A DNA stretch of 64,000 bases from Streptomyces asoensis. Lineage in GTDB: Bacteria; Actinomycetota; Actinomycetes; Streptomycetales; Streptomycetaceae. The translations under genes and the position numbers were made by a program. The first letter of the stretch is position 1. Every line of letters starts with the position of its first letter. Location: NCBI RefSeq assembly GCF_016860545.1, contig NZ_BNEB01000003.1:2046001-2110000 (forward strand). Reading direction: 5' to 3'. The notes under the pieces are model-generated. The model ran no database searches. It saw only the letters and a list, made by a program, of their open reading frames with translations, and had not been told where the DNA came from. This document shows positions 1 through 64,000 of the stretch, piece by piece.

Positions 1-24
1 GCCGCCAAGTACGTCTTTGGCTGA
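1..24 (+). CDS. secE: SecE C-terminal end (partial)
   Basis: Only the last seven codons (AAKYVFG) and the TGA stop are present; the gene starts before the window. The assignment to SecE, the small membrane subunit of the Sec translocon, rests on its place directly upstream of nusG, the usual bacterial order. The short tail alone would not identify it. Confidence 0.6.
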
Positions 25-31
25 GCCTAGA

Positions 32-66
32 GCGAAGGGCGCCGAGGTATCCGGCGCCCCTTTCGC
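32..66 (+). terminator. secE-nusG intercistronic hairpin
   Basis: GGGCGCCG pairs with CGGCGCCC, extended by GCGAA/TTCGC across a small bulge, and is followed by only a short T run. It lies in the 80-nt secE-nusG spacer. It could attenuate or process the transcript; a full stop is less likely because nusG follows closely. Confidence 0.5.
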
Positions 67-104
67 ATGTTCCACCCCTATGTATCCAGGAAGAAGCAGC
101 CACC

Positions 105-950
105 GTGTCTGACCAGAACCTGAACGACGCCATCGAGCCGGACGAGTCCGTGGACGACGAGCTCGACATCGTCGAGGGCGCGGACGAGGTGGACGAGTTC
201 GAGGCTGCCGAGACCGAAGCGGGTGAACCCGCGGAGGAAGCCGCACTCCACGTCGAGGACGAGGAAGCCGACGAGGACGTCGAGACCGAGGACGTCGTCG
301 AAGAGGCCGAGGAAGAAGAGCCGGCCGAGCCCGTCGACCCCGTCGTCGCCCTGCGCGAGGAGCTGCGCACCCTCCCCGGCGAGTGGTACGTCATCCACAC
401 GTACGCCGGCTACGAGAACCGCGTGAAGACCAACCTGGAGCAGCGCGCCGTCTCGCTGAACGTCGAGGACTACATCTTCCAGGCCGAGGTGCCGCAGGAA
501 GAGGTCGTCCAGATCAAGAACGGCGACCGCAAGACCATCCGTCAGAACAAGCTCCCCGGCTACGTGCTGGTGCGCATGGACCTGACGAACGAGTCCTGGG
601 GCGTCGTGCGCAACACCCCCGGTGTCACCGGCTTCGTGGGCAACGCGTACGACCCGTACCCGCTGACGCTGGACGAGATCGTCAAGATGCTCGCCCCGGA
701 GGCCGAGGAGAAGGCCGCCCGTGAGGCCGCCGAGGCCGAGGGCAAGCCGGCTCCGGCCCGCAAGGTCGAGGTCCAGGTGCTGGACTTCGAGGTGGGCGAC
801 TCGGTCACCGTCACCGACGGCCCGTTCGCCACGCTCCAGGCCACGATCAACGAGATCAACGCCGACTCGAAGAAGGTCAAGGGCCTCGTCGAGATCTTCG
901 GCCGCGAGACCCCGGTCGAGCTGTCCTTCGACCAGATCCAGAAGAACTAG
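105..950 (+). CDS. nusG: Transcription termination/antitermination factor NusG
   Basis: NusG binds RNA polymerase, affects pausing and Rho-dependent termination, and links transcription to the leading ribosome. The 281-aa product has an acidic, Glu/Asp/Ala-rich N-terminal extension of about 95 residues. The NGN domain follows ([11 protein letters not shown] near residue 97, then [12 protein letters not shown]), and a C-terminal KOW domain starts near residue 225 ([16 protein letters not shown]). The extension makes it longer than the roughly 180-aa E. coli protein, as is usual in actinomycetes. The GTG start is preceded by AGGAAG. The gene follows secE and ends in a strong terminator, so secE-nusG is a unit apart from rplKA. 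Confidence 0.97.
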
Positions 951-971
951 ACCTTCTGGACGTACGCCTTC

Positions 972-1045
972 CGAACAGGTCAGACGGGCTGTCGCCGCGG
1001 GTACCTCCCGCCCGGCGAGGGACTGTCTGACCTGCTCGGTTTTTG
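972..1045 (+). terminator. nusG terminator
   Basis: A 14-position stem (13 pairs, one A/C mismatch) is formed by CGAACAGGTCAGAC and GTCTGACCTGCTCG. It encloses a GC-rich inner hairpin and is followed by a run of five T. It resembles a classical intrinsic terminator and separates nusG from rplK. Confidence 0.8.
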
Positions 1046-1070
1046 ACCGCGCATGGATACCCGTTATCGT
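1043..1070 (+). promoter_or_regulatory. Predicted rplKA promoter
   Basis: TTGACC, a 16-bp spacer and TATCGT fit a principal sigma factor (HrdB) promoter. The -35 box starts inside the T run of the nusG terminator, so the two elements overlap. A start near 1077 would give a leader of about 65 nt to rplK. Confidence 0.6.
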
Positions 1071-1142
1071 TGTGCGGTATGCCTCCATCCGGATCATCCG
1101 GACCGGACGGCTGAAAACTCTCACTAGGACCCGGAGAGAGCA

Positions 1143-1577
1143 ATGCCTCCCAAGAAGAAGAAGGTCACGGGGCTCATCAAGCTCCAGATCAACGCCGGTG
1201 CGGCCAACCCCGCGCCGCCGGTCGGCCCCGCGCTCGGCCAGCACGGCGTCAACATCATGGAGTTCTGCAAGGCCTACAACGCCGCGACCGAGTCGCAGCG
1301 TGGCTGGGTGATCCCGGTGGAGATCACGGTCTACGAGGACCGTTCCTTCACCTTCATCACCAAGACGCCGCCGGCCGCGAAGATGATCCTCAAGGCCGCT
1401 GGTGTCGAGAAGGGCTCGGGCGAGCCGCACAAGACCAAGGTCGCCAAGATCACCGAGGCGCAGGTCCGTGAGATCGCCACGACCAAGCTTCCCGACCTGA
1501 ACGCCAACGACCTGGACGCCGCGTCCAAGATCATCGCTGGCACCGCCCGCTCCATGGGCATCACGGTCGAAGGCTGA
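1143..1577 (+). CDS. rplK: 50S ribosomal protein L11
   Basis: L11 binds the GTPase-associated centre of 23S rRNA and is part of the thiostrepton target. The 144-aa product has the conserved Pro-rich N-terminal domain ([20 protein letters not shown]) and the rRNA-binding C-terminal domain ([22 protein letters not shown]). The ATG is preceded by GGAGAGAG. The gene pairs with rplA 85 nt downstream, the usual two-gene operon, in which L1 is the known autoregulator in other bacteria. Length and motifs are normal. Confidence 0.98.
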
Positions 1578-1662
1578 TCCCCAGCCCCGTAGCACCTTCG
1601 TAGCACCGTGGCAGGGCCTGCTCGGCCCCAACCACGACTCCTCAAGACACACAGGAGCAGTA

Positions 1663-2388
1663 GTGAGCAAGCGCAGCAAGTCCCTCCGCGCTGCGGACGC
1701 CAAGATCGACCGGGAGAAGCTCTACGCCCCGCTCGAGGCCGTCCGTCTCGCCAAGGAGACCTCCACGAGCAAGTTCGACGGCACCGTCGAGGTCGCCTTC
1801 CGCCTGGGCGTCGACCCGCGCAAGGCCGACCAGATGGTCCGTGGCACCGTGAACCTGCCGCACGGCACCGGCAAGACCGCCCGGGTCCTGGTCTTCGCGA
1901 CCGGTGACCGTGCTGCGGCCGCGGAGGCCGCGGGCGCCGACATCGTCGGCTCCGACGAACTGATCGACGAGGTCGCGAAGGGCCGTCTGGACTTCGACGC
2001 CGTCGTCGCCACCCCGGACCTCATGGGCAAGGTCGGCCGTCTCGGCCGCGTGCTCGGTCCGCGTGGTCTGATGCCGAACCCGAAGACCGGCACCGTCACC
2101 CCCGACGTGGCCAAGGCCGTCACGGAGATCAAGGGCGGCAAGATCGAGTTCCGCGTCGACAAGCACTCGAACCTGCACTTCATCATCGGCAAGTCGTCCT
2201 TCGACGACGAGAAGCTGGTGGAGAACTACGGCGCGGCCCTGGAGGAGATCCTCCGTCTGAAGCCGTCCGCCGCCAAGGGTCGCTACATCAAGAAGGCCGC
2301 GATCAGCACCACGATCGGCCCCGGCATCCAGGTCGACCCGAACCGCACCCGCAACCTCCTCGTCGAGGAGGACCCGGCCGCGGTCTGA
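1663..2388 (+). CDS. rplA: 50S ribosomal protein L1
   Basis: L1 forms the mobile stalk at the ribosomal E site and represses its own operon in other bacteria. The 241-aa product carries the L1 signature region ([20 protein letters not shown]) and the [20 protein letters not shown] segment. The start is GTG after an AGGAGCAG ribosome site. It is the second and last gene of the rplKA unit, closed by a UUCG-loop terminator. Confidence 0.98.
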
Positions 2389-2413
2389 GCCCCACAGCTC
2401 ACCCTCAGTCGGT

Positions 2414-2454
2414 GACGAGCCCCGCAACCTTTCGAGGTGCGGGGCTCGTCCCTT
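2414..2454 (+). terminator. rplKA terminator
   Basis: GACGAGCCCCGCAACCT pairs with AGGTGCGGGGCTCGTC (one bulged A) around a TTCG tetraloop, followed by CCCTTTT. It is a strong intrinsic terminator. Confidence 0.9.
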
Positions 2455-2534
2455 TTGCCGTACGTCTTTTTTCCGTACGACTGTCAGTGCCGTGCGTTAA
2501 CGTTCAGTGACAGGAATCCATGGGGGTGGGACGA

Positions 2535-3458
2535 ATGAAGCACGCGACCCTGTGCCGTGCGGGCCTCTCGATCGCCGCGGTGACCCTGCTGACGTCGATG
2601 ACGGCCTGCTCGCCGTCCGGCGGCTCCGAGGGCGGCTCCGGCAGCGGCGGCTCCGGCGCCTTCGGCAAGGGCGGGGACGGCGACCCCCGGCTCAGCCCCC
2701 TCGCGGCGCTGCGCACCGCCGAGAGGTCCACCGAGGGCGCCGACTCCGCGAAGGTGGAGTCCTCCACGACCATGGGCTCGATGATGTCGATGACGGCGGA
2801 CGGCGCGCTCGGCTGGGGCGACGGTCTCACCGGCACCCTGACCATCACGTACACGGGCGGCACCATGGCCGACACCATGCGCCGGATGGGCACCACGTCC
2901 ATGGAGGCCCGCTACCTGCCCGACGCCTACTACGCCAGGATGGGCGACACCTTCGCGCGGCAGGCCGGCGGCAAGCACTGGATCAAGTACGCGTACGACG
3001 ATCTGGAGAGCCTCGGCGGCAGCTCCGGCGCGTATCTGAAGGACCAGATGCAGAACACCACCCCCAACCAGTCGGTGAAGCTCCTGCTGGCCTCGGGGGA
3101 CGTGCGCAAGGTCGGCACCGAGCGGGTGCGGGGGCAGCGGACGACGCACTACTCGGGCACGGTCGACGTGGCCGACCTCGCGGAGAAGAACTCGGGCCTC
3201 GACCGCGGCCGGCTCGACGACCTGAGGAAGACGCTGGAACAGGCCGGAGTCACCACGGAGACGGTCGACATCTGGGTCGACGACCGGGACCTGCTGGTCA
3301 AGAAGGTGGAGAAGGGCGAGACCACGGCCGGCGCCTACACCCAGACCGCGTACTACAGCGACTACGGCACGAAGGTGTCCGCCGAGGTGCCTCCCGCGAG
3401 CGACACCGCGGACTTCTCGGCGCTGCTCGAACAGCAGGGAACGGGTGCCGGCTCGTAA
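2535..3458 (+). CDS. Lipoprotein of unknown function, copy 1 of a tandem pair
   Basis: The start chosen gives a 307-aa precursor with a basic N-terminus, a hydrophobic segment and a lipobox-like Cys (TSMTAC, Cys near residue 25). This predicts diacylglyceryl modification and anchoring on the outer face of the membrane. A Gly/Ser linker follows, then a domain with KHWIKYAYDD and later TERVRGQRTTHYSGTVD. That pattern resembles the LppX/LprG-like lipid-binding lipoprotein fold of actinobacteria, but the resemblance is by memory only. An in-frame ATG at 2520 would add five residues before the signal peptide and is less likely. The next gene encodes a paralogue. Confidence 0.8.
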   Translation: MKHATLCRAGLSIAAVTLLTSMTACSPSGGSEGGSGSGGSGAFGKGGDGDPRLSPLAALRTAERSTEGADSAKVESSTTMGSMMSMTADGALGWGDGLTGTLTITYTGGTMADTMRRMGTTSMEARYLPDAYYARMGDTFARQAGGKHWIKYAYDDLESLGGSSGAYLKDQMQNTTPNQSVKLLLASGDVRKVGTERVRGQRTTHYSGTVDVADLAEKNSGLDRGRLDDLRKTLEQAGVTTETVDIWVDDRDLLVKKVEKGETTAGAYTQTAYYSDYGTKVSAEVPPASDTADFSALLEQQGTGAGS

Positions 3459-3552
3459 TTCAGAGGAACCGCCCCGGCCCTCCGGGATAGCTTCACGGTC
3501 TTGCTGTGTATCGACCGTGTGTTCTCTGTACGGGGTTGTGGGGGGAAGTCGG

Positions 3553-4365
3553 ATGAGGTCTGCTGTGGGTGCCCTGGGGCTGTCCGTGCTGCTCGTCGCC
3601 GGATGTGCGGCGACGGACGGCACGCAGGGCGGCGGTGACAAGGGCGCCGCGGCGGCCGTCGCCCGGGCCGCCGCGAAGGCGGAGCAGGCCGTGTCCCTGC
3701 GCTACCGCATGACCGGCAGGACGCCGGAGGAGGGCCGGGTCACCGCCGAGGCGGCGATCGGCACCGAGCCGCCGGCCATGAGCCTCAAGTCCACGGTGCT
3801 CGGCGGGCCCGACCGGGGCACGGGAGAGTACCGGCTGGTCGGCGGTGTGCTGTACGTGGGCAGCGACGAGGCGGGTGAGGGCGGCAAGCACTGGGTCAGG
3901 TTCGGCGCACCGGGCTCCTCGCCGAAGGGCCTCAAGGTCGACACCGGCACGGCGGCCGACAAGGTCCGGGCCAACCCCTCGCACGAGAGCGGCTTCCTCG
4001 GCGCGGCCGACGACCTGAAGCAGGCCGGGACCGAAACGGTCGGCGGGGTCCGCACCACCCACTACACGGGCACCGCGACCCTCGACGCCATCCGCGCCTC
4101 CTACGAGGACGACGGCACGGCCGTCCGGCAGCGGACGGAGAAGAGCCTCGCCCAGTACGAGAAGCTGGGTGTGGACGAACTCACGATGGACCTGTGGACC
4201 GACGCCGGGGACCGCACGCGCCAGCTGCGCACGCGGGGCACCGGGCGCCACGGCGAGCTCGACCTCACCATCACCTTCCTCGACTTCGGCAAGCCCGTGA
4301 CCGTCCAGGCGCCGCCCGCCTCGGACACCCTCGACCTGGCCGGGGAGCTGAAGAAGAACCGGTGA
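3553..4365 (+). CDS. Lipoprotein of unknown function, copy 2 of a tandem pair
   Basis: The 270-aa precursor starts at an ATG after GGGGGGAAG. It has a short signal peptide ending in a canonical lipobox (LLVAGC). The body parallels the upstream lipoprotein: GGKHWVRFG matches GGKHWIKYA, GTETVGGVRTTHYTGTATL matches the upstream TTHYSGTVD segment, and both end in a PPASDT motif. Tandem duplication followed by divergence is therefore likely. The reading frame is open further upstream, but that extension would bury the signal peptide. An LppX/LprG-type cell-envelope role is possible but unproven. Confidence 0.8.
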   Translation: MRSAVGALGLSVLLVAGCAATDGTQGGGDKGAAAAVARAAAKAEQAVSLRYRMTGRTPEEGRVTAEAAIGTEPPAMSLKSTVLGGPDRGTGEYRLVGGVLYVGSDEAGEGGKHWVRFGAPGSSPKGLKVDTGTAADKVRANPSHESGFLGAADDLKQAGTETVGGVRTTHYTGTATLDAIRASYEDDGTAVRQRTEKSLAQYEKLGVDELTMDLWTDAGDRTRQLRTRGTGRHGELDLTITFLDFGKPVTVQAPPASDTLDLAGELKKNR

Positions 4366-4433
4366 CGAGGGGGGCACCCGTGGGGCCCGGGCCGGCGGGA
4401 GCGGGCCGGGCGCGGGGCCCCGTACGGGCGGAT

Positions 4434-4463
4434 TTGCTTGACGGTGACCCGTTCACGTACTCT
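4434..4463 (+). promoter_or_regulatory. Predicted rplJL promoter
   Basis: TTGCTT, an 18-bp spacer and TACTCT lie about 235 nt before rplJ, leaving a long leader as is usual for this operon. The -35 box is a weak match. Confidence 0.45.
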
Positions 4464-4469
4464 CCTCGA

Positions 4470-4690
4470 GAAGCCAAAGACCGCTGGTCGTTGCCGTGCT
4501 CTCGTTCGAGGGGGCGGTGGCCGAAGGATCCGCTGCAATGCGGACGACCCGCGCAGGTGTCAGTGGATACGCTCCCGGACCGGTCTCCTCCCACGGAGTC
4601 CGTTCGGTCGAGCAACGCCCCGTGCGCCTGCGCCGGGGCGTTTCGTTGTCCCAGCCCCTTCTGAGCGGTCCTCATCACCCGGAAGGAGGC
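4470..4690 (+). promoter_or_regulatory. rplJL leader, probable L10 autoregulatory RNA
   Basis: The 334-nt gap before rplJ has no gene. Its downstream part is rich in short complementary stretches. At 4614-4642 AACGCCCCG pairs with CGGGGCGTT, followed by TCGTTG, which looks like an attenuator. In many bacteria the L10-L12 complex binds this leader to repress translation; that role is inferred here from position and structure. Confidence 0.5.
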
Positions 4691-4699
4691 CGACGCTCT

Positions 4700-5230
4700 A
4701 TGGCAAGGCCCGACAAGGCTGCCGCGGTGGCCGAGCTGACGGACGCGTTCCGCAGCTCGAACGCCGCCGTGCTGACCGAGTACCGGGGTCTCACCGTGGC
4801 GCAGCTCAAGACGCTGCGTCGTTCGCTCGGTGAGAACGCCCAGTACGCCGTGGTGAAGAACACGCTGACCAAGATTGCGGCCAACGAGGCCGGGATCAAC
4901 ACGCTCGACGACCTTTTCAACGGTCCGACGGCGGTCGCCTTCATCACCGGTGACCCGGTGGAGTCGGCGAAGGGTCTTCGTGACTTCGCCAAGGACAACC
5001 CGAACCTCGTCATCAAGGGCGGTGTCCTTGACGGCAAGGCACTGTCCGCCGACGAGATCAAGAAGCTCGCGGACCTCGAGTCCCGCGAGGTTCTGCTCTC
5101 CAAGCTGGCGGGTGCCTTCAAGGGCAAGCAGTCCCAGGCTGCGCAGCTCTTCCAGGCGCTTCCCTCGAAGCTCGTCCGCACCGTGGACGCCCTTCGCGCC
5201 AAGCAGGACGAGCAGGGCGGTGCCGAGTAA
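4700..5230 (+). CDS. rplJ: 50S ribosomal protein L10
   Basis: L10 anchors the L7/L12 dimers to the ribosomal stalk base. The product starting [13 protein letters not shown] is 176 aa, the normal size, and contains the [19 protein letters not shown] segment of the L10 family and a helical C-terminal tail that binds L12. The start is the ATG after GGAAGGAGG; the frame is open upstream only by chance. It is followed after 124 nt by rplL, with which it forms the stalk operon. Confidence 0.98.
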
Positions 5231-5354
5231 CTCGGCTCGCGCATTGACCGCCGCCTGAGGCAGCCCGCCGCAGGCAGGTGGTCGCAGCGGGCCGACTGTA
5301 CGCCCGCCAGACATGTACATCGGCACCAGCCGAATTAGTGGAAGGAAAGCCGTC

Positions 5355-5735
5355 ATGGCTCTCACCCAGGACGAACTGCTCGCCGAGTTCGAGGGCATGA
5401 CCCTCATCCAGCTCTCCGAGTTCGTGAAGGCGTTCGAGGAGAAGTTCGACGTCACCGCCGCCGCCGCGGTCGCCGTCGCCGGTCCGGCCGGTCCGGCCGC
5501 CGCCGCCGAGGCCGTCGAGGAGCAGGACGAGTTCGACGTCGTCCTCACCGGTGCCGGCGAGAAGAAGATCCAGGTCATCAAGGTCGTGCGCGAGCTGACC
5601 TCCCTGGGTCTGAAGGAGGCCAAGGACCTCGTCGACGGCGCCCCGAAGCCCGTCCTCGAGAAGGTCGCCAAGGAGGCCGCGGAGAAGGCTGCCGAGTCCC
5701 TCAAGGCCGCCGGCGCCTCCGTCGAGGTCAAGTAA
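5355..5735 (+). CDS. rplL: 50S ribosomal protein L7/L12
   Basis: L7/L12 is the multi-copy stalk protein that recruits translation factors. The 126-aa product has the N-terminal dimerisation helix region, an Ala/Pro/Gly hinge ([18 protein letters not shown]) and the C-terminal factor-binding domain ([20 protein letters not shown]). The ATG follows GGAAGGAAAG; a longer in-frame start at 5313 has no ribosome site. The gene ends just before a terminator, so rpoBC is transcribed largely from its own promoter. Confidence 0.98.
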
Positions 5736-5804
5736 CACCCTCCGGTCGGCGACGACCGGACGCGCAGGCTGAATCAGTCCCTCCGGGGCTGTAACGCTCA
5801 CGCA

Positions 5805-5842
5805 CCGAAGAGCGATCATCCATCTGGGTGGTCGCTCTTCGG
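5805..5842 (+). terminator. rplJL terminator or attenuator
   Basis: CCGAAGAGCGA pairs with TCGCTCTTCGG around a 16-nt loop, with only a weak T run after it. Read-through into rpoBC remains possible. Confidence 0.7.
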
Positions 5843-6291
5843 CGTTCCTGGAAGCGCGGCCACGGTTGCCCTGCACCCGCGTGACCGGGGGGTATGGTGA
5901 TCTTCATCGTGTCTCCGAGCGCCGTTCGTCGCGCAGGGGGGCCTTGACGAACCGCACGCAGCGCGCAATTCTCAGGACGCGTCGTCACAACGATCCGAAT
6001 CCGAGGCATGGATCGGCGGCGGAGAGGGCAGTATCACCGTGCGTTGAGGGCTAGCAGACGAGGGCGTTGAGAACTACGAGGGTCTCGAAAAACCCGCACT
6101 GGACATCAGTGTGCCAAGTGGCTACACTGTCCCTTTGCGCTGCCTGTTAGCTGTTCCCTGCCCGTCACCAGGGGCATGCCCTCACTTGAGCCGGACGACC
6201 AGACAATCCCTCACCTGGGATTTCTGTCTCTGCGCGCAGGAGAGGGGCCGGTACGCGCGTAGTGAGTCCGAGCCCTCGGAAGGACCCCCTC
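5843..6291 (+). promoter_or_regulatory. rpoBC upstream region with predicted promoter
   Basis: This 449-nt stretch has no credible gene. It contains TGGACA (6100-6105), a 17-bp spacer and TACACT (6123-6128), the best HrdB-like promoter in the region, placing a start near 6135 and a leader of about 157 nt. The ribosome site GGAAGGA is at 6278-6284. Nothing else was recognised. Confidence 0.65.
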
Positions 6292-9200
6292 TTGGCCGCC
6301 TCGCGCAACGCCTCGATCGCGAATACGAACAACGCCGCCAGCACCGCCCCGCTGCGCATCTCCTTTGCAAAGATCCGGGAGCCCCTCGAGGTTCCGAACC
6401 TTCTCGCGCTGCAAACCGAGAGCTTTGACTGGCTGCTCGGCAACGAAGCCTGGAAGGGTCGCGTCGAGGCCGCCCTGGAGTCCGGTCAGGACGTCCCCAC
6501 CAAGTCCGGTCTGGAGGAGATCTTCGAGGAGATCTCCCCGATCGAGGACTTCTCCGGGTCGATGTCGCTGACGTTCCGCGACCACCGCTTCGAGCCGCCG
6601 AAGAACAGCATCGACGAGTGCAAGGACCGCGACTTCACGTACGCGGCCCCGCTCTTCGTGACGGCCGAGTTCACCAACAACGAGACCGGCGAGATCAAGT
6701 CCCAGACGGTCTTCATGGGCGACTTCCCGCTCATGACCAACAAGGGCACCTTCGTCATCAACGGCACCGAGCGTGTCGTGGTGTCGCAGCTGGTCCGTTC
6801 GCCGGGTGTCTACTTCGACTCCTCCATCGACAAGACGTCCGACAAGGACATCTTCTCCGCCAAGGTCATCCCCTCCCGGGGCGCCTGGCTGGAGCTGGAG
6901 ATCGACAAGCGCGACATGGTCGGTGTCCGCATCGACCGCAAGCGCAAGCAGTCCGTCACCGTCCTCCTGAAGGCGCTCGGCTGGACCACCGAGCAGATCC
7001 TCGAGGAGTTCGGCGAGTACGAGTCCATGCGCGCCACCCTGGAGAAGGACCACACCCAGGGCCAGGACGACGCGCTGCTCGACATCTACCGCAAGCTGCG
7101 TCCGGGCGAGCCGCCCACGCGTGAGGCCGCGCAGACGCTGCTCGAGAACCTCTACTTCAACCCCAAGCGCTACGACCTCGCCAAGGTCGGCCGCTACAAG
7201 GTCAACAAGAAGCTCGGCGGCGAGGCCCCGCTCAACGCGGGCGGGCTGACCGTCGAGGACGTCATCGCGACGATCAAGTACCTGGTGAAGCTGCACGCCG
7301 GGGAGACCGAGACGGTCGGCGAGTCCGGTCGCTCGATCATGGTCGAGACCGACGACATCGACCACTTCGGCAACCGTCGTATCCGCAGCGTCGGCGAGCT
7401 CATCCAGAACCAGGTCCGTACGGGTCTGGCGCGTATGGAGCGCGTCGTGCGCGAGCGCATGACGACCCAGGACGTCGAGGCGATCACGCCGCAGACCCTG
7501 ATCAACATCCGGCCGGTCGTCGCCTCCATCAAGGAGTTCTTCGGCACCAGCCAGCTGTCGCAGTTCATGGACCAGAACAACCCGCTGTCGGGTCTGACGC
7601 ACAAGCGTCGTCTCAACGCGCTCGGCCCGGGTGGTCTCTCCCGTGAGCGGGCCGGCTTCGAGGTCCGTGACGTGCACCCGTCCCACTACGGACGCATGTG
7701 CCCGATCGAGACGCCCGAAGGCCCCAACATCGGTCTGATCGGTTCGCTCGCCTCCTACGGCCGCGTCAACGCGTTCGGTTTCGTGGAGACGCCGTACCGC
7801 AAGGTCGTCGACGGCGTCGTCACCGACGACGTCGACTACCTGACGGCCGACGAAGAGGACCGCTTCGTCATCGCGCAGGCCAACGCCACGCTCGACGACA
7901 ACCTGCGCTTCACCGAGAACCGCGTCCTGGTCCGCCGTCGTGGCGGCGAGGTCGACTACGTCCCCGGTGACGACGTCGACTACATGGACGTCTCGCCGCG
8001 CCAGATGGTGTCGGTCGCGACCGCCATGATCCCGTTCCTCGAGCACGACGACGCCAACCGTGCCCTCATGGGCGCGAACATGATGCGTCAGGCCGTGCCG
8101 CTCATCAAGAGCGAGGCCCCGCTCGTCGGCACCGGCATGGAGTACCGCTCCGCCGTCGACGCCGGCGACGTGGTCAAGGCCGAGAAGGACGGTGTGGTCC
8201 AGGAGGTCTCCGCGGACTACATCACCACGACCAACGACGACGGCACGTACATCACGTACCGCCTGGCCAAGTTCTCCCGGTCCAACCAGGGCACCTCGGT
8301 CAACCAGAAGGTCATCGTCAACGAGGGCGACCGGATCATCACCGGTCAGGTCCTCGCCGACGGCCCCGCCACCGAGAACGGCGAGATGGCCCTGGGCAAG
8401 AACCTGCTCGTGGCGTTCATGCCGTGGGAGGGTCACAACTACGAGGACGCGATCATCCTGTCGCAGCGCCTCGTGCAGGACGACGTCCTCTCCTCGATCC
8501 ACATCGAGGAGCACGAGGTCGACGCCCGTGACACCAAGCTCGGCCCCGAGGAGATCACCCGGGACATCCCGAACGTCTCCGAGGAGGTCCTCGCCGACCT
8601 CGACGAGCGCGGCATCATCCGTATCGGTGCCGAGGTCGTCGCCGGTGACATCCTCGTCGGCAAGGTCACGCCCAAGGGCGAGACCGAGCTGACGCCGGAG
8701 GAGCGCCTGCTGCGCGCGATCTTCGGTGAGAAGGCCCGTGAGGTCCGTGACACCTCGCTGAAGGTGCCGCACGGCGAGATCGGCAAGGTCATCGGCGTCC
8801 GCGTCTTCGACCGTGAAGAGGGCGACGAGCTGCCGCCGGGCGTGAACCAGCTGGTCCGCGTCTACGTGGCACAGAAGCGCAAGATCACGGACGGTGACAA
8901 GCTCGCCGGCCGCCACGGCAACAAGGGTGTCATCTCCAAGATCCTGCCCATCGAGGACATGCCGTTCCTCGAGGACGGGACCCCGGTCGACATCATCCTC
9001 AACCCGCTGGGTGTGCCGTCCCGAATGAACCCGGGACAGGTGCTGGAGATCCACCTCGGCTGGCTCGCCAGCCGCGGCTGGGACGTCTCCGGTCTCGCCG
9101 ACGAGTGGGCGCAGCGCCTCCAGGTCATCGGCGCCGACCAGGTCGCCCCCGGCACCAACGTGGCCACCCCGGTCTTCGACGGTGCGCGTGAGGACGAGCT

Positions 9201-9777
9201 CGCGGGTCTGCTGAACCACACCATCCCGAACCGCGACGGAGAGCGCATGGTGCTCCCGACCGGTAAGGCGCGGCTGTTCGACGGCCGCAGCGGTGAGCCG
9301 TTCCCGGACCCGATCTCGGTCGGCTACATGTACATCCTGAAGCTGCACCACCTGGTCGACGACAAGCTCCACGCCCGCTCGACCGGTCCGTACTCGATGA
9401 TCACCCAGCAGCCGCTGGGTGGTAAGGCGCAGTTCGGTGGTCAGCGCTTCGGTGAGATGGAGGTGTGGGCGCTGGAGGCTTACGGCGCCGCGTACGCCCT
9501 CCAGGAGCTGCTGACGATCAAGTCCGACGACGTCACCGGCCGCGTGAAGGTCTACGAGGCCATCGTCAAGGGCGAGAACATCCCCGAGCCCGGCATCCCC
9601 GAGTCCTTCAAGGTGCTCATCAAGGAGATGCAGTCGCTCTGCCTGAACGTGGAGGTGCTGTCCAGTGACGGTATGTCCATCGAGATGCGTGACACCGACG
9701 AGGATGTCTTCCGCGCTGCGGAGGAGCTCGGCATCGACCTGTCCCGGCGTGAGCCGAGCAGCGTCGAAGAGGTCTGA
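6292..9777 (+). CDS. rpoB: DNA-directed RNA polymerase subunit beta
   Basis: RpoB forms one jaw of RNA polymerase and the rifamycin pocket. The TTG start at 6292 is chosen because GGAAGGA lies 7 nt before it and because it gives the 1161-aa form expected in Streptomyces; a GTG at 6262 would add ten residues without a ribosome site. The rifampicin region near residues 422-444 ([18 protein letters not shown], then [14 protein letters not shown]) has Asn442 at the position equivalent to E. coli Ser531. The C-terminal half carries the conserved [18 protein letters not shown] and [20 protein letters not shown] segments. rpoC follows after 97 nt. Confidence 0.98.
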
Positions 9778-9785
9778 CGGGAGTT

Positions 9786-9815
9786 CGGCAGGGCTCACCA
9801 CGTTGAGCCCTGCCG
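9786..9815 (+). other. rpoB-rpoC intercistronic hairpin
   Basis: CGGCAGGGCTCA pairs perfectly with TGAGCCCTGCCG around a 6-nt loop. No T run follows, so it looks more like an RNA-processing or stability element than a terminator. Confidence 0.7.
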
Positions 9816-9874
9816 GCCCCAGGACCCCCGTATCAGACCCCAAGACTTACAACCCTGAGAGGGATTGACGCATA

Positions 9875-13774
<3,900 letters not shown>

Positions 13775-13793
13775 GGCGTACGTCTGAACCACT

Positions 13794-13834
13794 GAAGGGC
13801 GGTCACCCCGTTGCACACGGGGTGACCGCCCTTC
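13794..13834. terminator. Bidirectional terminator after rpoC
   Basis: A perfect 17-bp stem (GAAGGGCGGTCACCCCG with its complement) has a 7-nt loop. It lies between rpoC and the convergent membrane-protein gene and can serve both. Confidence 0.9.
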
Positions 13835-13872
13835 GGCGTTCCCACAAGGGAGCGGCGGCCGGGCCGGGGTGG

Positions 13873-15150
13873 TTACGGGATGCCGAGTTCGAAGATCACG
13901 TAGTGGGCGTACCAGCCCGAGGCGAGGGCGGCCGTGCCGAAGAAGACCGCCAGGCTCGGCCACTTGAGCCGGCTCAGTGCCGCCGCCGGGGCGAGCAGCA
14001 GCGGGAAGACCGGCAGCAGGTACCGCCCGGTGTTGCCGAACATCTGCTGCGTGCCCAGCACGGTGATCACGCTGGCCAGCGTGTACGCGACCAACACCAG
14101 CGGCGGCTTCTTGCGCAGCATCAGCGCGATCAGGAAGGGCAGCGCCAGCACCAGCTGGACGCCGATCAGGTCGGGGACGGAGAACGCGAACAGGTAGTCG
14201 TGGCGGCCGACCGCGGTGTTGGCCAGCACGTCGAAGGTGTACGAGCCGAAGTCGAAGTAGTGCGCCCACCCCTCGCGCTGGAGCGTGAAGTACGCGGTCA
14301 GGTCGCCCATGCCGAGGCCGACCCAGGTGACGTACGTGAGCAGGCCCAGCGGCGCGGCGAACATGGCGTACAGGGGCCCCGAGATCCCCTGCTCCCGCCT
14401 GCTCTCGCGCCGGGCCAGGGTGACGATCGCGGCCAGTCCGACCGCGCCGATGAGCGCCGCGGACGTCGGCCGGTTGAGCCCGGCCACGAAGGCGAGCAGC
14501 CCGGCCGCGACCCACCGCCGCTTCATCACGCAGTAGCAGCACCAGGCGGCGATGGCGACGAACAGCGACTCCGAGTAGAGCGCCCATTCCACGCCGGCAC
14601 CGGGCACCAGCGCCCACAGTCCGGCCGCGATGGTGCCGGCCCGCACGCCGGCGAGGGCCGCGACCACGGCGTAGATGCCCGCCGCCGCGACGAACGAGGC
14701 CACCACCGAGACCAGGATCCCGGAGCCGTACAGCCCCAGCCCGGTGACCTCCGAGACGCCCCGGATCAGACCGGGGTACAGCGGGAAGAAGGCGACCGAG
14801 TTCTGCTTGACGGTGAAGAGCCCGCCCGGGGCGAGATGCTCCAGCGGACGCGGGTCGTAGCCCTTCTCGGCGACCTGGAGGTACCACCAGCCGTCCCAGG
14901 TGGCCAGCACGTCCCACCAGTGGGCGCCGCCGCCGAAACGCGGGTTCTTCTTCTGGTACTCGTCGGCCCATTCGAGGAGCCAGGCGAAGACGGTCAGGCC
15001 CACGAGCTTCGTGACGCCGTACAGGAGCAGCGGGGCGAGGTACGGTCGTACACCGTCCGGCAGGGTGAGACGGTACGGTCTCCGGGCGCGCTCGTCGGGC
15101 CCGTCGGGCACGGCGGGGTCCGTCTCCGTGTCGCTGGAAGCCGTGCTCAT
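13873..15150 (-). CDS. Polytopic PIG-V-like membrane glycosyltransferase
   Basis: The 425-aa product has many hydrophobic segments and the motifs WDVLATWDGWWYLQVAEKGY and SVAFFPLYPGLIRG. These resemble the lumenal/periplasmic loop of PIG-V-like GT-C mannosyltransferases, which use a polyprenyl-phosphate sugar donor outside the membrane. The N-terminal 30 or so residues are polar and cytoplasmic. The ATG at 15150 has AGGGGGG just upstream. It is divergent from a GtrB-like glycosyltransferase that could make its donor lipid. The exact sugar and acceptor cannot be read from sequence. Confidence 0.8.
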   Translation of the reverse strand: MSTASSDTETDPAVPDGPDERARRPYRLTLPDGVRPYLAPLLLYGVTKLVGLTVFAWLLEWADEYQKKNPRFGGGAHWWDVLATWDGWWYLQVAEKGYDPRPLEHLAPGGLFTVKQNSVAFFPLYPGLIRGVSEVTGLGLYGSGILVSVVASFVAAAGIYAVVAALAGVRAGTIAAGLWALVPGAGVEWALYSESLFVAIAAWCCYCVMKRRWVAAGLLAFVAGLNRPTSAALIGAVGLAAIVTLARRESRREQGISGPLYAMFAAPLGLLTYVTWVGLGMGDLTAYFTLQREGWAHYFDFGSYTFDVLANTAVGRHDYLFAFSVPDLIGVQLVLALPFLIALMLRKKPPLVLVAYTLASVITVLGTQQMFGNTGRYLLPVFPLLLAPAAALSRLKWPSLAVFFGTAALASGWYAHYVIFELGIP

Positions 15151-15291
15151 GGCTGGGGTCCCCCCTCGGCCGATCGCCGGACGTCTCAGGGCGGTACCGC
15201 TGTCCGGATGATCGTGAAGTTTGCTCATAAGAGTGCGGTCATAAGATCGCAACAGAGTCGCACATGTGCGCCACAGCTTGGGGGAGGACCG
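15151..15291. promoter_or_regulatory. Divergent promoter region of the glycosyltransferase pair
   Basis: A 141-nt spacer separates the two outward-reading genes. It holds an exact 8-bp direct repeat, TCATAAGA at 15225-15232 and 15239-15246, 14 bp apart. This may include -10-like sequences (CATAAG) or an operator. No -35 box is convincing. Confidence 0.4.
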
Positions 15292-16404
15292 GTGACCGAA
15301 GCGCCGGACACCGCGGCGGCGGCGACCGTCCTGTCGGTCGTCATACCGATGTACAACGAGGAAGAGGTCCTGCCCGCACTGGTCAGCAGGCTGCGGCCGG
15401 TGCTCGCGGACCTCAGGGTCGGCTACGAGGTCGTCGCTGTCGACGACGGCAGCACCGACCGCACGGCCGAGCTGCTGGCCGCCTTCCGCCTCGGCTGGCC
15501 GCAGCTGCGGGTGATCGGGCTGCGCCGCAACTCCGGGCACCAGGCCGCCCTCACCGCGGGCCTGGACCGGGCGCACGGCGCGTACGTCGTCAGCATCGAC
15601 GCCGACCTCCAGGACCCGCCGGAGAAGATTCCCGAGATGCTCCGGCTGGCCCGTGCCGAGAGCCTCGACATCGTCTACGGCATCCGGGCCGACCGGGCGA
15701 GCGACACCGGGTTCAAGCGGTGGACGGCGGGCCTGTACTACCGGCTCGTGCGGCGCCTGGCGGGCCCGTCCGTACCGGCCCAGGCCGGTGACTTCCGGCT
15801 GCTGAGCCGGGCCGCCGTGGACGCCCTGAAGGCCCTTCCGGACCAGCAGCGCGTCTACCGCCTGCTGGTGCCCTGGCTGGGCTTCCCGAGCGGGGAGGTC
15901 ACCTACGAGCGGGCTCCCCGCCCGGCCGGCCAGAGCAAGTACCCGCTGGGCCGGATGATCCGCCTGGCCGTCGACAGCGTCACGGGCTTCTCGGCGGCGC
16001 CGCTGCGCATCGCCACCTGGCTCGGCGGCTTCGCGTTCCTGGTCTGCCTGGGCCTGATGATCTACACGCTGAGCGCCCACGCCTTCCAGCACACCGTTCC
16101 CGGCTGGACGTCCCTGTTCATCGGCGTGCTGTTCATCGGCGCGGTCCAGCTGGTCTGCGTCGGCCTGCTCGGTGAATACGTCGGCCGGATCTACACGGCG
16201 GTGCAGAACCGTCCGACGTACTTCGTCGGCCACGACACGGCGGCGGGCGCCGCGCGGCGGCAGGAGCCCCGGTCCGGCGGCCCGGCGGTGCCGTCCCCCG
16301 CGGTGCCCGCGGGGGACGTGAGGGACGCGGGTTCCGTGGGCGGGCCGGCCGGCCCGGCGGACGCCGCGGACGCGCTGTCGCGGGGTCCGGGGACGCGGCC
16401 GTAA
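15292..16404 (+). CDS. GtrB/DPM-type family 2 glycosyltransferase
   Basis: The 370-aa product transfers a sugar from a nucleotide donor, most likely to polyprenyl phosphate on the cytoplasmic face. The GT-A domain has [10 protein letters not shown] near the N-terminus, VDDGSTDRT and the DADLQDPPE metal-binding motif. The GtrB-like segment [20 protein letters not shown] is followed by two transmembrane helices (about residues 240-310) and a Pro/Gly/Ala-rich tail. The GTG start follows GGGGGAGGA; the much longer open frame upstream overlaps the divergent gene and is not used. Its neighbour, a GT-C-like protein, may be the enzyme that uses the lipid-linked sugar. Confidence 0.87.
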
Positions 16405-16436
16405 ACCTCCGGCGTGTCGGCGGCCGGGCTTCTGTT

Positions 16437-16465
16437 TTGACCGGAGTGAATGCGCTAGGTACGCT
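16437..16465 (+). promoter_or_regulatory. Predicted str operon promoter
   Basis: TTGACC, a 17-bp spacer and TACGCT form a good HrdB-type promoter. The predicted start near 16472 gives a leader of about 190 nt to rpsL. Confidence 0.7.
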
Positions 16466-16586
16466 CAGACCTTGTGCCTGGGGTGTGCCCTGGCCCTCGT
16501 GCGTGTCTTCAACCGCACACGGGGCCCAGCTAGCGGCCACCGTGATCCGCGCTTCTCCCCGCCTTGCGGCGGGAGTCCGCCGGATC

Positions 16587-16611
16587 CGACACACCCGACC
16601 GCGTGGGTCGG
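16587..16611 (+). repeat. Shared str/S10 leader motif, copy 1
   Basis: This 25-nt sequence recurs identically at 22018-22042 before rpsJ. Its core CCGACC-GCGTG-GGTCGG can form a 6-bp hairpin. It lies in the transcribed leader, 51 nt before the rpsL start. Confidence 0.75.
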
Positions 16612-16661
16612 CGAAGTTCCAGGTTAGCTTCACCATTCGGCACACAGAAACCGGAGAAGTA

Positions 16662-17033
16662 GTGCCTACGATCCAGCAGCTGGTCCGTAAGGGCCGGCAG
16701 GACAAGGTCGAGAAGAACAAGACGCCCGCACTCGAGGGTTCGCCCCAGCGTCGCGGCGTCTGCACGCGTGTGTTCACGACCACCCCGAAGAAGCCGAACT
16801 CGGCCCTGCGTAAGGTCGCGCGTGTGCGTCTGACCAGCGGGATCGAGGTCACCGCTTACATTCCGGGTGAGGGACACAACCTGCAGGAGCACTCCATCGT
16901 GCTCGTGCGTGGTGGCCGTGTGAAGGACCTGCCCGGTGTTCGCTACAAGATCATCCGCGGTTCGCTCGACACCCAGGGTGTCAAGAACCGCAAGCAGGCC
17001 CGCAGCCGCTACGGCGCCAAGAAGGAGAAGTAA
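16662..17033 (+). CDS. rpsL: 30S ribosomal protein S12
   Basis: S12 sits in the decoding centre and controls accuracy. The 123-aa product starts at GTG after CGGAGAAG ([12 protein letters not shown]). Lys43 in [11 protein letters not shown] and Lys88 in GRVKDLPGV, the two residues usually changed in streptomycin-resistant strains, are both wild type, so the allele predicts streptomycin sensitivity at this locus. It is the first gene of the str operon and is followed after 3 nt by rpsG. Confidence 0.98.
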
Positions 17034-17036
17034 ACA

Positions 17037-17507
17037 ATGCCTCGTAAGGGCCCTGCCCCGAAGCGCCCGGTCATCATCGACCCGGTCTACGGTTCTCCTC
17101 TTGTCACGTCGCTCATCAACAAGGTGCTGCTGAACGGCAAGCGCTCCACCGCCGAGCGCATCGTCTACGGCGCCATGGAGGGCCTGCGCGAGAAGACCGG
17201 CAACGACCCGGTCATCACGCTGAAGCGCGCTCTCGAGAACATCAAGCCGACCATCGAGGTCAAGTCCCGCCGTGTCGGTGGCGCGACCTACCAGGTCCCG
17301 ATCGAGGTCAAGCCGGGTCGCGCGAGCACCCTGGCGCTGCGCTGGCTCGTCGGTTACTCCCGCGCCCGTCGCGAGAAGACCATGACCGAGCGCCTCCTCA
17401 ACGAGCTTCTCGACGCGTCCAACGGCCTCGGCGCCGCTGTGAAGAAGCGCGAGGACACCCACAAGATGGCCGAGTCCAACAAGGCCTTCGCGCACTACCG
17501 CTGGTAG
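17037..17507 (+). CDS. rpsG: 30S ribosomal protein S7
   Basis: S7 nucleates assembly of the 30S head and contacts E-site tRNA; in E. coli it represses the str operon. The 156-aa product has the expected length and the family segments [20 protein letters not shown] and [20 protein letters not shown]. The ATG lies 3 nt after the rpsL stop, so translation is probably coupled. Confidence 0.98.
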
Positions 17508-17546
17508 TCGCTACCCACATCGAGACCGAGAGAAGACGAAAGCCTT

Positions 17547-19673
17547 ATGGCTACCACTTCACTTGACCTGGCCAAGGTCCGCAACATCGGGATCATGGCC
17601 CACATCGACGCGGGCAAGACGACCACCACCGAGCGGATCCTGTTCTACACCGGCGTCTCCTACAAGATCGGTGAGGTCCACGACGGCGCCGCCACGATGG
17701 ACTGGATGGAGCAGGAGCAGGAGCGTGGCATCACGATCACCTCTGCTGCCACCACCTGTCACTGGCCGCTCGCCGACGTCGACCACACCATCAACATCAT
17801 CGACACCCCGGGTCACGTCGACTTCACCGTCGAGGTGGAGCGTTCGCTGCGCGTGCTCGACGGTGCCGTGACGGTGTTCGACGGCGTCGCGGGTGTCGAG
17901 CCCCAGTCCGAGACCGTGTGGCGTCAGGCGGACCGCTACGGCGTGCCGCGTATCTGCTTCGTCAACAAGCTCGACCGGACCGGTGCCGAGTTCCACCGCT
18001 GCGTCGACATGATCAGCAGCCGCCTGGGCGCGACGCCGATCGTGATGCAGCTGCCGATCGGTGCCGAGGCCGACTTCAAGGGCGTCGTCGACCTGGTCAC
18101 GATGAAGGCCTTCGTGTGGTCCGCCGAGGCGGAGAAGGGCGAGATGTACGACGTCGTCGACATCCCGGCCACCCACACCGAGGCTGCCGAGGAGTACCGC
18201 GGCAAGCTCGTCGAGACCGTCGCCGAGAACGACGACGAGATCATGGAGCTGTACCTGGAGGGCCAGGAGCCTTCCGTGGAGCAGCTGTACGCCGCGATCC
18301 GTCGCATCACCATCGCGTCCGGCAAGTCCGACGGTGTCACGGTCACCCCCGTGTTCTGCGGTACCGCGTTCAAGAACAAGGGCGTCCAGCCCCTGCTCGA
18401 CGCGGTCGTGCGCTACCTCCCCTCCCCCCTGGACGTCGAGGCCATCGAAGGCCACGACGTGAAGGACCCGGAGCTGGTCGTCAAGCGCAAGCCGTCCGAC
18501 GACGAGCCGCTGTCCGCGCTCGCGTTCAAGATCATGAGCGACCCGCACCTGGGCAAGCTCACCTTCGTCCGGGTCTACTCGGGCCGCCTGGTGTCCGGCA
18601 CCGCCGTGCTGAACTCCGTCAAGGGCAAGAAGGAGCGCATCGGCAAGATCTACCGCATGCACGCGAACAAGCGTGAGGAGATCGAGGCGGTCGGCGCCGG
18701 CGACATCGTCGCCGTCATGGGTCTGAAGCAGACCACGACCGGCGAGACGCTGTGCGACGACAAGCAGCCCGTGATCCTGGAGTCCATGGACTTCCCGGCT
18801 CCGGTCATCCAGGTCGCCATCGAGCCCAAGTCGAAGGGCGACCAGGAGAAGCTGGGCATCGCGATCCAGCGCCTGGCCGAGGAGGACCCGTCGTTCCAGG
18901 TCCACTCGGACGAGGAGACCGGCCAGACCATCATCGGTGGTATGGGCGAGCTGCACCTCGAGGTGCTGGTCGACCGTATGCGCCGTGAGTTCAAGGTCGA
19001 GGCCAACGTCGGCAAGCCGCAGGTCGCCTACCGCGAGACCATCCGCAAGGCGGTCGACCGGGTCGACTACACGCACAAGAAGCAGACTGGTGGTACCGGC
19101 CAGTTCGCCAAGGTGCAGATCGCGATCGAGCCGATCGAGGGCGGCGACGCGTCCTACGAGTTCGTGAACAAGGTGACCGGTGGCCGTATCCCGAAGGAGT
19201 ACATCCCTTCGGTGGACGCCGGTGCGCAGGAGGCCATGCAGTTCGGCATCCTCGCCGGTTACGAGATGACCGGCGTGCGCGTCACCCTGCTCGACGGTGG
19301 CTACCACGAGGTGGACTCCTCCGAGCTCGCGTTCAAGATCGCCGGCTCGCAGGCCTTCAAGGAGGCCGCCCGCAAGGCCAGCCCCGTGCTGCTCGAGCCG
19401 ATGATGGCCGTCGAGGTCACCACGCCCGAGGACTACATGGGCGAGGTCATCGGCGACATCAACTCCCGCCGTGGTCAGATCCAGGCCATGGAGGAGCGGG
19501 CCGGTGCCCGTGTCGTCAAGGGCCTGGTGCCGCTGTCGGAGATGTTCGGCTACGTCGGCGACCTCCGCAGCAAGACGTCGGGTCGCGCGAGCTACTCGAT
19601 GCAGTTCGACTCCTACGCCGAGGTTCCCCGGAACGTCGCCGAGGAGATCATCGCGAAGGCCAAGGGCGAGTAA
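17547..19673 (+). CDS. fusA: Elongation factor G
   Basis: EF-G is the GTPase that drives translocation and, with RRF, ribosome recycling. The 708-aa protein has the G1 motif [15 protein letters not shown], the switch [17 protein letters not shown] for guanine recognition, and the domain III-V segments ([14 protein letters not shown], then [20 protein letters not shown]). The ATG follows a GAGAGAAGACG region. It lies 39 nt after rpsG in the str operon; the tuf start lies 155 nt downstream. Confidence 0.98.
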
Positions 19674-19716
19674 CGCACTCCGTTCACACGCCGTAGGCTT
19701 GACTCCGGAGCCTCAA

Positions 19717-19749
19717 GGGGCAAACAGCCGCATCCCGGTTGTTTGCCCC
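19717..19749 (+). terminator. fusA-tuf spacer hairpin
   Basis: GGGGCAAACAGCCG pairs with CGGTTGTTTGCCCC (14 pairs, one G-U) around a 5-nt loop, with no T run. It may attenuate or process the str transcript, letting tuf be expressed separately. Confidence 0.6.
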
Positions 19750-19828
19750 CTGGACCCGGGCTTTCCAGCAAAGATCACCTGGCGCCGATGAAGCAAGGCG
19801 TTCCAGAACCACTCCCAGGAGGACCCCC

Positions 19829-21022
<1,194 letters not shown>

Positions 21023-21070
21023 TACTTGCTGATCGACCTGGTAGCTCCAGCCTGAGCTGAGCACCTGAGG

Positions 21071-21103
21071 GGGCCCGTACGACTCCGGTCGTACGGGCCC
21101 TTT
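21071..21103 (+). terminator. str operon terminator
   Basis: GGGCCCGTACGAC pairs perfectly with GTCGTACGGGCCC around a TCCG loop, followed by TTT. It ends the str operon. Confidence 0.88.
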
Positions 21104-21104
21104 C

Positions 21105-21576
21105 GCATGCCCGCGGTCGCCGCCGCCGCGGCGAGGGGCTCCGGGTCGAGCAGCACCTGCATGCTGTCGCGCTCCCGGTCCGTGTCGCGGCCGGTGCCGT
21201 CGATTCAGCTCCAGTCCGCCGGCCGGCCCGTCCGCGCCGGGGGCGCTCCCCGATCTCGTCCAGCAGCCGCCGGTGGGCCGGGGCGAGCCGGGCGTGGTCG
21301 GGCAGGGGGCGTCCGCCCGCAGCCGCCCGGCTGAGGCGGGAGCACACCGTGCCCACCGGGACCGACAGCGCCTCGGCGACCTCCTGGTGGCCGAGGTCCG
21401 CCCGGGCGACCAGCAGCAGGACGTCCCGTTCGGCGCGGGAGAGACCGGCCAGGGCGCCGGCCAGTCGGGCCTGTGCGGCCTGGGCGGTGGTAGAGCTCCC
21501 CGAACACCTCGGGCCGGGTGAGGGAGTCGGATATGACGCGGGCGTCCTCGTCATGTCTGCCAGGTGGGCTGTTCAC
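21105..21576 (-). pseudogene. Remnant of an ECF sigma factor gene
   Basis: Reading on the minus strand from a GTG at 21576, the first frame gives an ECF-like beginning ([19 protein letters not shown]). Sigma region 4 follows in another frame ([18 protein letters not shown], then [20 protein letters not shown]). Region 2, normally about 80-100 residues, is missing between them. Further on, [19 protein letters not shown] resembles the start of the CU044_5270-type proteins often encoded next to such sigma factors, and it too breaks off. The pattern is deletion plus frameshift, so no functional product is expected. It occupies the otherwise gene-free tuf-rpsJ gap. Confidence 0.7.
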
Positions 21577-22106
21577 GCGGTCTCCGTCTGCCGTCGGTCG
21601 GATGCACCCGTTGTCACCCGCAGCTCCCGAACGGGTTCACGGTGACCGGCCTCGCATCCGGGCCCCGAACGGCGCGCCACCAAGGGCGCCGCGTTTGACC
21701 TGCGTCACTCTCGGGGTATTGTCTCCGGCTCGATTGGCGGAGGCAGTGCCCCATATGGCAGACTGTCGGAGTTGCTCGGTCGAGTGTTGATGCTGTGCGC
21801 CTCCCGCCGGGAGGACCGAAAGCGAGTCCCACAGTACTCGTCGCCCTAACTGCCTGATGGCAGCGCTGGGGCGGACGTACGGGAATCTTTCGGGAAGCTT
21901 CAGTGCGGCGCCGACCAGGCACCCGGTGGACCTTTCGTCCCCGGCTTGCGGTTCCGGAAGGGCCGTGTTTTCCCGGCAGGGATGTTCGAACAAGGGGCAT
22001 CTGTGTCGGTGAGAGCGCGACACACCCGACCGCGTGGGTCGGAGGATCGAAGTAAACGGACCACTTGGTTCCAGAGCGTTAGAAGAGACAGGACTACTGA
22101 GTAGCC
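21577..22106 (+). promoter_or_regulatory. S10 operon promoter and leader
   Basis: This 530-nt region has no gene. TTGACC (21695-21700), a 16-bp spacer and TATTGT (21717-21722) predict a promoter with a leader of about 377 nt, long enough for an L4-type or similar autoregulatory RNA. A short hairpin CTGCC-TGAT-GGCAG and the motif shared with rpsL lie inside it. Confidence 0.55.
22018..22042 (+). repeat. Shared str/S10 leader motif, copy 2
   Basis: Identical over 25 nt to 16587-16611 before rpsL, with the same hairpin core CCGACC-GCGTG-GGTCGG. It ends 64 nt before the rpsJ start. Confidence 0.75.
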
Positions 22107-22415
22107 ATGGCGGGACAGAAGATCCGCATCCGGCTCAAGGCCTACGACCACGAGGTCATCGACTCCTCGGCGAAGAAGATCGTCGAGACGGTGACCCGCA
22201 CTGGTGCGTCGGTCGCGGGCCCGGTGCCGCTGCCCACTGAGAAGAACGTGTACTGCGTCATCAAGTCGCCGCACAAGTACAAGGACTCGCGCGAGCACTT
22301 CGAGATGCGCACGCACAAGCGCCTGATCGACATCCTCGACCCGACCCCCAAGACCGTTGACTCTCTGATGCGACTCGACCTCCCGGCCGGTGTCGACATC
22401 GAGATCAAGCTCTGA
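22107..22415 (+). CDS. rpsJ: 30S ribosomal protein S10
   Basis: S10 is a 30S head protein that also pairs with NusB in rRNA antitermination. The 102-aa product has the family segments [20 protein letters not shown] and [19 protein letters not shown]. It is the first gene of the S10 operon. The ATG lies close after GAGTAGCC, and the nearest purine-rich site is GAAGAGACAGG further upstream. Confidence 0.98.
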
Positions 22416-22432
22416 GGGCTGGTGATCTGAGA

Positions 22433-23077
22433 ATGGCTAAGCAGATCAAGGGCATCCTGGGCGAGAAGCTCGGCATGACGCAGGTGTGGGACGAGAACAA
22501 CCGTGTTGTTCCGGTCACCGTCGTCAAGGCCGGCCCCAACGTCGTGACCCAGGTCCGTACGAACGACAGTGACGGCTACGAGTCGGTCCAGATCGCCTTC
22601 GGCGAGATCGACCCGCGCAAGGTGAACAAGCCCCTCAAGGGCCACTTCGCCAAGGCCGACGTCACGCCCCGTCGCCACCTCGTCGAGATCCGGACGGCCG
22701 ATGCCGCCGAGTACACGCTCGGTCAGGAAATCACCGCCGAGGTCTTCGAGGCCGGCGTGAAGGTCGACGTGACCGGCAAGAGCAAGGGCAAGGGCTTCGC
22801 CGGTGTCATGAAGCGTCACAACTTCAAGGGCCTCGGCGCCGGACACGGCACCCAGCGCAAGCACCGCTCTCCCGGTTCCATCGGTGGCTGCGCCACCCCG
22901 GGCCGCGTGTTCAAGGGCCTCCGCATGGCGGGTCGCATGGGCAACGAGCGTGTCACCACCCAGAACCTGACCGTCCACGCCGTTGACGCGGAGAAGGGTC
23001 TGCTGCTCATCAAGGGCGCCGTCCCCGGTCCGAACGGCGGCCTCGTCCTGGTCCGCACCGCGGCCAAGGGGGCCTGA
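22433..23077 (+). CDS. rplC: 50S ribosomal protein L3
   Basis: L3 is an early-assembly protein whose loop reaches the peptidyl-transferase centre. The 214-aa product starts [20 protein letters not shown]. It has the loop region [26 protein letters not shown] (shown split), which lies close to A-site rRNA. It follows rpsJ by 17 nt and precedes rplD by 8 nt in the S10 operon. Size is normal. Confidence 0.98.
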
Positions 23078-23085
23078 GGTAACCG

Positions 23086-23742
23086 ATGAGCACTGTTGAC
23101 ATCCTTTCGCCTGCCGGCGAGAAGACCGGAAGCGTCGAGCTCCCCGCGGAGATCTTCGGCGTGGAGAAGGTCAGCATCCCGCTGATCCACCAGGTCGTCG
23201 TCGCGCAGAACGCGGCTGCCCGTCAGGGCACGCACAAGACCAAGACCCGCGGCGAGGTTCGTGGTGGCGGTAAGAAGCCTTACCGTCAGAAGGGCACCGG
23301 CCGTGCGCGCCAGGGCTCTACCCGCGCGCCGCAGTTCGCCGGTGGTGGCGTCGTGCACGGTCCCGTGCCGCGCGACTACTCGCAGCGGACCCCGAAGAAG
23401 ATGAAGGCTGCCGCTCTGCGTCACGCCCTCACCGACCGGGCCCGCCACAACCGCATCCACGTCGTCACCGGCGTGATCGAGGGCGAGGCTCCCTCCACGA
23501 AGGCCGCTCGCACGCTGTTCGGCAAGATCTCGGAGCGCAAGAACCTGCTCCTGGTCGTCGACCGCGCCGACGAGGCCGCGTGGCTGTCCGCCCGCAACCT
23601 GCCCCAGGTGCACATCCTGGAGCCGGGCCAGCTGAACACGTACGACGTGATCGTCTCGGACGACGTGGTCTTCACCCAGGCCGCTCTCGAGTCCTTCGTC
23701 GCCGGCCCGAAGGCCAACGACACCGAAGGGAGTGACGCCTGA
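23086..23742 (+). CDS. rplD: 50S ribosomal protein L4
   Basis: L4 lines the peptide exit tunnel and in E. coli autoregulates the S10 operon. The 218-aa product contains [20 protein letters not shown], the extended tunnel loop, where macrolide-resistance changes occur; the loop looks wild type. Its TGA stop overlaps the rplW ATG (TGATG), indicating coupled translation. Confidence 0.98.
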
Positions 23743-24161
23743 TGGCTACGCGTCACCCGAGCATCGCCTCCAAGGCGGCCAAGGTCGCCAAGGCCGCGCG
23801 CGTCGCCAAGGCGAAGCGCCACGCCACCGAAGGCAAGAACACCGTCGTCACCGCGCCCAGCAAGGCGTACACGGACCCCCGTGACGTGCTGCTGAAGCCG
23901 GTCGTGTCGGAGAAGAGCTACGCGCTCCTCGACGAGAACAAGTACACGTTCATCGTCGACCCGAACGCCAACAAGACCCAGATCAAGCAGGCCGTCCAGG
24001 CGGTCTTCTCGGTCAAGGTCACCGGGGTCAACACGATCAACCGCATCGGCAAGCGCAAGCGCACCAAGACCGGTTTCGGTCAGCGCGCCGGCACGAAGCG
24101 AGCGATCGTGACCCTTGCTGAGGGCGACCGTATCGACATCTTCGGCGGTCCGACCGCCTGA
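23742..24161 (+). CDS. rplW: 50S ribosomal protein L23
   Basis: L23 sits at the tunnel exit and docks trigger factor and SRP. The 139-aa product has a basic Ala/Lys-rich N-terminal extension of about 45 residues ([20 protein letters not shown]) before the conserved [20 protein letters not shown] start of the family fold. The extension is typical of Streptomyces. The start overlaps the rplD stop. The C-terminal part ([20 protein letters not shown]) is standard. Confidence 0.98.
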
Positions 24162-24201
24162 GGGCGGTCCGGATCGTCCGATATCGGACGAGGACTGAAT
24201 A

Positions 24202-25038
24202 ATGGGAATCCGCAAGTACAAGCCGACTACGCCGGGCCGTCGTGGCTCCAGCGTCGCCGACTTCGTCGAGGTCACGCGGTCCACGCCGGAGAAGTCGCTG
24301 GTCCGCCCGCTGCACAGCAAGGGCGGCCGTAACAACGCCGGTCGTGTGACCGTTCGCCACCAGGGTGGCGGACACAAGCGCGCCTACCGAGTGATCGACT
24401 TCCGTCGTCACGACAAGGACGGCGTGCCGGCGAAGGTCGCGCACATCGAGTACGACCCCAACCGCACCGCGCGCATCGCGCTGCTGCACTACGCCGACGG
24501 CGAGAAGCGCTACATCCTCGCCCCGCGCAACCTGCAGCAGGGTGACCGCGTCGAGAACGGTCCCGGGGCCGACATCAAGCCGGGCAACAACCTGGCGCTC
24601 CGCAACATCCCGGTCGGTACCACGATCCACGCGATCGAGATCCGTCCCGGTGGCGGCGCCAAGTTCGCCCGCTCCGCCGGCGCCTCGGTGCAGCTGCTCG
24701 CGAAGGAGGGCACCATGGCCCACCTCCGCATGCCGTCCGGTGAGATCCGCCTGGTCGACCAGCGCTGCCGCGCCACGGTCGGCGAGGTCGGCAACGCCGA
24801 GCAGAGCAACATCAACTGGGGCAAGGCCGGCCGCAAGCGCTGGCTGGGCGTCCGCCCGACCGTTCGCGGTGTGGCGATGAACCCGGTTGACCACCCCCAC
24901 GGTGGTGGTGAGGGCAAGACCTCCGGTGGTCGCCACCCGGTCAGCCCCTGGGGTCAGAAGGAGGGTCGTACTCGTTCGCCGAAGAAGGCTTCGAACAAGT
25001 ACATCGTCCGCCGCCGCAAGACGAACAAGAAGCGCTAG
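24202..25038 (+). CDS. rplB: 50S ribosomal protein L2
   Basis: L2 is needed for subunit association and peptidyl-transferase activity. The 278-aa product has the family signature [20 protein letters not shown], including the conserved His in the HPHGGGEG loop. The C-terminus is basic ([13 protein letters not shown]). It lies 40 nt after rplW and 12 nt before rpsS. Confidence 0.98.
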
Positions 25039-25050
25039 GAGCGGGTTTAG

Positions 25051-25332
25051 ATGCCGCGCAGTCTCAAGAAGGGGCCCTTCGTCGACGGACACCTCGTGAA
25101 GAAGGTGGACGCCCAGAACGAAGCCGGTTCCAAGAACGTCATCAAGACCTGGTCCCGTCGCTCGATGATCATCCCGGCCATGCTGGGTCACACGATCGCG
25201 GTGCACAACGGCAAGACCCACATTCCGGTGTTTGTCACCGAGTCGATGGTCGGCCACAAGCTCGGCGAGTTCTCGCCGACGCGCACCTTCCGGGGTCACG
25301 TCAAGGACGACCGGAAGTCGAAGCGCCGCTAA
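25051..25332 (+). CDS. rpsS: 30S ribosomal protein S19
   Basis: S19 is a head protein that contacts the A-site finger and, through S13, tRNA. The 93-aa product starts [20 protein letters not shown] and has the family [16 protein letters not shown] segment. The ribosome site is a GAGCGGG-type sequence in the 12-nt gap after rplB. Confidence 0.98.
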
Positions 25333-25373
25333 CGCGGGGTGGAATGACCATGACAGACACTGGAAGGACAACC

Positions 25374-25721
25374 ATGGAAGCCAGGGCCCAGGCGCGGTAC
25401 ATCCGCGTCACGCCCATGAAGGCCCGCCGGGTGGTGGACCTTATCCGTGGCATGGACGCCACGGAGGCTCAGGCGGTCCTGCGTTTCGCCCCGCAGGCCG
25501 CGAGCGTGCCGGTCGGCAAGGTGCTTGACAGCGCCATCGCCAACGCCGCGCACAACTACGACCACACTGACGCCGACAGCCTCTTCATCTCCGAGGCGTA
25601 CGTCGACGAGGGCCCGACCCTGAAGCGGTTCCGTCCGCGCGCCCAGGGCCGCGCCTACCGGATCCGCAAGCGGACCAGCCACATCACCGTGGTCGTCAGC
25701 AGCAAGGAAGGGACCCGGTAA
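25374..25721 (+). CDS. rplV: 50S ribosomal protein L22
   Basis: L22 lines the exit tunnel; its beta hairpin is a macrolide-resistance site. From the ATG at 25374 ([20 protein letters not shown]) the product is 115 aa. This start is favoured because GGAAGG ends 6 nt before it. An in-frame ATG at 25344 would add ten residues ([10 protein letters not shown]) but has GGGGTGG almost touching it, and some annotations may prefer it. The stop overlaps the rpsC start (TAATG). Confidence 0.96.
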
Positions 25722-26554
25722 TGGGCCAGAAGGTTAACCCGCACGGGTTCCGGCTCGGCATCACCACGGACTTCAAGTCCCGGTGGTACGCCGACAAGTC
25801 GTACAAGGAGTACGTCGGCGAGGACGTCGCCATCCGTCGGATGATGACGTCCGGCATGGAGCGCGCCGGCATCTCGAAGGTGGAGATCGAGCGTACGCGT
25901 GACCGCGTCCGCGTCGACATCCACACCGCGCGTCCGGGCATCGTCATCGGCCGCCGCGGCGCCGAGGCCGACCGTATCCGCGGCGACCTGGAGAAGCTGA
26001 CCAAGAAGCAGGTCCAGCTGAACATCCTCGAGGTCAAGAACCCCGAGGTCGACGCTCAGCTGGTGGCCCAGGCCGTCGCCGAGCAGCTCTCCTCCCGCGT
26101 CTCCTTCCGTCGTGCCATGCGCAAGAGCATGCAGTCGGCGATGAAGGCGGGCGCCAAGGGCATCAAGATCCAGTGCGGTGGCCGCCTCGGTGGCGCCGAG
26201 ATGTCCCGCTCGGAGTTCTACCGCGAGGGCCGTGTGCCCCTGCACACGCTCCGCGCGAACGTGGACTACGGCTTCTTCGAGGCCAAGACGACCTTCGGCC
26301 GCATCGGCGTGAAGGTCTGGATCTACAAGGGCGACGTCAAGAACATCGCCGAGGTCCGCGCCGAGAACGCCGCCGCCCGCGCAGGCAACCGTCCGGCTCG
26401 TGGCGGCGCTGACCGCCCGGCCGGCCGCGGTGGCCGCGGTGGCGAGCGTGGCGGTCGCGGTCGCAAGCCGCAGCAGGCTCCCGCCGCCGAGGCCCCCAAG
26501 GCCGAGGCTCCGGCGGCTGCCGCTCCGGCTGAGAGCACCGGAACGGAGGCCTGA
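25721..26554 (+). CDS. rpsC: 30S ribosomal protein S3
   Basis: S3 forms the mRNA entry site and has helicase activity with S4 and S5. The 277-aa product has the KH domain ([23 protein letters not shown], split here) and the C-terminal domain ([20 protein letters not shown]). After about residue 220 comes a low-complexity tail rich in Gly/Arg ([14 protein letters not shown]) and then Ala/Pro/Glu. Such tails are common in actinobacterial S3 and may be disordered RNA-binding segments. Confidence 0.98.
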
Positions 26555-26559
26555 CCGAC

Positions 26560-26979
26560 ATGCTGATCCCCCGTAGGGTCAAGCACCGCAAGCAGCACCA
26601 CCCGAAGCGCCGTGGTATGGCCAAGGGCGGTACGACGGTTGCGTTCGGCGAGTACGGCATTCAGGCCCTCACGCCGGCGTACGTGACCAACCGCCAGATC
26701 GAGGCGGCCCGTATCGCGATGACCCGCCACATCAAGCGTGGCGGCAAGGTCTGGATCAACATCTACCCGGACCGCCCGCTCACGAAGAAGCCCGCCGAGA
26801 CCCGCATGGGTTCCGGTAAGGGTTCTCCCGAGTGGTGGATCGCGAACGTGCACCCGGGCCGGGTCATGTTCGAGCTGTCCTACCCCAACGAGAAGATCGC
26901 CCGTGAGGCCCTCACTCGCGCAGCCCACAAGCTGCCGATGAAGTGCCGGATCGTCAAGCGCGAGGCAGGTGAAGCGTGA
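26560..26979 (+). CDS. rplP: 50S ribosomal protein L16
   Basis: L16 positions the A-site tRNA elbow. The 139-aa product starts [20 protein letters not shown] and has the family segments [20 protein letters not shown] and [20 protein letters not shown]. The gene is 5 nt after rpsC; its TGA overlaps the rpmC ATG. Length is normal. Confidence 0.98.
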
Positions 26980-27203
26980 TGTCGGCCGGTACCAAGGCGT
27001 CCGAGCTGCGCGAACTGGGTGACGAGGAGCTGCTCAACAAGCTCCGCGAAGCCAAGGAAGAGCTGTTCAACCTCCGCTTCCAGGCGGCGACGGGTCAGCT
27101 CGAGAACCACGGTCGGCTCAAGGCCGTCCGTAAGGACATCGCGCGGATCTACACCCTGATGCGTGAGCGCGAGCTGGGCATCGAGACGGTGGAGAGCGCC
27201 TGA
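26979..27203 (+). CDS. rpmC: 50S ribosomal protein L29
   Basis: L29 lies by the tunnel exit next to L23. The 74-aa product is two antiparallel helices ([20 protein letters not shown], then [20 protein letters not shown]). The ATG at 26979 overlaps the rplP stop as TGATG; a GTG one codon earlier is possible but less likely. The stop overlaps the rpsQ start in the same way. Confidence 0.97.
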
Positions 27204-27490
27204 TGAGCGAGAGCAACGTGACTGAGAACACCCCCGAGGCGCGCGGTTTCCGCAAGACCCGTGAGGGTCTCGTCGTCAGCGACAAGATGGACAAGACCGT
27301 CGTCGTCGCCGTCGAGGACCGTGTGAAGCACGCGCTGTACGGCAAGGTCATCCGCCGTACGAACAAGCTCAAGGCTCACGACGAGCAGAACGCCGCGGGC
27401 GTCGGCGACCGTGTCCTCCTCGCGGAGACCCGGCCGCTGTCCGCGACGAAGCGCTGGCGCGTCGTCGAGATCCTCGAGAAGGCCAAGTAA
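27203..27490 (+). CDS. rpsQ: 30S ribosomal protein S17
   Basis: S17 is a primary 16S rRNA-binding protein. The 95-aa product has [20 protein letters not shown] and the [20 protein letters not shown] segment of the OB-fold family. It is the last gene of the S10 operon proper and is followed by two tandem RNA hairpins before rplN. Confidence 0.98.
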
Positions 27491-27493
27491 TCC

Positions 27494-27563
27494 TCCTGCG
27501 GGGCATCCCTCGCAGGACAGTTCCGCCAGGCTCCGCAGGGGTCCTCGTATGAGGCCCCTGCGG
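27494..27563 (+). other. Tandem hairpins at the S10/spc operon junction
   Basis: Hairpin 1 (27494-27517): TCCTGCG/CGCAGGA with an inner GGG/CCC. Hairpin 2 (27533-27563): CCGCAGGGG plus CCTC pair with GAGG plus CCCCTGCGG around GTAT, one bulged T. Both share a CTGCGGGG arm. No T run follows, so processing, attenuation or protein binding are all possible. Confidence 0.65.
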
Positions 27564-27591
27564 GGAACCGGCAGACACACAGGAGATAGAC

Positions 27592-27960
27592 GTGATCCAG
27601 CAGGAGTCGCGACTTCGGGTCGCCGACAACACTGGTGCGAAGGAGATCCTTTGCATCCGTGTGCTCGGTGGCTCCGGTCGCCGCTACGCGGGCATCGGTG
27701 ACGTCATCGTCGCCACCGTCAAGGACGCGATCCCCGGCGGCAACGTGAAGAAGGGTGACGTCATCAAGGCGGTCATCGTTCGCACCGTCAAGGAGCGCCG
27801 CCGTCCGGACGGCTCGTACATCCGCTTCGACGAGAACGCCGCCGTCATTCTGAAGAACGACGGCGACCCTCGTGGCACCCGCATCTTCGGCCCGGTCGGC
27901 CGGGAGCTGCGCGAGAAGAAGTTCATGAAGATCATCTCGCTGGCTCCGGAGGTGCTGTAA
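27592..27960 (+). CDS. rplN: 50S ribosomal protein L14
   Basis: L14 forms an intersubunit bridge and binds silencing factor RsfS. The 122-aa product starts at GTG after AGGAGAT ([20 protein letters not shown]). The [20 protein letters not shown] segment is conserved. It opens the spc-type operon after a 101-nt structured spacer and is followed after 2 nt by rplX. Confidence 0.98.
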
Positions 27961-27962
27961 GC

Positions 27963-28286
27963 ATGAAGATCAAGAAGGGCGACCTGGTCCAGGTCATCAC
28001 CGGTAAGGACAAGGGCAAGCAGGGCAAGGTCATCGCGGCCTTCCCCCGCGAGGACCGCGTCCTGGTCGAGGGTGTCAACCGGGTCAAGAAGCACACGAAG
28101 GCCGGTCCGACCGCCAGCGGCTCCCAGGCCGGCGGCATCGTGACCACCGAGGCCCCGATCCACGTGTCCAACGTTCAGCTGGTCGTGGAGAAGGACGGCA
28201 ACAAGGTCGTCACGCGCGTCGGTTACCGCTTCGACGACGAGGGCAACAAGATCCGCGTTGCCAAGCGGACGGGTGAGGACATCTGA
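27963..28286 (+). CDS. rplX: 50S ribosomal protein L24
   Basis: L24 initiates 50S assembly and lies near the tunnel exit. The 107-aa product has the KOW motif ([20 protein letters not shown]) and the [12 protein letters not shown] segment. The start is an ATG 2 nt after the rplN stop, and the stop overlaps the rplE start (TGATG). Confidence 0.98.
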
Positions 28287-28843
28287 TGGCTACCACCACC
28301 ACTCCGCGTCTCAAGACGAAGTACCGCGAGGAGATCGCGGGCAAGCTGCGTGAGGAGTTCTCGTACGAGAACGTCATGCAGATCCCCGGCCTCGTCAAGA
28401 TCGTGGTCAACATGGGTGTGGGCGACGCCGCCCGCGACTCCAAGCTGATCGAGGGCGCCATCCGCGACCTCACCACGATCACCGGTCAGAAGCCGGCCGT
28501 CACCAAGGCCCGCAAGTCCATCGCGCAGTTCAAGCTGCGTGAGGGCCAGCCGATCGGTGCCCACGTCACCCTCCGTGGCGACCGCATGTGGGAGTTCCTG
28601 GACCGCACCCTGTCGCTCGCGCTCCCGCGCATCCGCGACTTCCGCGGTCTGTCCCCCAAGCAGTTCGACGGACGTGGCAACTACACCTTCGGTCTCACGG
28701 AGCAGGTCATGTTCCACGAGATCGACCAGGACAAGATCGACCGTGTCCGGGGTATGGACATCACCGTGGTCACCACGGCGACCAACGACGCTGAGGGCCG
28801 TGCGCTCCTTCGTCACCTCGGCTTCCCCTTCAAGGAGGCGTGA
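28286..28843 (+). CDS. rplE: 50S ribosomal protein L5
   Basis: L5 binds 5S rRNA and contacts P-site tRNA. The 185-aa product has [20 protein letters not shown] and the [20 protein letters not shown] segment, both characteristic. Its start overlaps the rplX stop and rpsN begins 5 nt after its own stop, so this part of the operon is tightly coupled. Confidence 0.98.
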
Positions 28844-28848
28844 GCGAG

Positions 28849-29034
28849 ATGGCGAAGAAGGCTCTGATCGCGAAGGCTGCTCGCAAGCCCAAGTTCGCTG
28901 TGCGCGCGTACAACCGCTGCCAGCGTTGCGGCCGTCCCCACTCCGTGTACCGCAAGTTCGGCCTCTGCCGTGTGTGCCTTCGTGAGATGGCTCACCGTGG
29001 CGAGCTGCCGGGCGTGACCAAGAGCTCCTGGTAA
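28849..29034 (+). CDS. rpsN: 30S ribosomal protein S14, zinc-binding type
   Basis: This is the short 61-aa S14 of the zinc type, with Cys24, Cys27, Cys40 and Cys43 in a CxxC-X12-CxxC knuckle ([20 protein letters not shown]). S14 is a late-assembly head protein. The ATG at 28849 is chosen; a GTG three codons earlier would overlap rplE. Streptomyces usually also carry a zinc-free paralogue elsewhere that is induced when zinc is scarce; that copy is not in this window. Confidence 0.97.
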
Positions 29035-29132
29035 ACCCCCTTTTTAGGGGTTCCAGAGGCTCTCGGTAAGCAATGGGCGTGTCAGGCGCCCCCCTCTCCA
29101 TGGCTTAGGCTTGGAGGGTTGGGCGCCTGACA
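29034..29132 (+). other. Structured spacer between rpsN and rpsH
   Basis: The rpsN-rpsH gap is 214 nt, unusually long for this operon. A small hairpin (AACCCC/GGGGTT, 29034-29052) overlaps the rpsN stop. A large one follows, with TGTCAGGCGCCC (29080-29091) pairing perfectly with GGGCGCCTGACA (29121-29132) around an inner CCCTC/GAGGG stem. No T run follows. Confidence 0.7.
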
Positions 29133-29248
29133 GTCGCCCGTACGACTTACTACGCCGTAGGTCCACCGCGCCGCACCCGTCCCGTCTCGGATCGGGGAGA
29201 GGGATGGCGCACCAGGAAACCCCGGCGAGAGAGGCCACAGGCCAATTC

Positions 29249-29647
29249 ATGACCATGACTGATCCGATCGCAGACATGTTGACGCGTCTGCGGAACGCGA
29301 ACTCGGCGTACCACGATTCCGTGACGATGCCGGCGTCCAAGATCAAGTCTCACATCGCGGAGATCCTCCAGCAGGAGGGCTTCATCACGGGCTGGAAGGT
29401 CGAGGACGCCGAGGTCGGCAAGAACCTCACCCTCGAGCTCAAGTTCGGCCCGAACCGCGAGCGCTCCATTGCGGGCATCAAGCGGATCTCCAAGCCCGGT
29501 CTCCGGGTTTACGCGAAGTCCACCTCCCTGCCCAAGGTGCTGGGCGGCCTCGGCGTGGCGATCATCTCCACGTCGCACGGTCTCCTCACCGACAAGCAGG
29601 CCGGCAAGAAGGGCGTAGGCGGAGAAGTCCTCGCCTACGTCTGGTAG
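29249..29647 (+). CDS. rpsH: 30S ribosomal protein S8
   Basis: S8 is a central 16S rRNA-binding protein and in E. coli the repressor of the spc operon. The 132-aa product starts [20 protein letters not shown] and ends [11 protein letters not shown], both typical; an ATG two codons later is a possible alternative. The frame is open further upstream into the hairpin spacer, which is unlikely to be translated. Confidence 0.97.
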
Positions 29648-29668
29648 CGGAAGGGAACGGAAAAAGCT

Positions 29669-30208
29669 ATGTCGCGTATTGGCAAGCTCCCTATCACGGT
29701 TCCCGCCGGCGTGGACGTCACCATCGACGGCCAGACGGTCTCGGTCAAGGGTCCCAAGGGCTCGCTGACCCACACCGTCGTCGCGCCGATCGAGATCGCC
29801 AAGGGTGAGGACGGCGTCCTGAACGTCACCCGCCCCAACGACGAGCGTCAGAGCAAGGCCCTGCACGGCCTGTCCCGCACGCTGGTGGCGAACATGATCA
29901 CCGGCGTGACCCAGGGTTACGTGAAGAAGCTCGAGATCAGTGGTGTCGGTTACCGCGTGACCGCGAAGGGCTCGAACCTCGAGTTCGCGCTCGGTTACAG
30001 CCACCCGATCACCGTCGAGGCCCCCGAGGGAATCTCCTTCAAGGTCGAGAACCCCACCCGGTTCTCGGTCGAGGGCATCGACAAGCAGAAGGTCGGCGAG
30101 GTTGCGGCCAACATCCGCAAGCTGCGCAAGCCCGACCCGTACAAGGCCAAGGGCGTCAAGTACGAGGGCGAAGTCATCCGCCGCAAGGTCGGAAAGGCGG
30201 GTAAGTAA
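29669..30208 (+). CDS. rplF: 50S ribosomal protein L6
   Basis: L6 lies near the sarcin-ricin loop and factor-binding site. The 179-aa product starts [20 protein letters not shown] and has the C-terminal signature [20 protein letters not shown]. It is 21 nt after rpsH and 3 nt before rplR. Length is normal. Confidence 0.98.
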
Positions 30209-30211
30209 GCC

Positions 30212-30595
30212 ATGGCATACGGACAGAAGATCCTCAAGGGCGACGCTTACAAGCGTGCCGCGATCAAGCGTCGCCACATCCGGATCCGTAAGCACATCTC
30301 GGGTACGGCTGAGCGTCCGCGTCTCGTCGTGACGCGCTCGAACCGCCACATCGTGGCCCAGGTCATCGACGACATCAAGGGTCACACCCTGGCGTCGGCG
30401 TCGACCCTGGACACGTCGATCCGCGGCGGCGAGGGCGACAAGTCCGCGCAGGCCAAGTCGGTCGGCGCCCTGGTCGCCGAGCGCGCCAAGGCCGCCGGTG
30501 TCGAGGCTGTCGTGTTCGACCGTGGTGGTAACCAGTACGCCGGGCGCATCGCCGCCCTGGCGGACGCCGCCCGCGAAGCCGGACTCAAGTTCTGA
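30212..30595 (+). CDS. rplR: 50S ribosomal protein L18
   Basis: L18 binds 5S rRNA together with L5. The 127-aa product has a basic N-terminal region ([25 protein letters not shown], split) and the family segment [20 protein letters not shown]. The ATG lies just after GGCGGGTAAG. A 64-nt spacer with a palindrome follows before rpsE. Confidence 0.98.
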
Positions 30596-30610
30596 GTCGC
30601 CCGTCGCGCT

Positions 30611-30626
30611 AGCGACCTAGGTCGCT
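30611..30626 (+). repeat. Perfect palindrome between rplR and rpsE
   Basis: AGCGACCTAGGTCGCT is a perfect 16-bp palindrome, flanked on both sides by GCTAGC. The rare tetramer CTAG occurs three times within 30 nt. It could be a hairpin (5-bp stem, 6-nt loop) in the mRNA or a DNA site. Confidence 0.6.
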
Positions 30627-30659
30627 GCGTAGCTAGCGGAAAAAGAGAGAGGTAATCCA

Positions 30660-31265
30660 ATGGCTGGACCCCAGCGCCGCGGAAGCGGTGCCGGTGGCGG
30701 CGAGCGGCGGGACCGGAAGGGCCGTGACGGCGGCGCTGCTGCCGCCGAGAAGACCGCGTACGTTGAGCGCGTTGTCGCGATCAACCGTGTCGCCAAGGTT
30801 GTGAAGGGTGGTCGTCGCTTCAGCTTCACCGCGCTGGTCGTGGTGGGCGACGGTGACGGCACCGTGGGTGTCGGTTACGGCAAGGCCAAGGAGGTGCCGG
30901 CCGCCATCGCCAAGGGCGTTGAGGAGGCCAAGAAGCACTTCTTCAAGGTCCCGCGTATCCAGGGCACCATCCCGCACCCGATCACGGGCGAGAAGGCCGC
31001 GGGCGTCGTCCTGCTCAAGCCTGCTTCCCCCGGTACCGGCGTCATCGCCGGTGGCCCGGTGCGTGCCGTGCTCGAGTGCGCCGGCGTGCACGACATCCTG
31101 TCGAAGTCGCTCGGTTCGTCGAACGCGATCAACATCGTGCACGCGACCGTGGAGGCCCTCAAGGGCCTGCAGCGTCCCGAGGAGATCGCGGCCCGCCGCG
31201 GTCTGCCCCTCGAGGACGTCGCTCCCGCGGCTCTGCTCCGTGCGCGTGCCGGGGCTGGTGCGTAA
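30660..31265 (+). CDS. rpsE: 30S ribosomal protein S5
   Basis: S5 works with S4 and S12 in decoding accuracy and is the spectinomycin-resistance protein. The 201-aa product has a Gly/Arg-rich N-terminal extension (about 35 residues) before the double-stranded RNA-binding fold ([20 protein letters not shown]). The ribosome site GAGAGAGG precedes the ATG. The TAA overlaps the rpmD start (TAATG). Confidence 0.98.
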
Positions 31266-31447
31266 TGGCCCGCCTCAAGATCACGCAGACGAAGTCGTAC
31301 ATCGGCAGCAAGCAGAACCACCGTGACACCCTGCGTTCGCTCGGGCTCAAGCGCCTGAACGACGTGGTCGTCAAGGAGGACCGCCCCGAGTTCCGCGGAA
31401 TGGTGCACACCGTCCGCCACCTCGTGACGGTTGAGGAGGTCGACTGA
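31265..31447 (+). CDS. rpmD: 50S ribosomal protein L30
   Basis: The 60-aa product ([20 protein letters not shown], ending LVTVEEVD) is the bacterial L30 of normal size. The ATG overlaps the rpsE stop. rplO starts 2 nt after its stop, so rpsE-rpmD-rplO are coupled. Confidence 0.98.
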
Positions 31448-31449
31448 TC

Positions 31450-31905
31450 ATGGCGGAGAACAACCCGCTCAAGATCCACAACCTCCGTCCCGCCCCGGGC
31501 GCCAAGACCGCCAAGACCCGTGTCGGTCGTGGTGAGGCGTCGAAGGGTAAGACGGCCGGTCGTGGTACCAAGGGCACGAAGGCCCGTTACCAGGTTCCGG
31601 AGCGCTTCGAGGGTGGGCAGATGCCCCTCCACATGCGTCTCCCGAAGCTCAAGGGCTTCAAGAACCCGTTCAAGACCGAGTTCCAGGTCGTGAACCTCGA
31701 CAAGCTGGCGGCGCTGTACCCGGAGGGTGGCGAGGTCACCGTCGAGGGTCTCGTCGCCAAGGGTGCCGTTCGCAAGAACAGCCTCGTCAAGGTCCTCGGC
31801 CAGGGCGAGATCTCCGTGGCGCTCCAGGTGACGGTCGACGCCGTCTCCGGCTCCGCCAAGGAGAAGATCACCGCCGCCGGCGGTACCGTCACCGAGCTCG
31901 TCTGA
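31450..31905 (+). CDS. rplO: 50S ribosomal protein L15
   Basis: L15 is a late assembly protein with an extended basic N-terminus. The 151-aa product has [20 protein letters not shown] and the [20 protein letters not shown] segment. A strong hairpin follows, so secY is likely to have at least partly separate expression. Confidence 0.98.
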
Positions 31906-31937
31906 ACACCACAGGCGCCTCGATGACTTGAGCGATC

Positions 31938-31977
31938 CCGACCGGGGATATCCCACATATGGGGTATCCCCGGTCGG
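31938..31977 (+). terminator. Terminator-like hairpin between rplO and secY
   Basis: A 17-bp stem (CCGACCGGGGATATCCC with GGGGTATCCCCGGTCGG, one G-U) has a 6-nt loop and is followed by TCGTTCCT. It may end or attenuate the spc transcript before secY. Confidence 0.75.
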
Positions 31978-32004
31978 TCGTTCCTAGGGCGGTACCTTCG
32001 CCGG

Positions 32005-32010
32005 TAAGGT
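32005..32010 (+). promoter_or_regulatory. Possible secY -10 box
   Basis: TAAGGT lies downstream of the terminator-like hairpin, with TTCCTA 18 bp before it as a poor -35. It would give a leader of about 145 nt. The 257-nt rplO-secY gap contains no gene. Confidence 0.3.
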
Positions 32011-32080
32011 GACCTCCACTGCCTACTTTCACAAGATGCTTCCCATGGGGCACCTTGAACGGCAGTCGACCGTTACACAT

Positions 32081-32104
32081 GTCGTTGTCGTTGTCGTTGT
32101 TCTT
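32081..32104 (+). repeat. Tandem hexamer repeat in the secY leader
   Basis: GTCGTT occurs three times in exact tandem, followed by the near copy GTTCTT, about 60 nt before the secY start. It is probably slippage-prone untranslated leader. Confidence 0.7.
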
Positions 32105-32162
32105 ATTGGACCCTCAAGACCGTCACCCTTGACGCAGATGCGCGGGGGTCGCAGGAGGCACC

Positions 32163-33476
32163 GTGCTCACCGCGTTCGCCCGGGCGTTCAGGACGCCCGA
32201 CCTGCGCAAGAAGCTGCTCTTCACGCTCGCCATCATCGTCATCTACCGGGTCGGCACGCACATCCCGATCCCCGGTGTCGACTACACGTCCGTTCAGCGG
32301 TGTGTGGACGAGGCGTCCGGCAACCAGGGCCTCTTCGGTCTGGTGAACATGTTCAGCGGCGGCGCGCTGCTGCAGATCACCATCTTCGCGCTGGGCATCA
32401 TGCCGTACATCACGGCGAGCATCATCCTTCAGCTGCTGACCGTGGTCATCCCGCGTCTCGAAGCCCTCAAGAAGGAGGGCCAGGCCGGCACCGCGAAGAT
32501 CACGCAGTACACCCGGTACCTCACGGTGGCGCTCGCCATCCTCCAGGGCACCGGCCTGGTGGCCACCGCCCGCAGCGGCGCCCTGTTCTCCGGCTGCTCG
32601 GTCGCGTCGAGCATCGTCCCGGACCAGGCCATCTTCACGACCATCACCATGGTCATCTGCATGACCGCCGGTACGGCCATGGTCATGTGGCTCGGTGAGC
32701 TCATCACCGACCGCGGTATCGGCAACGGCATGTCGATCCTGATGTTCATCTCGATCGCCGCGACCTTCCCCTCGGCCCTGTGGGCCATCAAGAAGCAGGG
32801 CACGCTCGCGGGCGGCTGGATCGAGTTCGGCACCGTCATCCTCGTCGGCCTCGTCATGGTCGGCCTCGTGGTCTTCGTCGAGCAGGCCCAGCGCCGTATC
32901 CCCGTGCAGTACGCGAAGCGCATGATCGGCCGCCGGTCCTACGGCGGTACCTCGACGTACATCCCGCTGAAGGTGAACCAGGCCGGTGTGATCCCGGTCA
33001 TCTTCGCCTCGTCGCTGCTCTACATCCCGGCTCTCGTCGCCCAGTTCTCCAGCGGGACCTCCGGCTGGAAGACCTGGATCGAGACGAACCTGACCAAGGG
33101 TGACCACCCGATCTACATCAGCATGTACTTCCTGCTGATCGTTTTCTTCGCGTTCTTCTACGTGGCTATCTCCTTCAACCCCGAGGAAGTAGCCGACAAC
33201 ATGAAGAAGTATGGTGGCTTCATCCCGGGCATCCGGGCTGGCCGACCGACCGCTGAGTACCTCTCGTACGTGCTCAACCGGATCACCTGGCCGGGTTCGC
33301 TGTATCTGGGTCTGATCGCTCTTGTACCGACGATGGCGTTGGTTGGCTTCGGGGCAAGCCAGAACTTCCCGTTCGGTGGTACCAGCATCCTGATCATCGT
33401 GGGTGTCGGTCTCGAGACGGTGAAGCAAATCGAGAGCCAGCTCCAGCAGCGCAATTACGAAGGGTTCCTCCGCTGA
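32163..33476 (+). CDS. secY: Protein translocase subunit SecY
   Basis: SecY is the channel of the general secretion pathway in the cytoplasmic membrane. The 437-aa product starts at GTG after AGGAGG (VLTAFARAFRTPDLRKKLLF). It has ten predicted membrane helices, the plug-region segment IPGVDYTSV and the C5-loop signature (PVQYAKRMIGRRSYGGTSTY). Its TGA overlaps the adk ATG. Confidence 0.98.
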   Translation: MLTAFARAFRTPDLRKKLLFTLAIIVIYRVGTHIPIPGVDYTSVQRCVDEASGNQGLFGLVNMFSGGALLQITIFALGIMPYITASIILQLLTVVIPRLEALKKEGQAGTAKITQYTRYLTVALAILQGTGLVATARSGALFSGCSVASSIVPDQAIFTTITMVICMTAGTAMVMWLGELITDRGIGNGMSILMFISIAATFPSALWAIKKQGTLAGGWIEFGTVILVGLVMVGLVVFVEQAQRRIPVQYAKRMIGRRSYGGTSTYIPLKVNQAGVIPVIFASSLLYIPALVAQFSSGTSGWKTWIETNLTKGDHPIYISMYFLLIVFFAFFYVAISFNPEEVADNMKKYGGFIPGIRAGRPTAEYLSYVLNRITWPGSLYLGLIALVPTMALVGFGASQNFPFGGTSILIIVGVGLETVKQIESQLQQRNYEGFLR

Positions 33477-34138
33477 TGCGTATCGTCCTCGTCGGGCCGC
33501 CGGGCGCCGGAAAGGGAACGCAGGCCACACGGCTGGCCGAGAAGCTGCGCGTTCCGCACATCTCCACGGGCGACCTGTTCCGCGCCAACATCAGCCAGCA
33601 GACGGAACTCGGGAAGCTCGCGAAGTCCTACATGGACGCCGGCAACCTCGTCCCCGACGAGGTCACCATCGCCATGGCCAAGGACCGCATGGAGCAGCCG
33701 GACGCCGAGCGCGGCTTCCTGCTGGACGGTTTCCCGCGCAACGTCTCGCAGGCCGAGGCGCTCGACGAGCTCCTCACCACCGAGGGCATCAAGCTGGACG
33801 CGGTACTGGACCTGGAGGCCCCGGAGGAGGAGGTCGTCAAGCGGATCGCCGGCCGGCGCATCTGCCGCAACGACTCCTCGCACGTCTTCCACGTGACGTA
33901 CAAGAAGGCCGCGGTCGAGGGCGTCTGCGACGTCTGCGGCGGCGAGCTGTACCAGCGTGACGACGACTCCGAGGACACCGTCCGCACGCGGCTCGAGGTC
34001 TACCACACGCAGACCGAGCCGATCATCGACTACTACAAGGCCCAGGGCCTGGTCGTGACCATCGAGGCCATGGGCCCGGTGGAAGAGGTCACCGCACGCG
34101 CGCTGGCCGCCCTGAAGCGCGAGGGCGACGACCAGTAG
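33476..34138 (+). CDS. adk: Adenylate kinase
   Basis: Adk interconverts AMP, ADP and ATP. The 220-aa product has the P-loop GPPGAGKGTQ, the AMP-binding FLLDGFPRNVSQAE and a long LID (about residues 125-165). The LID holds a C-X2-D plus C-X2-C pattern (ICRND, then VCDVCGG), a plausible structural zinc site of the C/D/C/C kind. The start overlaps secY; the gene ends in an 18-bp terminator. Confidence 0.97.
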   Translation: MRIVLVGPPGAGKGTQATRLAEKLRVPHISTGDLFRANISQQTELGKLAKSYMDAGNLVPDEVTIAMAKDRMEQPDAERGFLLDGFPRNVSQAEALDELLTTEGIKLDAVLDLEAPEEEVVKRIAGRRICRNDSSHVFHVTYKKAAVEGVCDVCGGELYQRDDDSEDTVRTRLEVYHTQTEPIIDYYKAQGLVVTIEAMGPVEEVTARALAALKREGDDQ

Positions 34139-34149
34139 TCGTCGCTCCC

Positions 34150-34189
34150 AGTACGGCCGTGGAGTCCTGTCGGACTCCACGGCCGTACT
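34150..34189 (+). terminator. secY-adk terminator
   Basis: A perfect 18-bp stem (AGTACGGCCGTGGAGTCC with its complement) has a TGTC loop, followed by GTTGTGT. Confidence 0.9.
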
Positions 34190-34242
34190 GTTGTGTACAT
34201 ACGTAACCGGTCCCCCTGAGTGACGGAGAGCGCAGGCCCCCC

Positions 34243-35079
34243 ATGGTGCAGATCAAGAGCCCCGAGCAGATCGCCAAGATGCGTGAGGCGGGACTGGTCG
34301 TCGCCGCCATCCACGCGGCCACCCGGGAAGCGGCGGTACCGGGGGCGACGACGAAGGACCTCGACGACGTGGCCCGCAAGGTTCTCGCGGAGAACGGCGC
34401 GAAGTCGAACTTCCTGGGCTACGGCGGCTTCCCGGCGACGATCTGCACCTCGGTGAACGACGTGGTGGTGCACGGCATCCCCTCCGAGGAGGTCGTCCTC
34501 AAGGACGGCGACGTCATCTCCATCGACTGCGGCGCGATCGTGGACGGCTGGCACGGCGACGCCGCCTACACGGCCTTCGTCGGCTCGGGCCACGCCCCGG
34601 AGCTGATCGAGCTCTCCCGGGTGACCGAGGAGTCGATGTGGGCCGGCATCGCCGCCATGAAGCAGGGCAACCGCCTGGTCGACGTCTCCCGGGCGATCGA
34701 GACGTACATCCGCCGCCAGCCCAAGCCCGGCGGCGGCCGCTACGGGATCATCGAGGATTACGGCGGCCACGGCATCGGCACCGAGATGCACATGGACCCG
34801 CACCTGCTGAACTACGTCGACCGCCGGCGCGGCAAGGGACCGAAGCTGGTGCCCGGCCTGTGCCTCGCCATCGAGCCGATGGTCTCCCTCGGGACCCCGC
34901 GCACCGAGGTCCTCGAGGACGACTGGACGGTCATCACGACGGACGGCACCTGGTCCTCCCACTGGGAGCACTCGGTCGCGCTGACTGAGGAGGGCCCGCT
35001 GGTGCTGACGTCTCCCGACGGGGGCAAGGCGAAGCTCGCGGAGCACGGGGTCGTCGCGGCGCCCGACCCGCTGGCCTGA
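34243..35079 (+). CDS. map: Type I methionine aminopeptidase
   Basis: MAP removes the initiator Met from nascent proteins. The 278-aa product has the metal ligands in the expected order: Asp in DCGAIVDGWHGD, the second Asp of that segment, His in GGHGIGTEMH, Glu in AIEPMV and Glu in WEHSVALTEEGP. The ribosome site is weak: GGAG lies about 15 nt before the ATG. It stands between the adk terminator and a GC-rich palindrome. Confidence 0.96.
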   Translation: MVQIKSPEQIAKMREAGLVVAAIHAATREAAVPGATTKDLDDVARKVLAENGAKSNFLGYGGFPATICTSVNDVVVHGIPSEEVVLKDGDVISIDCGAIVDGWHGDAAYTAFVGSGHAPELIELSRVTEESMWAGIAAMKQGNRLVDVSRAIETYIRRQPKPGGGRYGIIEDYGGHGIGTEMHMDPHLLNYVDRRRGKGPKLVPGLCLAIEPMVSLGTPRTEVLEDDWTVITTDGTWSSHWEHSVALTEEGPLVLTSPDGGKAKLAEHGVVAAPDPLA

Positions 35080-35375
35080 GGCTTCCTCGCCCCCCGCCGA
35101 CCGGAGGTTCCCCGCCTCCGCCGCCTCTTCCCGTCCCGCCCCCGGGGGCCGCGCCCCCGGGGGCCCCGCTGCCGGTCCGGACGGCCTCGTGCCCGAGTGC
35201 CGGACGGGCCGCCCTTGGCTTAGGGATCTCCTTCGTGGGGCAGACTTCTCGATTCGTCTTTCGGCGGGGCCTGACGTAGACTGACTCGTCGGCTCTCGTG
35301 CACCCGCATGTCTGCATGCACCCGCAAGGGAAACGCGGGGGAGTCGATCAAGGTAGTCGATTCGAAGGGCGAAGC
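35080..35375 (+). promoter_or_regulatory. map-infA spacer with GC-only palindromes
   Basis: No gene was seen. At 35138-35166 two adjacent palindromes built only of G and C (core CCCCCGGGGG) can form a hairpin that may end the map transcript. Further on, TAGACT at 35277-35282 is a good HrdB-type -10 box for infA, but its -35 (TTCGTC, 18 bp upstream) is poor. Confidence 0.4.
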
Positions 35376-35597
35376 GTGGCCAAGAAGCAAGGTGCCATCG
35401 AGATCGAGGGCACTGTCGTCGAGTCTCTTCCGAACGCCATGTTCAAGGTCGAGCTCCAGAACGGCCACCAGGTCCTGGCACACATCAGCGGCAAGATGCG
35501 TATGCACTACATCCGTATCCTCCCTGACGACCGGGTCGTGGTGGAGCTGTCTCCGTACGACCTGACGCGTGGCCGGATCGTCTACCGCTACAAGTAG
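35376..35597 (+). CDS. infA: Translation initiation factor IF-1
   Basis: IF-1 occupies the A site during initiation. The 73-aa product from the GTG at 35376 ([20 protein letters not shown]) is a single S1-like OB fold ending [12 protein letters not shown]. The GTG lies just after GAAGGGCGAAGC. The open frame upstream is chance. It begins the infA-rpmJ-rpsM-rpsK-rpoA-rplQ series. Confidence 0.97.
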
Positions 35598-35669
35598 ATC
35601 TTGCCCAGGCTCCGTACGCGCTTCCGCGTGCGGGGCTGCCGGCAACTGACCCGGAGAACCTCACATCCC

Positions 35670-35783
35670 ATGAAGGTCAAGCCGAGCGTCAAGAAGATCT
35701 GCGACAAGTGCAGGGTGATCCGCCGTCACGGTCGGGTCATGGTCATTTGCGAGAACCCGCGCCACAAGCAGCGCCAGGGCTGA
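35670..35783 (+). CDS. rpmJ: 50S ribosomal protein L36, zinc-binding type
   Basis: The 37-aa product ([20 protein letters not shown]) carries Cys11, Cys14, Cys27 and His32, the complete zinc set. The ATG follows CCGGAGAACC. The whole protein matches the family. As with S14, a zinc-free paralogue is expected elsewhere in the genome. A 213-nt spacer separates it from rpsM. Confidence 0.97.
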
Positions 35784-35996
35784 TCGCTCAGAGATCACAC
35801 CCTCTGCATCGACATCGCAGAGACTTCGCGCGACGCGAGCAGTATTCGTTCATACGCAGATCCCAGGCGGGTGCGCCCTCCTGACACCCCCGGCTCGGAG
35901 GCCGGGGACCCATCCGTACCAAATCCTCTCGCGAGGAGGCCGGCGGCTGGGATCCGGATCTGTGGAAGACCTCCGAAGATCAACTGGAGCCATTGA
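35784..35996 (+). promoter_or_regulatory. rpmJ-rpsM spacer
   Basis: Gene-free leader of 213 nt with several short GC hairpins, such as CCCCGGC/GCCGGGG and CCTC-TCGC-GAGG. A regulatory RNA for the rpsM unit is possible; no promoter was convincing. Confidence 0.35.
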
Positions 35997-36377
35997 ATGG
36001 CACGCGTTTCCGGTGTCGACATCCCGCGCGAAAAGCGTGTGGAGGTCGCCCTCACCTACGTGTTCGGCATCGGCCGGACCCTCTCCCAGGAGACGCTGGC
36101 AGCGACCGGCGTCGACCCGAACACCCGCGTTCGCGACCTCTCCGAGGAGCAGCTCGTCGCGATCCGCGAGTACGTGGACGCCAACATCAAGACCGAGGGT
36201 GACCTCCGTCGCGAGATCCAGGCCGACATCCGCCGCAAGGTCGAGATCGGCTGCTACCAGGGTCTCCGTCACCGTCGCGGTCTGCCTGTCCGCGGTCAGC
36301 GCACCAGCACGAACGCTCGTACCCGCAAGGGCCCGCGTCGCGCCATCGCCGGCAAGAAGAAGCCGGGCAAGAAGTAG
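35997..36377 (+). CDS. rpsM: 30S ribosomal protein S13
   Basis: S13 contacts P-site tRNA and forms a subunit bridge. The 126-aa product starts [20 protein letters not shown] and has the C-terminal basic segment [20 protein letters not shown]. The C-terminal tail ([16 protein letters not shown]) is highly basic. The ribosome site is CTGGAG before the ATG. Confidence 0.98.
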
Positions 36378-36447
36378 TCCTCAGCGGACCACGCTTCATC
36401 AGCGGTCTTCGCTGTAGGACCGACCACCTCCCCGTAGGAGTTTGTAG

Positions 36448-36852
36448 ATGCCCCCCAAGGGTCGTCAGGGCGCTGCCAAGAAGGTGCGCCGCAAGGAAAA
36501 GAAGAACGTCGCGCACGGCCAGGCGCACATCAAGAGCACGTTCAACAACACGATCGTGTCCATCACGGACCCGGCCGGAAACGTGATCTCGTGGGCCTCC
36601 GCCGGCCACGTCGGTTTCAAGGGCTCGCGCAAGTCCACGCCGTTCGCCGCGCAGATGGCCGCCGAGTCGGCTGCCCGTCGCGCCCAGGAGCACGGCATGC
36701 GCAAGGTCGACGTCTTCGTCAAGGGCCCGGGCGCCGGTCGTGAGACCGCCATCCGCTCGCTCCAGGCGACGGGCCTCGAGGTCGGCTCCATCCAGGACGT
36801 CACCCCGACCCCGCACAACGGCTGCCGTCCGCCTAAGCGCCGCCGCGTCTGA
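36448..36852 (+). CDS. rpsK: 30S ribosomal protein S11
   Basis: S11 lies on the platform near the E-site mRNA. The 134-aa product has [20 protein letters not shown] and ends [18 protein letters not shown], the signature. It follows rpsM by 70 nt with a GTAGGAG ribosome site. Confidence 0.98.
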
Positions 36853-36923
36853 CGCACGGCTCACGTCGGCCGGGTGCCGGCTCATCTCGGCCGGGAACGG
36901 CCGGGTGCCGGTTCTGAGGCTTT

Positions 36924-36960
36924 CGGGCGGTACGGCTCCGTAAAAGGGCCGTACCGCCCG
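36924..36960 (+). terminator. Hairpin between rpsK and rpoA
   Basis: CGGGCGGTACGGC pairs perfectly (13 bp) with GCCGTACCGCCCG around an 11-nt loop, with no T run. It may attenuate between the S11 and alpha-subunit genes. Confidence 0.6.
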
Positions 36961-37048
36961 TACCCTTGCAGTACCCGTGCGGTGAGTACGCACGGTTCCG
37001 TCGGGCGTCAAATAGCGGGCGTCCACGAGAGAAGGATCTGATCGCCAC

Positions 37049-38071
37049 ATGCTGATCGCTCAGCGTCCCTCGTTGACCGAAGAGGTCGTCGACGAGTTCC
37101 GCTCCCGGTTCGTGATCGAGCCGCTGGAGCCGGGCTTCGGTTACACCCTCGGCAACTCCCTCCGCCGTACCCTCCTGTCCTCGATCCCGGGTGCGGCGGT
37201 CACGTCCATCCGCATCGACGGCGTGCTGCACGAGTTCACCACCGTGCCGGGCGTCAAGGAGGACGTCACCGACCTGATCCTCAACATCAAGCAGCTGGTC
37301 GTCTCCTCGGAGCACGACGAGCCGGTCGTGATGTACCTGCGCAAGCAGGGCCCGGGTCTGGTCACCGCCGCCGACATCGCGCCCCCGGCCGGTGTCGAGG
37401 TGCACAACCCCGACCTCGTCCTCGCCACGCTCAACGGCAAGGGCAAGCTGGAGATGGAGCTGACCGTCGAGCGCGGTCGCGGTTACGTCTCCGCCGTGCA
37501 GAACAAGCAGGTCGGTCAGGAGATCGGGCGCGTCCCGGTCGACTCGATCTACTCGCCGGTCCTCAAGGTCACGTACAAGGTCGAGGCCACGCGTGTCGAG
37601 CAGCGCACCGACTTCGACAAGCTGATCGTCGACGTCGAGACCAAGCAGGCGATGCGTCCCCGTGACGCCATGGCCTCCGCCGGTAAGACGCTGGTCGAGC
37701 TGTTCGGTCTCGCCCGCGAGCTGAACATCGACGCCGAGGGCATCGACATGGGCCCGTCCCCCACGGACGCCGCCCTCGCCGCCGACCTCGCGCTGCCGAT
37801 CGAGGAGCTCGAGCTCACCGTCCGGTCGTACAACTGCCTCAAGCGTGAGGGCATCCACTCCGTGGGTGAGCTCGTCGCCCGCTCGGAGGCCGACCTCCTG
37901 GACATCCGCAACTTCGGTGCGAAGTCCATCGACGAGGTCAAGGCGAAGCTGGCCGGCATGGGCCTGGCCCTGAAGGACAGCCCGCCCGGATTCGACCCGA
38001 CCGCCGCGGCCGACGCGTTCGGCGCGGACGACGACGCCGACGCCGGCTTCGTCGAGACCGAGCAGTACTGA
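37049..38071 (+). CDS. rpoA: DNA-directed RNA polymerase subunit alpha
   Basis: Alpha dimerises to start polymerase assembly and binds UP elements and activators. The 340-aa product has the N-terminal domain ([20 protein letters not shown]) and, after an Asp/Ala linker, the C-terminal DNA-binding domain ([20 protein letters not shown], then [20 protein letters not shown]). An acidic C-terminal tail follows. The ATG follows GAGAGAAGGA. rplQ is 191 nt downstream, beyond a dispersed repeat. Confidence 0.98.
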
Positions 38072-38100
38072 GCTCTCCGCGAACCGGCCGGTTCGTGACT

Positions 38101-38153
38101 GCGGATCCGTCGTGACCGGTCGCGCAGTTCCCCGCGCCCCTCTGGGGGCGCGG
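38101..38153. repeat. Dispersed intergenic repeat, copy 1
   Basis: The core CGCGCAGTTCCCCGCGCCCC (38121-38140) recurs at 43911-43930 and 47950-47969. With the preceding 20 nt it matches copy 2 over about 41 nt with few differences. A hairpin CCGCGCCCC/GGGGCGCGG follows immediately. It lies between rpoA and rplQ. Confidence 0.8.
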
Positions 38154-38262
38154 ACACTCCGGGTGCGCCTGAATCGCGCCCGGATCTTCGACAGACAGCC
38201 GTCTGCTCGGATACTGACCCCGGTACCTGGTACGGCCGGGGCAGACACCTAGGAGAGACACC

Positions 38263-38775
38263 ATGCCGAAGCCCACCAAGGGTGCCCGTCTGGGCGGCAG
38301 CGCCGCGCACGAGAAGCTGCTCCTCGCGAACCTCGCGAAGTCGCTCTTCGAGCACGGCCGTATCACCACCACCGAGGCGAAGGCGCGCAAGCTGCGTCCG
38401 TACGCCGAGCGTCTGGTCACCAAGGCGAAGAAGGGCGACCTTCACAACCGCCGTCAGGTGCTCCAGGTGATCACGGACAAGAGCGTCGTGCACACGCTCT
38501 TCACCGAGATCGGCCCGCGCTACGAGAACCGCCCGGGTGGTTACACGCGCATCACCAAGATCGGTAACCGTCGTGGCGACAACGCGCCCATGGCCGTCAT
38601 CGAGCTGGTCGAGGCGCTGACCGTCGCGCAGCAGGCCACCGGCGAGGCCGAGGCCGCCACCAAGCGCGCGGTCAAGGAAGACGCCCTCAAGAAGGACGAG
38701 GCCGTCGAGGACGCCAAGCCCGCCGACGAGGCCGCGGCCGACGAGGCTCCCGCCGAGGAGTCCAAGGACGCCTGA
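38263..38775 (+). CDS. rplQ: 50S ribosomal protein L17
   Basis: L17 lies at the tunnel exit. The 170-aa product has the normal N-terminal domain ([20 protein letters not shown]) and a C-terminal acidic/Ala-rich extension of about 50 residues (from near residue 120), longer than in E. coli and usual in actinomycetes. The ATG follows AGGAGAGA. It is closed by a TTCG-loop terminator. Confidence 0.98.
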
Positions 38776-38794
38776 GGCTCTGCCTGGCAGTGGA

Positions 38795-38820
38795 CGGGTC
38801 CGCCCTTCGGGGCGGGCCCG
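38795..38820 (+). terminator. rplQ terminator
   Basis: CGGGTCCGCCC pairs with GGGCGGGCCCG (one G-U) around a TTCG tetraloop, followed by TTCCGCGTTTT. Confidence 0.8.
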
Positions 38821-38898
38821 TTCCGCGTTTTCCGACGGTGTCGTCCCGCGCTGTTCCCCGGCGTTCTGCGCGGGACGCCGGCCTGAGAGGATCTAGGG

Positions 38899-39756
38899 GT
38901 GAGTGACGAAGTACAGCCCGGGTTCGTACGGGTGCGGATGGATCTCTCGTACGACGGGAGCGGCTTCTCCGGGTGGGCCAAGCAGGCCGGCGGCCGGCGG
39001 ACCGTGCAGGGCGAGATCGAGGACGCGCTGCGGACCGTGACCCGGTCCAAGGACACCACGTACGAGCTGACGGTGGCCGGGCGCACCGACGCCGGGGTGC
39101 ACGCGCGGGGGCAGGTGGCCCACGTCGATCTGCCCGGGGAGCTCTGGGCGGAGCACCGCGAGAAGCTGCTCAAGCGGCTCGCCGGGCGGCTCGCCAAGGA
39201 CGTGCGGATCTGGTCCCTCGACGAGGCTCCGGCCGGCTTCAACGCGCGGTTCTCGGCCGTCTGGCGGCGGTACGCGTACCGGGTCACGGACAACCCGGGG
39301 GGTGTCGACCCGCTGCTGCGCAGCCACGTCCTCTGGCACGACTGGCCCCTCGACGTCGACGCCATGAACGAGGCCGCCCGCCGGCTGCTCGGCGAGCACG
39401 ACTTCGCCGCCTACTGCAAGCGGCGCGAGGGGGCGACGACCATCCGTACGCTCCAGGAGCTGAGCCTGGTCCGCGGCGAGGACGGTGTGATCACCGCGAC
39501 CGTGCGGGCCGACGCCTTCTGCCACAACATGGTGCGTTCCCTGATCGGGGCGCTGCTGTTCGTGGGCGACGGCCACCGGGGTGCGGAGTGGCCGGGGAAG
39601 GTGCTGGCCGCGGGGGTGCGGGACTCGGCCGTCCATGTCGTACGGCCCCACGGGCTGACGCTGGAGGAGGTCGGCTACCCGGCCGACGAGCTGCTCGCCG
39701 CGCGCAACAAGGAGGCGCGCAACCGGCGGACGCTGCCCGGGGCCGGGTGCTGCTGA
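38899..39756 (+). CDS. truA: tRNA pseudouridine synthase A
   Basis: TruA makes pseudouridine at tRNA positions 38-40. The 285-aa product has the catalytic Asp in [11 protein letters not shown] and the N-terminal [17 protein letters not shown] segment. It starts at GTG with no clear ribosome site. A GAGGAT hexamer lies 6 nt before the start, suggesting a leaderless or very short leader transcript. The order rplQ-truA is standard. Confidence 0.95.
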
Positions 39757-39826
39757 CGTGCCGACGACCGTCCGGTAGTGACCGTGCGGTGCCGACCGTG
39801 CGGTGCGGACGGCCCGGCGGCCGCGG

Positions 39827-40702
39827 TCAGTTGTTCGCGGCCGCCGACGCCTGGGCCTCGCCGCGCTGGCGGATCCGCTGGAAGGTGAACTCCGCGAGGT
39901 CGTCGCCGGCCTTGAAGACCGCCGTGTCCTTCGTCGTCACGTCCTTGGCGTCGGTGAAGCCGGTGATCGTGAAGTAGGCGTACCGGCCGTAGGAGTTGGT
40001 CGTGGAGCGGCAGATCGCGCCGGCGCAGAACTGCTTGACGCCGCCGCCGGTGAGGGCCTTCACGATGCTCTTGTTGTCGGCCTGGCTCTTGACCTTGAGG
40101 GCCTGTGCCTCGGTGTCGAAGACCGCCACACCGACCGTCACCGCGATGTTGTCCTTGGTGTAGGTGATGCGCATGAGGCGGGTGCAGTCGTTCGCGGTGA
40201 GCACCTGGGGCAGGGTGCCCTGGACGCCCGAGGTGCAGGTGGTGCTGTCGGCCTTGGGGCCCTTCTTGTACACGGCCGAGCCCATGGTCAGCTGGGTGCC
40301 GGGGAAGAGCAGGTCCGGCCCGTTGGGCGCGGTGTCCTTGGCCTTGGAGGCGATGAACTCCTTCGGGTCCAGCGGAGGCGGGGCGCTGGTCGGCGCGAAG
40401 GAGGGGTCGGCGGACGTGCTCGGCAGGCCGCCGGAGGCGGGCAGCGAGGAGGTCGGACGGTTCGCCCCGTCACTGCCGTTCGCCGAGACCACCGCCATGG
40501 CCACGGCGGTGCCGACGGCGACGGTGGCGAGCGCGCCGCCGCCTATGAAGAACAGCCGACGGCGCCTGTTGCGCGTCTCCGACGCCTCCGCGAGCGCGGC
40601 CCAGTCCGGAGTCCGGCCGTCATCGGCGCTGGTCCACGGCTGCTGGGAGTTCGGTTTCCACGGATCCCACTGGGACTGAGGTCCCCCCTGCCCATAGCTC
40701 AT
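39827..40702 (-). CDS. Membrane-anchored protein of unknown function
   Basis: The 291-aa product has a polar N-terminus rich in Gln/Trp/Pro (about 50 residues) and a basic stop-transfer (RNRRRR). One transmembrane helix follows (LFFIGGGALATVAVGTAVAM), then a Ser/Pro-rich linker and an external domain of about 170 residues with conserved-looking cysteines (CTSG, DCTRLMRITYT, FCAGAICRS). No family was recognised. The ATG at 40702 has TAAGAT exactly 7 nt upstream and no ribosome site, the signature of a leaderless mRNA. It reads away from rplM. Confidence 0.8.
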   Translation of the reverse strand: MSYGQGGPQSQWDPWKPNSQQPWTSADDGRTPDWAALAEASETRNRRRRLFFIGGGALATVAVGTAVAMAVVSANGSDGANRPTSSLPASGGLPSTSADPSFAPTSAPPPLDPKEFIASKAKDTAPNGPDLLFPGTQLTMGSAVYKKGPKADSTTCTSGVQGTLPQVLTANDCTRLMRITYTKDNIAVTVGVAVFDTEAQALKVKSQADNKSIVKALTGGGVKQFCAGAICRSTTNSYGRYAYFTITGFTDAKDVTTKDTAVFKAGDDLAEFTFQRIRQRGEAQASAAANN

Positions 40703-40709
40703 GGGGCGC

Positions 40710-40715
40710 ATCTTA
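40710..40715 (-). promoter_or_regulatory. -10 box of a probable leaderless promoter
   Basis: TAAGAT (minus strand) is separated by 7 nt from the ATG at 40702. The -35 is weak. No other element was seen between here and 40980. Confidence 0.5.
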
Positions 40716-40980
40716 GACGGGGTGCGGGGGATGCTGTTCCGCCCCGACCTGCGCCGCAGCCCCCCGGGTTTCGGGCGCGAGTGAGGGCAAAGGTGACATC
40801 TCCGGGTGGTTGGTGCGGCGTTCCCGCAGGCCGGTGCCGAGGGTGTGGCGCAGACCACTCCGGATGCGGGTTTCCGGGCGGGGCGCGCGGTGGGGGCCGC
40901 GCCGTGCGCCCCGGGCGGGGCCGCCGTGGTCCCGGGCGAGGGCGGGTCCGCCCTCGCGCGATCGGGTGACAGGCCCCGTT

Positions 40981-41010
40981 TTGACCCCACCCCCGAGACC
41001 CGGGTATCCT
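40981..41010 (+). promoter_or_regulatory. Predicted rplM-rpsI promoter
   Basis: TTGACC, an 18-bp spacer and TATCCT form a good HrdB-type promoter, with a leader of about 170 nt to rplM. The rest of the 487-nt gap to the divergent gene holds nothing recognised. Confidence 0.6.
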
Positions 41011-41189
41011 GCATCTTCGTTGTGTATTGGCTTGCTCTTCTCACGGGACGGGCCCTTACACCGGTCCACCGGGCCGATGACCAGCGACCAGCACGCGGTT
41101 TGCGTCACCGCAGTGCGGTCTCGGCTGTCGTGATCGTCTTCGGTGACCTTGTCAGGACCAATTCACTGAAGAAGCGAAGGCTACGAACC

Positions 41190-41633
41190 GTGCGTACGTA
41201 CAGCCCCAAGCCCGGCGATGTGACGCGCCAGTGGCACGTCATCGACGCTCAGGACATTGTCCTGGGCCGTCTCGCCACCACTGCCGCGTCCCTCCTCCGG
41301 GGCAAGCACAAGCCGATCTACGCGCCCCACGTCGACACCGGTGACTTCGTCATCATCATCAACGCCGACAAGGTGCACCTCTCCGGCAACAAGCGGACCC
41401 AGAAGATGGCGTACCGCCACTCCGGGTACCCGGGCGGTCTGCGCTCCGTGCGCTACGACGACCTGCTCGCGAACAACCCCGAGAAGGCCGTCGAGAAGGC
41501 CGTCAAGGGCATGCTCCCCAAGAACACGCTGGGCCGTCAGATGCTCTCGAAGCTGAAGGTCTACAAGGGTGACGTGCACCCGCACGCGGCGCAGCAGCCC
41601 GTGCCGTTCGAGATCACCCAGGTCGCGCAGTAA
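41190..41633 (+). CDS. rplM: 50S ribosomal protein L13
   Basis: L13 is an early-assembly protein. The 147-aa product from GTG at 41190 ([20 protein letters not shown]) has [20 protein letters not shown] and the [20 protein letters not shown] signature. The ribosome site is GAAGCGAAGG, somewhat distant. The open frame upstream spans the promoter region and is not coding. rpsI follows after 40 nt. Confidence 0.98.
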
Positions 41634-41673
41634 TTCCGGCCACACCCCTAGCTGAAAAGAACTGAGGAGAACC

Positions 41674-42195
41674 GTGGCCGAGACCACTGCCGAGCAGCCG
41701 CTCGAAGAGACCGAGCTCGTCGACATCGAGAGCTACACCACCGAGTCCGAGGTCCCCGTCGAGGGTGAGTACACCTCGGAGTCCCTCGCGTCCCGCTTCG
41801 GCGAGGCCCAGCCGGCCGCCGGCCTGGGTCGCCGTAAGAACGCCATCGCCCGCGTCCGGATCGTCCCGGGCACCGGCAAGTGGAAGATCAACGGTCGCAC
41901 CCTCGAGGACTACTTCCCGAACAAGGTGCACCAGCAGGAAGTCAACGAGCCCTTCAAGGTGCTCGAGCTCGAAGGCCGCTACGACGTCATCGCCCGCATC
42001 GCGGGTGGCGGTGTCTCCGGTCAGGCCGGTGCGCTCCGTCTCGGTGTCGCCCGCGCGCTGAACGAGGCCGACGTCGACAACAACCGTGGCGCCCTCAAGA
42101 AGGCCGGCTTCCTCACGCGTGACGACCGCGCGGTCGAGCGCAAGAAGGCCGGTCTCAAGAAGGCCCGCAAGGCCCCGCAGTACAGCAAGCGTTAA
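41674..42195 (+). CDS. rpsI: 30S ribosomal protein S9
   Basis: S9 reaches the P-site tRNA with its C-terminal tail. The 173-aa product has an acidic N-terminal extension of about 45 residues before [20 protein letters not shown] and the KAPQYSKR end. The extension is typical for actinomycetes. It starts at GTG after GAGGAGA. A strong terminator follows. Confidence 0.98.
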
Positions 42196-42256
42196 GCTTC
42201 GCTGCCTGCTCGTACGTATCCCGGGTCGGACCGCTGCGGTCCGCCCGCACGTACTC

Positions 42257-42303
42257 CGAACGCCCCGGCGGCACGCCACAGTGTCGCCGGGGCGTTCGTT
42301 TTC
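42257..42303 (+). terminator. rplM-rpsI terminator
   Basis: An 18-bp stem (CGAACGCCCCGGCG plus GCAC with its complement, one G-U) is followed by TTTTC. Confidence 0.92.
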
Positions 42304-42394
42304 TCGCAGCCGTGGGCGTATAACGGCACAAGGTGCTCAAAGGCTTGTGTGATCGGATGTTCAGGGCATCAAATGCCTGGATGCGGAGCCGCTG

Positions 42395-42421
42395 CCGACC
42401 GGTCGGCCGGTCGATCGACCG
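42395..42421. promoter_or_regulatory. Twin palindromes before glmM
   Basis: CCGACCGGTCGG (12 bp) and CGGTCGATCGACCG (14 bp) are both perfect palindromes, 1 nt apart, ending 45 nt before the glmM start. They may be an operator or RNA hairpins. The half-sites resemble, but do not match, the DasR site (GGTC and GACC are 4 bp apart rather than 2). Confidence 0.5.
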
Positions 42422-42466
42422 ACGCACCCGCACGCTTTTGAATCTGACGCTTCCTCAGGAGGACAA

Positions 42467-43825
42467 GTGGGACGACTCTTCGGCACGGACGGCGTGCGCG
42501 GTGTCGCCAACGCGGATCTGACGGCGGAGATGGCGCTCGGCCTGTCCGTCGCCGCGGCGCACGTGCTGGCCGAGGCGGGCACCTTCGAGGGTCACCGCCC
42601 GGTGGCCGTGGTCGGACGGGACCCGCGTGCGTCCGGAGAGTTCCTGGAGGCCGCAGTGGTGGCCGGCCTGGCGAGCGCCGGGGTCGACGTGCTGACCGTC
42701 GGCGTGCTGCCCACGCCCGCCGTGGCCTACCTGACCGGCGTGCTCGGCGCCGACCTCGGCGTGATGCTCTCCGCCAGCCACAACGCCATGCCCGACAACG
42801 GCATCAAGTTCTTCGCCCGCGGCGGTCACAAGCTCGCCGACGAGCTGGAGGACCGGATCGAGTCCGTCTTCGAGGAGCACCGCACCGGCGCGCCCTGGGC
42901 CCGCCCGACCGGCAGCGGCGTCGGCCGTGTGCGGTCGTACGACGAGGGCTTCGACCGCTACGTCGCGCACCTCATCGCGGTGCTGCCCAACCGGCTGGAC
43001 GGTCTGCGGATCGTCCTCGACGAGGCGCACGGCGCCGCCGCCCGGGTCTCCCCGGAGGCCTTCGCACGGGCCGGCGCGGAGATCGTGACCATCGGGGCCG
43101 AGCCGGACGGGCTCAACATCAACGACGGGTGCGGTTCCACGCACCTGGACAAGCTGAAGGCCGCGGTCATCGAGCACGGCGCCGACTTCGGCATCGCGCA
43201 CGACGGGGACGCCGACCGCTGCCTGGCCGTCGACCACACGGGTGAGGAGATCGACGGGGACCAGATCCTCGCGGTTCTCGCGCTGTCCATGCGGGAGCGG
43301 GGTGTGCTGCGGTCCGACACCGTTGTCGCGACCGTCATGTCCAACCTCGGCTTCAAGCTGGCCATGGAGCGGGAGGGCATCCAGCTCGTGCAGGCCGCCG
43401 TCGGCGACCGGTACGTGCTGGAGGAGATGAAGCAGCACGGCTACGCGCTCGGCGGCGAGCAGTCCGGGCACGTCATCATCCTCGACCACGCGACGACCGG
43501 CGACGGCACGCTGACCGGGCTGATGCTGGCGGCTCGTGTCGCGCAGAGCGGGCGGTCGCTGCGGGAGCTGGCCTCCGTGATGGAGCGGCTGCCGCAGGTG
43601 CTGATCAACGTGCCCGACGTCGACCGCTCGCGGGTCGGGAACTCGGCCGAGCTGGCCGCCGCCGTGGCCGAGGCGGAGCGGGAGCTCGGGTCCACCGGGC
43701 GGGTGCTGCTGCGGCCCTCCGGGACCGAGCCGCTGGTGCGGGTGATGGTCGAGGCGGCCGATATCGAGCAGGCGCGGTCTGTCGCCGGGCGGCTCGCGGA
43801 TGTCGTGAAGTCGGCGCTGGGTTAG
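42467..43825 (+). CDS. glmM: Phosphoglucosamine mutase
   Basis: GlmM converts glucosamine-6-phosphate to glucosamine-1-phosphate on the way to UDP-GlcNAc. The 452-aa product has the catalytic phosphoserine Ser104 in [12 protein letters not shown], the Mg-binding DGDADR motif and the sugar-phosphate loop [14 protein letters not shown]. It starts at GTG after AGGAGGA. glmS, the preceding enzyme of the pathway, is 2.2 kb downstream. Confidence 0.97.
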
Positions 43826-43890
43826 CCGGCGGGCCCCTTCGGGGTTGCTCCGGGGCGGGTTCGGGGTGGGGGTGCTGTGCGTCGCGGGCC

Positions 43891-43931
43891 GCGGGTCCGT
43901 CGTGGCTTGTCGCGCAGTTCCCCGCGCCCCT
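43891..43931. repeat. Dispersed intergenic repeat, copy 2
   Basis: Matches 38101-38141 over about 41 nt with few differences; the last 21 nt are identical. Its end overlaps the stop codon of the convergent DUF389 gene. Confidence 0.8.
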
Positions 43932-44868
43932 ATGCGGGCTCCCTAGTCCGGCGTCCTCTGGTCCAGAAGTACTTCTGGGCCAGCAGGGTCAGGGTGCCGG
44001 CCAGGATGATGCCCAGCAGGTTCAGCAGGAGCTGGGTGGTCGAGCCCCAGGTCTGGTTCATGTCGCCGTAGCTGAGGGCGACGGCCGCGTTGGCGGCCGC
44101 GGGGACCGTGGTGACCGAGATGGCCACGCCCACCAGGGCGCCGGACTTCGCCGAGGTCAGGGAGAGGGTGCCGGCGGCGCCCGCCAGGACGGCCACGATG
44201 AAGGAGAACCAGTCGGGGGCGTAGACGAAGGCCGTCTGCGGGCGGTCGGCCTCCAGTTGCGCCTTGCTGAACAGGTCGATCGCGTCCATGAAGAGGCTGA
44301 AGCCCACCGTCGCCGCCATCGCCACCGCGAAGCCGACCAGCAGGGCGATCAGCGAGCGCAGGGCGAGGCGGGGGGCCCGCTGCACGATCGACGTCGAGAT
44401 GCCGGCCAGGGGGCCGAACTCCGGTCCCACCGCCATCGCGCCCACGATCAGGACCGCGTTGTCGAGCACCACGCCGCAGGCCGCGATCATCGTGGCGAGC
44501 GTGATGAACGCGAGGTACGTGACGGAGAGCGTCGACTCCTCGTGGGTGGCGTCCGTGAGGTGCTCCCACAGCACCGCGTCGGCGCCCTCGCCCGGCGCCT
44601 CGGCCTCCGCCTTGTCGGCGCGCCGGGAGAGCGAGAGGTCGATGTTCTCCACGGCGATGGAGCCGTTGCGGTCCAGGCCCAACTCCTGGAGCGCGCTGAG
44701 GAGTCCGTCGCCCGCCTCGCGCGCCACGTCGCACATCACGACATCGCCCGCCGGGTTGCGGGCCGCCCCCGGCAGCACGACGAGGTGGGTGGTGCCGACG
44801 GTGTTCCCGATCAGACGGACCACGTCGTCGGTCCGGTCCGGCGGGGTGATCAGACGCAGGTGCAGCAT
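43930..44868 (-). CDS. DUF389 family membrane protein
   Basis: The 312-aa product has an N-terminal cytoplasmic ACT-like region (about residues 1-110). Six or so transmembrane helices follow, with GAMAVGPEFGPLAG, a stretch characteristic of DUF389 (TIGR00341-type) proteins. Their function is not established. It lies 16 nt after coaA on the same strand. TACCCT 6 nt before the ATG, within the end of coaA, also suggests an independent leaderless promoter. Confidence 0.85.
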   Translation of the reverse strand: MLHLRLITPPDRTDDVVRLIGNTVGTTHLVVLPGAARNPAGDVVMCDVAREAGDGLLSALQELGLDRNGSIAVENIDLSLSRRADKAEAEAPGEGADAVLWEHLTDATHEESTLSVTYLAFITLATMIAACGVVLDNAVLIVGAMAVGPEFGPLAGISTSIVQRAPRLALRSLIALLVGFAVAMAATVGFSLFMDAIDLFSKAQLEADRPQTAFVYAPDWFSFIVAVLAGAAGTLSLTSAKSGALVGVAISVTTVPAAANAAVALSYGDMNQTWGSTTQLLLNLLGIILAGTLTLLAQKYFWTRGRRTREPA

Positions 44869-44884
44869 GCAGGCAGGGTAGCCG

Positions 44885-45874
44885 TCAGAGTTTGCGCAGA
44901 CTCAGGCGCTGCACCTTGTGGTCCGGGCCCTTGCGCACCACGAGGGTGGCCCGGCCGCGGGTGGGGGCGATGTTCTCCACCAGGTTCGGCTTGTTGATGG
45001 TGCGCCAGAGGGTGCGGGCGTAGTCGACGGCCTCCTCCTCGGAGACCTGGGTGTACTTCCTGAAGTACGAGTCCGGGTTCTGGAAGGCCGTCTGACGCAG
45101 TTTCCGGAACCGGTTGAGGTACCAGCGTTCGATGTCGTCGCCGCTCGCGTCGACGTACACGCTGAAGTCGAAGTAGTCGGCGAGACCGACGCGCGTACGG
45201 CCGTCCTTGCCGGGCAGCGCGGGCTGGAGGACGTTCAGGCCCTCCACGATGAGGATGTCGGGCCGGCGGACGGTGAGCCTGCGGTCCGGGACGATGTCGT
45301 AGATCAGGTGGGAGTAGACGGGCGCGGTGACCTCGCCCTTGCCCGCCTTGATGTCCGCGACGAAGCGGGTCAGGGCACGGCGGTCGTAGGACTCGGGGAA
45401 GCCCTTGCGGGACATCAGGCCGCGCGCCTCCAGCTCCGCGGTGGGCAGCAGGAAGCCGTCGGTGGTGACCAGCTCCACGCGGGGGTGTTCCGGCCAGCGG
45501 GACAGCAGCGCCTGGAGGAGCCGGGCGACCGTCGACTTGCCCACCGCCACCGAGCCCGCGACGCCTATCACGAACGGGGTGCCGGACTGCGAGCCCTGCT
45601 CGCCGAGGAAGGTGTTCAGGGCGCCGCGCAGTCCGTCGGTGGCGCCCACGTACAGGTTGAGCAGGCGGGACAGCGGGAGGTAGATGTCGCGGACCTCGTC
45701 GAGGTCGATGACGTCACCGAGACCGCGCAGCTTCTCGACCTCCTCCGCGGTCAGCGGCAGCGGGGTCTTCTCGCGCAGCGCGCTCCACTCGGAGCGGGTG
45801 AGGTCGACGTAGGGAGTCGCCTCCGGCCTGTGCCGGTGGGCGCTCCGGGGCATCGGGGGGACCGGAGAGATCAC
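44885..45874 (-). CDS. coaA: Type I pantothenate kinase
   Basis: CoaA catalyses the first step of coenzyme A synthesis and is usually inhibited by CoA. The 329-aa product has the P-loop [12 protein letters not shown], the TTDGFLLP segment and [16 protein letters not shown] near the C-terminus, all typical. The start is a GTG with no visible ribosome site; an ATG seven codons later is an alternative. It is the first gene of a short antisense unit with the DUF389 gene. Confidence 0.95.
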
Positions 45875-46002
45875 AGTCCATTGTTAACGGAGTTTGAACA
45901 GCTTGGCGGGTGGGGTCCGTCACGCCGGGCGAAGGGCTCGTACGGGCGTGGGAATTTCCGAAATCGGGCACGCGGAGGCTCTTTCGGTGCGGGATTCGTG
46001 CG

Positions 46003-46008
46003 TAGGCT
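46003..46008 (+). promoter_or_regulatory. -10 box of a probable leaderless glmS promoter
   Basis: TAGGCT lies 7 nt before the glmS ATG, and no ribosome site is present nearby. The -35 is poor. Confidence 0.5.
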
Positions 46009-46015
46009 GCCGCGC

Positions 46016-47863
46016 ATGTGCGGAATCGTGGGATACGTGGGGTCGCAGTCGGCGCTCGAGGTCGTGATGGCCGGGCTGAGGCGGCTGGAGTACCGGGGCT
46101 ACGACTCGGCGGGTGTCGCCGTGCTGGCGGACGGCGGGCTCGCCGCCGCGAGGAAGGCGGGCAAGCTCGTCAATCTGGAGAAGGAGCTCGGGGCCCGGCC
46201 GCTGCCGGCCGGGACGACGGCCATCGGGCACACGCGGTGGGCCACGCACGGCGGGCCCACGGATGCCAACGCGCATCCGCACCTCGACAACGCCGGCCGG
46301 GTCGCGGTCGTGCACAACGGGATCATCGAGAACTTCGCCGGGCTGCGGGCCGAACTGGCCGAGCGGGGCCACGAACTCCTCTCCGAGACCGACACCGAGG
46401 TGGTGGCCCATCTGCTCGCCGAGGAGTTCTCGGCGACGGCCGACCTGGCCGAGGCCATGCGGCTGGTGTGCCGGCGGCTGGAGGGGGCGTTCACCCTGGT
46501 CGCGGCGCACGCGGACGAGCCGGACGTGGTGGTCGGGGCCCGGCGCAACTCGCCGCTCGTGGTCGGTGTCGGGGAGGGTGAGGCGTTCCTCGCCTCGGAC
46601 GTCGCCGCGTTCATCGCGCACACGCGCTCGGCGATCGAGCTCGGGCAGGACCAGGTCGTCGAGCTGCGGCGGGACGGCGTGACGGTGACCGGGTTCGACG
46701 GCTCTCCCGCCGACGTGCGGTCGTACCACGTCGACTGGGACGCGTCGGCCGCGGAGAAGGGGGGCTACGACTACTTCATGCTCAAGGAGATCGCCGAGCA
46801 GCCCAAGGCGGTCGCCGACACCCTGCTCGGCCGTATCGACGTCTCGGGGGCGCTGACCCTGGACGAGGTGCGCATCCCCGCCTCCGAGCTGCGGGAGGTC
46901 GACAAGGTCGTCATCGTCGCGTGCGGTACGGCCTTCCACGCGGGCCTCATCGCCAAGTACGCCATCGAGCACTGGACGCGGATCCCGTGCGAGGTGGAGC
47001 TGGCCAGCGAGTTCCGCTACCGGGACCCGATCCTCGGGGCCCGGTCCCTGGTCATCGCCATCTCGCAGTCCGGGGAGACGATGGACACCCTGATGGCGCT
47101 GCGGCACGCGCGCGAGCAGGGGTCCAAGGTGCTGGCGATCTGCAACACCAACGGGTCGACGATCCCGCGCGAGTCGGACGCGGTGCTGTACACCCACGCC
47201 GGGCCGGAGGTGGCCGTCGCCTCGACGAAGGCGTTCCTGACGCAGCTGGTGGCCTGCTATCTCGTCGCCCTGTACCTCGGTCAGGTGCGCGGCACCAAGT
47301 GGGGCGACGAGATCCGGGCCGTCATCCGGGACCTCGCGCAGATCTCCGGCGCGGTCGAGCGGGTGCTGGAGACCATGGAGCCGGTGCGGGAGCTGGCCCG
47401 CTCCCTCGCCGGCAAGGACACCGTGCTGTTCCTGGGACGGCACGTGGGGTACCCCGTCGCGCTGGAGGGCGCCCTGAAGCTGAAGGAGCTCGCGTACATG
47501 CACGCGGAGGGCTTCGCCGCGGGGGAGCTGAAGCACGGGCCGATCGCGCTCATCGAGGAGGACCTGCCGGTCGTGGTGGTGGTGCCCTCGCCGCGGGGGC
47601 GGTCCGTCCTGCACGACAAGATCGTCTCCAACATCCAGGAGATCCGGGCCCGGGGGGCGCGGACCATCGTGATCGCGGAGGAGGGGGACGAGGCGGTGGT
47701 GCCGTACGCCGACCATCTCGTACGGATCCCGGTCACGCCGGTGCTGCTGTCGCCGCTCGTCGCCACGGTGCCGTTGCAGGTGTTCGCGTGCGAGCTGGCG
47801 ACGGCGCGGGGCAACGAGGTGGACCAGCCGCGGAACCTGGCGAAGTCGGTGACGGTGGAGTGA
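46016..47863 (+). CDS. glmS: Glutamine-fructose-6-phosphate aminotransferase (isomerising)
   Basis: GlmS makes glucosamine-6-phosphate, the first committed step to amino sugars and peptidoglycan. The 615-aa product has the N-terminal nucleophile Cys2 (MCGIVGYVG), the glutaminase domain (HTRWATHGGPTDANAHPH) and two SIS isomerase domains (VACGTAFHAG, then SQSGETMDTLMAL), ending DQPRNLAKSVTVE. The long open frame before 46016 overlaps coaA and is not used. No glmS ribozyme was seen: the ATG is 142 nt from coaA. Confidence 0.97.
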   Translation: MCGIVGYVGSQSALEVVMAGLRRLEYRGYDSAGVAVLADGGLAAARKAGKLVNLEKELGARPLPAGTTAIGHTRWATHGGPTDANAHPHLDNAGRVAVVHNGIIENFAGLRAELAERGHELLSETDTEVVAHLLAEEFSATADLAEAMRLVCRRLEGAFTLVAAHADEPDVVVGARRNSPLVVGVGEGEAFLASDVAAFIAHTRSAIELGQDQVVELRRDGVTVTGFDGSPADVRSYHVDWDASAAEKGGYDYFMLKEIAEQPKAVADTLLGRIDVSGALTLDEVRIPASELREVDKVVIVACGTAFHAGLIAKYAIEHWTRIPCEVELASEFRYRDPILGARSLVIAISQSGETMDTLMALRHAREQGSKVLAICNTNGSTIPRESDAVLYTHAGPEVAVASTKAFLTQLVACYLVALYLGQVRGTKWGDEIRAVIRDLAQISGAVERVLETMEPVRELARSLAGKDTVLFLGRHVGYPVALEGALKLKELAYMHAEGFAAGELKHGPIALIEEDLPVVVVVPSPRGRSVLHDKIVSNIQEIRARGARTIVIAEEGDEAVVPYADHLVRIPVTPVLLSPLVATVPLQVFACELATARGNEVDQPRNLAKSVTVE

Positions 47864-47949
47864 GGGGGCCTGCGGCGGGCGGTTGCAGGGGCGCCTGAGG
47901 GGGAGGAGGGGGCTGTGCGTGGGCGGGTGCGGGGGTGTTCGGGGCTGGG

Positions 47950-47970
47950 CGCGCAGTTCCCCGCGCCCCC
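47950..47970. repeat. Dispersed intergenic repeat, copy 3
   Basis: The core CGCGCAGTTCCCCGCGCCCC again, here without the matching upstream 20 nt. It overlaps the left arm of the glmS terminator. Confidence 0.75.
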
Positions 47971-48019
47971 GGGGGAGGGGCCGGGAACGCCCCGGGCGTT
48001 CCCGGCCCCTCCCCCGGGG
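47967..48019. terminator. Bidirectional terminator between glmS and the M16 gene
   Basis: A perfect 23-bp stem, almost all G/C (arms 47967-47989 and 47997-48019), with a 7-nt loop lies between two convergent genes. GTTGTT follows on the plus strand. Confidence 0.88.
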
Positions 48020-48025
48020 CGTTGT

Positions 48026-49795
48026 TCAGGCTCGGGTGCGGTGTCTGCGGGCCGCGAAGATCTTCCAGGTCGCGAAGAGCAGCGGGAGTTCCAGGATCCA
48101 GACGCCCGTCACCGCGTCCCACTCCGGAGCGGCGGCGGATGCCTCGTCGGCGGTGATGACCGCGCACAGCAGGCCCCACACCGCGGCGAGCAGGCCCACC
48201 AGCCACAGGGCGGTGGTCCAGGCCCACAGGGAGCCGCCGCTGCGCGAGGACCGCGCTGCGGGGTCCCGTCTGCGCGGCTGCGGGACGCGCTCGGGGTCGC
48301 GGGCCGGCATCGGCACCACGGCCTGTGGCGGCACGGCCGCGTCCACCGCCGCGATCCGCTCCGGCGTCACCCCCCGGTACAGGGTGGGTTCCACGGTGAC
48401 CGAGAAGCCGTCGTGGCCGGTCAGGACGCGGGCGCCGTCGGGACGGGTGGTCATCGCCGAGCAGGCGTCGTAGCGGACGGTGACCGGGCCCCTCGGCGTC
48501 AGCAGGCTCACCCCCTCCGCGCCGATGACCAGCGTGACCTCGTCGTCCTCCAGCGACTGGTGACGGGTGCCGGTGACGGCGGACTCCGAGTACTGCGGGG
48601 CGAGGGTGAGCCCCGCCCAGTCGACGTCACGGCCCGGCACCTGGAGGAGCGCTCCGGCCCACGCCTCCCGAGCCACCTCGCGCAGGTCGTCCGTCGTCAC
48701 CGCGTTCAGCTCGTCCCGGTGCTGCTCGGGGGTGAGGATCCGGTGCCCGAGGAGCAGGCTCAGCGCGTACGAGGGCAGTGCGGCGGCGGCGAGATCGGGG
48801 GAGTCGTACATCTTGAGGAGCTTGCTGCGGACGGCGTCCAGCTCGGACTGCTCGATCCGGCCCGCCCGCAGCCGGGCGAGGGTGTCGACGAAGCCGCCGA
48901 CGACCGCGTCCTGCTTCTGCGGGAGGGAGTCGGCGTACGCGGTGAGGGTGGCGGAGCCGGCGTCGCGCGGGCTGTAGTCGGCCTCCGCGGTGTAGGAGTA
49001 GCCGCCCTCCTGGCGCAGGTCCTGGAAGAGGGCCCGGCCGAGGACGTCCGCGAAGACACTGGCCGCGGTGGAGCGGCGCAGCACCGACGTGAGGACGACA
49101 TGGCCGTCGTCACCGCTGATGTACGCGGGCGTGACGGGCAGGGCGCTGGTCGCGGCCGGCGCGGGCAGGCGGGAGCCCTGCGGGAGGGTGAGGTCCAGGC
49201 CGTCGGGGACATGGTCGCTGGTGATCCACAGCACCGCGTTGTCCCTGGTGAAGCGGGTCTCGGCCCAGTGCCGCACCTGGTCGGGCGTCAGGCTCCAGGT
49301 GCCGAGCTCGGTGTAGCTGGACAGGCCGTAGCCGCGGGCGCCGTACCGCCACAGCGGCATCCGGTGCTGGGGGCCGGAGCCGCGGCCGGCCGCCTCGGTG
49401 CGCAGGATCTCCTTCTCCGTCTCCAGCCGCTCCATCGGCAGGTCCCGCAGACCCGCGCACACGCTGTTGAGGTACCTGACCACCTCCTCCTCGCTGCCGG
49501 TGACGTGGAAGAGGGTGTAGGCGTTCGCCGTGGCGCCGTTGTAGTGCAGGTCGGACAGGCCCAGGCGGTGCAGTGCGAGGTGTTCGACGAGGTGGGTGAC
49601 GCCCGCGGTGGCCAGGGTCTCGTCGGCGCGGCCCACCCGGAAGAAGAGACCGGCGGTGATCTCGTTGCCCGAGGCGGGCGCGTAGAGCGTGGGGACGTGG
49701 TCGGTGAGGGTGTGCGAGACGAGGCCGGAGAGGGCACCGAGTCCGTTGTCGTCGGCGCCGTCGCGGCGGTCGTGCTCGTGCAGGTCGGTGGTCAT
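48026..49795 (-). CDS. Membrane-anchored M16 (insulinase-type) metallopeptidase
   Basis: The 589-aa product has the inverted zinc motif HxxEH at residues 68-72 (HLVEH), with a likely third ligand in ETEKEILRTE near residue 127. It is therefore predicted to be active. The M16 repeats span roughly residues 30-420. A region near 440-500 (VTLVIGAEGVSLLTPRGPVT) looks like a small beta-rich domain. Two C-terminal transmembrane helices (LWAWTTALWLVGLLAAVWGL, then WILELPLLFATWKIF) anchor it. The ATG follows GAGGAGGAGG and overlaps the stop of the upstream helical-protein gene (ATGA), so both are translated together. The substrate is unknown. Confidence 0.88.
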   Translation of the reverse strand: MTTDLHEHDRRDGADDNGLGALSGLVSHTLTDHVPTLYAPASGNEITAGLFFRVGRADETLATAGVTHLVEHLALHRLGLSDLHYNGATANAYTLFHVTGSEEEVVRYLNSVCAGLRDLPMERLETEKEILRTEAAGRGSGPQHRMPLWRYGARGYGLSSYTELGTWSLTPDQVRHWAETRFTRDNAVLWITSDHVPDGLDLTLPQGSRLPAPAATSALPVTPAYISGDDGHVVLTSVLRRSTAASVFADVLGRALFQDLRQEGGYSYTAEADYSPRDAGSATLTAYADSLPQKQDAVVGGFVDTLARLRAGRIEQSELDAVRSKLLKMYDSPDLAAAALPSYALSLLLGHRILTPEQHRDELNAVTTDDLREVAREAWAGALLQVPGRDVDWAGLTLAPQYSESAVTGTRHQSLEDDEVTLVIGAEGVSLLTPRGPVTVRYDACSAMTTRPDGARVLTGHDGFSVTVEPTLYRGVTPERIAAVDAAVPPQAVVPMPARDPERVPQPRRRDPAARSSRSGGSLWAWTTALWLVGLLAAVWGLLCAVITADEASAAAPEWDAVTGVWILELPLLFATWKIFAARRHRTRA

Positions 49796-50781
49796 CGGAT
49801 GCCTCCTCCTCGGGTGTCCAGCGCGGCCTTGCGGTACCTGAGGAACGCGGCCTTCTTGTCGGGCATGCAGTCCCACGGGTCATCGGTCGCCCGGTCGCCG
49901 AGGGCGGCGAAGTGCGCGGCCGCGTCGGCGAGGTGACCGCCGAACGAGAAGGCGAACGCGAACGCGTTGTGCGCGCCGACCGAGTCCCAGTCGGGCCGGT
50001 GGGCCGGGTGCAGGACCGAGACCTGGGCGGCGTTGCGCAGGTCGTGGTGGACGGACGGGCTCCGCATGTAGGCCGCCTTGTGGCCGCCGTCCAGGTCCAG
50101 CGCGTGCTCGATGTGGACGATGGCCACCAGGGCGCCGGAGACCGAGCCGTCGGGGGCCGCGGTCGCGCACTCGCGGGCGAAGGCGTGCGCCGCTTCCCAG
50201 GAACCGCTCCACTTGGGGCACAGCTGCTGGAGCAGCTGGGTCTGGGCGCGGTAGTGGTGGGGGTGGTGCGCGCGGAGCCGGTCGTAGCGGCGGCGAGCCT
50301 CGGCCTGGCCGAGCTGGAGCCCGCGGACGGTCTTCAGCCGGGCCGTCCAGGCGGGGGCGTACGAGGGGTGCTCGGCGCACACCTCGATGAGGATCTGCTC
50401 GGCCCTGCGCAGCCAGTCGTGGAACTGGACGAACTGGTCCCGCGAGACGTGCTGGGCGCGGGCGCTGCTGCGGATGTCCCAGCCGATGTGGATGTACCGC
50501 TCGGCGAGCAGGGTGCGCGCGAGCGGGTCGGCGGGCCGTTCGGCGGCCGCCCGCTCCAGGAAGTTCTCCACGCCGGGCACGTCCGCGAGCATGCTCGAGG
50601 CCGTGGTGAGCCGGGCGGCGGAGCCGAGACCCTCGCAGTAGGCCCGGACGGCCGGCCAGTCACCGGCCCGCGCGGCCTCGCGCAGCGGGATCAGCTCGGG
50701 TGTGTTGTCGTACGGGTCGAACGTCGGCCCCCAGGTGTTCCCGGATCCGCCGCTGGTGGTGCCGTCGGTGGTGCTGGTCAT
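49792..50781 (-). CDS. Alpha-helical protein of unknown function, coupled to the M16 peptidase
   Basis: The 329-aa product has no signal peptide or membrane segment. It is rich in Ala/Leu/Arg helices that may form TPR-like repeats (PLREAARAGDWPAVRAYCEG, then AERYIHIGWDIRSSARAQHV). No family was recognised with certainty. The ATG follows GGGGCGGAGGA. Its stop overlaps the start of the membrane M16 peptidase, so the two products probably act together, for instance as adaptor and protease. It diverges from acpS across a spacer with 13-bp direct repeats. Confidence 0.8.
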   Translation of the reverse strand: MTSTTDGTTSGGSGNTWGPTFDPYDNTPELIPLREAARAGDWPAVRAYCEGLGSAARLTTASSMLADVPGVENFLERAAAERPADPLARTLLAERYIHIGWDIRSSARAQHVSRDQFVQFHDWLRRAEQILIEVCAEHPSYAPAWTARLKTVRGLQLGQAEARRRYDRLRAHHPHHYRAQTQLLQQLCPKWSGSWEAAHAFARECATAAPDGSVSGALVAIVHIEHALDLDGGHKAAYMRSPSVHHDLRNAAQVSVLHPAHRPDWDSVGAHNAFAFAFSFGGHLADAAAHFAALGDRATDDPWDCMPDKKAAFLRYRKAALDTRGGGIR

Positions 50782-50865
50782 TCCTCCGCCCCCTGGCGTC
50801 GCTGCCCGCGGCGCGCGGGCTGGCCCCCCAGGGCGCGCGGCGGGTTCTTCCCCGTGGTGTTCTGT

Positions 50866-50901
50866 GTGATGTCCTGCGGATGTTGTGCGTGATGTCCTGC
50901 G
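50866..50901. repeat. Direct repeats between acpS and the divergent operon
   Basis: GTGATGTCCTGCG occurs twice, at 50866-50878 and 50889-50901, 23 bp apart (about two helical turns). A third partial GTGAT follows. This is a candidate operator for the antisense operon. Confidence 0.6.
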
Positions 50902-50947
50902 TGATCAAGTCGCCGCAGGCTAGCAGCAGGCTGTGACAGCACGGCCT

Positions 50948-50953
50948 TAGGGT
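50948..50953 (+). promoter_or_regulatory. -10 box of a probable leaderless acpS promoter
   Basis: TAGGGT lies 7 nt before the acpS ATG, without a ribosome site. Confidence 0.5.
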
Positions 50954-50960
50954 GCTCGGC

Positions 50961-51332
50961 ATGAGCATCATCGGGGTCGGTATCGACGTGGCGGAGATCG
51001 ACCGGTTCGCGGCGTCGTTGGAGAGGACGCCCGGGCTGGCCCGGCGGTTGTTCCTGGAGAGCGAGTTGCTGCTGCCGAGCGGGGAGCGCAGGGGCGCGGC
51101 CTCGCTGGCGGCACGGTTCGCCGCGAAGGAGGCCCTGGCCAAGGCGCTGGGGGCACCGCCCGGGCTGCTGTGGACCGACGCCGAGGTCTACGTCGAGGAG
51201 AGCGGGCGGCCCCGGCTGCGGGTGCGGGGCAGTGTCGCCGCGCGGGCGGCCGAACTGGGCGTCACGGGCTGGCATGTGTCACTGAGTCACGACGCGGGGG
51301 TGGCCTCGGCGGTGGTGGTGGCCGAGGGGTGA
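50961..51332 (+). CDS. acpS: Holo-[acyl-carrier-protein] synthase
   Basis: AcpS attaches 4'-phosphopantetheine from CoA to acyl carrier protein. The 123-aa product has the Mg/CoA motif [12 protein letters not shown] and the second motif [14 protein letters not shown]. The chosen ATG starts MSIIGVGID; an ATG three codons earlier is in frame but lies in the -10 to start spacer. Next to nnr and alr, as usual in the genus. Confidence 0.95.
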
Positions 51333-51398
51333 GCGGCCGCGCCTGCGGGGACGGTCCGCGCGTGCGGGGACGGGGGAGTCCGGGGCAGACTCGGCTGT

Positions 51399-52838
51399 AT
51401 GCGTACTGCGTACCGTGTCGAGACCGTCCGCCGCGCCGAGCGGGAACTGATGGCCCGGCTCCCCGAAGGGGCCCTCATGCAGCGGGCCGCCGCCGGGCTG
51501 GCCGCCGCCTGCGCCGATCTGCTGGGGCGGGTCTACGGACGGCGGGTCGCGCTGCTGGTCGGCAGCGGCGACAACGGAGGTGACGCCCTGTACGCCGGGG
51601 CCCGGCTCGCCCGGCGCGGGGCCGGGGTCACGGCGGTGCTGCTCGCGCCCGGGCGGGCCCATGCCGGCGGGCTCGCGGCCCTGCGCCGGGCCGGCGGGCG
51701 CACGGTCGCGCCCGAGGGCGCGGAGGGTGTCCTGCGCGGCGCCGACCTCGTGCTCGACGGCATCGTCGGGATCGGCGGAAAGAGCGGGCTGAGGCCGGAC
51801 GCGGCCGCGCTGGCCGCCGTCGTCGCCGACGCGCGGGCCGCCGTCGTCGCCGTCGACCTGCCCAGCGGTGTCGACGCGGACACCGGCGAGGTGCACGGGA
51901 GCGCGGTCCGCGCCGACCTCACCGTCACCTTCGGCACGCACAAGCCGGGGCTGCTCGTCGATCCGGCGCGGGAGTACGCCGGGTCGGTGCGGCTCGTCGA
52001 CATCGGGCTCGGGGAGGTGCTGCCCGCCGGACCCGAACTGACGGCGCTCCAGCACGCGGACGTGGCCGCCCTGTTGCCCGTGCCGGGCGGCGCGAGCGAC
52101 AAGTACCGGCGGGGTGTCGTCGGGATCGCCGCCGGGTCCGCCCGCTATCCGGGGGCGGCGGTGCTGGCCGTCGCGGGGGCCCTGCGCGGCGGGGCCGGGG
52201 CGGTGCGTTACGTCGGCCCCGCGGGGGACGCCGTCATCGCGCGGTTCCCCGGGACGCTGGTGTCCGACCGCGGCCCCCGGCAGGCCGGGCGGGTGCAGGC
52301 CTGGGTCGTCGGACCGGGCGCCGGTGACGACGCGAAGACGGTGGCGGAGGTGCTGACCGCCGACGTGCCGGTGCTGATCGACGCCGACGGGCTGCGGCTC
52401 GCGGACGCCGACGCGGTGCGGGCGCGCAAGGCGCCGACGCTGATGACTCCTCACGCGGGGGAGGCGGCGGCCCTGCTGGGTGTGGCGCGCGAGGAGGTCG
52501 AGGGGGCCCGGCTGCGCTGCGTAAGGGAACTGGCGGCGCGTTACCGGGCCACGGTGCTGCTGAAGGGGTCGACGACGCTGGTCGCGGACGCGGGAGGCGA
52601 GGGCGCGGTGCGGGTGAACGCCACCGGGACCGCGTGGCTCGCCACGGCCGGGAGCGGCGACGTGCTGTCGGGGCTCGCGGGGTCGCTGCTCGCGGCGGGA
52701 CTCGACGCGCTGGACGCGGGGAGCGCGGGCGCCTACCTGCACGGCCTGGCAGGCCGCTTCGCAGCGGACGGCGCCCCGGTGGGAGCACACGAGGTCGCGG
52801 GCGCGATCCAACAGGCCTGGCGCTCGGTCGGGGAGTGA
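51399..52838 (+). CDS. nnr: Bifunctional NAD(P)H-hydrate epimerase/dehydratase
   Basis: This enzyme repairs hydrated NADH and NADPH. The 479-aa product joins an N-terminal YjeF_N epimerase domain (LLVGSGDNGGDALYAGARLA) to a C-terminal ribokinase-like ADP-dependent dehydratase domain (LMTPHAGEAAALLG, then TAGSGDVLSGLAGSLLAAGL). CAGACT lies 7 nt before the ATG, and no ribosome site is visible, so a leaderless start is likely. The acpS-nnr-alr order is usual. Confidence 0.94.
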   Translation: MRTAYRVETVRRAERELMARLPEGALMQRAAAGLAAACADLLGRVYGRRVALLVGSGDNGGDALYAGARLARRGAGVTAVLLAPGRAHAGGLAALRRAGGRTVAPEGAEGVLRGADLVLDGIVGIGGKSGLRPDAAALAAVVADARAAVVAVDLPSGVDADTGEVHGSAVRADLTVTFGTHKPGLLVDPAREYAGSVRLVDIGLGEVLPAGPELTALQHADVAALLPVPGGASDKYRRGVVGIAAGSARYPGAAVLAVAGALRGGAGAVRYVGPAGDAVIARFPGTLVSDRGPRQAGRVQAWVVGPGAGDDAKTVAEVLTADVPVLIDADGLRLADADAVRARKAPTLMTPHAGEAAALLGVAREEVEGARLRCVRELAARYRATVLLKGSTTLVADAGGEGAVRVNATGTAWLATAGSGDVLSGLAGSLLAAGLDALDAGSAGAYLHGLAGRFAADGAPVGAHEVAGAIQQAWRSVGE

Positions 52839-53150
52839 CGGGGTGCGCCCCTGACGGGGGGTGAGGGGGGCGGGGCTCTGGACGGGTAGTGGGCGGGCCC
52901 CTGGCGGGGTTGAGCGGGGCGGGTCCCTGTCGGGTGGCGGGGCGGGCTCCTGGCGGGGCTGCGCGGGCGGGTGCCTGCCCGCGGCGCGCAGCGGGACGTG
53001 CCCTCGGACGGGGTGGCGGGACGGGGCTGCCGCGGGCGGGGCGGGGGCGGTCTGTGACGGGGTGGTGGGGTGGGTCCCGGCGGTGGGTGTGGTCGGGCGC
53101 GGGGGCGTGGGCCCCGGCAGGGGGAGGGGGCGGGCTCCGGACGGGGTGTC
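52837..53150 (+). repeat. Degenerate G-rich tandem repeat in the nnr downstream spacer
   Basis: The 385-nt gap before 53224 has no gene. Its first part consists of about six imperfect units of 23-28 nt with the pattern CGGGGnnGnGCGGGGCGGG then CCTGG. The motif GACGGGGTG recurs through it, and the plus strand has far more G than C. Repeated GGGG runs allow G-quadruplexes in RNA or DNA. Confidence 0.65.
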
Positions 53151-53223
53151 GGGGGGCGTCCGGTCGGGTGAATGCGCCGCGCGGCAACTCCGGGCTCCCG
53201 GAGGGCCGCGTTTGTCTGACCGG

Positions 53224-54228
53224 ATGTTCAGCACACGAACCGTGGCCCTCGTCCTCGCCGCCGTCGCCCTCGTCCCCCTGGGCGGATCCGCCCGCGCCGT
53301 GCCCCCTCCCGCCCGGGCCGCGCCCGCGTCCGCAACCACCGCGTCCGTGCCCGCGCCCGCCGCACCCGTGGCCCCTTCCGGCCGGACCGTGCCCGCTCCC
53401 GCGCCCGCAGGCAGCGGGCCTGTGCCCGTCGTGCCGTCGCCCGCCGGGGCCGAGGGGCAGCTCGTGCCGGGTGTGCCGCTCGGGCCCGAGCAGCCCTGGC
53501 AGATCGACACGCCCGACCAGGCGCTCGCGCCGAAGGTGTACCGGCCCACCGCCGCCGAGGACGCCTTCGAACCGCGCGACGCGCTGCCGGGGACGTACGC
53601 GCTCGTCGAGTACGTGCCGCTGGACGACGCCGTGACCCGCGTCCTGTGCAGCACGCGGACCGGGCCCTATCAGCGCGGGGTCGAGCGCTGGCTGAAGCTG
53701 AGGACGGACGGGCGGCAGTCCGCCGCGGACTGCATGGCGATCCGGGCCTTCCAGCAGCAGCAGGGGATCAGACCCGCCATCGGGTTCGCGGGACCCGTCA
53801 CCTGGGCGCGGATGCAGCTCATCGCCGCGCGGAAGAACCTCGACCCCCGCAAGAAGTGCCCGGTGCGCACCGGGCGGGTCGCCTGCGTCGACCTGGACCG
53901 CCAGCTGACCTGGGTGCGCAAGGGGACGAAGGTGGTCTTCGGGCCCGTGTCGATGCGCAGCGGACGGGTCGTCCATCCCACCCGCACCGGGTGGCACACC
54001 GTCTACTGGCGGCACAAGAACCACGTGTCCACGCTCTACGGCAATCCCATGCCCTACGCCCAGTTCTTCGACGGCGGACAGGCCTTCCACGCCGTCTACG
54101 GCAGCATCCACACCACGATCGGGTCCATGGGCTGCGTCAACCTCACCCTGGGTGACGCCCGCAGGCTGTGGGGGGTGCTGAGGAACGGCGACCGGGTCTA
54201 CGTGTGGGGGCACCGGCCCGGTACCTAG
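53224..54228 (+). CDS. Exported L,D-transpeptidase-like protein with peptidoglycan-binding domain
   Basis: The 334-aa product has an N-terminal signal peptide ([20 protein letters not shown]), a Pro/Ala-rich linker, a peptidoglycan-binding-like region (WLKLRTDGRQSAADCMAIRA) and a YkuD-type catalytic domain. The catalytic Cys304 lies in SMGCVN; the residue before Gly, usually His in SHGC, is Met302, and His289 and His296 precede it. It may crosslink peptidoglycan as 3-3 bonds or attach proteins. The ATG at 53224 has no ribosome site; the open frame upstream is the repeat tract. The alr gene follows. Confidence 0.8.
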   Translation: MFSTRTVALVLAAVALVPLGGSARAVPPPARAAPASATTASVPAPAAPVAPSGRTVPAPAPAGSGPVPVVPSPAGAEGQLVPGVPLGPEQPWQIDTPDQALAPKVYRPTAAEDAFEPRDALPGTYALVEYVPLDDAVTRVLCSTRTGPYQRGVERWLKLRTDGRQSAADCMAIRAFQQQQGIRPAIGFAGPVTWARMQLIAARKNLDPRKKCPVRTGRVACVDLDRQLTWVRKGTKVVFGPVSMRSGRVVHPTRTGWHTVYWRHKNHVSTLYGNPMPYAQFFDGGQAFHAVYGSIHTTIGSMGCVNLTLGDARRLWGVLRNGDRVYVWGHRPGT

Positions 54229-54261
54229 GGGCCGTCGGAGCCCTCTGAGACACTGGGCGCG

Positions 54262-55470
54262 ATGAGTGACACTGCCAAGCCGCCCGCCGCCCCGGCGCGC
54301 GCCCACGCCGAGATCGACCTGGCCGCGCTGCGGGCCAACGTGCGCACCCTGCGCGCCAAGGCGCCGGGCGCGGCCTTCATGGCCGTGGTCAAGGCCGACG
54401 GGTACGGGCACGGGGCCGTCCCCTGCGCCCGCGCGGCCGTCGAGGCCGGCGCCACCTGGGTGGGCACCGCCACGCCCGAGGAGGCGCTGGCGCTGCGCGC
54501 CTCGGCCGGCCTGCCGGACCACGTCAGGATCATGTGCTGGCTGTGGACGCCCGGCGGGCCCTGGCGCGAGGCCGTCGAGGCCGGTGTCGACGTCTCCGTC
54601 GGCGGGCTGTGGGCCCTGCGCGAGGCCGTCGAGGGCGCGCGGGCCGCGGGCCGGACGGCCAGGGTGCAGCTCAAGGCGGACACCGGCCTCGGACGCAACG
54701 GCTGCCAGCCCGCCGACTGGCCCGAACTGGTGGCCGAGGCGCTGCGCGCCGAGAGCGAGGGGCTGGTCCGCGTCACCGGACTGTGGTCGCACTTCGCCTG
54801 CGCCGACGAGCCCGGTCACCCCTCCACCGCGCTCCAGCTCGACCGCTTCCGGGACATGGTCTCGTACGCCGAACAGCGGGGCGTGCGGCCCGAGGTGCGG
54901 CACATCGCCAACTCCCCGGCCACGCTGACGCTCCCGGACACCCACTTCGACCTGGTCCGCCCCGGCATCGCGATGTACGGCCTGTCGCCCAGCCCCGAAC
55001 TGGGCGCCGCCGCCGACTTCGGGCTGCGTCCGGTGATGACCCTCACGGCCTCGCTGGCCCTGGTGAAGCACGTCCCGGGCGGCCATGGCGTGAGCTACGG
55101 GCACCACTACGTCACCCCGGGCGCGACCACCCTCGGCCTCGTCCCGCTGGGGTACGCCGACGGTGTGCCCCGGCACGCCTCCGGCAGCGGGCCGGTGCTG
55201 GTCGGCGGCAAGTGGCGCACGGCCGCCGGACGCATCGCGATGGACCAGTTCGTCGTCGACCTCGGCGGTGACGAGCCCGGGCCCGGGGCGGAGGCGGTCC
55301 TCTTCGGCCCCGGCGACCGCGGTGAACCGACTGCGCAGGACTGGGCCCTGGCGGCCGGAACCATCGGATACGAGATCGTCACGCGCATCGGAGCACGCGT
55401 TCCCCGCGTCTATGTGGGTGAGACCCCGGCCGGCGGGACCCGCGCCGGCGAGACCGGTGTCCGTCCATGA
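54262..55470 (+). CDS. alr: Alanine racemase
   Basis: Alr makes D-alanine for peptidoglycan with pyridoxal phosphate. The 402-aa product has the PLP-binding Lys44 in AVVKADGYGHG, the active-site region GVSYGHHYVT near the second half and GRIAMDQFVVDLG. The start is an ATG with GACACT 7 nt before it, pointing to a short or absent leader. It lies between the transpeptidase-like gene and the hydrolase, as is usual. Confidence 0.96.
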   Translation: MSDTAKPPAAPARAHAEIDLAALRANVRTLRAKAPGAAFMAVVKADGYGHGAVPCARAAVEAGATWVGTATPEEALALRASAGLPDHVRIMCWLWTPGGPWREAVEAGVDVSVGGLWALREAVEGARAAGRTARVQLKADTGLGRNGCQPADWPELVAEALRAESEGLVRVTGLWSHFACADEPGHPSTALQLDRFRDMVSYAEQRGVRPEVRHIANSPATLTLPDTHFDLVRPGIAMYGLSPSPELGAAADFGLRPVMTLTASLALVKHVPGGHGVSYGHHYVTPGATTLGLVPLGYADGVPRHASGSGPVLVGGKWRTAAGRIAMDQFVVDLGGDEPGPGAEAVLFGPGDRGEPTAQDWALAAGTIGYEIVTRIGARVPRVYVGETPAGGTRAGETGVRP

Positions 55471-55562
55471 GAGCCGTGTCATTCGGCCCGTCCAGGTGAA
55501 CGGGTGACCGGACGGGTACTCCGCAACAAGAGCACGGACATCGGCCGGAAGAGGAGCGGTAC

Positions 55563-56837
55563 GTGAGCGAGAGCGGCGCGGAGGTGGTGGTGAGCGGTGC
55601 CGGGACCGTGGCGAACGCGGCTTCGGCGGTCGTCGCCGCCTCCGCCACGGGGGCGGCGGGAGGCTGGCGCCGGGCGACCGGTATCGCCGGCACCGCGATA
55701 GGCGTGATCGCCGCGGGTGCCGCGGCGGGTGTCGCCCTGGAGCGGATGACCGTGGGGCGGGGCATGCGGGCCAAGGCCCGGCTCGCCCTCGACTCGACGG
55801 GGCCGTACGGCGGGCTGCGCGGTACTCCCGGCAAGGCCTACGCCGACGACGGCACCGAGCTGTACTACGAGGTCGACGACGTCGAGCCGCAGGGCGGGCC
55901 GGCGAACCGGCGGCGCAGGCTCTTCGGGCGCAAGGCCCCGCTCCCCGTCACCGTGGTCTTCAGCCACGGCTACTGCCTCAACCAGGACTCCTGGCACTTC
56001 CAGCGGGCGGCCCTGCGCGGTGTCGTGCGGACCGTGCACTGGGACCAGCGCAGCCACGGCCGTTCCGGGCGCGGGAACGCCCAGACCCGGGACGGCGTGC
56101 CGGTCACCATCGACCAGCTGGGGCGCGATCTGAAGGCCGTCGTCGACGCGGCCGTGCCGGAGGGGCCGATCGTGCTCGTCGGGCACTCCATGGGCGGCAT
56201 GACCGTGATGGCGCTGGCCGCCCTGCACCCCGAGCTGATCCGGGACCGGGTCGTCGCCACCGCCTTCGTCGGCACCTCGTCCGGCCGGCTAGGCGAGGTC
56301 AACTTCGGGCTGCCGGTGGCGGGCGTGAACGCGGTGCGCCGGGTGCTGCCGGGGGTCCTCAGGGCGCTCGGGCAGCAGGCGGCCCTGGTGGAGAAGGGCC
56401 GCCGGGCCACCGCGGATCTCTTCGCCGGGGTCATCAAGCGGTACTCGTTCGCGTCGCGGGACGTGGATCCGGCGGTGGCGCGGTTCGCCGAGCGGATGAT
56501 CGAGGGCACGCCGATCGACGTGGTCGCCGAGTTCTACCCGGCGTTCACCGACCACGACAAGACGGAGGCGCTCGCCTGCTTCACCGGGATACCGGTGCTG
56601 GTCCTGGCCGGCATCGGGGACCTGGTCACGCCGAGCGAGCACAGCGAGGCGATCGCCGACCTGCTGCCGGACGCGGAGCTGGTGCTCGTGCCGGACGCCG
56701 GACACCTGGTGATGCTGGAACACCCGGAAGTCGTCACCGACCGCCTCGCCGACCTCCTGACCCGTGCGGGTGCCGTGCCCGCAGGGGCTACCGTGAACGG
56801 CTATGGAAGCACCAGCAGCACCGCACAGCCCGGCTGA
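55563..56837 (+). CDS. Alpha/beta hydrolase with N-terminal membrane segment
   Basis: The 424-aa product begins with a hydrophobic Ala/Gly/Val segment (GIAGTAIGVIAAGAAAGVAL) that can anchor it. It then has the alpha/beta hydrolase fold: the oxyanion region VVFSHGYCLNQ, the nucleophile elbow GHSMGGMTVM, an acid in GDLVTPSE, and His near the C-terminus (DAGHLVMLEHPE). The substrate is unknown. It starts at GTG after AGAGGAG and its end overlaps tsaE by 35 nt. In the genus this hydrolase often lies between alr and tsaE. Confidence 0.88.
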   Translation: MSESGAEVVVSGAGTVANAASAVVAASATGAAGGWRRATGIAGTAIGVIAAGAAAGVALERMTVGRGMRAKARLALDSTGPYGGLRGTPGKAYADDGTELYYEVDDVEPQGGPANRRRRLFGRKAPLPVTVVFSHGYCLNQDSWHFQRAALRGVVRTVHWDQRSHGRSGRGNAQTRDGVPVTIDQLGRDLKAVVDAAVPEGPIVLVGHSMGGMTVMALAALHPELIRDRVVATAFVGTSSGRLGEVNFGLPVAGVNAVRRVLPGVLRALGQQAALVEKGRRATADLFAGVIKRYSFASRDVDPAVARFAERMIEGTPIDVVAEFYPAFTDHDKTEALACFTGIPVLVLAGIGDLVTPSEHSEAIADLLPDAELVLVPDAGHLVMLEHPEVVTDRLADLLTRAGAVPAGATVNGYGSTSSTAQPG

Positions 56838-57336
56838 GCCGGGACCGGCGGGGAACAGTACGGAGATCGTCGTCGACTCGCCCGAGCGGATGGGCGAGCT
56901 GGGCCGTCGTCTGGCGGCCCTGCTGCGGGCGGGCGACCTCGTGATGCTGAGCGGGGAGCTCGGCGCGGGCAAGACGACGCTCACCCGCGGCCTCGGTGCG
57001 GGGCTCGGCGTCCGGGGCGCCGTGACCTCCCCGACGTTCGTGATCGCCCGCGTGCACCCCTCCCTGGGCGACGGTCCGCCGCTCGTCCACGTGGACGCGT
57101 ACCGCCTGGGCGGCGGGCTCGACGAGATGGAGGACCTCGATCTCGACGTGTCGCTGCCGGCGTCGGTGGTCGTCGTGGAGTGGGGCGAGGGCAAGGTCGA
57201 GGAACTGACCGACGAGCGGCTCCAGGTGCGTATCCACCGGGCCGTCGGCGACACCGCCGACGAGGTGCGGCACGTGACGGTGACCGGCCTCGGGGCGCGG
57301 TGGGCCGGGACGGACCTCGGCGCGCTGTCGGTCTGA
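56803..57336 (+). CDS. tsaE: tRNA t6A biosynthesis ATPase TsaE
   Basis: TsaE helps the TsaB-TsaD complex make N6-threonylcarbamoyladenosine at tRNA position 37. The 177-aa product has the Walker A GELGAGKTTLTRG, the SPTFVIARVHP segment and EWGEGKVEEL near the end. The start lies inside the 3' end of the hydrolase gene, with TACCGT 8 nt before it. tsaB-rimI-tsaD are 1.2 kb downstream. Confidence 0.94.
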   Translation: MEAPAAPHSPAEPGPAGNSTEIVVDSPERMGELGRRLAALLRAGDLVMLSGELGAGKTTLTRGLGAGLGVRGAVTSPTFVIARVHPSLGDGPPLVHVDAYRLGGGLDEMEDLDLDVSLPASVVVVEWGEGKVEELTDERLQVRIHRAVGDTADEVRHVTVTGLGARWAGTDLGALSV

Positions 57337-57505
57337 GCCGCCCCCGGCCCGTGGCGGGAGCCGGGGCCGCGGCCGGCCGTGAGGGTGCACCGCCGCCCGG
57401 CCCCCATGGGCGGGCGCCGGGCTCGGGTCTTCGCGGGGCGGCGCCGTGCTCCGGCGGTGGCGGGCGGGCGCCGGGCCGCGCGCGGGCCGGTGGCCGGCCG
57501 GGCCC

Positions 57506-57676
57506 TCAGGCCGCCTTGGGATGCCGGGCCGGCCGGTCCTTCAGCGACGGGTCGGGCAGCCGAGGAGGTGTCGAGACGGCTTCGGCGGCCGCGCAGGAGG
57601 CCAGCAGATCGCGCATGGACACACCGGCGAGCGGGTGCGGCCGGGGCGGCCGGTTCCTGGGCTCGGTGACCGACAT
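57506..57676 (-). CDS. 56-aa protein of unknown function behind an iron-box-like operator
   Basis: A 57-codon frame on the minus strand (MSVTEPRNRPPRPHPLAGVS, then MRDLLASCAAAEAVSTPPRL, ending RHPKAA) starts at an ATG just after CCAGGAGG, a strong ribosome site. No membrane segment or signal peptide is visible. One central Cys28 lies in DLLASCAAAEAVS. A DmdR/IdeR-like palindrome lies 31-46 nt upstream. No annotated family was recognised, although the HPLAGVSMRDLLASC stretch feels like a conserved Streptomyces motif. Being below 60 codons it is easily missed. Confidence 0.65.
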   Translation of the reverse strand: MSVTEPRNRPPRPHPLAGVSMRDLLASCAAAEAVSTPPRLPDPSLKDRPARHPKAA

Positions 57677-57706
57677 GGACGCCTCCTGGGGTTCGGGGGC
57701 GGACGT

Positions 57707-57724
57707 AGTTAGGCAGACCTAAGT
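57707..57724. promoter_or_regulatory. Iron-box-like operator
   Basis: TTAGGCAGACCTAA (57709-57722) fits the DmdR1/IdeR iron-box pattern: the 16-mer from 57707 matches the consensus (GGTTAGGCTAACCTAA) at 13 positions. It lies just upstream of the 56-aa antisense gene. Repression in the presence of iron is inferred. Confidence 0.65.
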
Positions 57725-57866
57725 ACGAAGTTGATACCATGTGACCACGTACGGGACGGGTAACGCAACATTTTGCCGACGCCTTGTCGGAACACCTGCC
57801 GGGCGGCCGCCCAAGGCCCACCGGAACGCCTGGCGGCCCCGGGGGGCGGGTCGCGGCCGGGCTCCC

Positions 57867-58436
57867 CTACGGGACGACCACCACCCCGCAGCCGATCGCC
57901 GCGAAGTCCCACAGGGCCGCGCCGTCGGCGACGGTCTCGCGGATGCCGCCCGTCCGCACCTTCGGGTCGGGTTCGGGCAGTTCGCCGTCCAGTGCCGCGC
58001 TGAAGCCGATCGGCACGTCGTCCACGGAGGTGAAGCGCACCACGTGCTCGATGGGAGTGCCGTCGGTGCCCGTGACGGCGTCCGAGCGGGAGGTGACGGC
58101 GTAACTGCCCGGGGGCGGGTCCACGCTGCCGGGGGCGACCCGGAACGTGCGCAGCGCCCTGCCGTGCCGGCCGACGAGCCACACCCGGTCCGCGCGGAGC
58201 GAGTAGACGACCCGCTCGCCCGCGCCGGAGCCGGCCGGGAGCCCTGTGTGGTGCGCCGGACCGCCGGGTGAGCCGTCGGCCGTCCTCGCGGGGAGGCTGC
58301 CGCGCAGGGGCTCGGCGGGGTCGGCCGGCGCGTTCGCCGAAGCCTGGAAGGTCAGGAGGCCGACCACCGCGAGGGCCGCCGAGGTCAGTCCGGCCACGAA
58401 GGTCGAGCTGCTGCTTGGCACCGGAGACCACCCCAT
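57867..58436 (-). CDS. L,D-transpeptidase homologue lacking the catalytic motif
   Basis: The 189-aa product has a signal/anchor segment near the N-terminus (STFVAGLTSAALAVVGLLTF). Its C-terminal domain resembles YkuD proteins (GERVVYSLRADRVWLVGRHG, then GGIRETVADGAALWDFAAIG), but the SHGC catalytic motif is replaced (GGIRE). It is probably an inactive, binding or structural form. The ATG follows AGGGA. It reads toward the 56-aa gene on the same strand, 190 nt apart. Confidence 0.72.
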   Translation of the reverse strand: MGWSPVPSSSSTFVAGLTSAALAVVGLLTFQASANAPADPAEPLRGSLPARTADGSPGGPAHHTGLPAGSGAGERVVYSLRADRVWLVGRHGRALRTFRVAPGSVDPPPGSYAVTSRSDAVTGTDGTPIEHVVRFTSVDDVPIGFSAALDGELPEPDPKVRTGGIRETVADGAALWDFAAIGCGVVVVP

Positions 58437-58520
58437 CTGTCCCTTACGTCACGTTTCGCGGCGACGTTAGCAGTCGTCACGCCTCCGACCGGTACGGCCG
58501 TGTCGGGGGCACGGGAGCCG

Positions 58521-58526
58521 TAGGCT
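58521..58526 (+). promoter_or_regulatory. -10 box of a probable leaderless tsaB promoter
   Basis: TAGGCT lies 6 nt before the tsaB GTG, and no ribosome site is present. Confidence 0.5.
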
Positions 58527-58532
58527 GTTTGC

Positions 58533-59186
58533 GTGCTCTTGCTCGCTCTGGATACCGCCACCCCCGCCGTCACCGTCGCGCTCCACGACGGCACGGACGT
58601 CATCGCCTCCTCGAGTCAGGTGGACGCGCGCCGGCACGGCGAGCTGCTGCTGCCGGCCGTCGACAGGCTGCTCGACGAGGCCGGCCTCGGTCTCGACGCC
58701 GTCACCGGGATCGTCGTCGGCGTGGGCCCCGGCCCGTACACGGGGCTGAGGGTCGGCCTGATGACCGCCGACACCTTCGGGCTCGTGCTCGGCGTCCCGG
58801 TGCACGGTCTGTGCACGCTCGACGGCCTCGCCTACGCCTGCGATGTGCAGGGCCCCTTCGTGGTGGCGACCGACGCCCGCCGCAAGGAGGTCTACTGGGC
58901 GCGCTACGCCGACCCCCGCACCCGGCTCTCGGACCCCGCCGTGGACCGGCCTGCCGACCTCGCCGACGAGGTGGCCGCCCTGCCGGCCGTCGGCGCGGGC
59001 GCGCTGCTGTACCCCGACACCTTCCGGCACGCGCACGGACCCGAGCACGTCTCGGCGGCGGCGCTGGCGGGCCTGGCCGCCGAGAAGCTGGCCGCGGGCG
59101 AGGAGCTCTCCGCCCCGCGCCCGCTGTACCTGCGCCGGCCGGACGCCCAGGTGCCCAAGAACTACAAGGTGGTCACCCCCAAGTGA
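58533..59186 (+). CDS. tsaB: tRNA threonylcarbamoyladenosine protein TsaB
   Basis: TsaB is the partner of TsaD in t6A synthesis. The 217-aa product has LLLALDTATPAVTVALHDG and GIVVGVGPGPYTGLRVGLMT, the ASKHA-type motifs. The GTG start fits a leaderless mRNA. Its stop overlaps the rimI GTG (GTGA). Confidence 0.95.
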   Translation: MLLLALDTATPAVTVALHDGTDVIASSSQVDARRHGELLLPAVDRLLDEAGLGLDAVTGIVVGVGPGPYTGLRVGLMTADTFGLVLGVPVHGLCTLDGLAYACDVQGPFVVATDARRKEVYWARYADPRTRLSDPAVDRPADLADEVAALPAVGAGALLYPDTFRHAHGPEHVSAAALAGLAAEKLAAGEELSAPRPLYLRRPDAQVPKNYKVVTPK

Positions 59187-59734
59187 CCGATGCCGTCAAC
59201 CCGCCCGGCCGGCCCGTGCTGCGCGAGATGCGCTGGTGGGACATCGAGCCGGTGCTGGAGCTGGAGAAGGACCTCTTCCCCGAGGACGCGTGGTCGCGGG
59301 GCATGTTCTGGTCGGACCTCGCCCACGCGCGCGGCCCCGAGGCGACCCGGCGCTATCTCGTCGCGGTCGACACGACGGGCGACGAGGAGCGGATCGTCGG
59401 GTACGCGGGCCTGGCCGCCGCCGGTGACCTCGGCGACGTCCAGACCATCGCCGTCGCCCGCGACCACCAGGGCACCGGCCTCGGCGGCCGGCTGCTGACG
59501 GAACTCCTGCGCGCGGCCACCGCCTTCGAGTGCGCCGAGGTCATGCTGGAGTGCCGGATCGACAACGTGCGCGCCCAGAAGCTCTACGAACGCTTCGGCT
59601 TCGAGGCCATCGGCTTCCGGCGCGGCTACTACCAGCCGGGGAACGTGGACGCCCTGGTGATGCGGCTGACCGATCCATCGACATCCGTACCGACTCCGGT
59701 ACAAGGGACACAGGAAAACGGGAACAATGGCTGA
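59183..59734 (+). CDS. rimI: Ribosomal-protein-alanine N-acetyltransferase RimI
   Basis: RimI acetylates the N-terminus of S18 in E. coli. The 183-aa GNAT protein has the acetyl-CoA motif [19 protein letters not shown] and [20 protein letters not shown]. The GTG overlaps the tsaB stop, and the end overlaps tsaD by 8 nt, so tsaB-rimI-tsaD are coupled. Confidence 0.93.
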
Positions 59735-60824
59735 CGAACCCCTGGTTCTGGGGATCGAGACCTCCTGCGACGAGACCGGCGTCGGCGTCGTGCGCGGCAC
59801 GACCCTGCTGGCGGACGCGATCGCCTCCAGCGTCGACGAGCACGCCCGCTTCGGCGGTGTCGTCCCGGAGGTGGCGTCCCGGGCCCACCTGGAGGCGATG
59901 GTCCCGACCATCGACCGGGCGCTGAAGGAAGCGGGGGTGAGTCCGAAGGACCTCGACGGCATCGCGGTCACGGCCGGTCCGGGTCTCGCCGGCGCCCTGC
60001 TGGTCGGCGTCTCGGCGGCGAAGGCGTACGCCTACGCGCTCGGCAAGCCCCTCTACGGCGTGAACCACCTCGCCTCGCACATCTGCGTGGACCAGCTGGA
60101 ACACGGCGCGCTGCCCGAGCCGACGATGGCGCTGCTGGTGTCCGGCGGCCACTCGTCCCTGCTGCTGTCCACCGACATCACCTCCGACGTCCGTCCGATG
60201 GGCGCGACCATCGACGACGCGGCGGGCGAGGCCTTCGACAAGATCGCCCGCGTGCTGAACCTCGGTTTCCCGGGCGGCCCGGTCATCGACCGCTACGCGC
60301 GCGAGGGCGACCCGAAGGCGATCGCGTTCCCGCGCGGCCTCACCGGCCCGCGCGACCCGGTCTACGACTTCTCCTTCTCCGGTCTGAAGACCGCGGTCGC
60401 CCGCTGGATCGAGGCGAAGCGCGCGGCGGGCGAGGAGGTCCCGGTCCGTGACGTGGCGGCGTCCTTCCAGGAGGCGGTCGTGGACGTCCTGACCCGCAAG
60501 GCCGTGCGGGCCTGCAAGGACGAGGGCGTCGACCACCTGATGATCGGCGGCGGCGTGGCCGCGAACACCCGGCTGCGCGCTCTGGCGCAGGAGCGCTGCG
60601 AGGCCGCCGGCATCCGGCTGCGGGTCCCGCGGCCCAAGCTGTGCACGGACAACGGCGCCATGGTGGCGGCGCTGGGCGCGGAGATGGTGGCCCGCGGGCG
60701 CACCGCGTCCGCCTGGGACCTCTCGGCGGACTCCTCGCTGCCGGTGACGGAGCCGCACGTGCCGGGGCGCACCCACGACCACGACCACGCGCACGAGGCC
60801 GGCAAGGACAACCTGTACCCGTGA
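59727..60824 (+). CDS. tsaD: tRNA N6-adenosine threonylcarbamoyltransferase TsaD
   Basis: TsaD transfers the threonylcarbamoyl group to A37 of tRNAs that read ANN codons. The 365-aa product has [14 protein letters not shown], the metal-binding His pair in [10 protein letters not shown] and the ATP-binding [11 protein letters not shown]. It ends in a His/Asp-rich tail ([10 protein letters not shown]). The start overlaps rimI. Confidence 0.96.
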
Positions 60825-60834
60825 GGACCACGTC

Positions 60835-61095
60835 ATGACCGTCGCGCTGATGTGGGAGGCCCGGGCGGTCGCCGGGCGGGGCGAGGAGCTGCTCGCGTGG
60901 GCGCGGGCGCAGGAACTCGCCGGCCGGCCGGTGCGCCGCGAGACCTTCCGGGCCCCGCAGGACCGGGTGCTCGTCATCACCTGGTGGGACGCCGGCCTGG
61001 ACGCCGACCTGCCGGAACTCCCGGAACCCGACGGCGGGTTGGTGAGCCGGGCCGTGCACCGCTGGCGGTTCGAGGCGGTGCCGGACGGGGCGTGA
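60835..61095 (+). CDS. Conserved small protein downstream of tsaD
   Basis: The 86-aa product (MTVALMWEARAVAGRGEELL) has no signal or membrane segment. Its two aromatic stretches (VLVITWWDAGLDADLPELPE and VHRWRFEAVP) suggest a small ferredoxin-like or ABM-type fold, but this is a guess. The ATG is 10 nt after the tsaD stop with GAGGACC in the gap, so it is probably the last gene of the unit. Confidence 0.7.
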   Translation: MTVALMWEARAVAGRGEELLAWARAQELAGRPVRRETFRAPQDRVLVITWWDAGLDADLPELPEPDGGLVSRAVHRWRFEAVPDGA

Positions 61096-61174
61096 GCGCC
61101 CGGCGCGCGCGGGGTGCCCGGCGGGTCCCGTAGGCCAGGCGGGTCCGGGGACCAGGCGGGTCCGGTGGGCCCGC

Positions 61175-62137
61175 CTAGGGCTCGTCCGTCTCCGCTTCCA
61201 GCGCCGCCCGGGTGGCGGCTCCGTAGACCCCTGACTCGTCCTGGAGGACGACCCGGGCGAGCTGGTACGAGCGCACCGCGGTCTCGACCTGACGGTCGTA
61301 CGTACCGCTGTCGGCTCCGGTGTAGAAGCCGCTCTGCCGCAGACGCGACTGGAGTTCGGCGACCTCGGGCCCGGTGTCGCCGAGGCGCAGCACCGACGGC
61401 GCGGAGTCCGTCGCGCCGGGCCGGGGGCTCGCGGTCGCGGTCGTGTCGGCGGACGGGGCCGGGGCGGGGACGGCGGAACGCGAGGGCGCGGCCGGTGTGG
61501 TCGAGGGCGGTGCGTGGGTCCGGGAGGCTGACGGCGACGGTCGCGGCGTGCGCGAGGCGGCCGTGGACGGCGTTCCGGTCATCGTGGCCGCCGGGCTCCC
61601 GGACGTCTCCTCGGGCACCGGCGCCCGGACGCCCTGGGGGCGGACGCCTTCGCGTGCGGGGCCGTCGTACAGCAGGAATCCGGTGAGCACGGCCGCGGTC
61701 ACGGCGGCCGCGAGGACGCCCGCGAGGAGGAGGAGCCGCACCCGGCGCCCGGGCCGGCGCGGCGGGGTCCGTTCCCCCGGGCCGGCGTCCTCGGAGCCGT
61801 CCGCGGTGCGTCTCGCGGTGTCGCGCGCGGACGGCGGCCCGCCGGGGCCCTCCGCGGGCCACGGGACGGGGCGGACGGGTCCGGGGGGACCGGTGCCGTC
61901 CCCGGGGGCCCCGGCCTCGTCCCCGACCTCGCGCCCTTCCCCTTGGCCTTGGCTGTCGCCGAGGACGACGAACGGGCGGATGCGCACCGGGTCGAAGTCC
62001 TCGGCGGCGGCCGCCTCGGCCGTGCGCGCGCTGCGGTGAGCGTCGGAGGCGAGCCGGGCGCAGACGCACGCCGGTGTGCCGTCGTCGGCCCGGCGCGCGC
62101 CGCATAACGGGCAGACGTCGTCTTGCGGTTCACTCAC
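61175..62137 (-). CDS. Zinc-ribbon/transmembrane/peptidoglycan-binding protein with a TTA codon
   Basis: The 320-aa product has a cytoplasmic zinc-ribbon-like start (VCPLCGARR, then ACVCARL), a Pro/Gly-rich region, one transmembrane helix near residues 130-155 (LLLLAGVLAAAVTAAVLTGF), a long Ser/Thr/Pro/Ala linker and a C-terminal peptidoglycan-binding domain (LRLGDTGPEVAELQSRLRQS). Leu11 is encoded by TTA (62105-62107 on the plus strand), so translation should need the bldA tRNA. The GTG at 62137 is preferred because AGAGG lies before it and a TAGGAT -10 box lies at 62166-62171. An ATG at 62167 is possible but overlaps that box. Confidence 0.8.
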   Translation of the reverse strand: MSEPQDDVCPLCGARRADDGTPACVCARLASDAHRSARTAEAAAAEDFDPVRIRPFVVLGDSQGQGEGREVGDEAGAPGDGTGPPGPVRPVPWPAEGPGGPPSARDTARRTADGSEDAGPGERTPPRRPGRRVRLLLLAGVLAAAVTAAVLTGFLLYDGPAREGVRPQGVRAPVPEETSGSPAATMTGTPSTAASRTPRPSPSASRTHAPPSTTPAAPSRSAVPAPAPSADTTATASPRPGATDSAPSVLRLGDTGPEVAELQSRLRQSGFYTGADSGTYDRQVETAVRSYQLARVVLQDESGVYGAATRAALEAETDEP

Positions 62138-62165
62138 GGGATGCGCCTCTCGGGGCGGGCCTCCC

Positions 62166-62171
62166 ATCCTA
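62166..62171 (-). promoter_or_regulatory. -10 box of the zinc-ribbon protein gene
   Basis: TAGGAT (minus strand) overlaps the alternative ATG at 62167 and would give a leader of about 22 nt to the GTG at 62137. Confidence 0.45.
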
Positions 62172-62224
62172 TGCAGCCCGTCGCCCCGCCCCCTCCGAAC
62201 GACCGGACCGACCCCCGCAGACCC

Positions 62225-64000
62225 CTACGGGTGCCCGACGGTCACCTCGCAGTGCAGGTGCCGTCCCGGTCCCGTCTCGCGCAGCGGGCCGGTGAGGCGG
62301 AGCCGGGCGACCCCCAGCGGGCGGGCGCTGGACGTTGCCAGCCGCAGTTCCAGGTCGCCGGGTTCGACGACCCGGCGCCCCGCGCGGTCGGTGAACGCGG
62401 ACAGGTCGGCGTGGAAGCGGAAGGTCACCCGTGCCGCCGCGCCCGCCGCGAGCTCCAGCCGCCGGTACCCGACGAGCCGTACGTCGGGACGCGTCACGCT
62501 CGCCACCGGGTCGTGCAGGTACAGCTGCACGACCTCCGCGCCCGCCCGCCCCCCGGTGTTGCGGACCGTGACGGCCAGGTCGTACGAGCCGTCCGTGCCG
62601 ATCTCGGCGTCCGGCCCCGAGAAGTCCTCCCATGTGAACTCGGTGTAGGAGCGCCCGTGTCCGAAGGGGTACAGGGGGGTCGGGTCCAGGTTGCTGACCT
62701 CGCCCGCCAGGCCCAGCGGCGGCTGGAGGTAGGTCCAGGGCTGCCCGCCGGGCAGGTGCGGCACGCTCACCGGGAGGCGGCCCGAGGGGTTCACCCGGCC
62801 GGACAGCACGCCCGCCACCGCGGGGCCGCCCTCTTCGCCGGGGAAGAACGCCTGGACGACGGCCCCGAGCCGGCCGTGCCAGCGGCCGAGCGCGTAGGGC
62901 CGGCCGGTGAGCAGCACGAGGACGACGGGGACGCCCGTCGCGACCAGGGCGTCCAGCAGTTCGCCCTGGACGCCGGGCAGGCCGAGGTCGGCCACGTCGC
63001 AGCCCTCGCCCGAGGTGCCCCGGCCGAACAGACCCGCCCGGTCGCCGAGCACGGCCACGCAGACGTCCGCCTCCGAGGCGCGGGCGATGGCCTCCGCGAA
63101 ACCGGACGGGTCCGGGTCCGAGACCCCGCAGCCCTCTGTGAACGTGACCTTCGCGTCGGGGAGTTCCTCCCGCAGCGACTCCAGCACGGTCGGGACGGCG
63201 ATCCCCAGGTCCACCTCGGGGTGGTGGGTGAGGACATGGGAGGGGAAGGAGTAGCAGCCCAGCATCGCCAGCGCGTCCGCCGCCCTCGGGCCCACCACAG
63301 CGACGCGGGTGTCGGGGGCGAGGGGCAGCAGCCCGTCGGGGTTGTCCAGCAGGACCACCGACTCCTCAGCCAGCCTGCGGGCCAGGGCGCGGTTGGCCGG
63401 CGGGTCGAGGTCCACGGGCCCGGCCGACTCGGGCTCCGGCCGCCAGTCCTCGTCCAGCAGGCCCAGTTCGCACTTCTGGAGCAGGACGCGGCGGGCGGCC
63501 CGGTCGATCAGCTCCTCGGGGAGCTCGCCGGCGCGCACGGCCTCCACCAGCTCCTCGCCGTAGTACTTGACGGTGGGCAGCTCGACGTCGATGCCGGCGG
63601 CGAGGGCGAGGTGGGCCGCCTGGACGGGCGTGCCCGCGACCCGGTGCAGGGTCTGGAGGAAACCGATGCCGAAGTAGTCGGCGACCACCGTGCCGGTGAA
63701 GCCCCATTCCTCCCGCAGCAGGCGGGTCAGCAGCTCGGGGTCGGCGGAGGCCGGGACGCCGTCGCGTTCCGTGTAGGCCGCCATCACCGAGCGGGCGCCG
63801 CCCTCGCGCAGCGCCATCTCGAAGGGGGGCAGGGTGACGTCCGCGAACTCGCGTGTCCCGGCCCGCACCGGGGCCAGGTTGCGGGCGCCCGCGGAGGAGG
63901 CGTACCCGGCGAAGTGCTTCAGCGTGGCGACGATCCCGGCGGACTCGAGCCCGCGGACATAGGCCGTGCCGACCGTGCCGACCAGGTACGGGTCCTCGCC
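62225..64000 (-). CDS. GH3 family beta-glycosidase (partial, start outside)
   Basis: The last 591 codons are present; the frame is open to the window edge, so the true start lies beyond 64000. An internal ATG at 63868 is not the start, because GEDPYLVGT and ATLKHFAGY, conserved GH3 segments, are coded upstream of it. The catalytic nucleophile is the Asp in GTVVADYFGI. A middle alpha/beta domain (VAVVGPRAADALAMLGCYSF) and a C-terminal fibronectin III-like domain follow. It probably releases glucose or xylose from beta-linked glycosides. No signal peptide can be judged. Confidence 0.92.
   Translation of the reverse strand, partial: GEDPYLVGTVGTAYVRGLESAGIVATLKHFAGYASSAGARNLAPVRAGTREFADVTLPPFEMALREGGARSVMAAYTERDGVPASADPELLTRLLREEWGFTGTVVADYFGIGFLQTLHRVAGTPVQAAHLALAAGIDVELPTVKYYGEELVEAVRAGELPEELIDRAARRVLLQKCELGLLDEDWRPEPESAGPVDLDPPANRALARRLAEESVVLLDNPDGLLPLAPDTRVAVVGPRAADALAMLGCYSFPSHVLTHHPEVDLGIAVPTVLESLREELPDAKVTFTEGCGVSDPDPSGFAEAIARASEADVCVAVLGDRAGLFGRGTSGEGCDVADLGLPGVQGELLDALVATGVPVVLVLLTGRPYALGRWHGRLGAVVQAFFPGEEGGPAVAGVLSGRVNPSGRLPVSVPHLPGGQPWTYLQPPLGLAGEVSNLDPTPLYPFGHGRSYTEFTWEDFSGPDAEIGTDGSYDLAVTVRNTGGRAGAEVVQLYLHDPVASVTRPDVRLVGYRRLELAAGAAARVTFRFHADLSAFTDRAGRRVVEPGDLELRLATSSARPLGVARLRLTGPLRETGPGRHLHCEVTVGHP

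Follow-up and report, generated by a model that had tools for sequence, protein, structure and literature searches.

M16B metallopeptidases are widely distributed in bacteria, and the available excerpt of PMC8960859 calls their function unclear. The homodimeric M16B enzyme of Bacillus halodurans holds both halves of the active site in one chain, as described in an excerpt of PMC12731061. In PttP1, the residues R298 and Y305 are seven positions apart (PMC8960859, in excerpt). BepA carries a TPR domain that cups the M48 protease domain of the same chain (PMC7950410, in excerpt). Here, we analysed two adjacent genes in a window of 64,000 nucleotides of Streptomyces asoensis (assembly GCF_016860545.1, contig NZ_BNEB01000003.1, positions 2,046,001 to 2,110,000 of the forward strand). 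P0001 encodes a peptidase and P0002, called HEL hereafter, encodes a helical protein. The pair is real, conserved and apparently functional as a unit. The features of the locus are as follows, in window coordinates.

48026..49795, minus strand: P0001, peptidase of 589 aa, with an ATG start at 49795 and the stop codon included
49792..50781, minus strand: P0002 (HEL), 329 aa, reading frame
49792..49795, minus strand: ATGA shared by the end of HEL and the start of the peptidase gene, preceded by the Shine-Dalgarno-like GAGGAGGAGG
48605..49729, minus strand: M16 N and C domains of P0001, residues 23-397 (VIA-align to 7v4y_A and 3hdi_A)
49580..49594, minus strand: HLVEH, residues 68-72, predicted two zinc ligands and general base (32/32 rows)
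49394..49396, minus strand: Glu134, which aligns to the distal Glu region of 4nnz and is the candidate for the third zinc ligand
48992..49015, minus strand: Arg261 to Tyr268, predicted substrate-binding R/Y pair on the same chain as HxxEH (nearly invariant)
48335..48568, minus strand: putative PH-like domain at residues 410-487, built of seven strands plus a C-terminal helix (model and alignment)
48140..48232, minus strand: first predicted membrane helix, residues 522-552 (model, hydropathy and charges)
48032..48121, minus strand: second predicted membrane helix, residues 559-588, with a basic tail behind it (model, hydropathy and charges)

An earlier note had placed the pair between glmS and acpS and had described a stop and start overlapping as ATGA. 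glmS was found on one flank and acpS on the other, and the overlap was seen where it had been placed, on the minus strand. Its sequence is CCGATGACC, in which ATG and TGA share bases of the ATGA. GAGGAGGAGG was read six bases 5' of the P0001 ATG. Twenty-six pairs were surveyed by scoring the first start candidate relative to the HEL stop; some had a four-base overlap (ATGA or GTGA) and others a gap of 4 to 56 bases. The ATGA overlap is a trait of part of the family only. Co-transcription of P0002 and P0001 is probable. As read from the sequence, translational coupling is plausible; yet a ribosome-binding-like site of its own precedes the peptidase gene.

The AlphaFold2 model of P0001, based on 35 aligned sequences, had a pLDDT of 87.5 and a pTM of 0.79. 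Using VIA-align, residues 23-397 were superposed on 7v4y_A (Z 32.4, rmsd 3.0, 360 residues) and on 3hdi_A (Z 32.4, rmsd 2.8, 364 residues), in a full-length fold search that barely probed the PH-like part and the hairpin. In the Pfam search, PF05193 was above its cut-off, whereas PF00675 (Peptidase_M16) scored 18.5 bits against a cut-off of 22.3; the M16 assignment of the earlier note was borne out by the first profile and not by the second. M16 membership of P0001 is carried by its fold and residues, and its N domain is compact. The HxxEH motif, which the earlier note had also read, is HLVEH at residues 68-72. HLVEH and Glu134 were each kept in 32/32 rows of an alignment of close full-length relatives that is without three distant members, L086, L107 and L108. 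HxxEH is lost at the aligned place in L107 and L108, and L086 keeps HLVEH. The earlier note had made its reading depend on a third zinc ligand, for which the invariant Glu134, 62 residues past His72, is a candidate. Glu127 lies seven residues before Glu134, and the two glutamates of pitrilysin are likewise seven apart. R261 and Y268 are nearly invariant among the aligned relatives, and their spacing of seven equals that of the pair in PttP1. On the model, P0001 has the M16B peptidase fold and a predicted active site that is complete; it would bind zinc and be active. Since the HxxEH-Glu zinc site and the R/Y pair both lie in one chain, P0001 most likely forms a homodimer.

The small beta-rich region and the two terminal membrane helices claimed by the earlier note were both recovered in the model. 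Residues 410-468 form seven modelled strands and a helix continues to residue 487, in an order as in the PH fold. bPH_6 was matched by 1/29 members, weakly (E 0.011), and a profile search of solved structures with this domain returned nothing useful. The PH-like label is therefore a tentative one, suggested by the modelled fold and that one weak match. The helices at residues 522-552 and 559-588 form a terminal hairpin that was present in 30/35 aligned members and absent in L086, L089, L093, L107 and L108. Of these, L086, from another class, has neither HEL nor hairpin, and L089 and L093 have an adjacent HEL. The mean charge around the hydrophobic stretches was +1.8 before, -2.4 between and +4.7 after, and basic flanks with a loop charge of zero or below were found in 31/32 scripted rows; the 32 rows include L089 and L093, whose two hydrophobic stretches fall in the PH-like domain and are no true hairpin. 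No N-terminal signal was seen in P0001. From the hairpin charges and the lack of such a signal, both termini, and so the catalytic part, are predicted to be inside the cell. The catalytic part would then face the cytosol, on the inner face of the membrane.

HEL was modelled as an all-helical solenoid with a pLDDT of 93.4. Its nearest solved folds are TPR proteins, and the best VIA score (Z 14.8, rmsd 4.7, 217 residues) is only modestly above chance for helical repeats, which score high in general. By its model, HEL is a TPR-type helical solenoid, in agreement with the soluble, helical and perhaps TPR-like partner that the earlier note had described. Profile searches did not bear out the TPR label: P0002 reached no Pfam or NCBIfam cut-off, with TPR_19 at 19.7 bits against 25 and TPR_14 at 15.6 against 23.5. 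DUF4034 and TPR models matched few of 63 aligned HEL relatives, weakly, and L124, a longer relative, passed PF13226 (DUF4034) at 25.1 against 21.3 bits. The HEL family is without a curated Pfam or NCBIfam model.

P0001 was matched in 42/246 Streptomyces genomes and in 39/396 genomes of the phylum, where nearly all matches outside Streptomyces were weak. At E 1e-20, its profile was found in 3/119 genomes, of which two belong to the same genus and one (G108) to another class. Relatives of P0002 are more widespread, occurring in 198/246 Streptomyces genomes; the HEL profile was found in 8/8 same-genus genomes and, of 198 genomes of the phylum, in one from another family. The M16 match was at least 50% identical in 38 of the 42 genomes, and HEL adjoins M16 in 35 of these 38. 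This adjacency was counted from match coordinates, with gaps of at most 168 bases between alignment edges, and G539, G436, G428 and G477, whose M16 matches are weak or fragmentary, were left out. The co-occurrence of the two genes, on which the earlier note had staked its reading, is conserved.

Three genomes had M16 without HEL. G475 retains an intact, full-length M16 frame, G440 has M16 in two frames, and M16 of G568 is without its first 117 residues and hence without the zinc motif. G407 bears HEL and has M16 in two frames. Broken M16 genes were found in 2/3 genomes without HEL versus 1/35 with HEL (Fisher p 0.013), counts to which draft assemblies may add errors. M16 and HEL distances were correlated over 31 loci (r = 0.93), and 0/2000 permutations were as high; this correlation could be explained by linkage alone and is not separable from co-evolution. 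By a simple count method, dN/dS was below 1 for both genes in 10/10 comparisons. Because of this and of the adjacency in 35/38 genomes, the pair is not a product of chance. Over 10 close loci, the median dN/dS was 0.49 for HEL and 0.35 for M16. The medians were 0.08 for glmS, coaA, acpS and glmM, 0.17 for nnrD and 0.37 for a neighbouring ldt-like gene. HEL and M16 are functional but quickly evolving.

glmS and acpS flank the pair in most loci of the close relatives and in L087-L089, and coaA and glmS do so in L090-L092. The pair also lies near genes that we take to be guaB1-like and sugar-nucleotide dehydrogenase-like (L084, L094-L097, L104 and L106), and near what are presumably a SurA-like lipoprotein gene and a MazG-like gene (L099-L103 and L105). 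At least two unrelated neighbourhoods exist besides the glmS/acpS and coaA/glmS sites. The neighbouring genes vary by site; HEL and M16 alone remain together, and no third gene accompanies them from site to site. The gene caller misnames some frames (e.g. L012, L022, L092, L109, L110, L118 and L121), and key placements were checked by tblastn. The search with acpS matched 61/61 genomes, and the best 30 loci were read. In 14 of these 30, glmS and acpS are at most 150 bases apart, the empty arrangement. The pair is present in 4, 0.6-1.4 kb separate the two genes in 6, and glmS is out of reach in 6. A link of the pair to glmS or acpS was considered and rejected, as the pair lies elsewhere in many species and glmS and acpS are directly adjacent in others. 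The occurrence at several unrelated sites makes glmS and acpS incidental. Given the empty glmS-acpS sites and the changing neighbours, the pair is an accessory unit, moved or lost repeatedly, and its neighbours are uninformative on its task.

HEL proteins are found with other partners as well. One branch lies beside an Hsp90-like ATPase (~620 aa) and a TPR protein (~1000 aa). Another lies beside a membrane M48 peptidase (PF01435, E 8e-16), often with HEL on each side. A further branch directly precedes a LON_substr_bdg gene, which is followed by a tRNA-editing-domain protein, and one more lies beside amino-acid permeases. In a tree of 83 HEL sequences, of which some long branches are unsure, the M16-linked (29), Lon-linked (7) and permease-linked (8) proteins each form one clade (support 100/99 or higher). 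On this tree, the M48 link requires 4 changes and the Hsp90 link 2, and the M16 and Hsp90 groups are neighbours. With the M48 protein as query, 52/246 genomes were matched. Among the best 30 of these 52 loci, HELs of both types were present in 22, of one type in 7 and of none in 1; HEL adjoins M48 in 29 of the 30, on both sides in most. The lone M48 locus without HEL lies near a contig start, and in L238 both HELs are on the same side. Two sets of HEL regions were picked from the matches; a further, less biased set comprises the HEL matches of 9 profile-positive genomes. M48 adjacency was found there in one genome (G128). The HEL-M48 pairing is accessory, because most lone M48-type HELs in the 9-genome set are without an adjoining M48. 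SCO4742 of S. coelicolor was considered as a HEL on the strength of gene numbers and set aside; the qPCR primers published for it fit the nnrD neighbour (3 and 0 mismatches, L014) and do not fit HEL.

These neighbourhoods suggest that the HEL family comprises little-known partner proteins for proteases, and no description of the family was found in open-licence PMC text. We tentatively regard HELs as TPR-type adaptors that have expanded in Streptomyces, with an own branch each for M16, M48, the Hsp90-like ATPase, the Lon-domain protein and amino-acid permeases, and the pair in the window as one such module; this reading has perhaps one chance in three of being right. Given the permease-linked branch, HEL may not be limited to proteolysis and is possibly a more general scaffold.

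For the pair itself, we propose a two-part proteolytic unit at the cytosolic face of the membrane, in which HEL acts as the dedicated adaptor or gate of the peptidase, for the quality control of proteins or peptides, and we give this proposal an even chance. P0001 would form an M16B clam-shell, likely as a homodimer. The C-terminal hairpin would anchor it with both termini inside, and the PH-like domain would lie close to the bilayer. HEL, translated from the shared message, would dock on the peptidase via its TPR-type groove and would deliver substrates or gate the chamber, like the TPR part of BepA. As substrates we propose peptides and small proteins, unfolded or released from the membrane, whose genes lie at other sites of the genome. 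Two unrelated membrane metallopeptidases are paired with the same TPR-type family, which argues for some role of HEL towards the peptidase; the contact, the adaptor role and the substrate class are proposals. The M16B fold, the conserved active site, the hairpin, the adjacency, the distance correlation, the excess of broken M16 copies without HEL, the HEL clade, the M48, Hsp90 and Lon neighbours and the precedent of BepA were counted for the adaptor model. The permease-linked branch, the M16 of G475 without HEL, the hairpin-less L089 and L093, L086, the possible origin of the co-inheritance signal in linkage and the thin basis of the PH-like label were counted against it.

Four other explanations were weighed. 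HEL could sense a ligand or partner and open the peptidase to cut one membrane-linked substrate, e.g. an anti-sigma-like protein. A membrane tether with a dedicated partner would fit such a signalling switch, as would the divergent upstream region that the two-gene unit has for itself by acpS; however, no regulator or substrate gene is conserved beside the pair across its sites, and M16 chambers suit short peptides rather than folded proteins (peptidasome class, in an excerpt of PMC12731061). We consider it unlikely. Similarly improbable is a defence or conflict module, in which the TPR-like protein would sense a phage or rival element and unleash the membrane peptidase. No PADLOC model matched P0001 or P0002 at E up to 1, and the HEL relatives present in 8/8 same-genus genomes of the profile search include several by housekeeping-type partners, against which stand the patchy occurrence of P0001 in Streptomyces, the occurrence of the pair as a unit at several sites and the fast evolution of both genes relative to glmS, coaA, acpS and glmM.

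The earlier note had suggested a membrane-bound processing system, possibly in precursor or peptide maturation. The first part stands, as a membrane M16 peptidase and a soluble TPR-like partner form a conserved pair; the maturation of a ribosomal peptide or other precursor finds no support in the gene context, and we regard it as quite doubtful. No precursor, modifying or transport gene, nor any other biosynthetic gene, travels with the pair, and the HEL family points to proteases and chaperones generally. The absence of a precursor gene is not decisive, because unclustered M16B peptidases are proven lanthipeptide proteases (PMC8960859, in excerpt). In the excerpted accounts, however, the lanthipeptide enzymes are heterodimers that carry HxxEH on one subunit and R/Y on the other, whereas P0001 has both and its partner is not an M16 protein. 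That two unrelated genes lie side by side at several sites by chance is very improbable, since the pair is intact at several unrelated sites, M16-linked HELs form one clade (29 rows, support 100/99) and HEL loss accompanies M16 decay, even though linkage can preserve gene order and G475 retains M16 alone.

With its predicted membrane anchor, its PH-like domain and a partner of its own, P0001 is an M16B peptidase that could be assigned a role by substrate capture. The wider adaptor pattern would be the more interesting part. If HELs are truly adaptors that two unrelated membrane metallopeptidases share with an Hsp90-like protein, they would constitute an extra protein quality-control layer in Streptomyces, of which no description was found in open-licence PMC text.

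Compared with known systems, P0001 resembles the M16B metallopeptidases BH2405/BHP, Sph2681/2682 and TTHA1264/1265 in its two-domain fold, HxxEH, distal Glu and R/Y pair. It differs from them in the added PH-like domain and membrane hairpin and in its dedicated non-M16 partner. Its His72-Glu134 spacing is 62, versus 72-83 in the M16B rows seen in the excerpt of PMC12731061. The resemblance to PttP1/PttP2 and Bcn-gP1/gP2 is that M16B peptidases are often encoded away from their substrates (PMC8960859, in excerpt); these are heterodimers of two M16 chains, whereas P0001 is one chain with both motifs, a PH-like domain, a hairpin and a non-M16 partner. Some HEL relatives match DUF4034 (PF13226) and TPR families, and P0002 itself stays below every cut-off. 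BepA of E. coli, which acts in envelope quality control, is like the pair in combining a TPR-type solenoid with a zinc peptidase, and HEL relatives flank M48 peptidases. BepA is, however, one periplasmic chain of another clan, whereas the unit described here consists of two proteins with an M16 peptidase at a predicted cytosolic face.

Accessory genes seem to gather in the interval between glmS and acpS, where the gene of the M16B-fold peptidase P0001 lies beside that of HEL, its TPR-type helical partner. Between HEL and acpS, four loci from related genomes (L018-L020 and L089) hold additional small genes encoding proteins of approximately 62, 133, and 270 aa, which we take to be reminiscent of regulator/DUF397 units.

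Three further M16 genes (L001, L002, and L003) scored above the Pfam cut-off in the same genome as P0001, and two of them adjoin one another. None of the three is a close paralogue of P0001. M16 proteins carrying a PH-like domain are also encoded at L107 (4443-5936) and L108 (5637-7109). Both lack the zinc motif at the aligned place, the C-terminal membrane hairpin, and a HEL partner. The L108 gene has neighbors that, on reading of the sequence, resemble siderophore N-hydroxylase and decarboxylase genes. The protein at L086 (8190-9689), from a genome of another taxonomic class, combines the M16 and PH-like domains with an intact HLVEH zinc motif; hairpin and HEL are absent here too, and the adjoining gene encodes a six-helix DUF6498 protein.

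Relatives of HEL were also observed beside other genes. An amino acid permease gene adjoins the HEL-family gene at L122, L174, L179, L183-L186, and L188-L190. The HEL-family gene is followed by genes for an Hsp90-like ATPase (approximately 620 aa) and a TPR protein (approximately 1000 aa) at L111-L114, L116, L117, L119, L120, L168, and L170, and lies immediately upstream of genes encoding a Lon substrate-binding-domain protein and a tRNA-editing-domain protein at L123, L176-L178, and L180-L182. Two HEL-family genes flank a membrane M48 peptidase gene (HExxH) at L127, L128, L129, L131, L132, L134, L137, L139, L140, and L143. Among the best 30 M48 loci, which were those read, 29 had at least one HEL-family neighbor.
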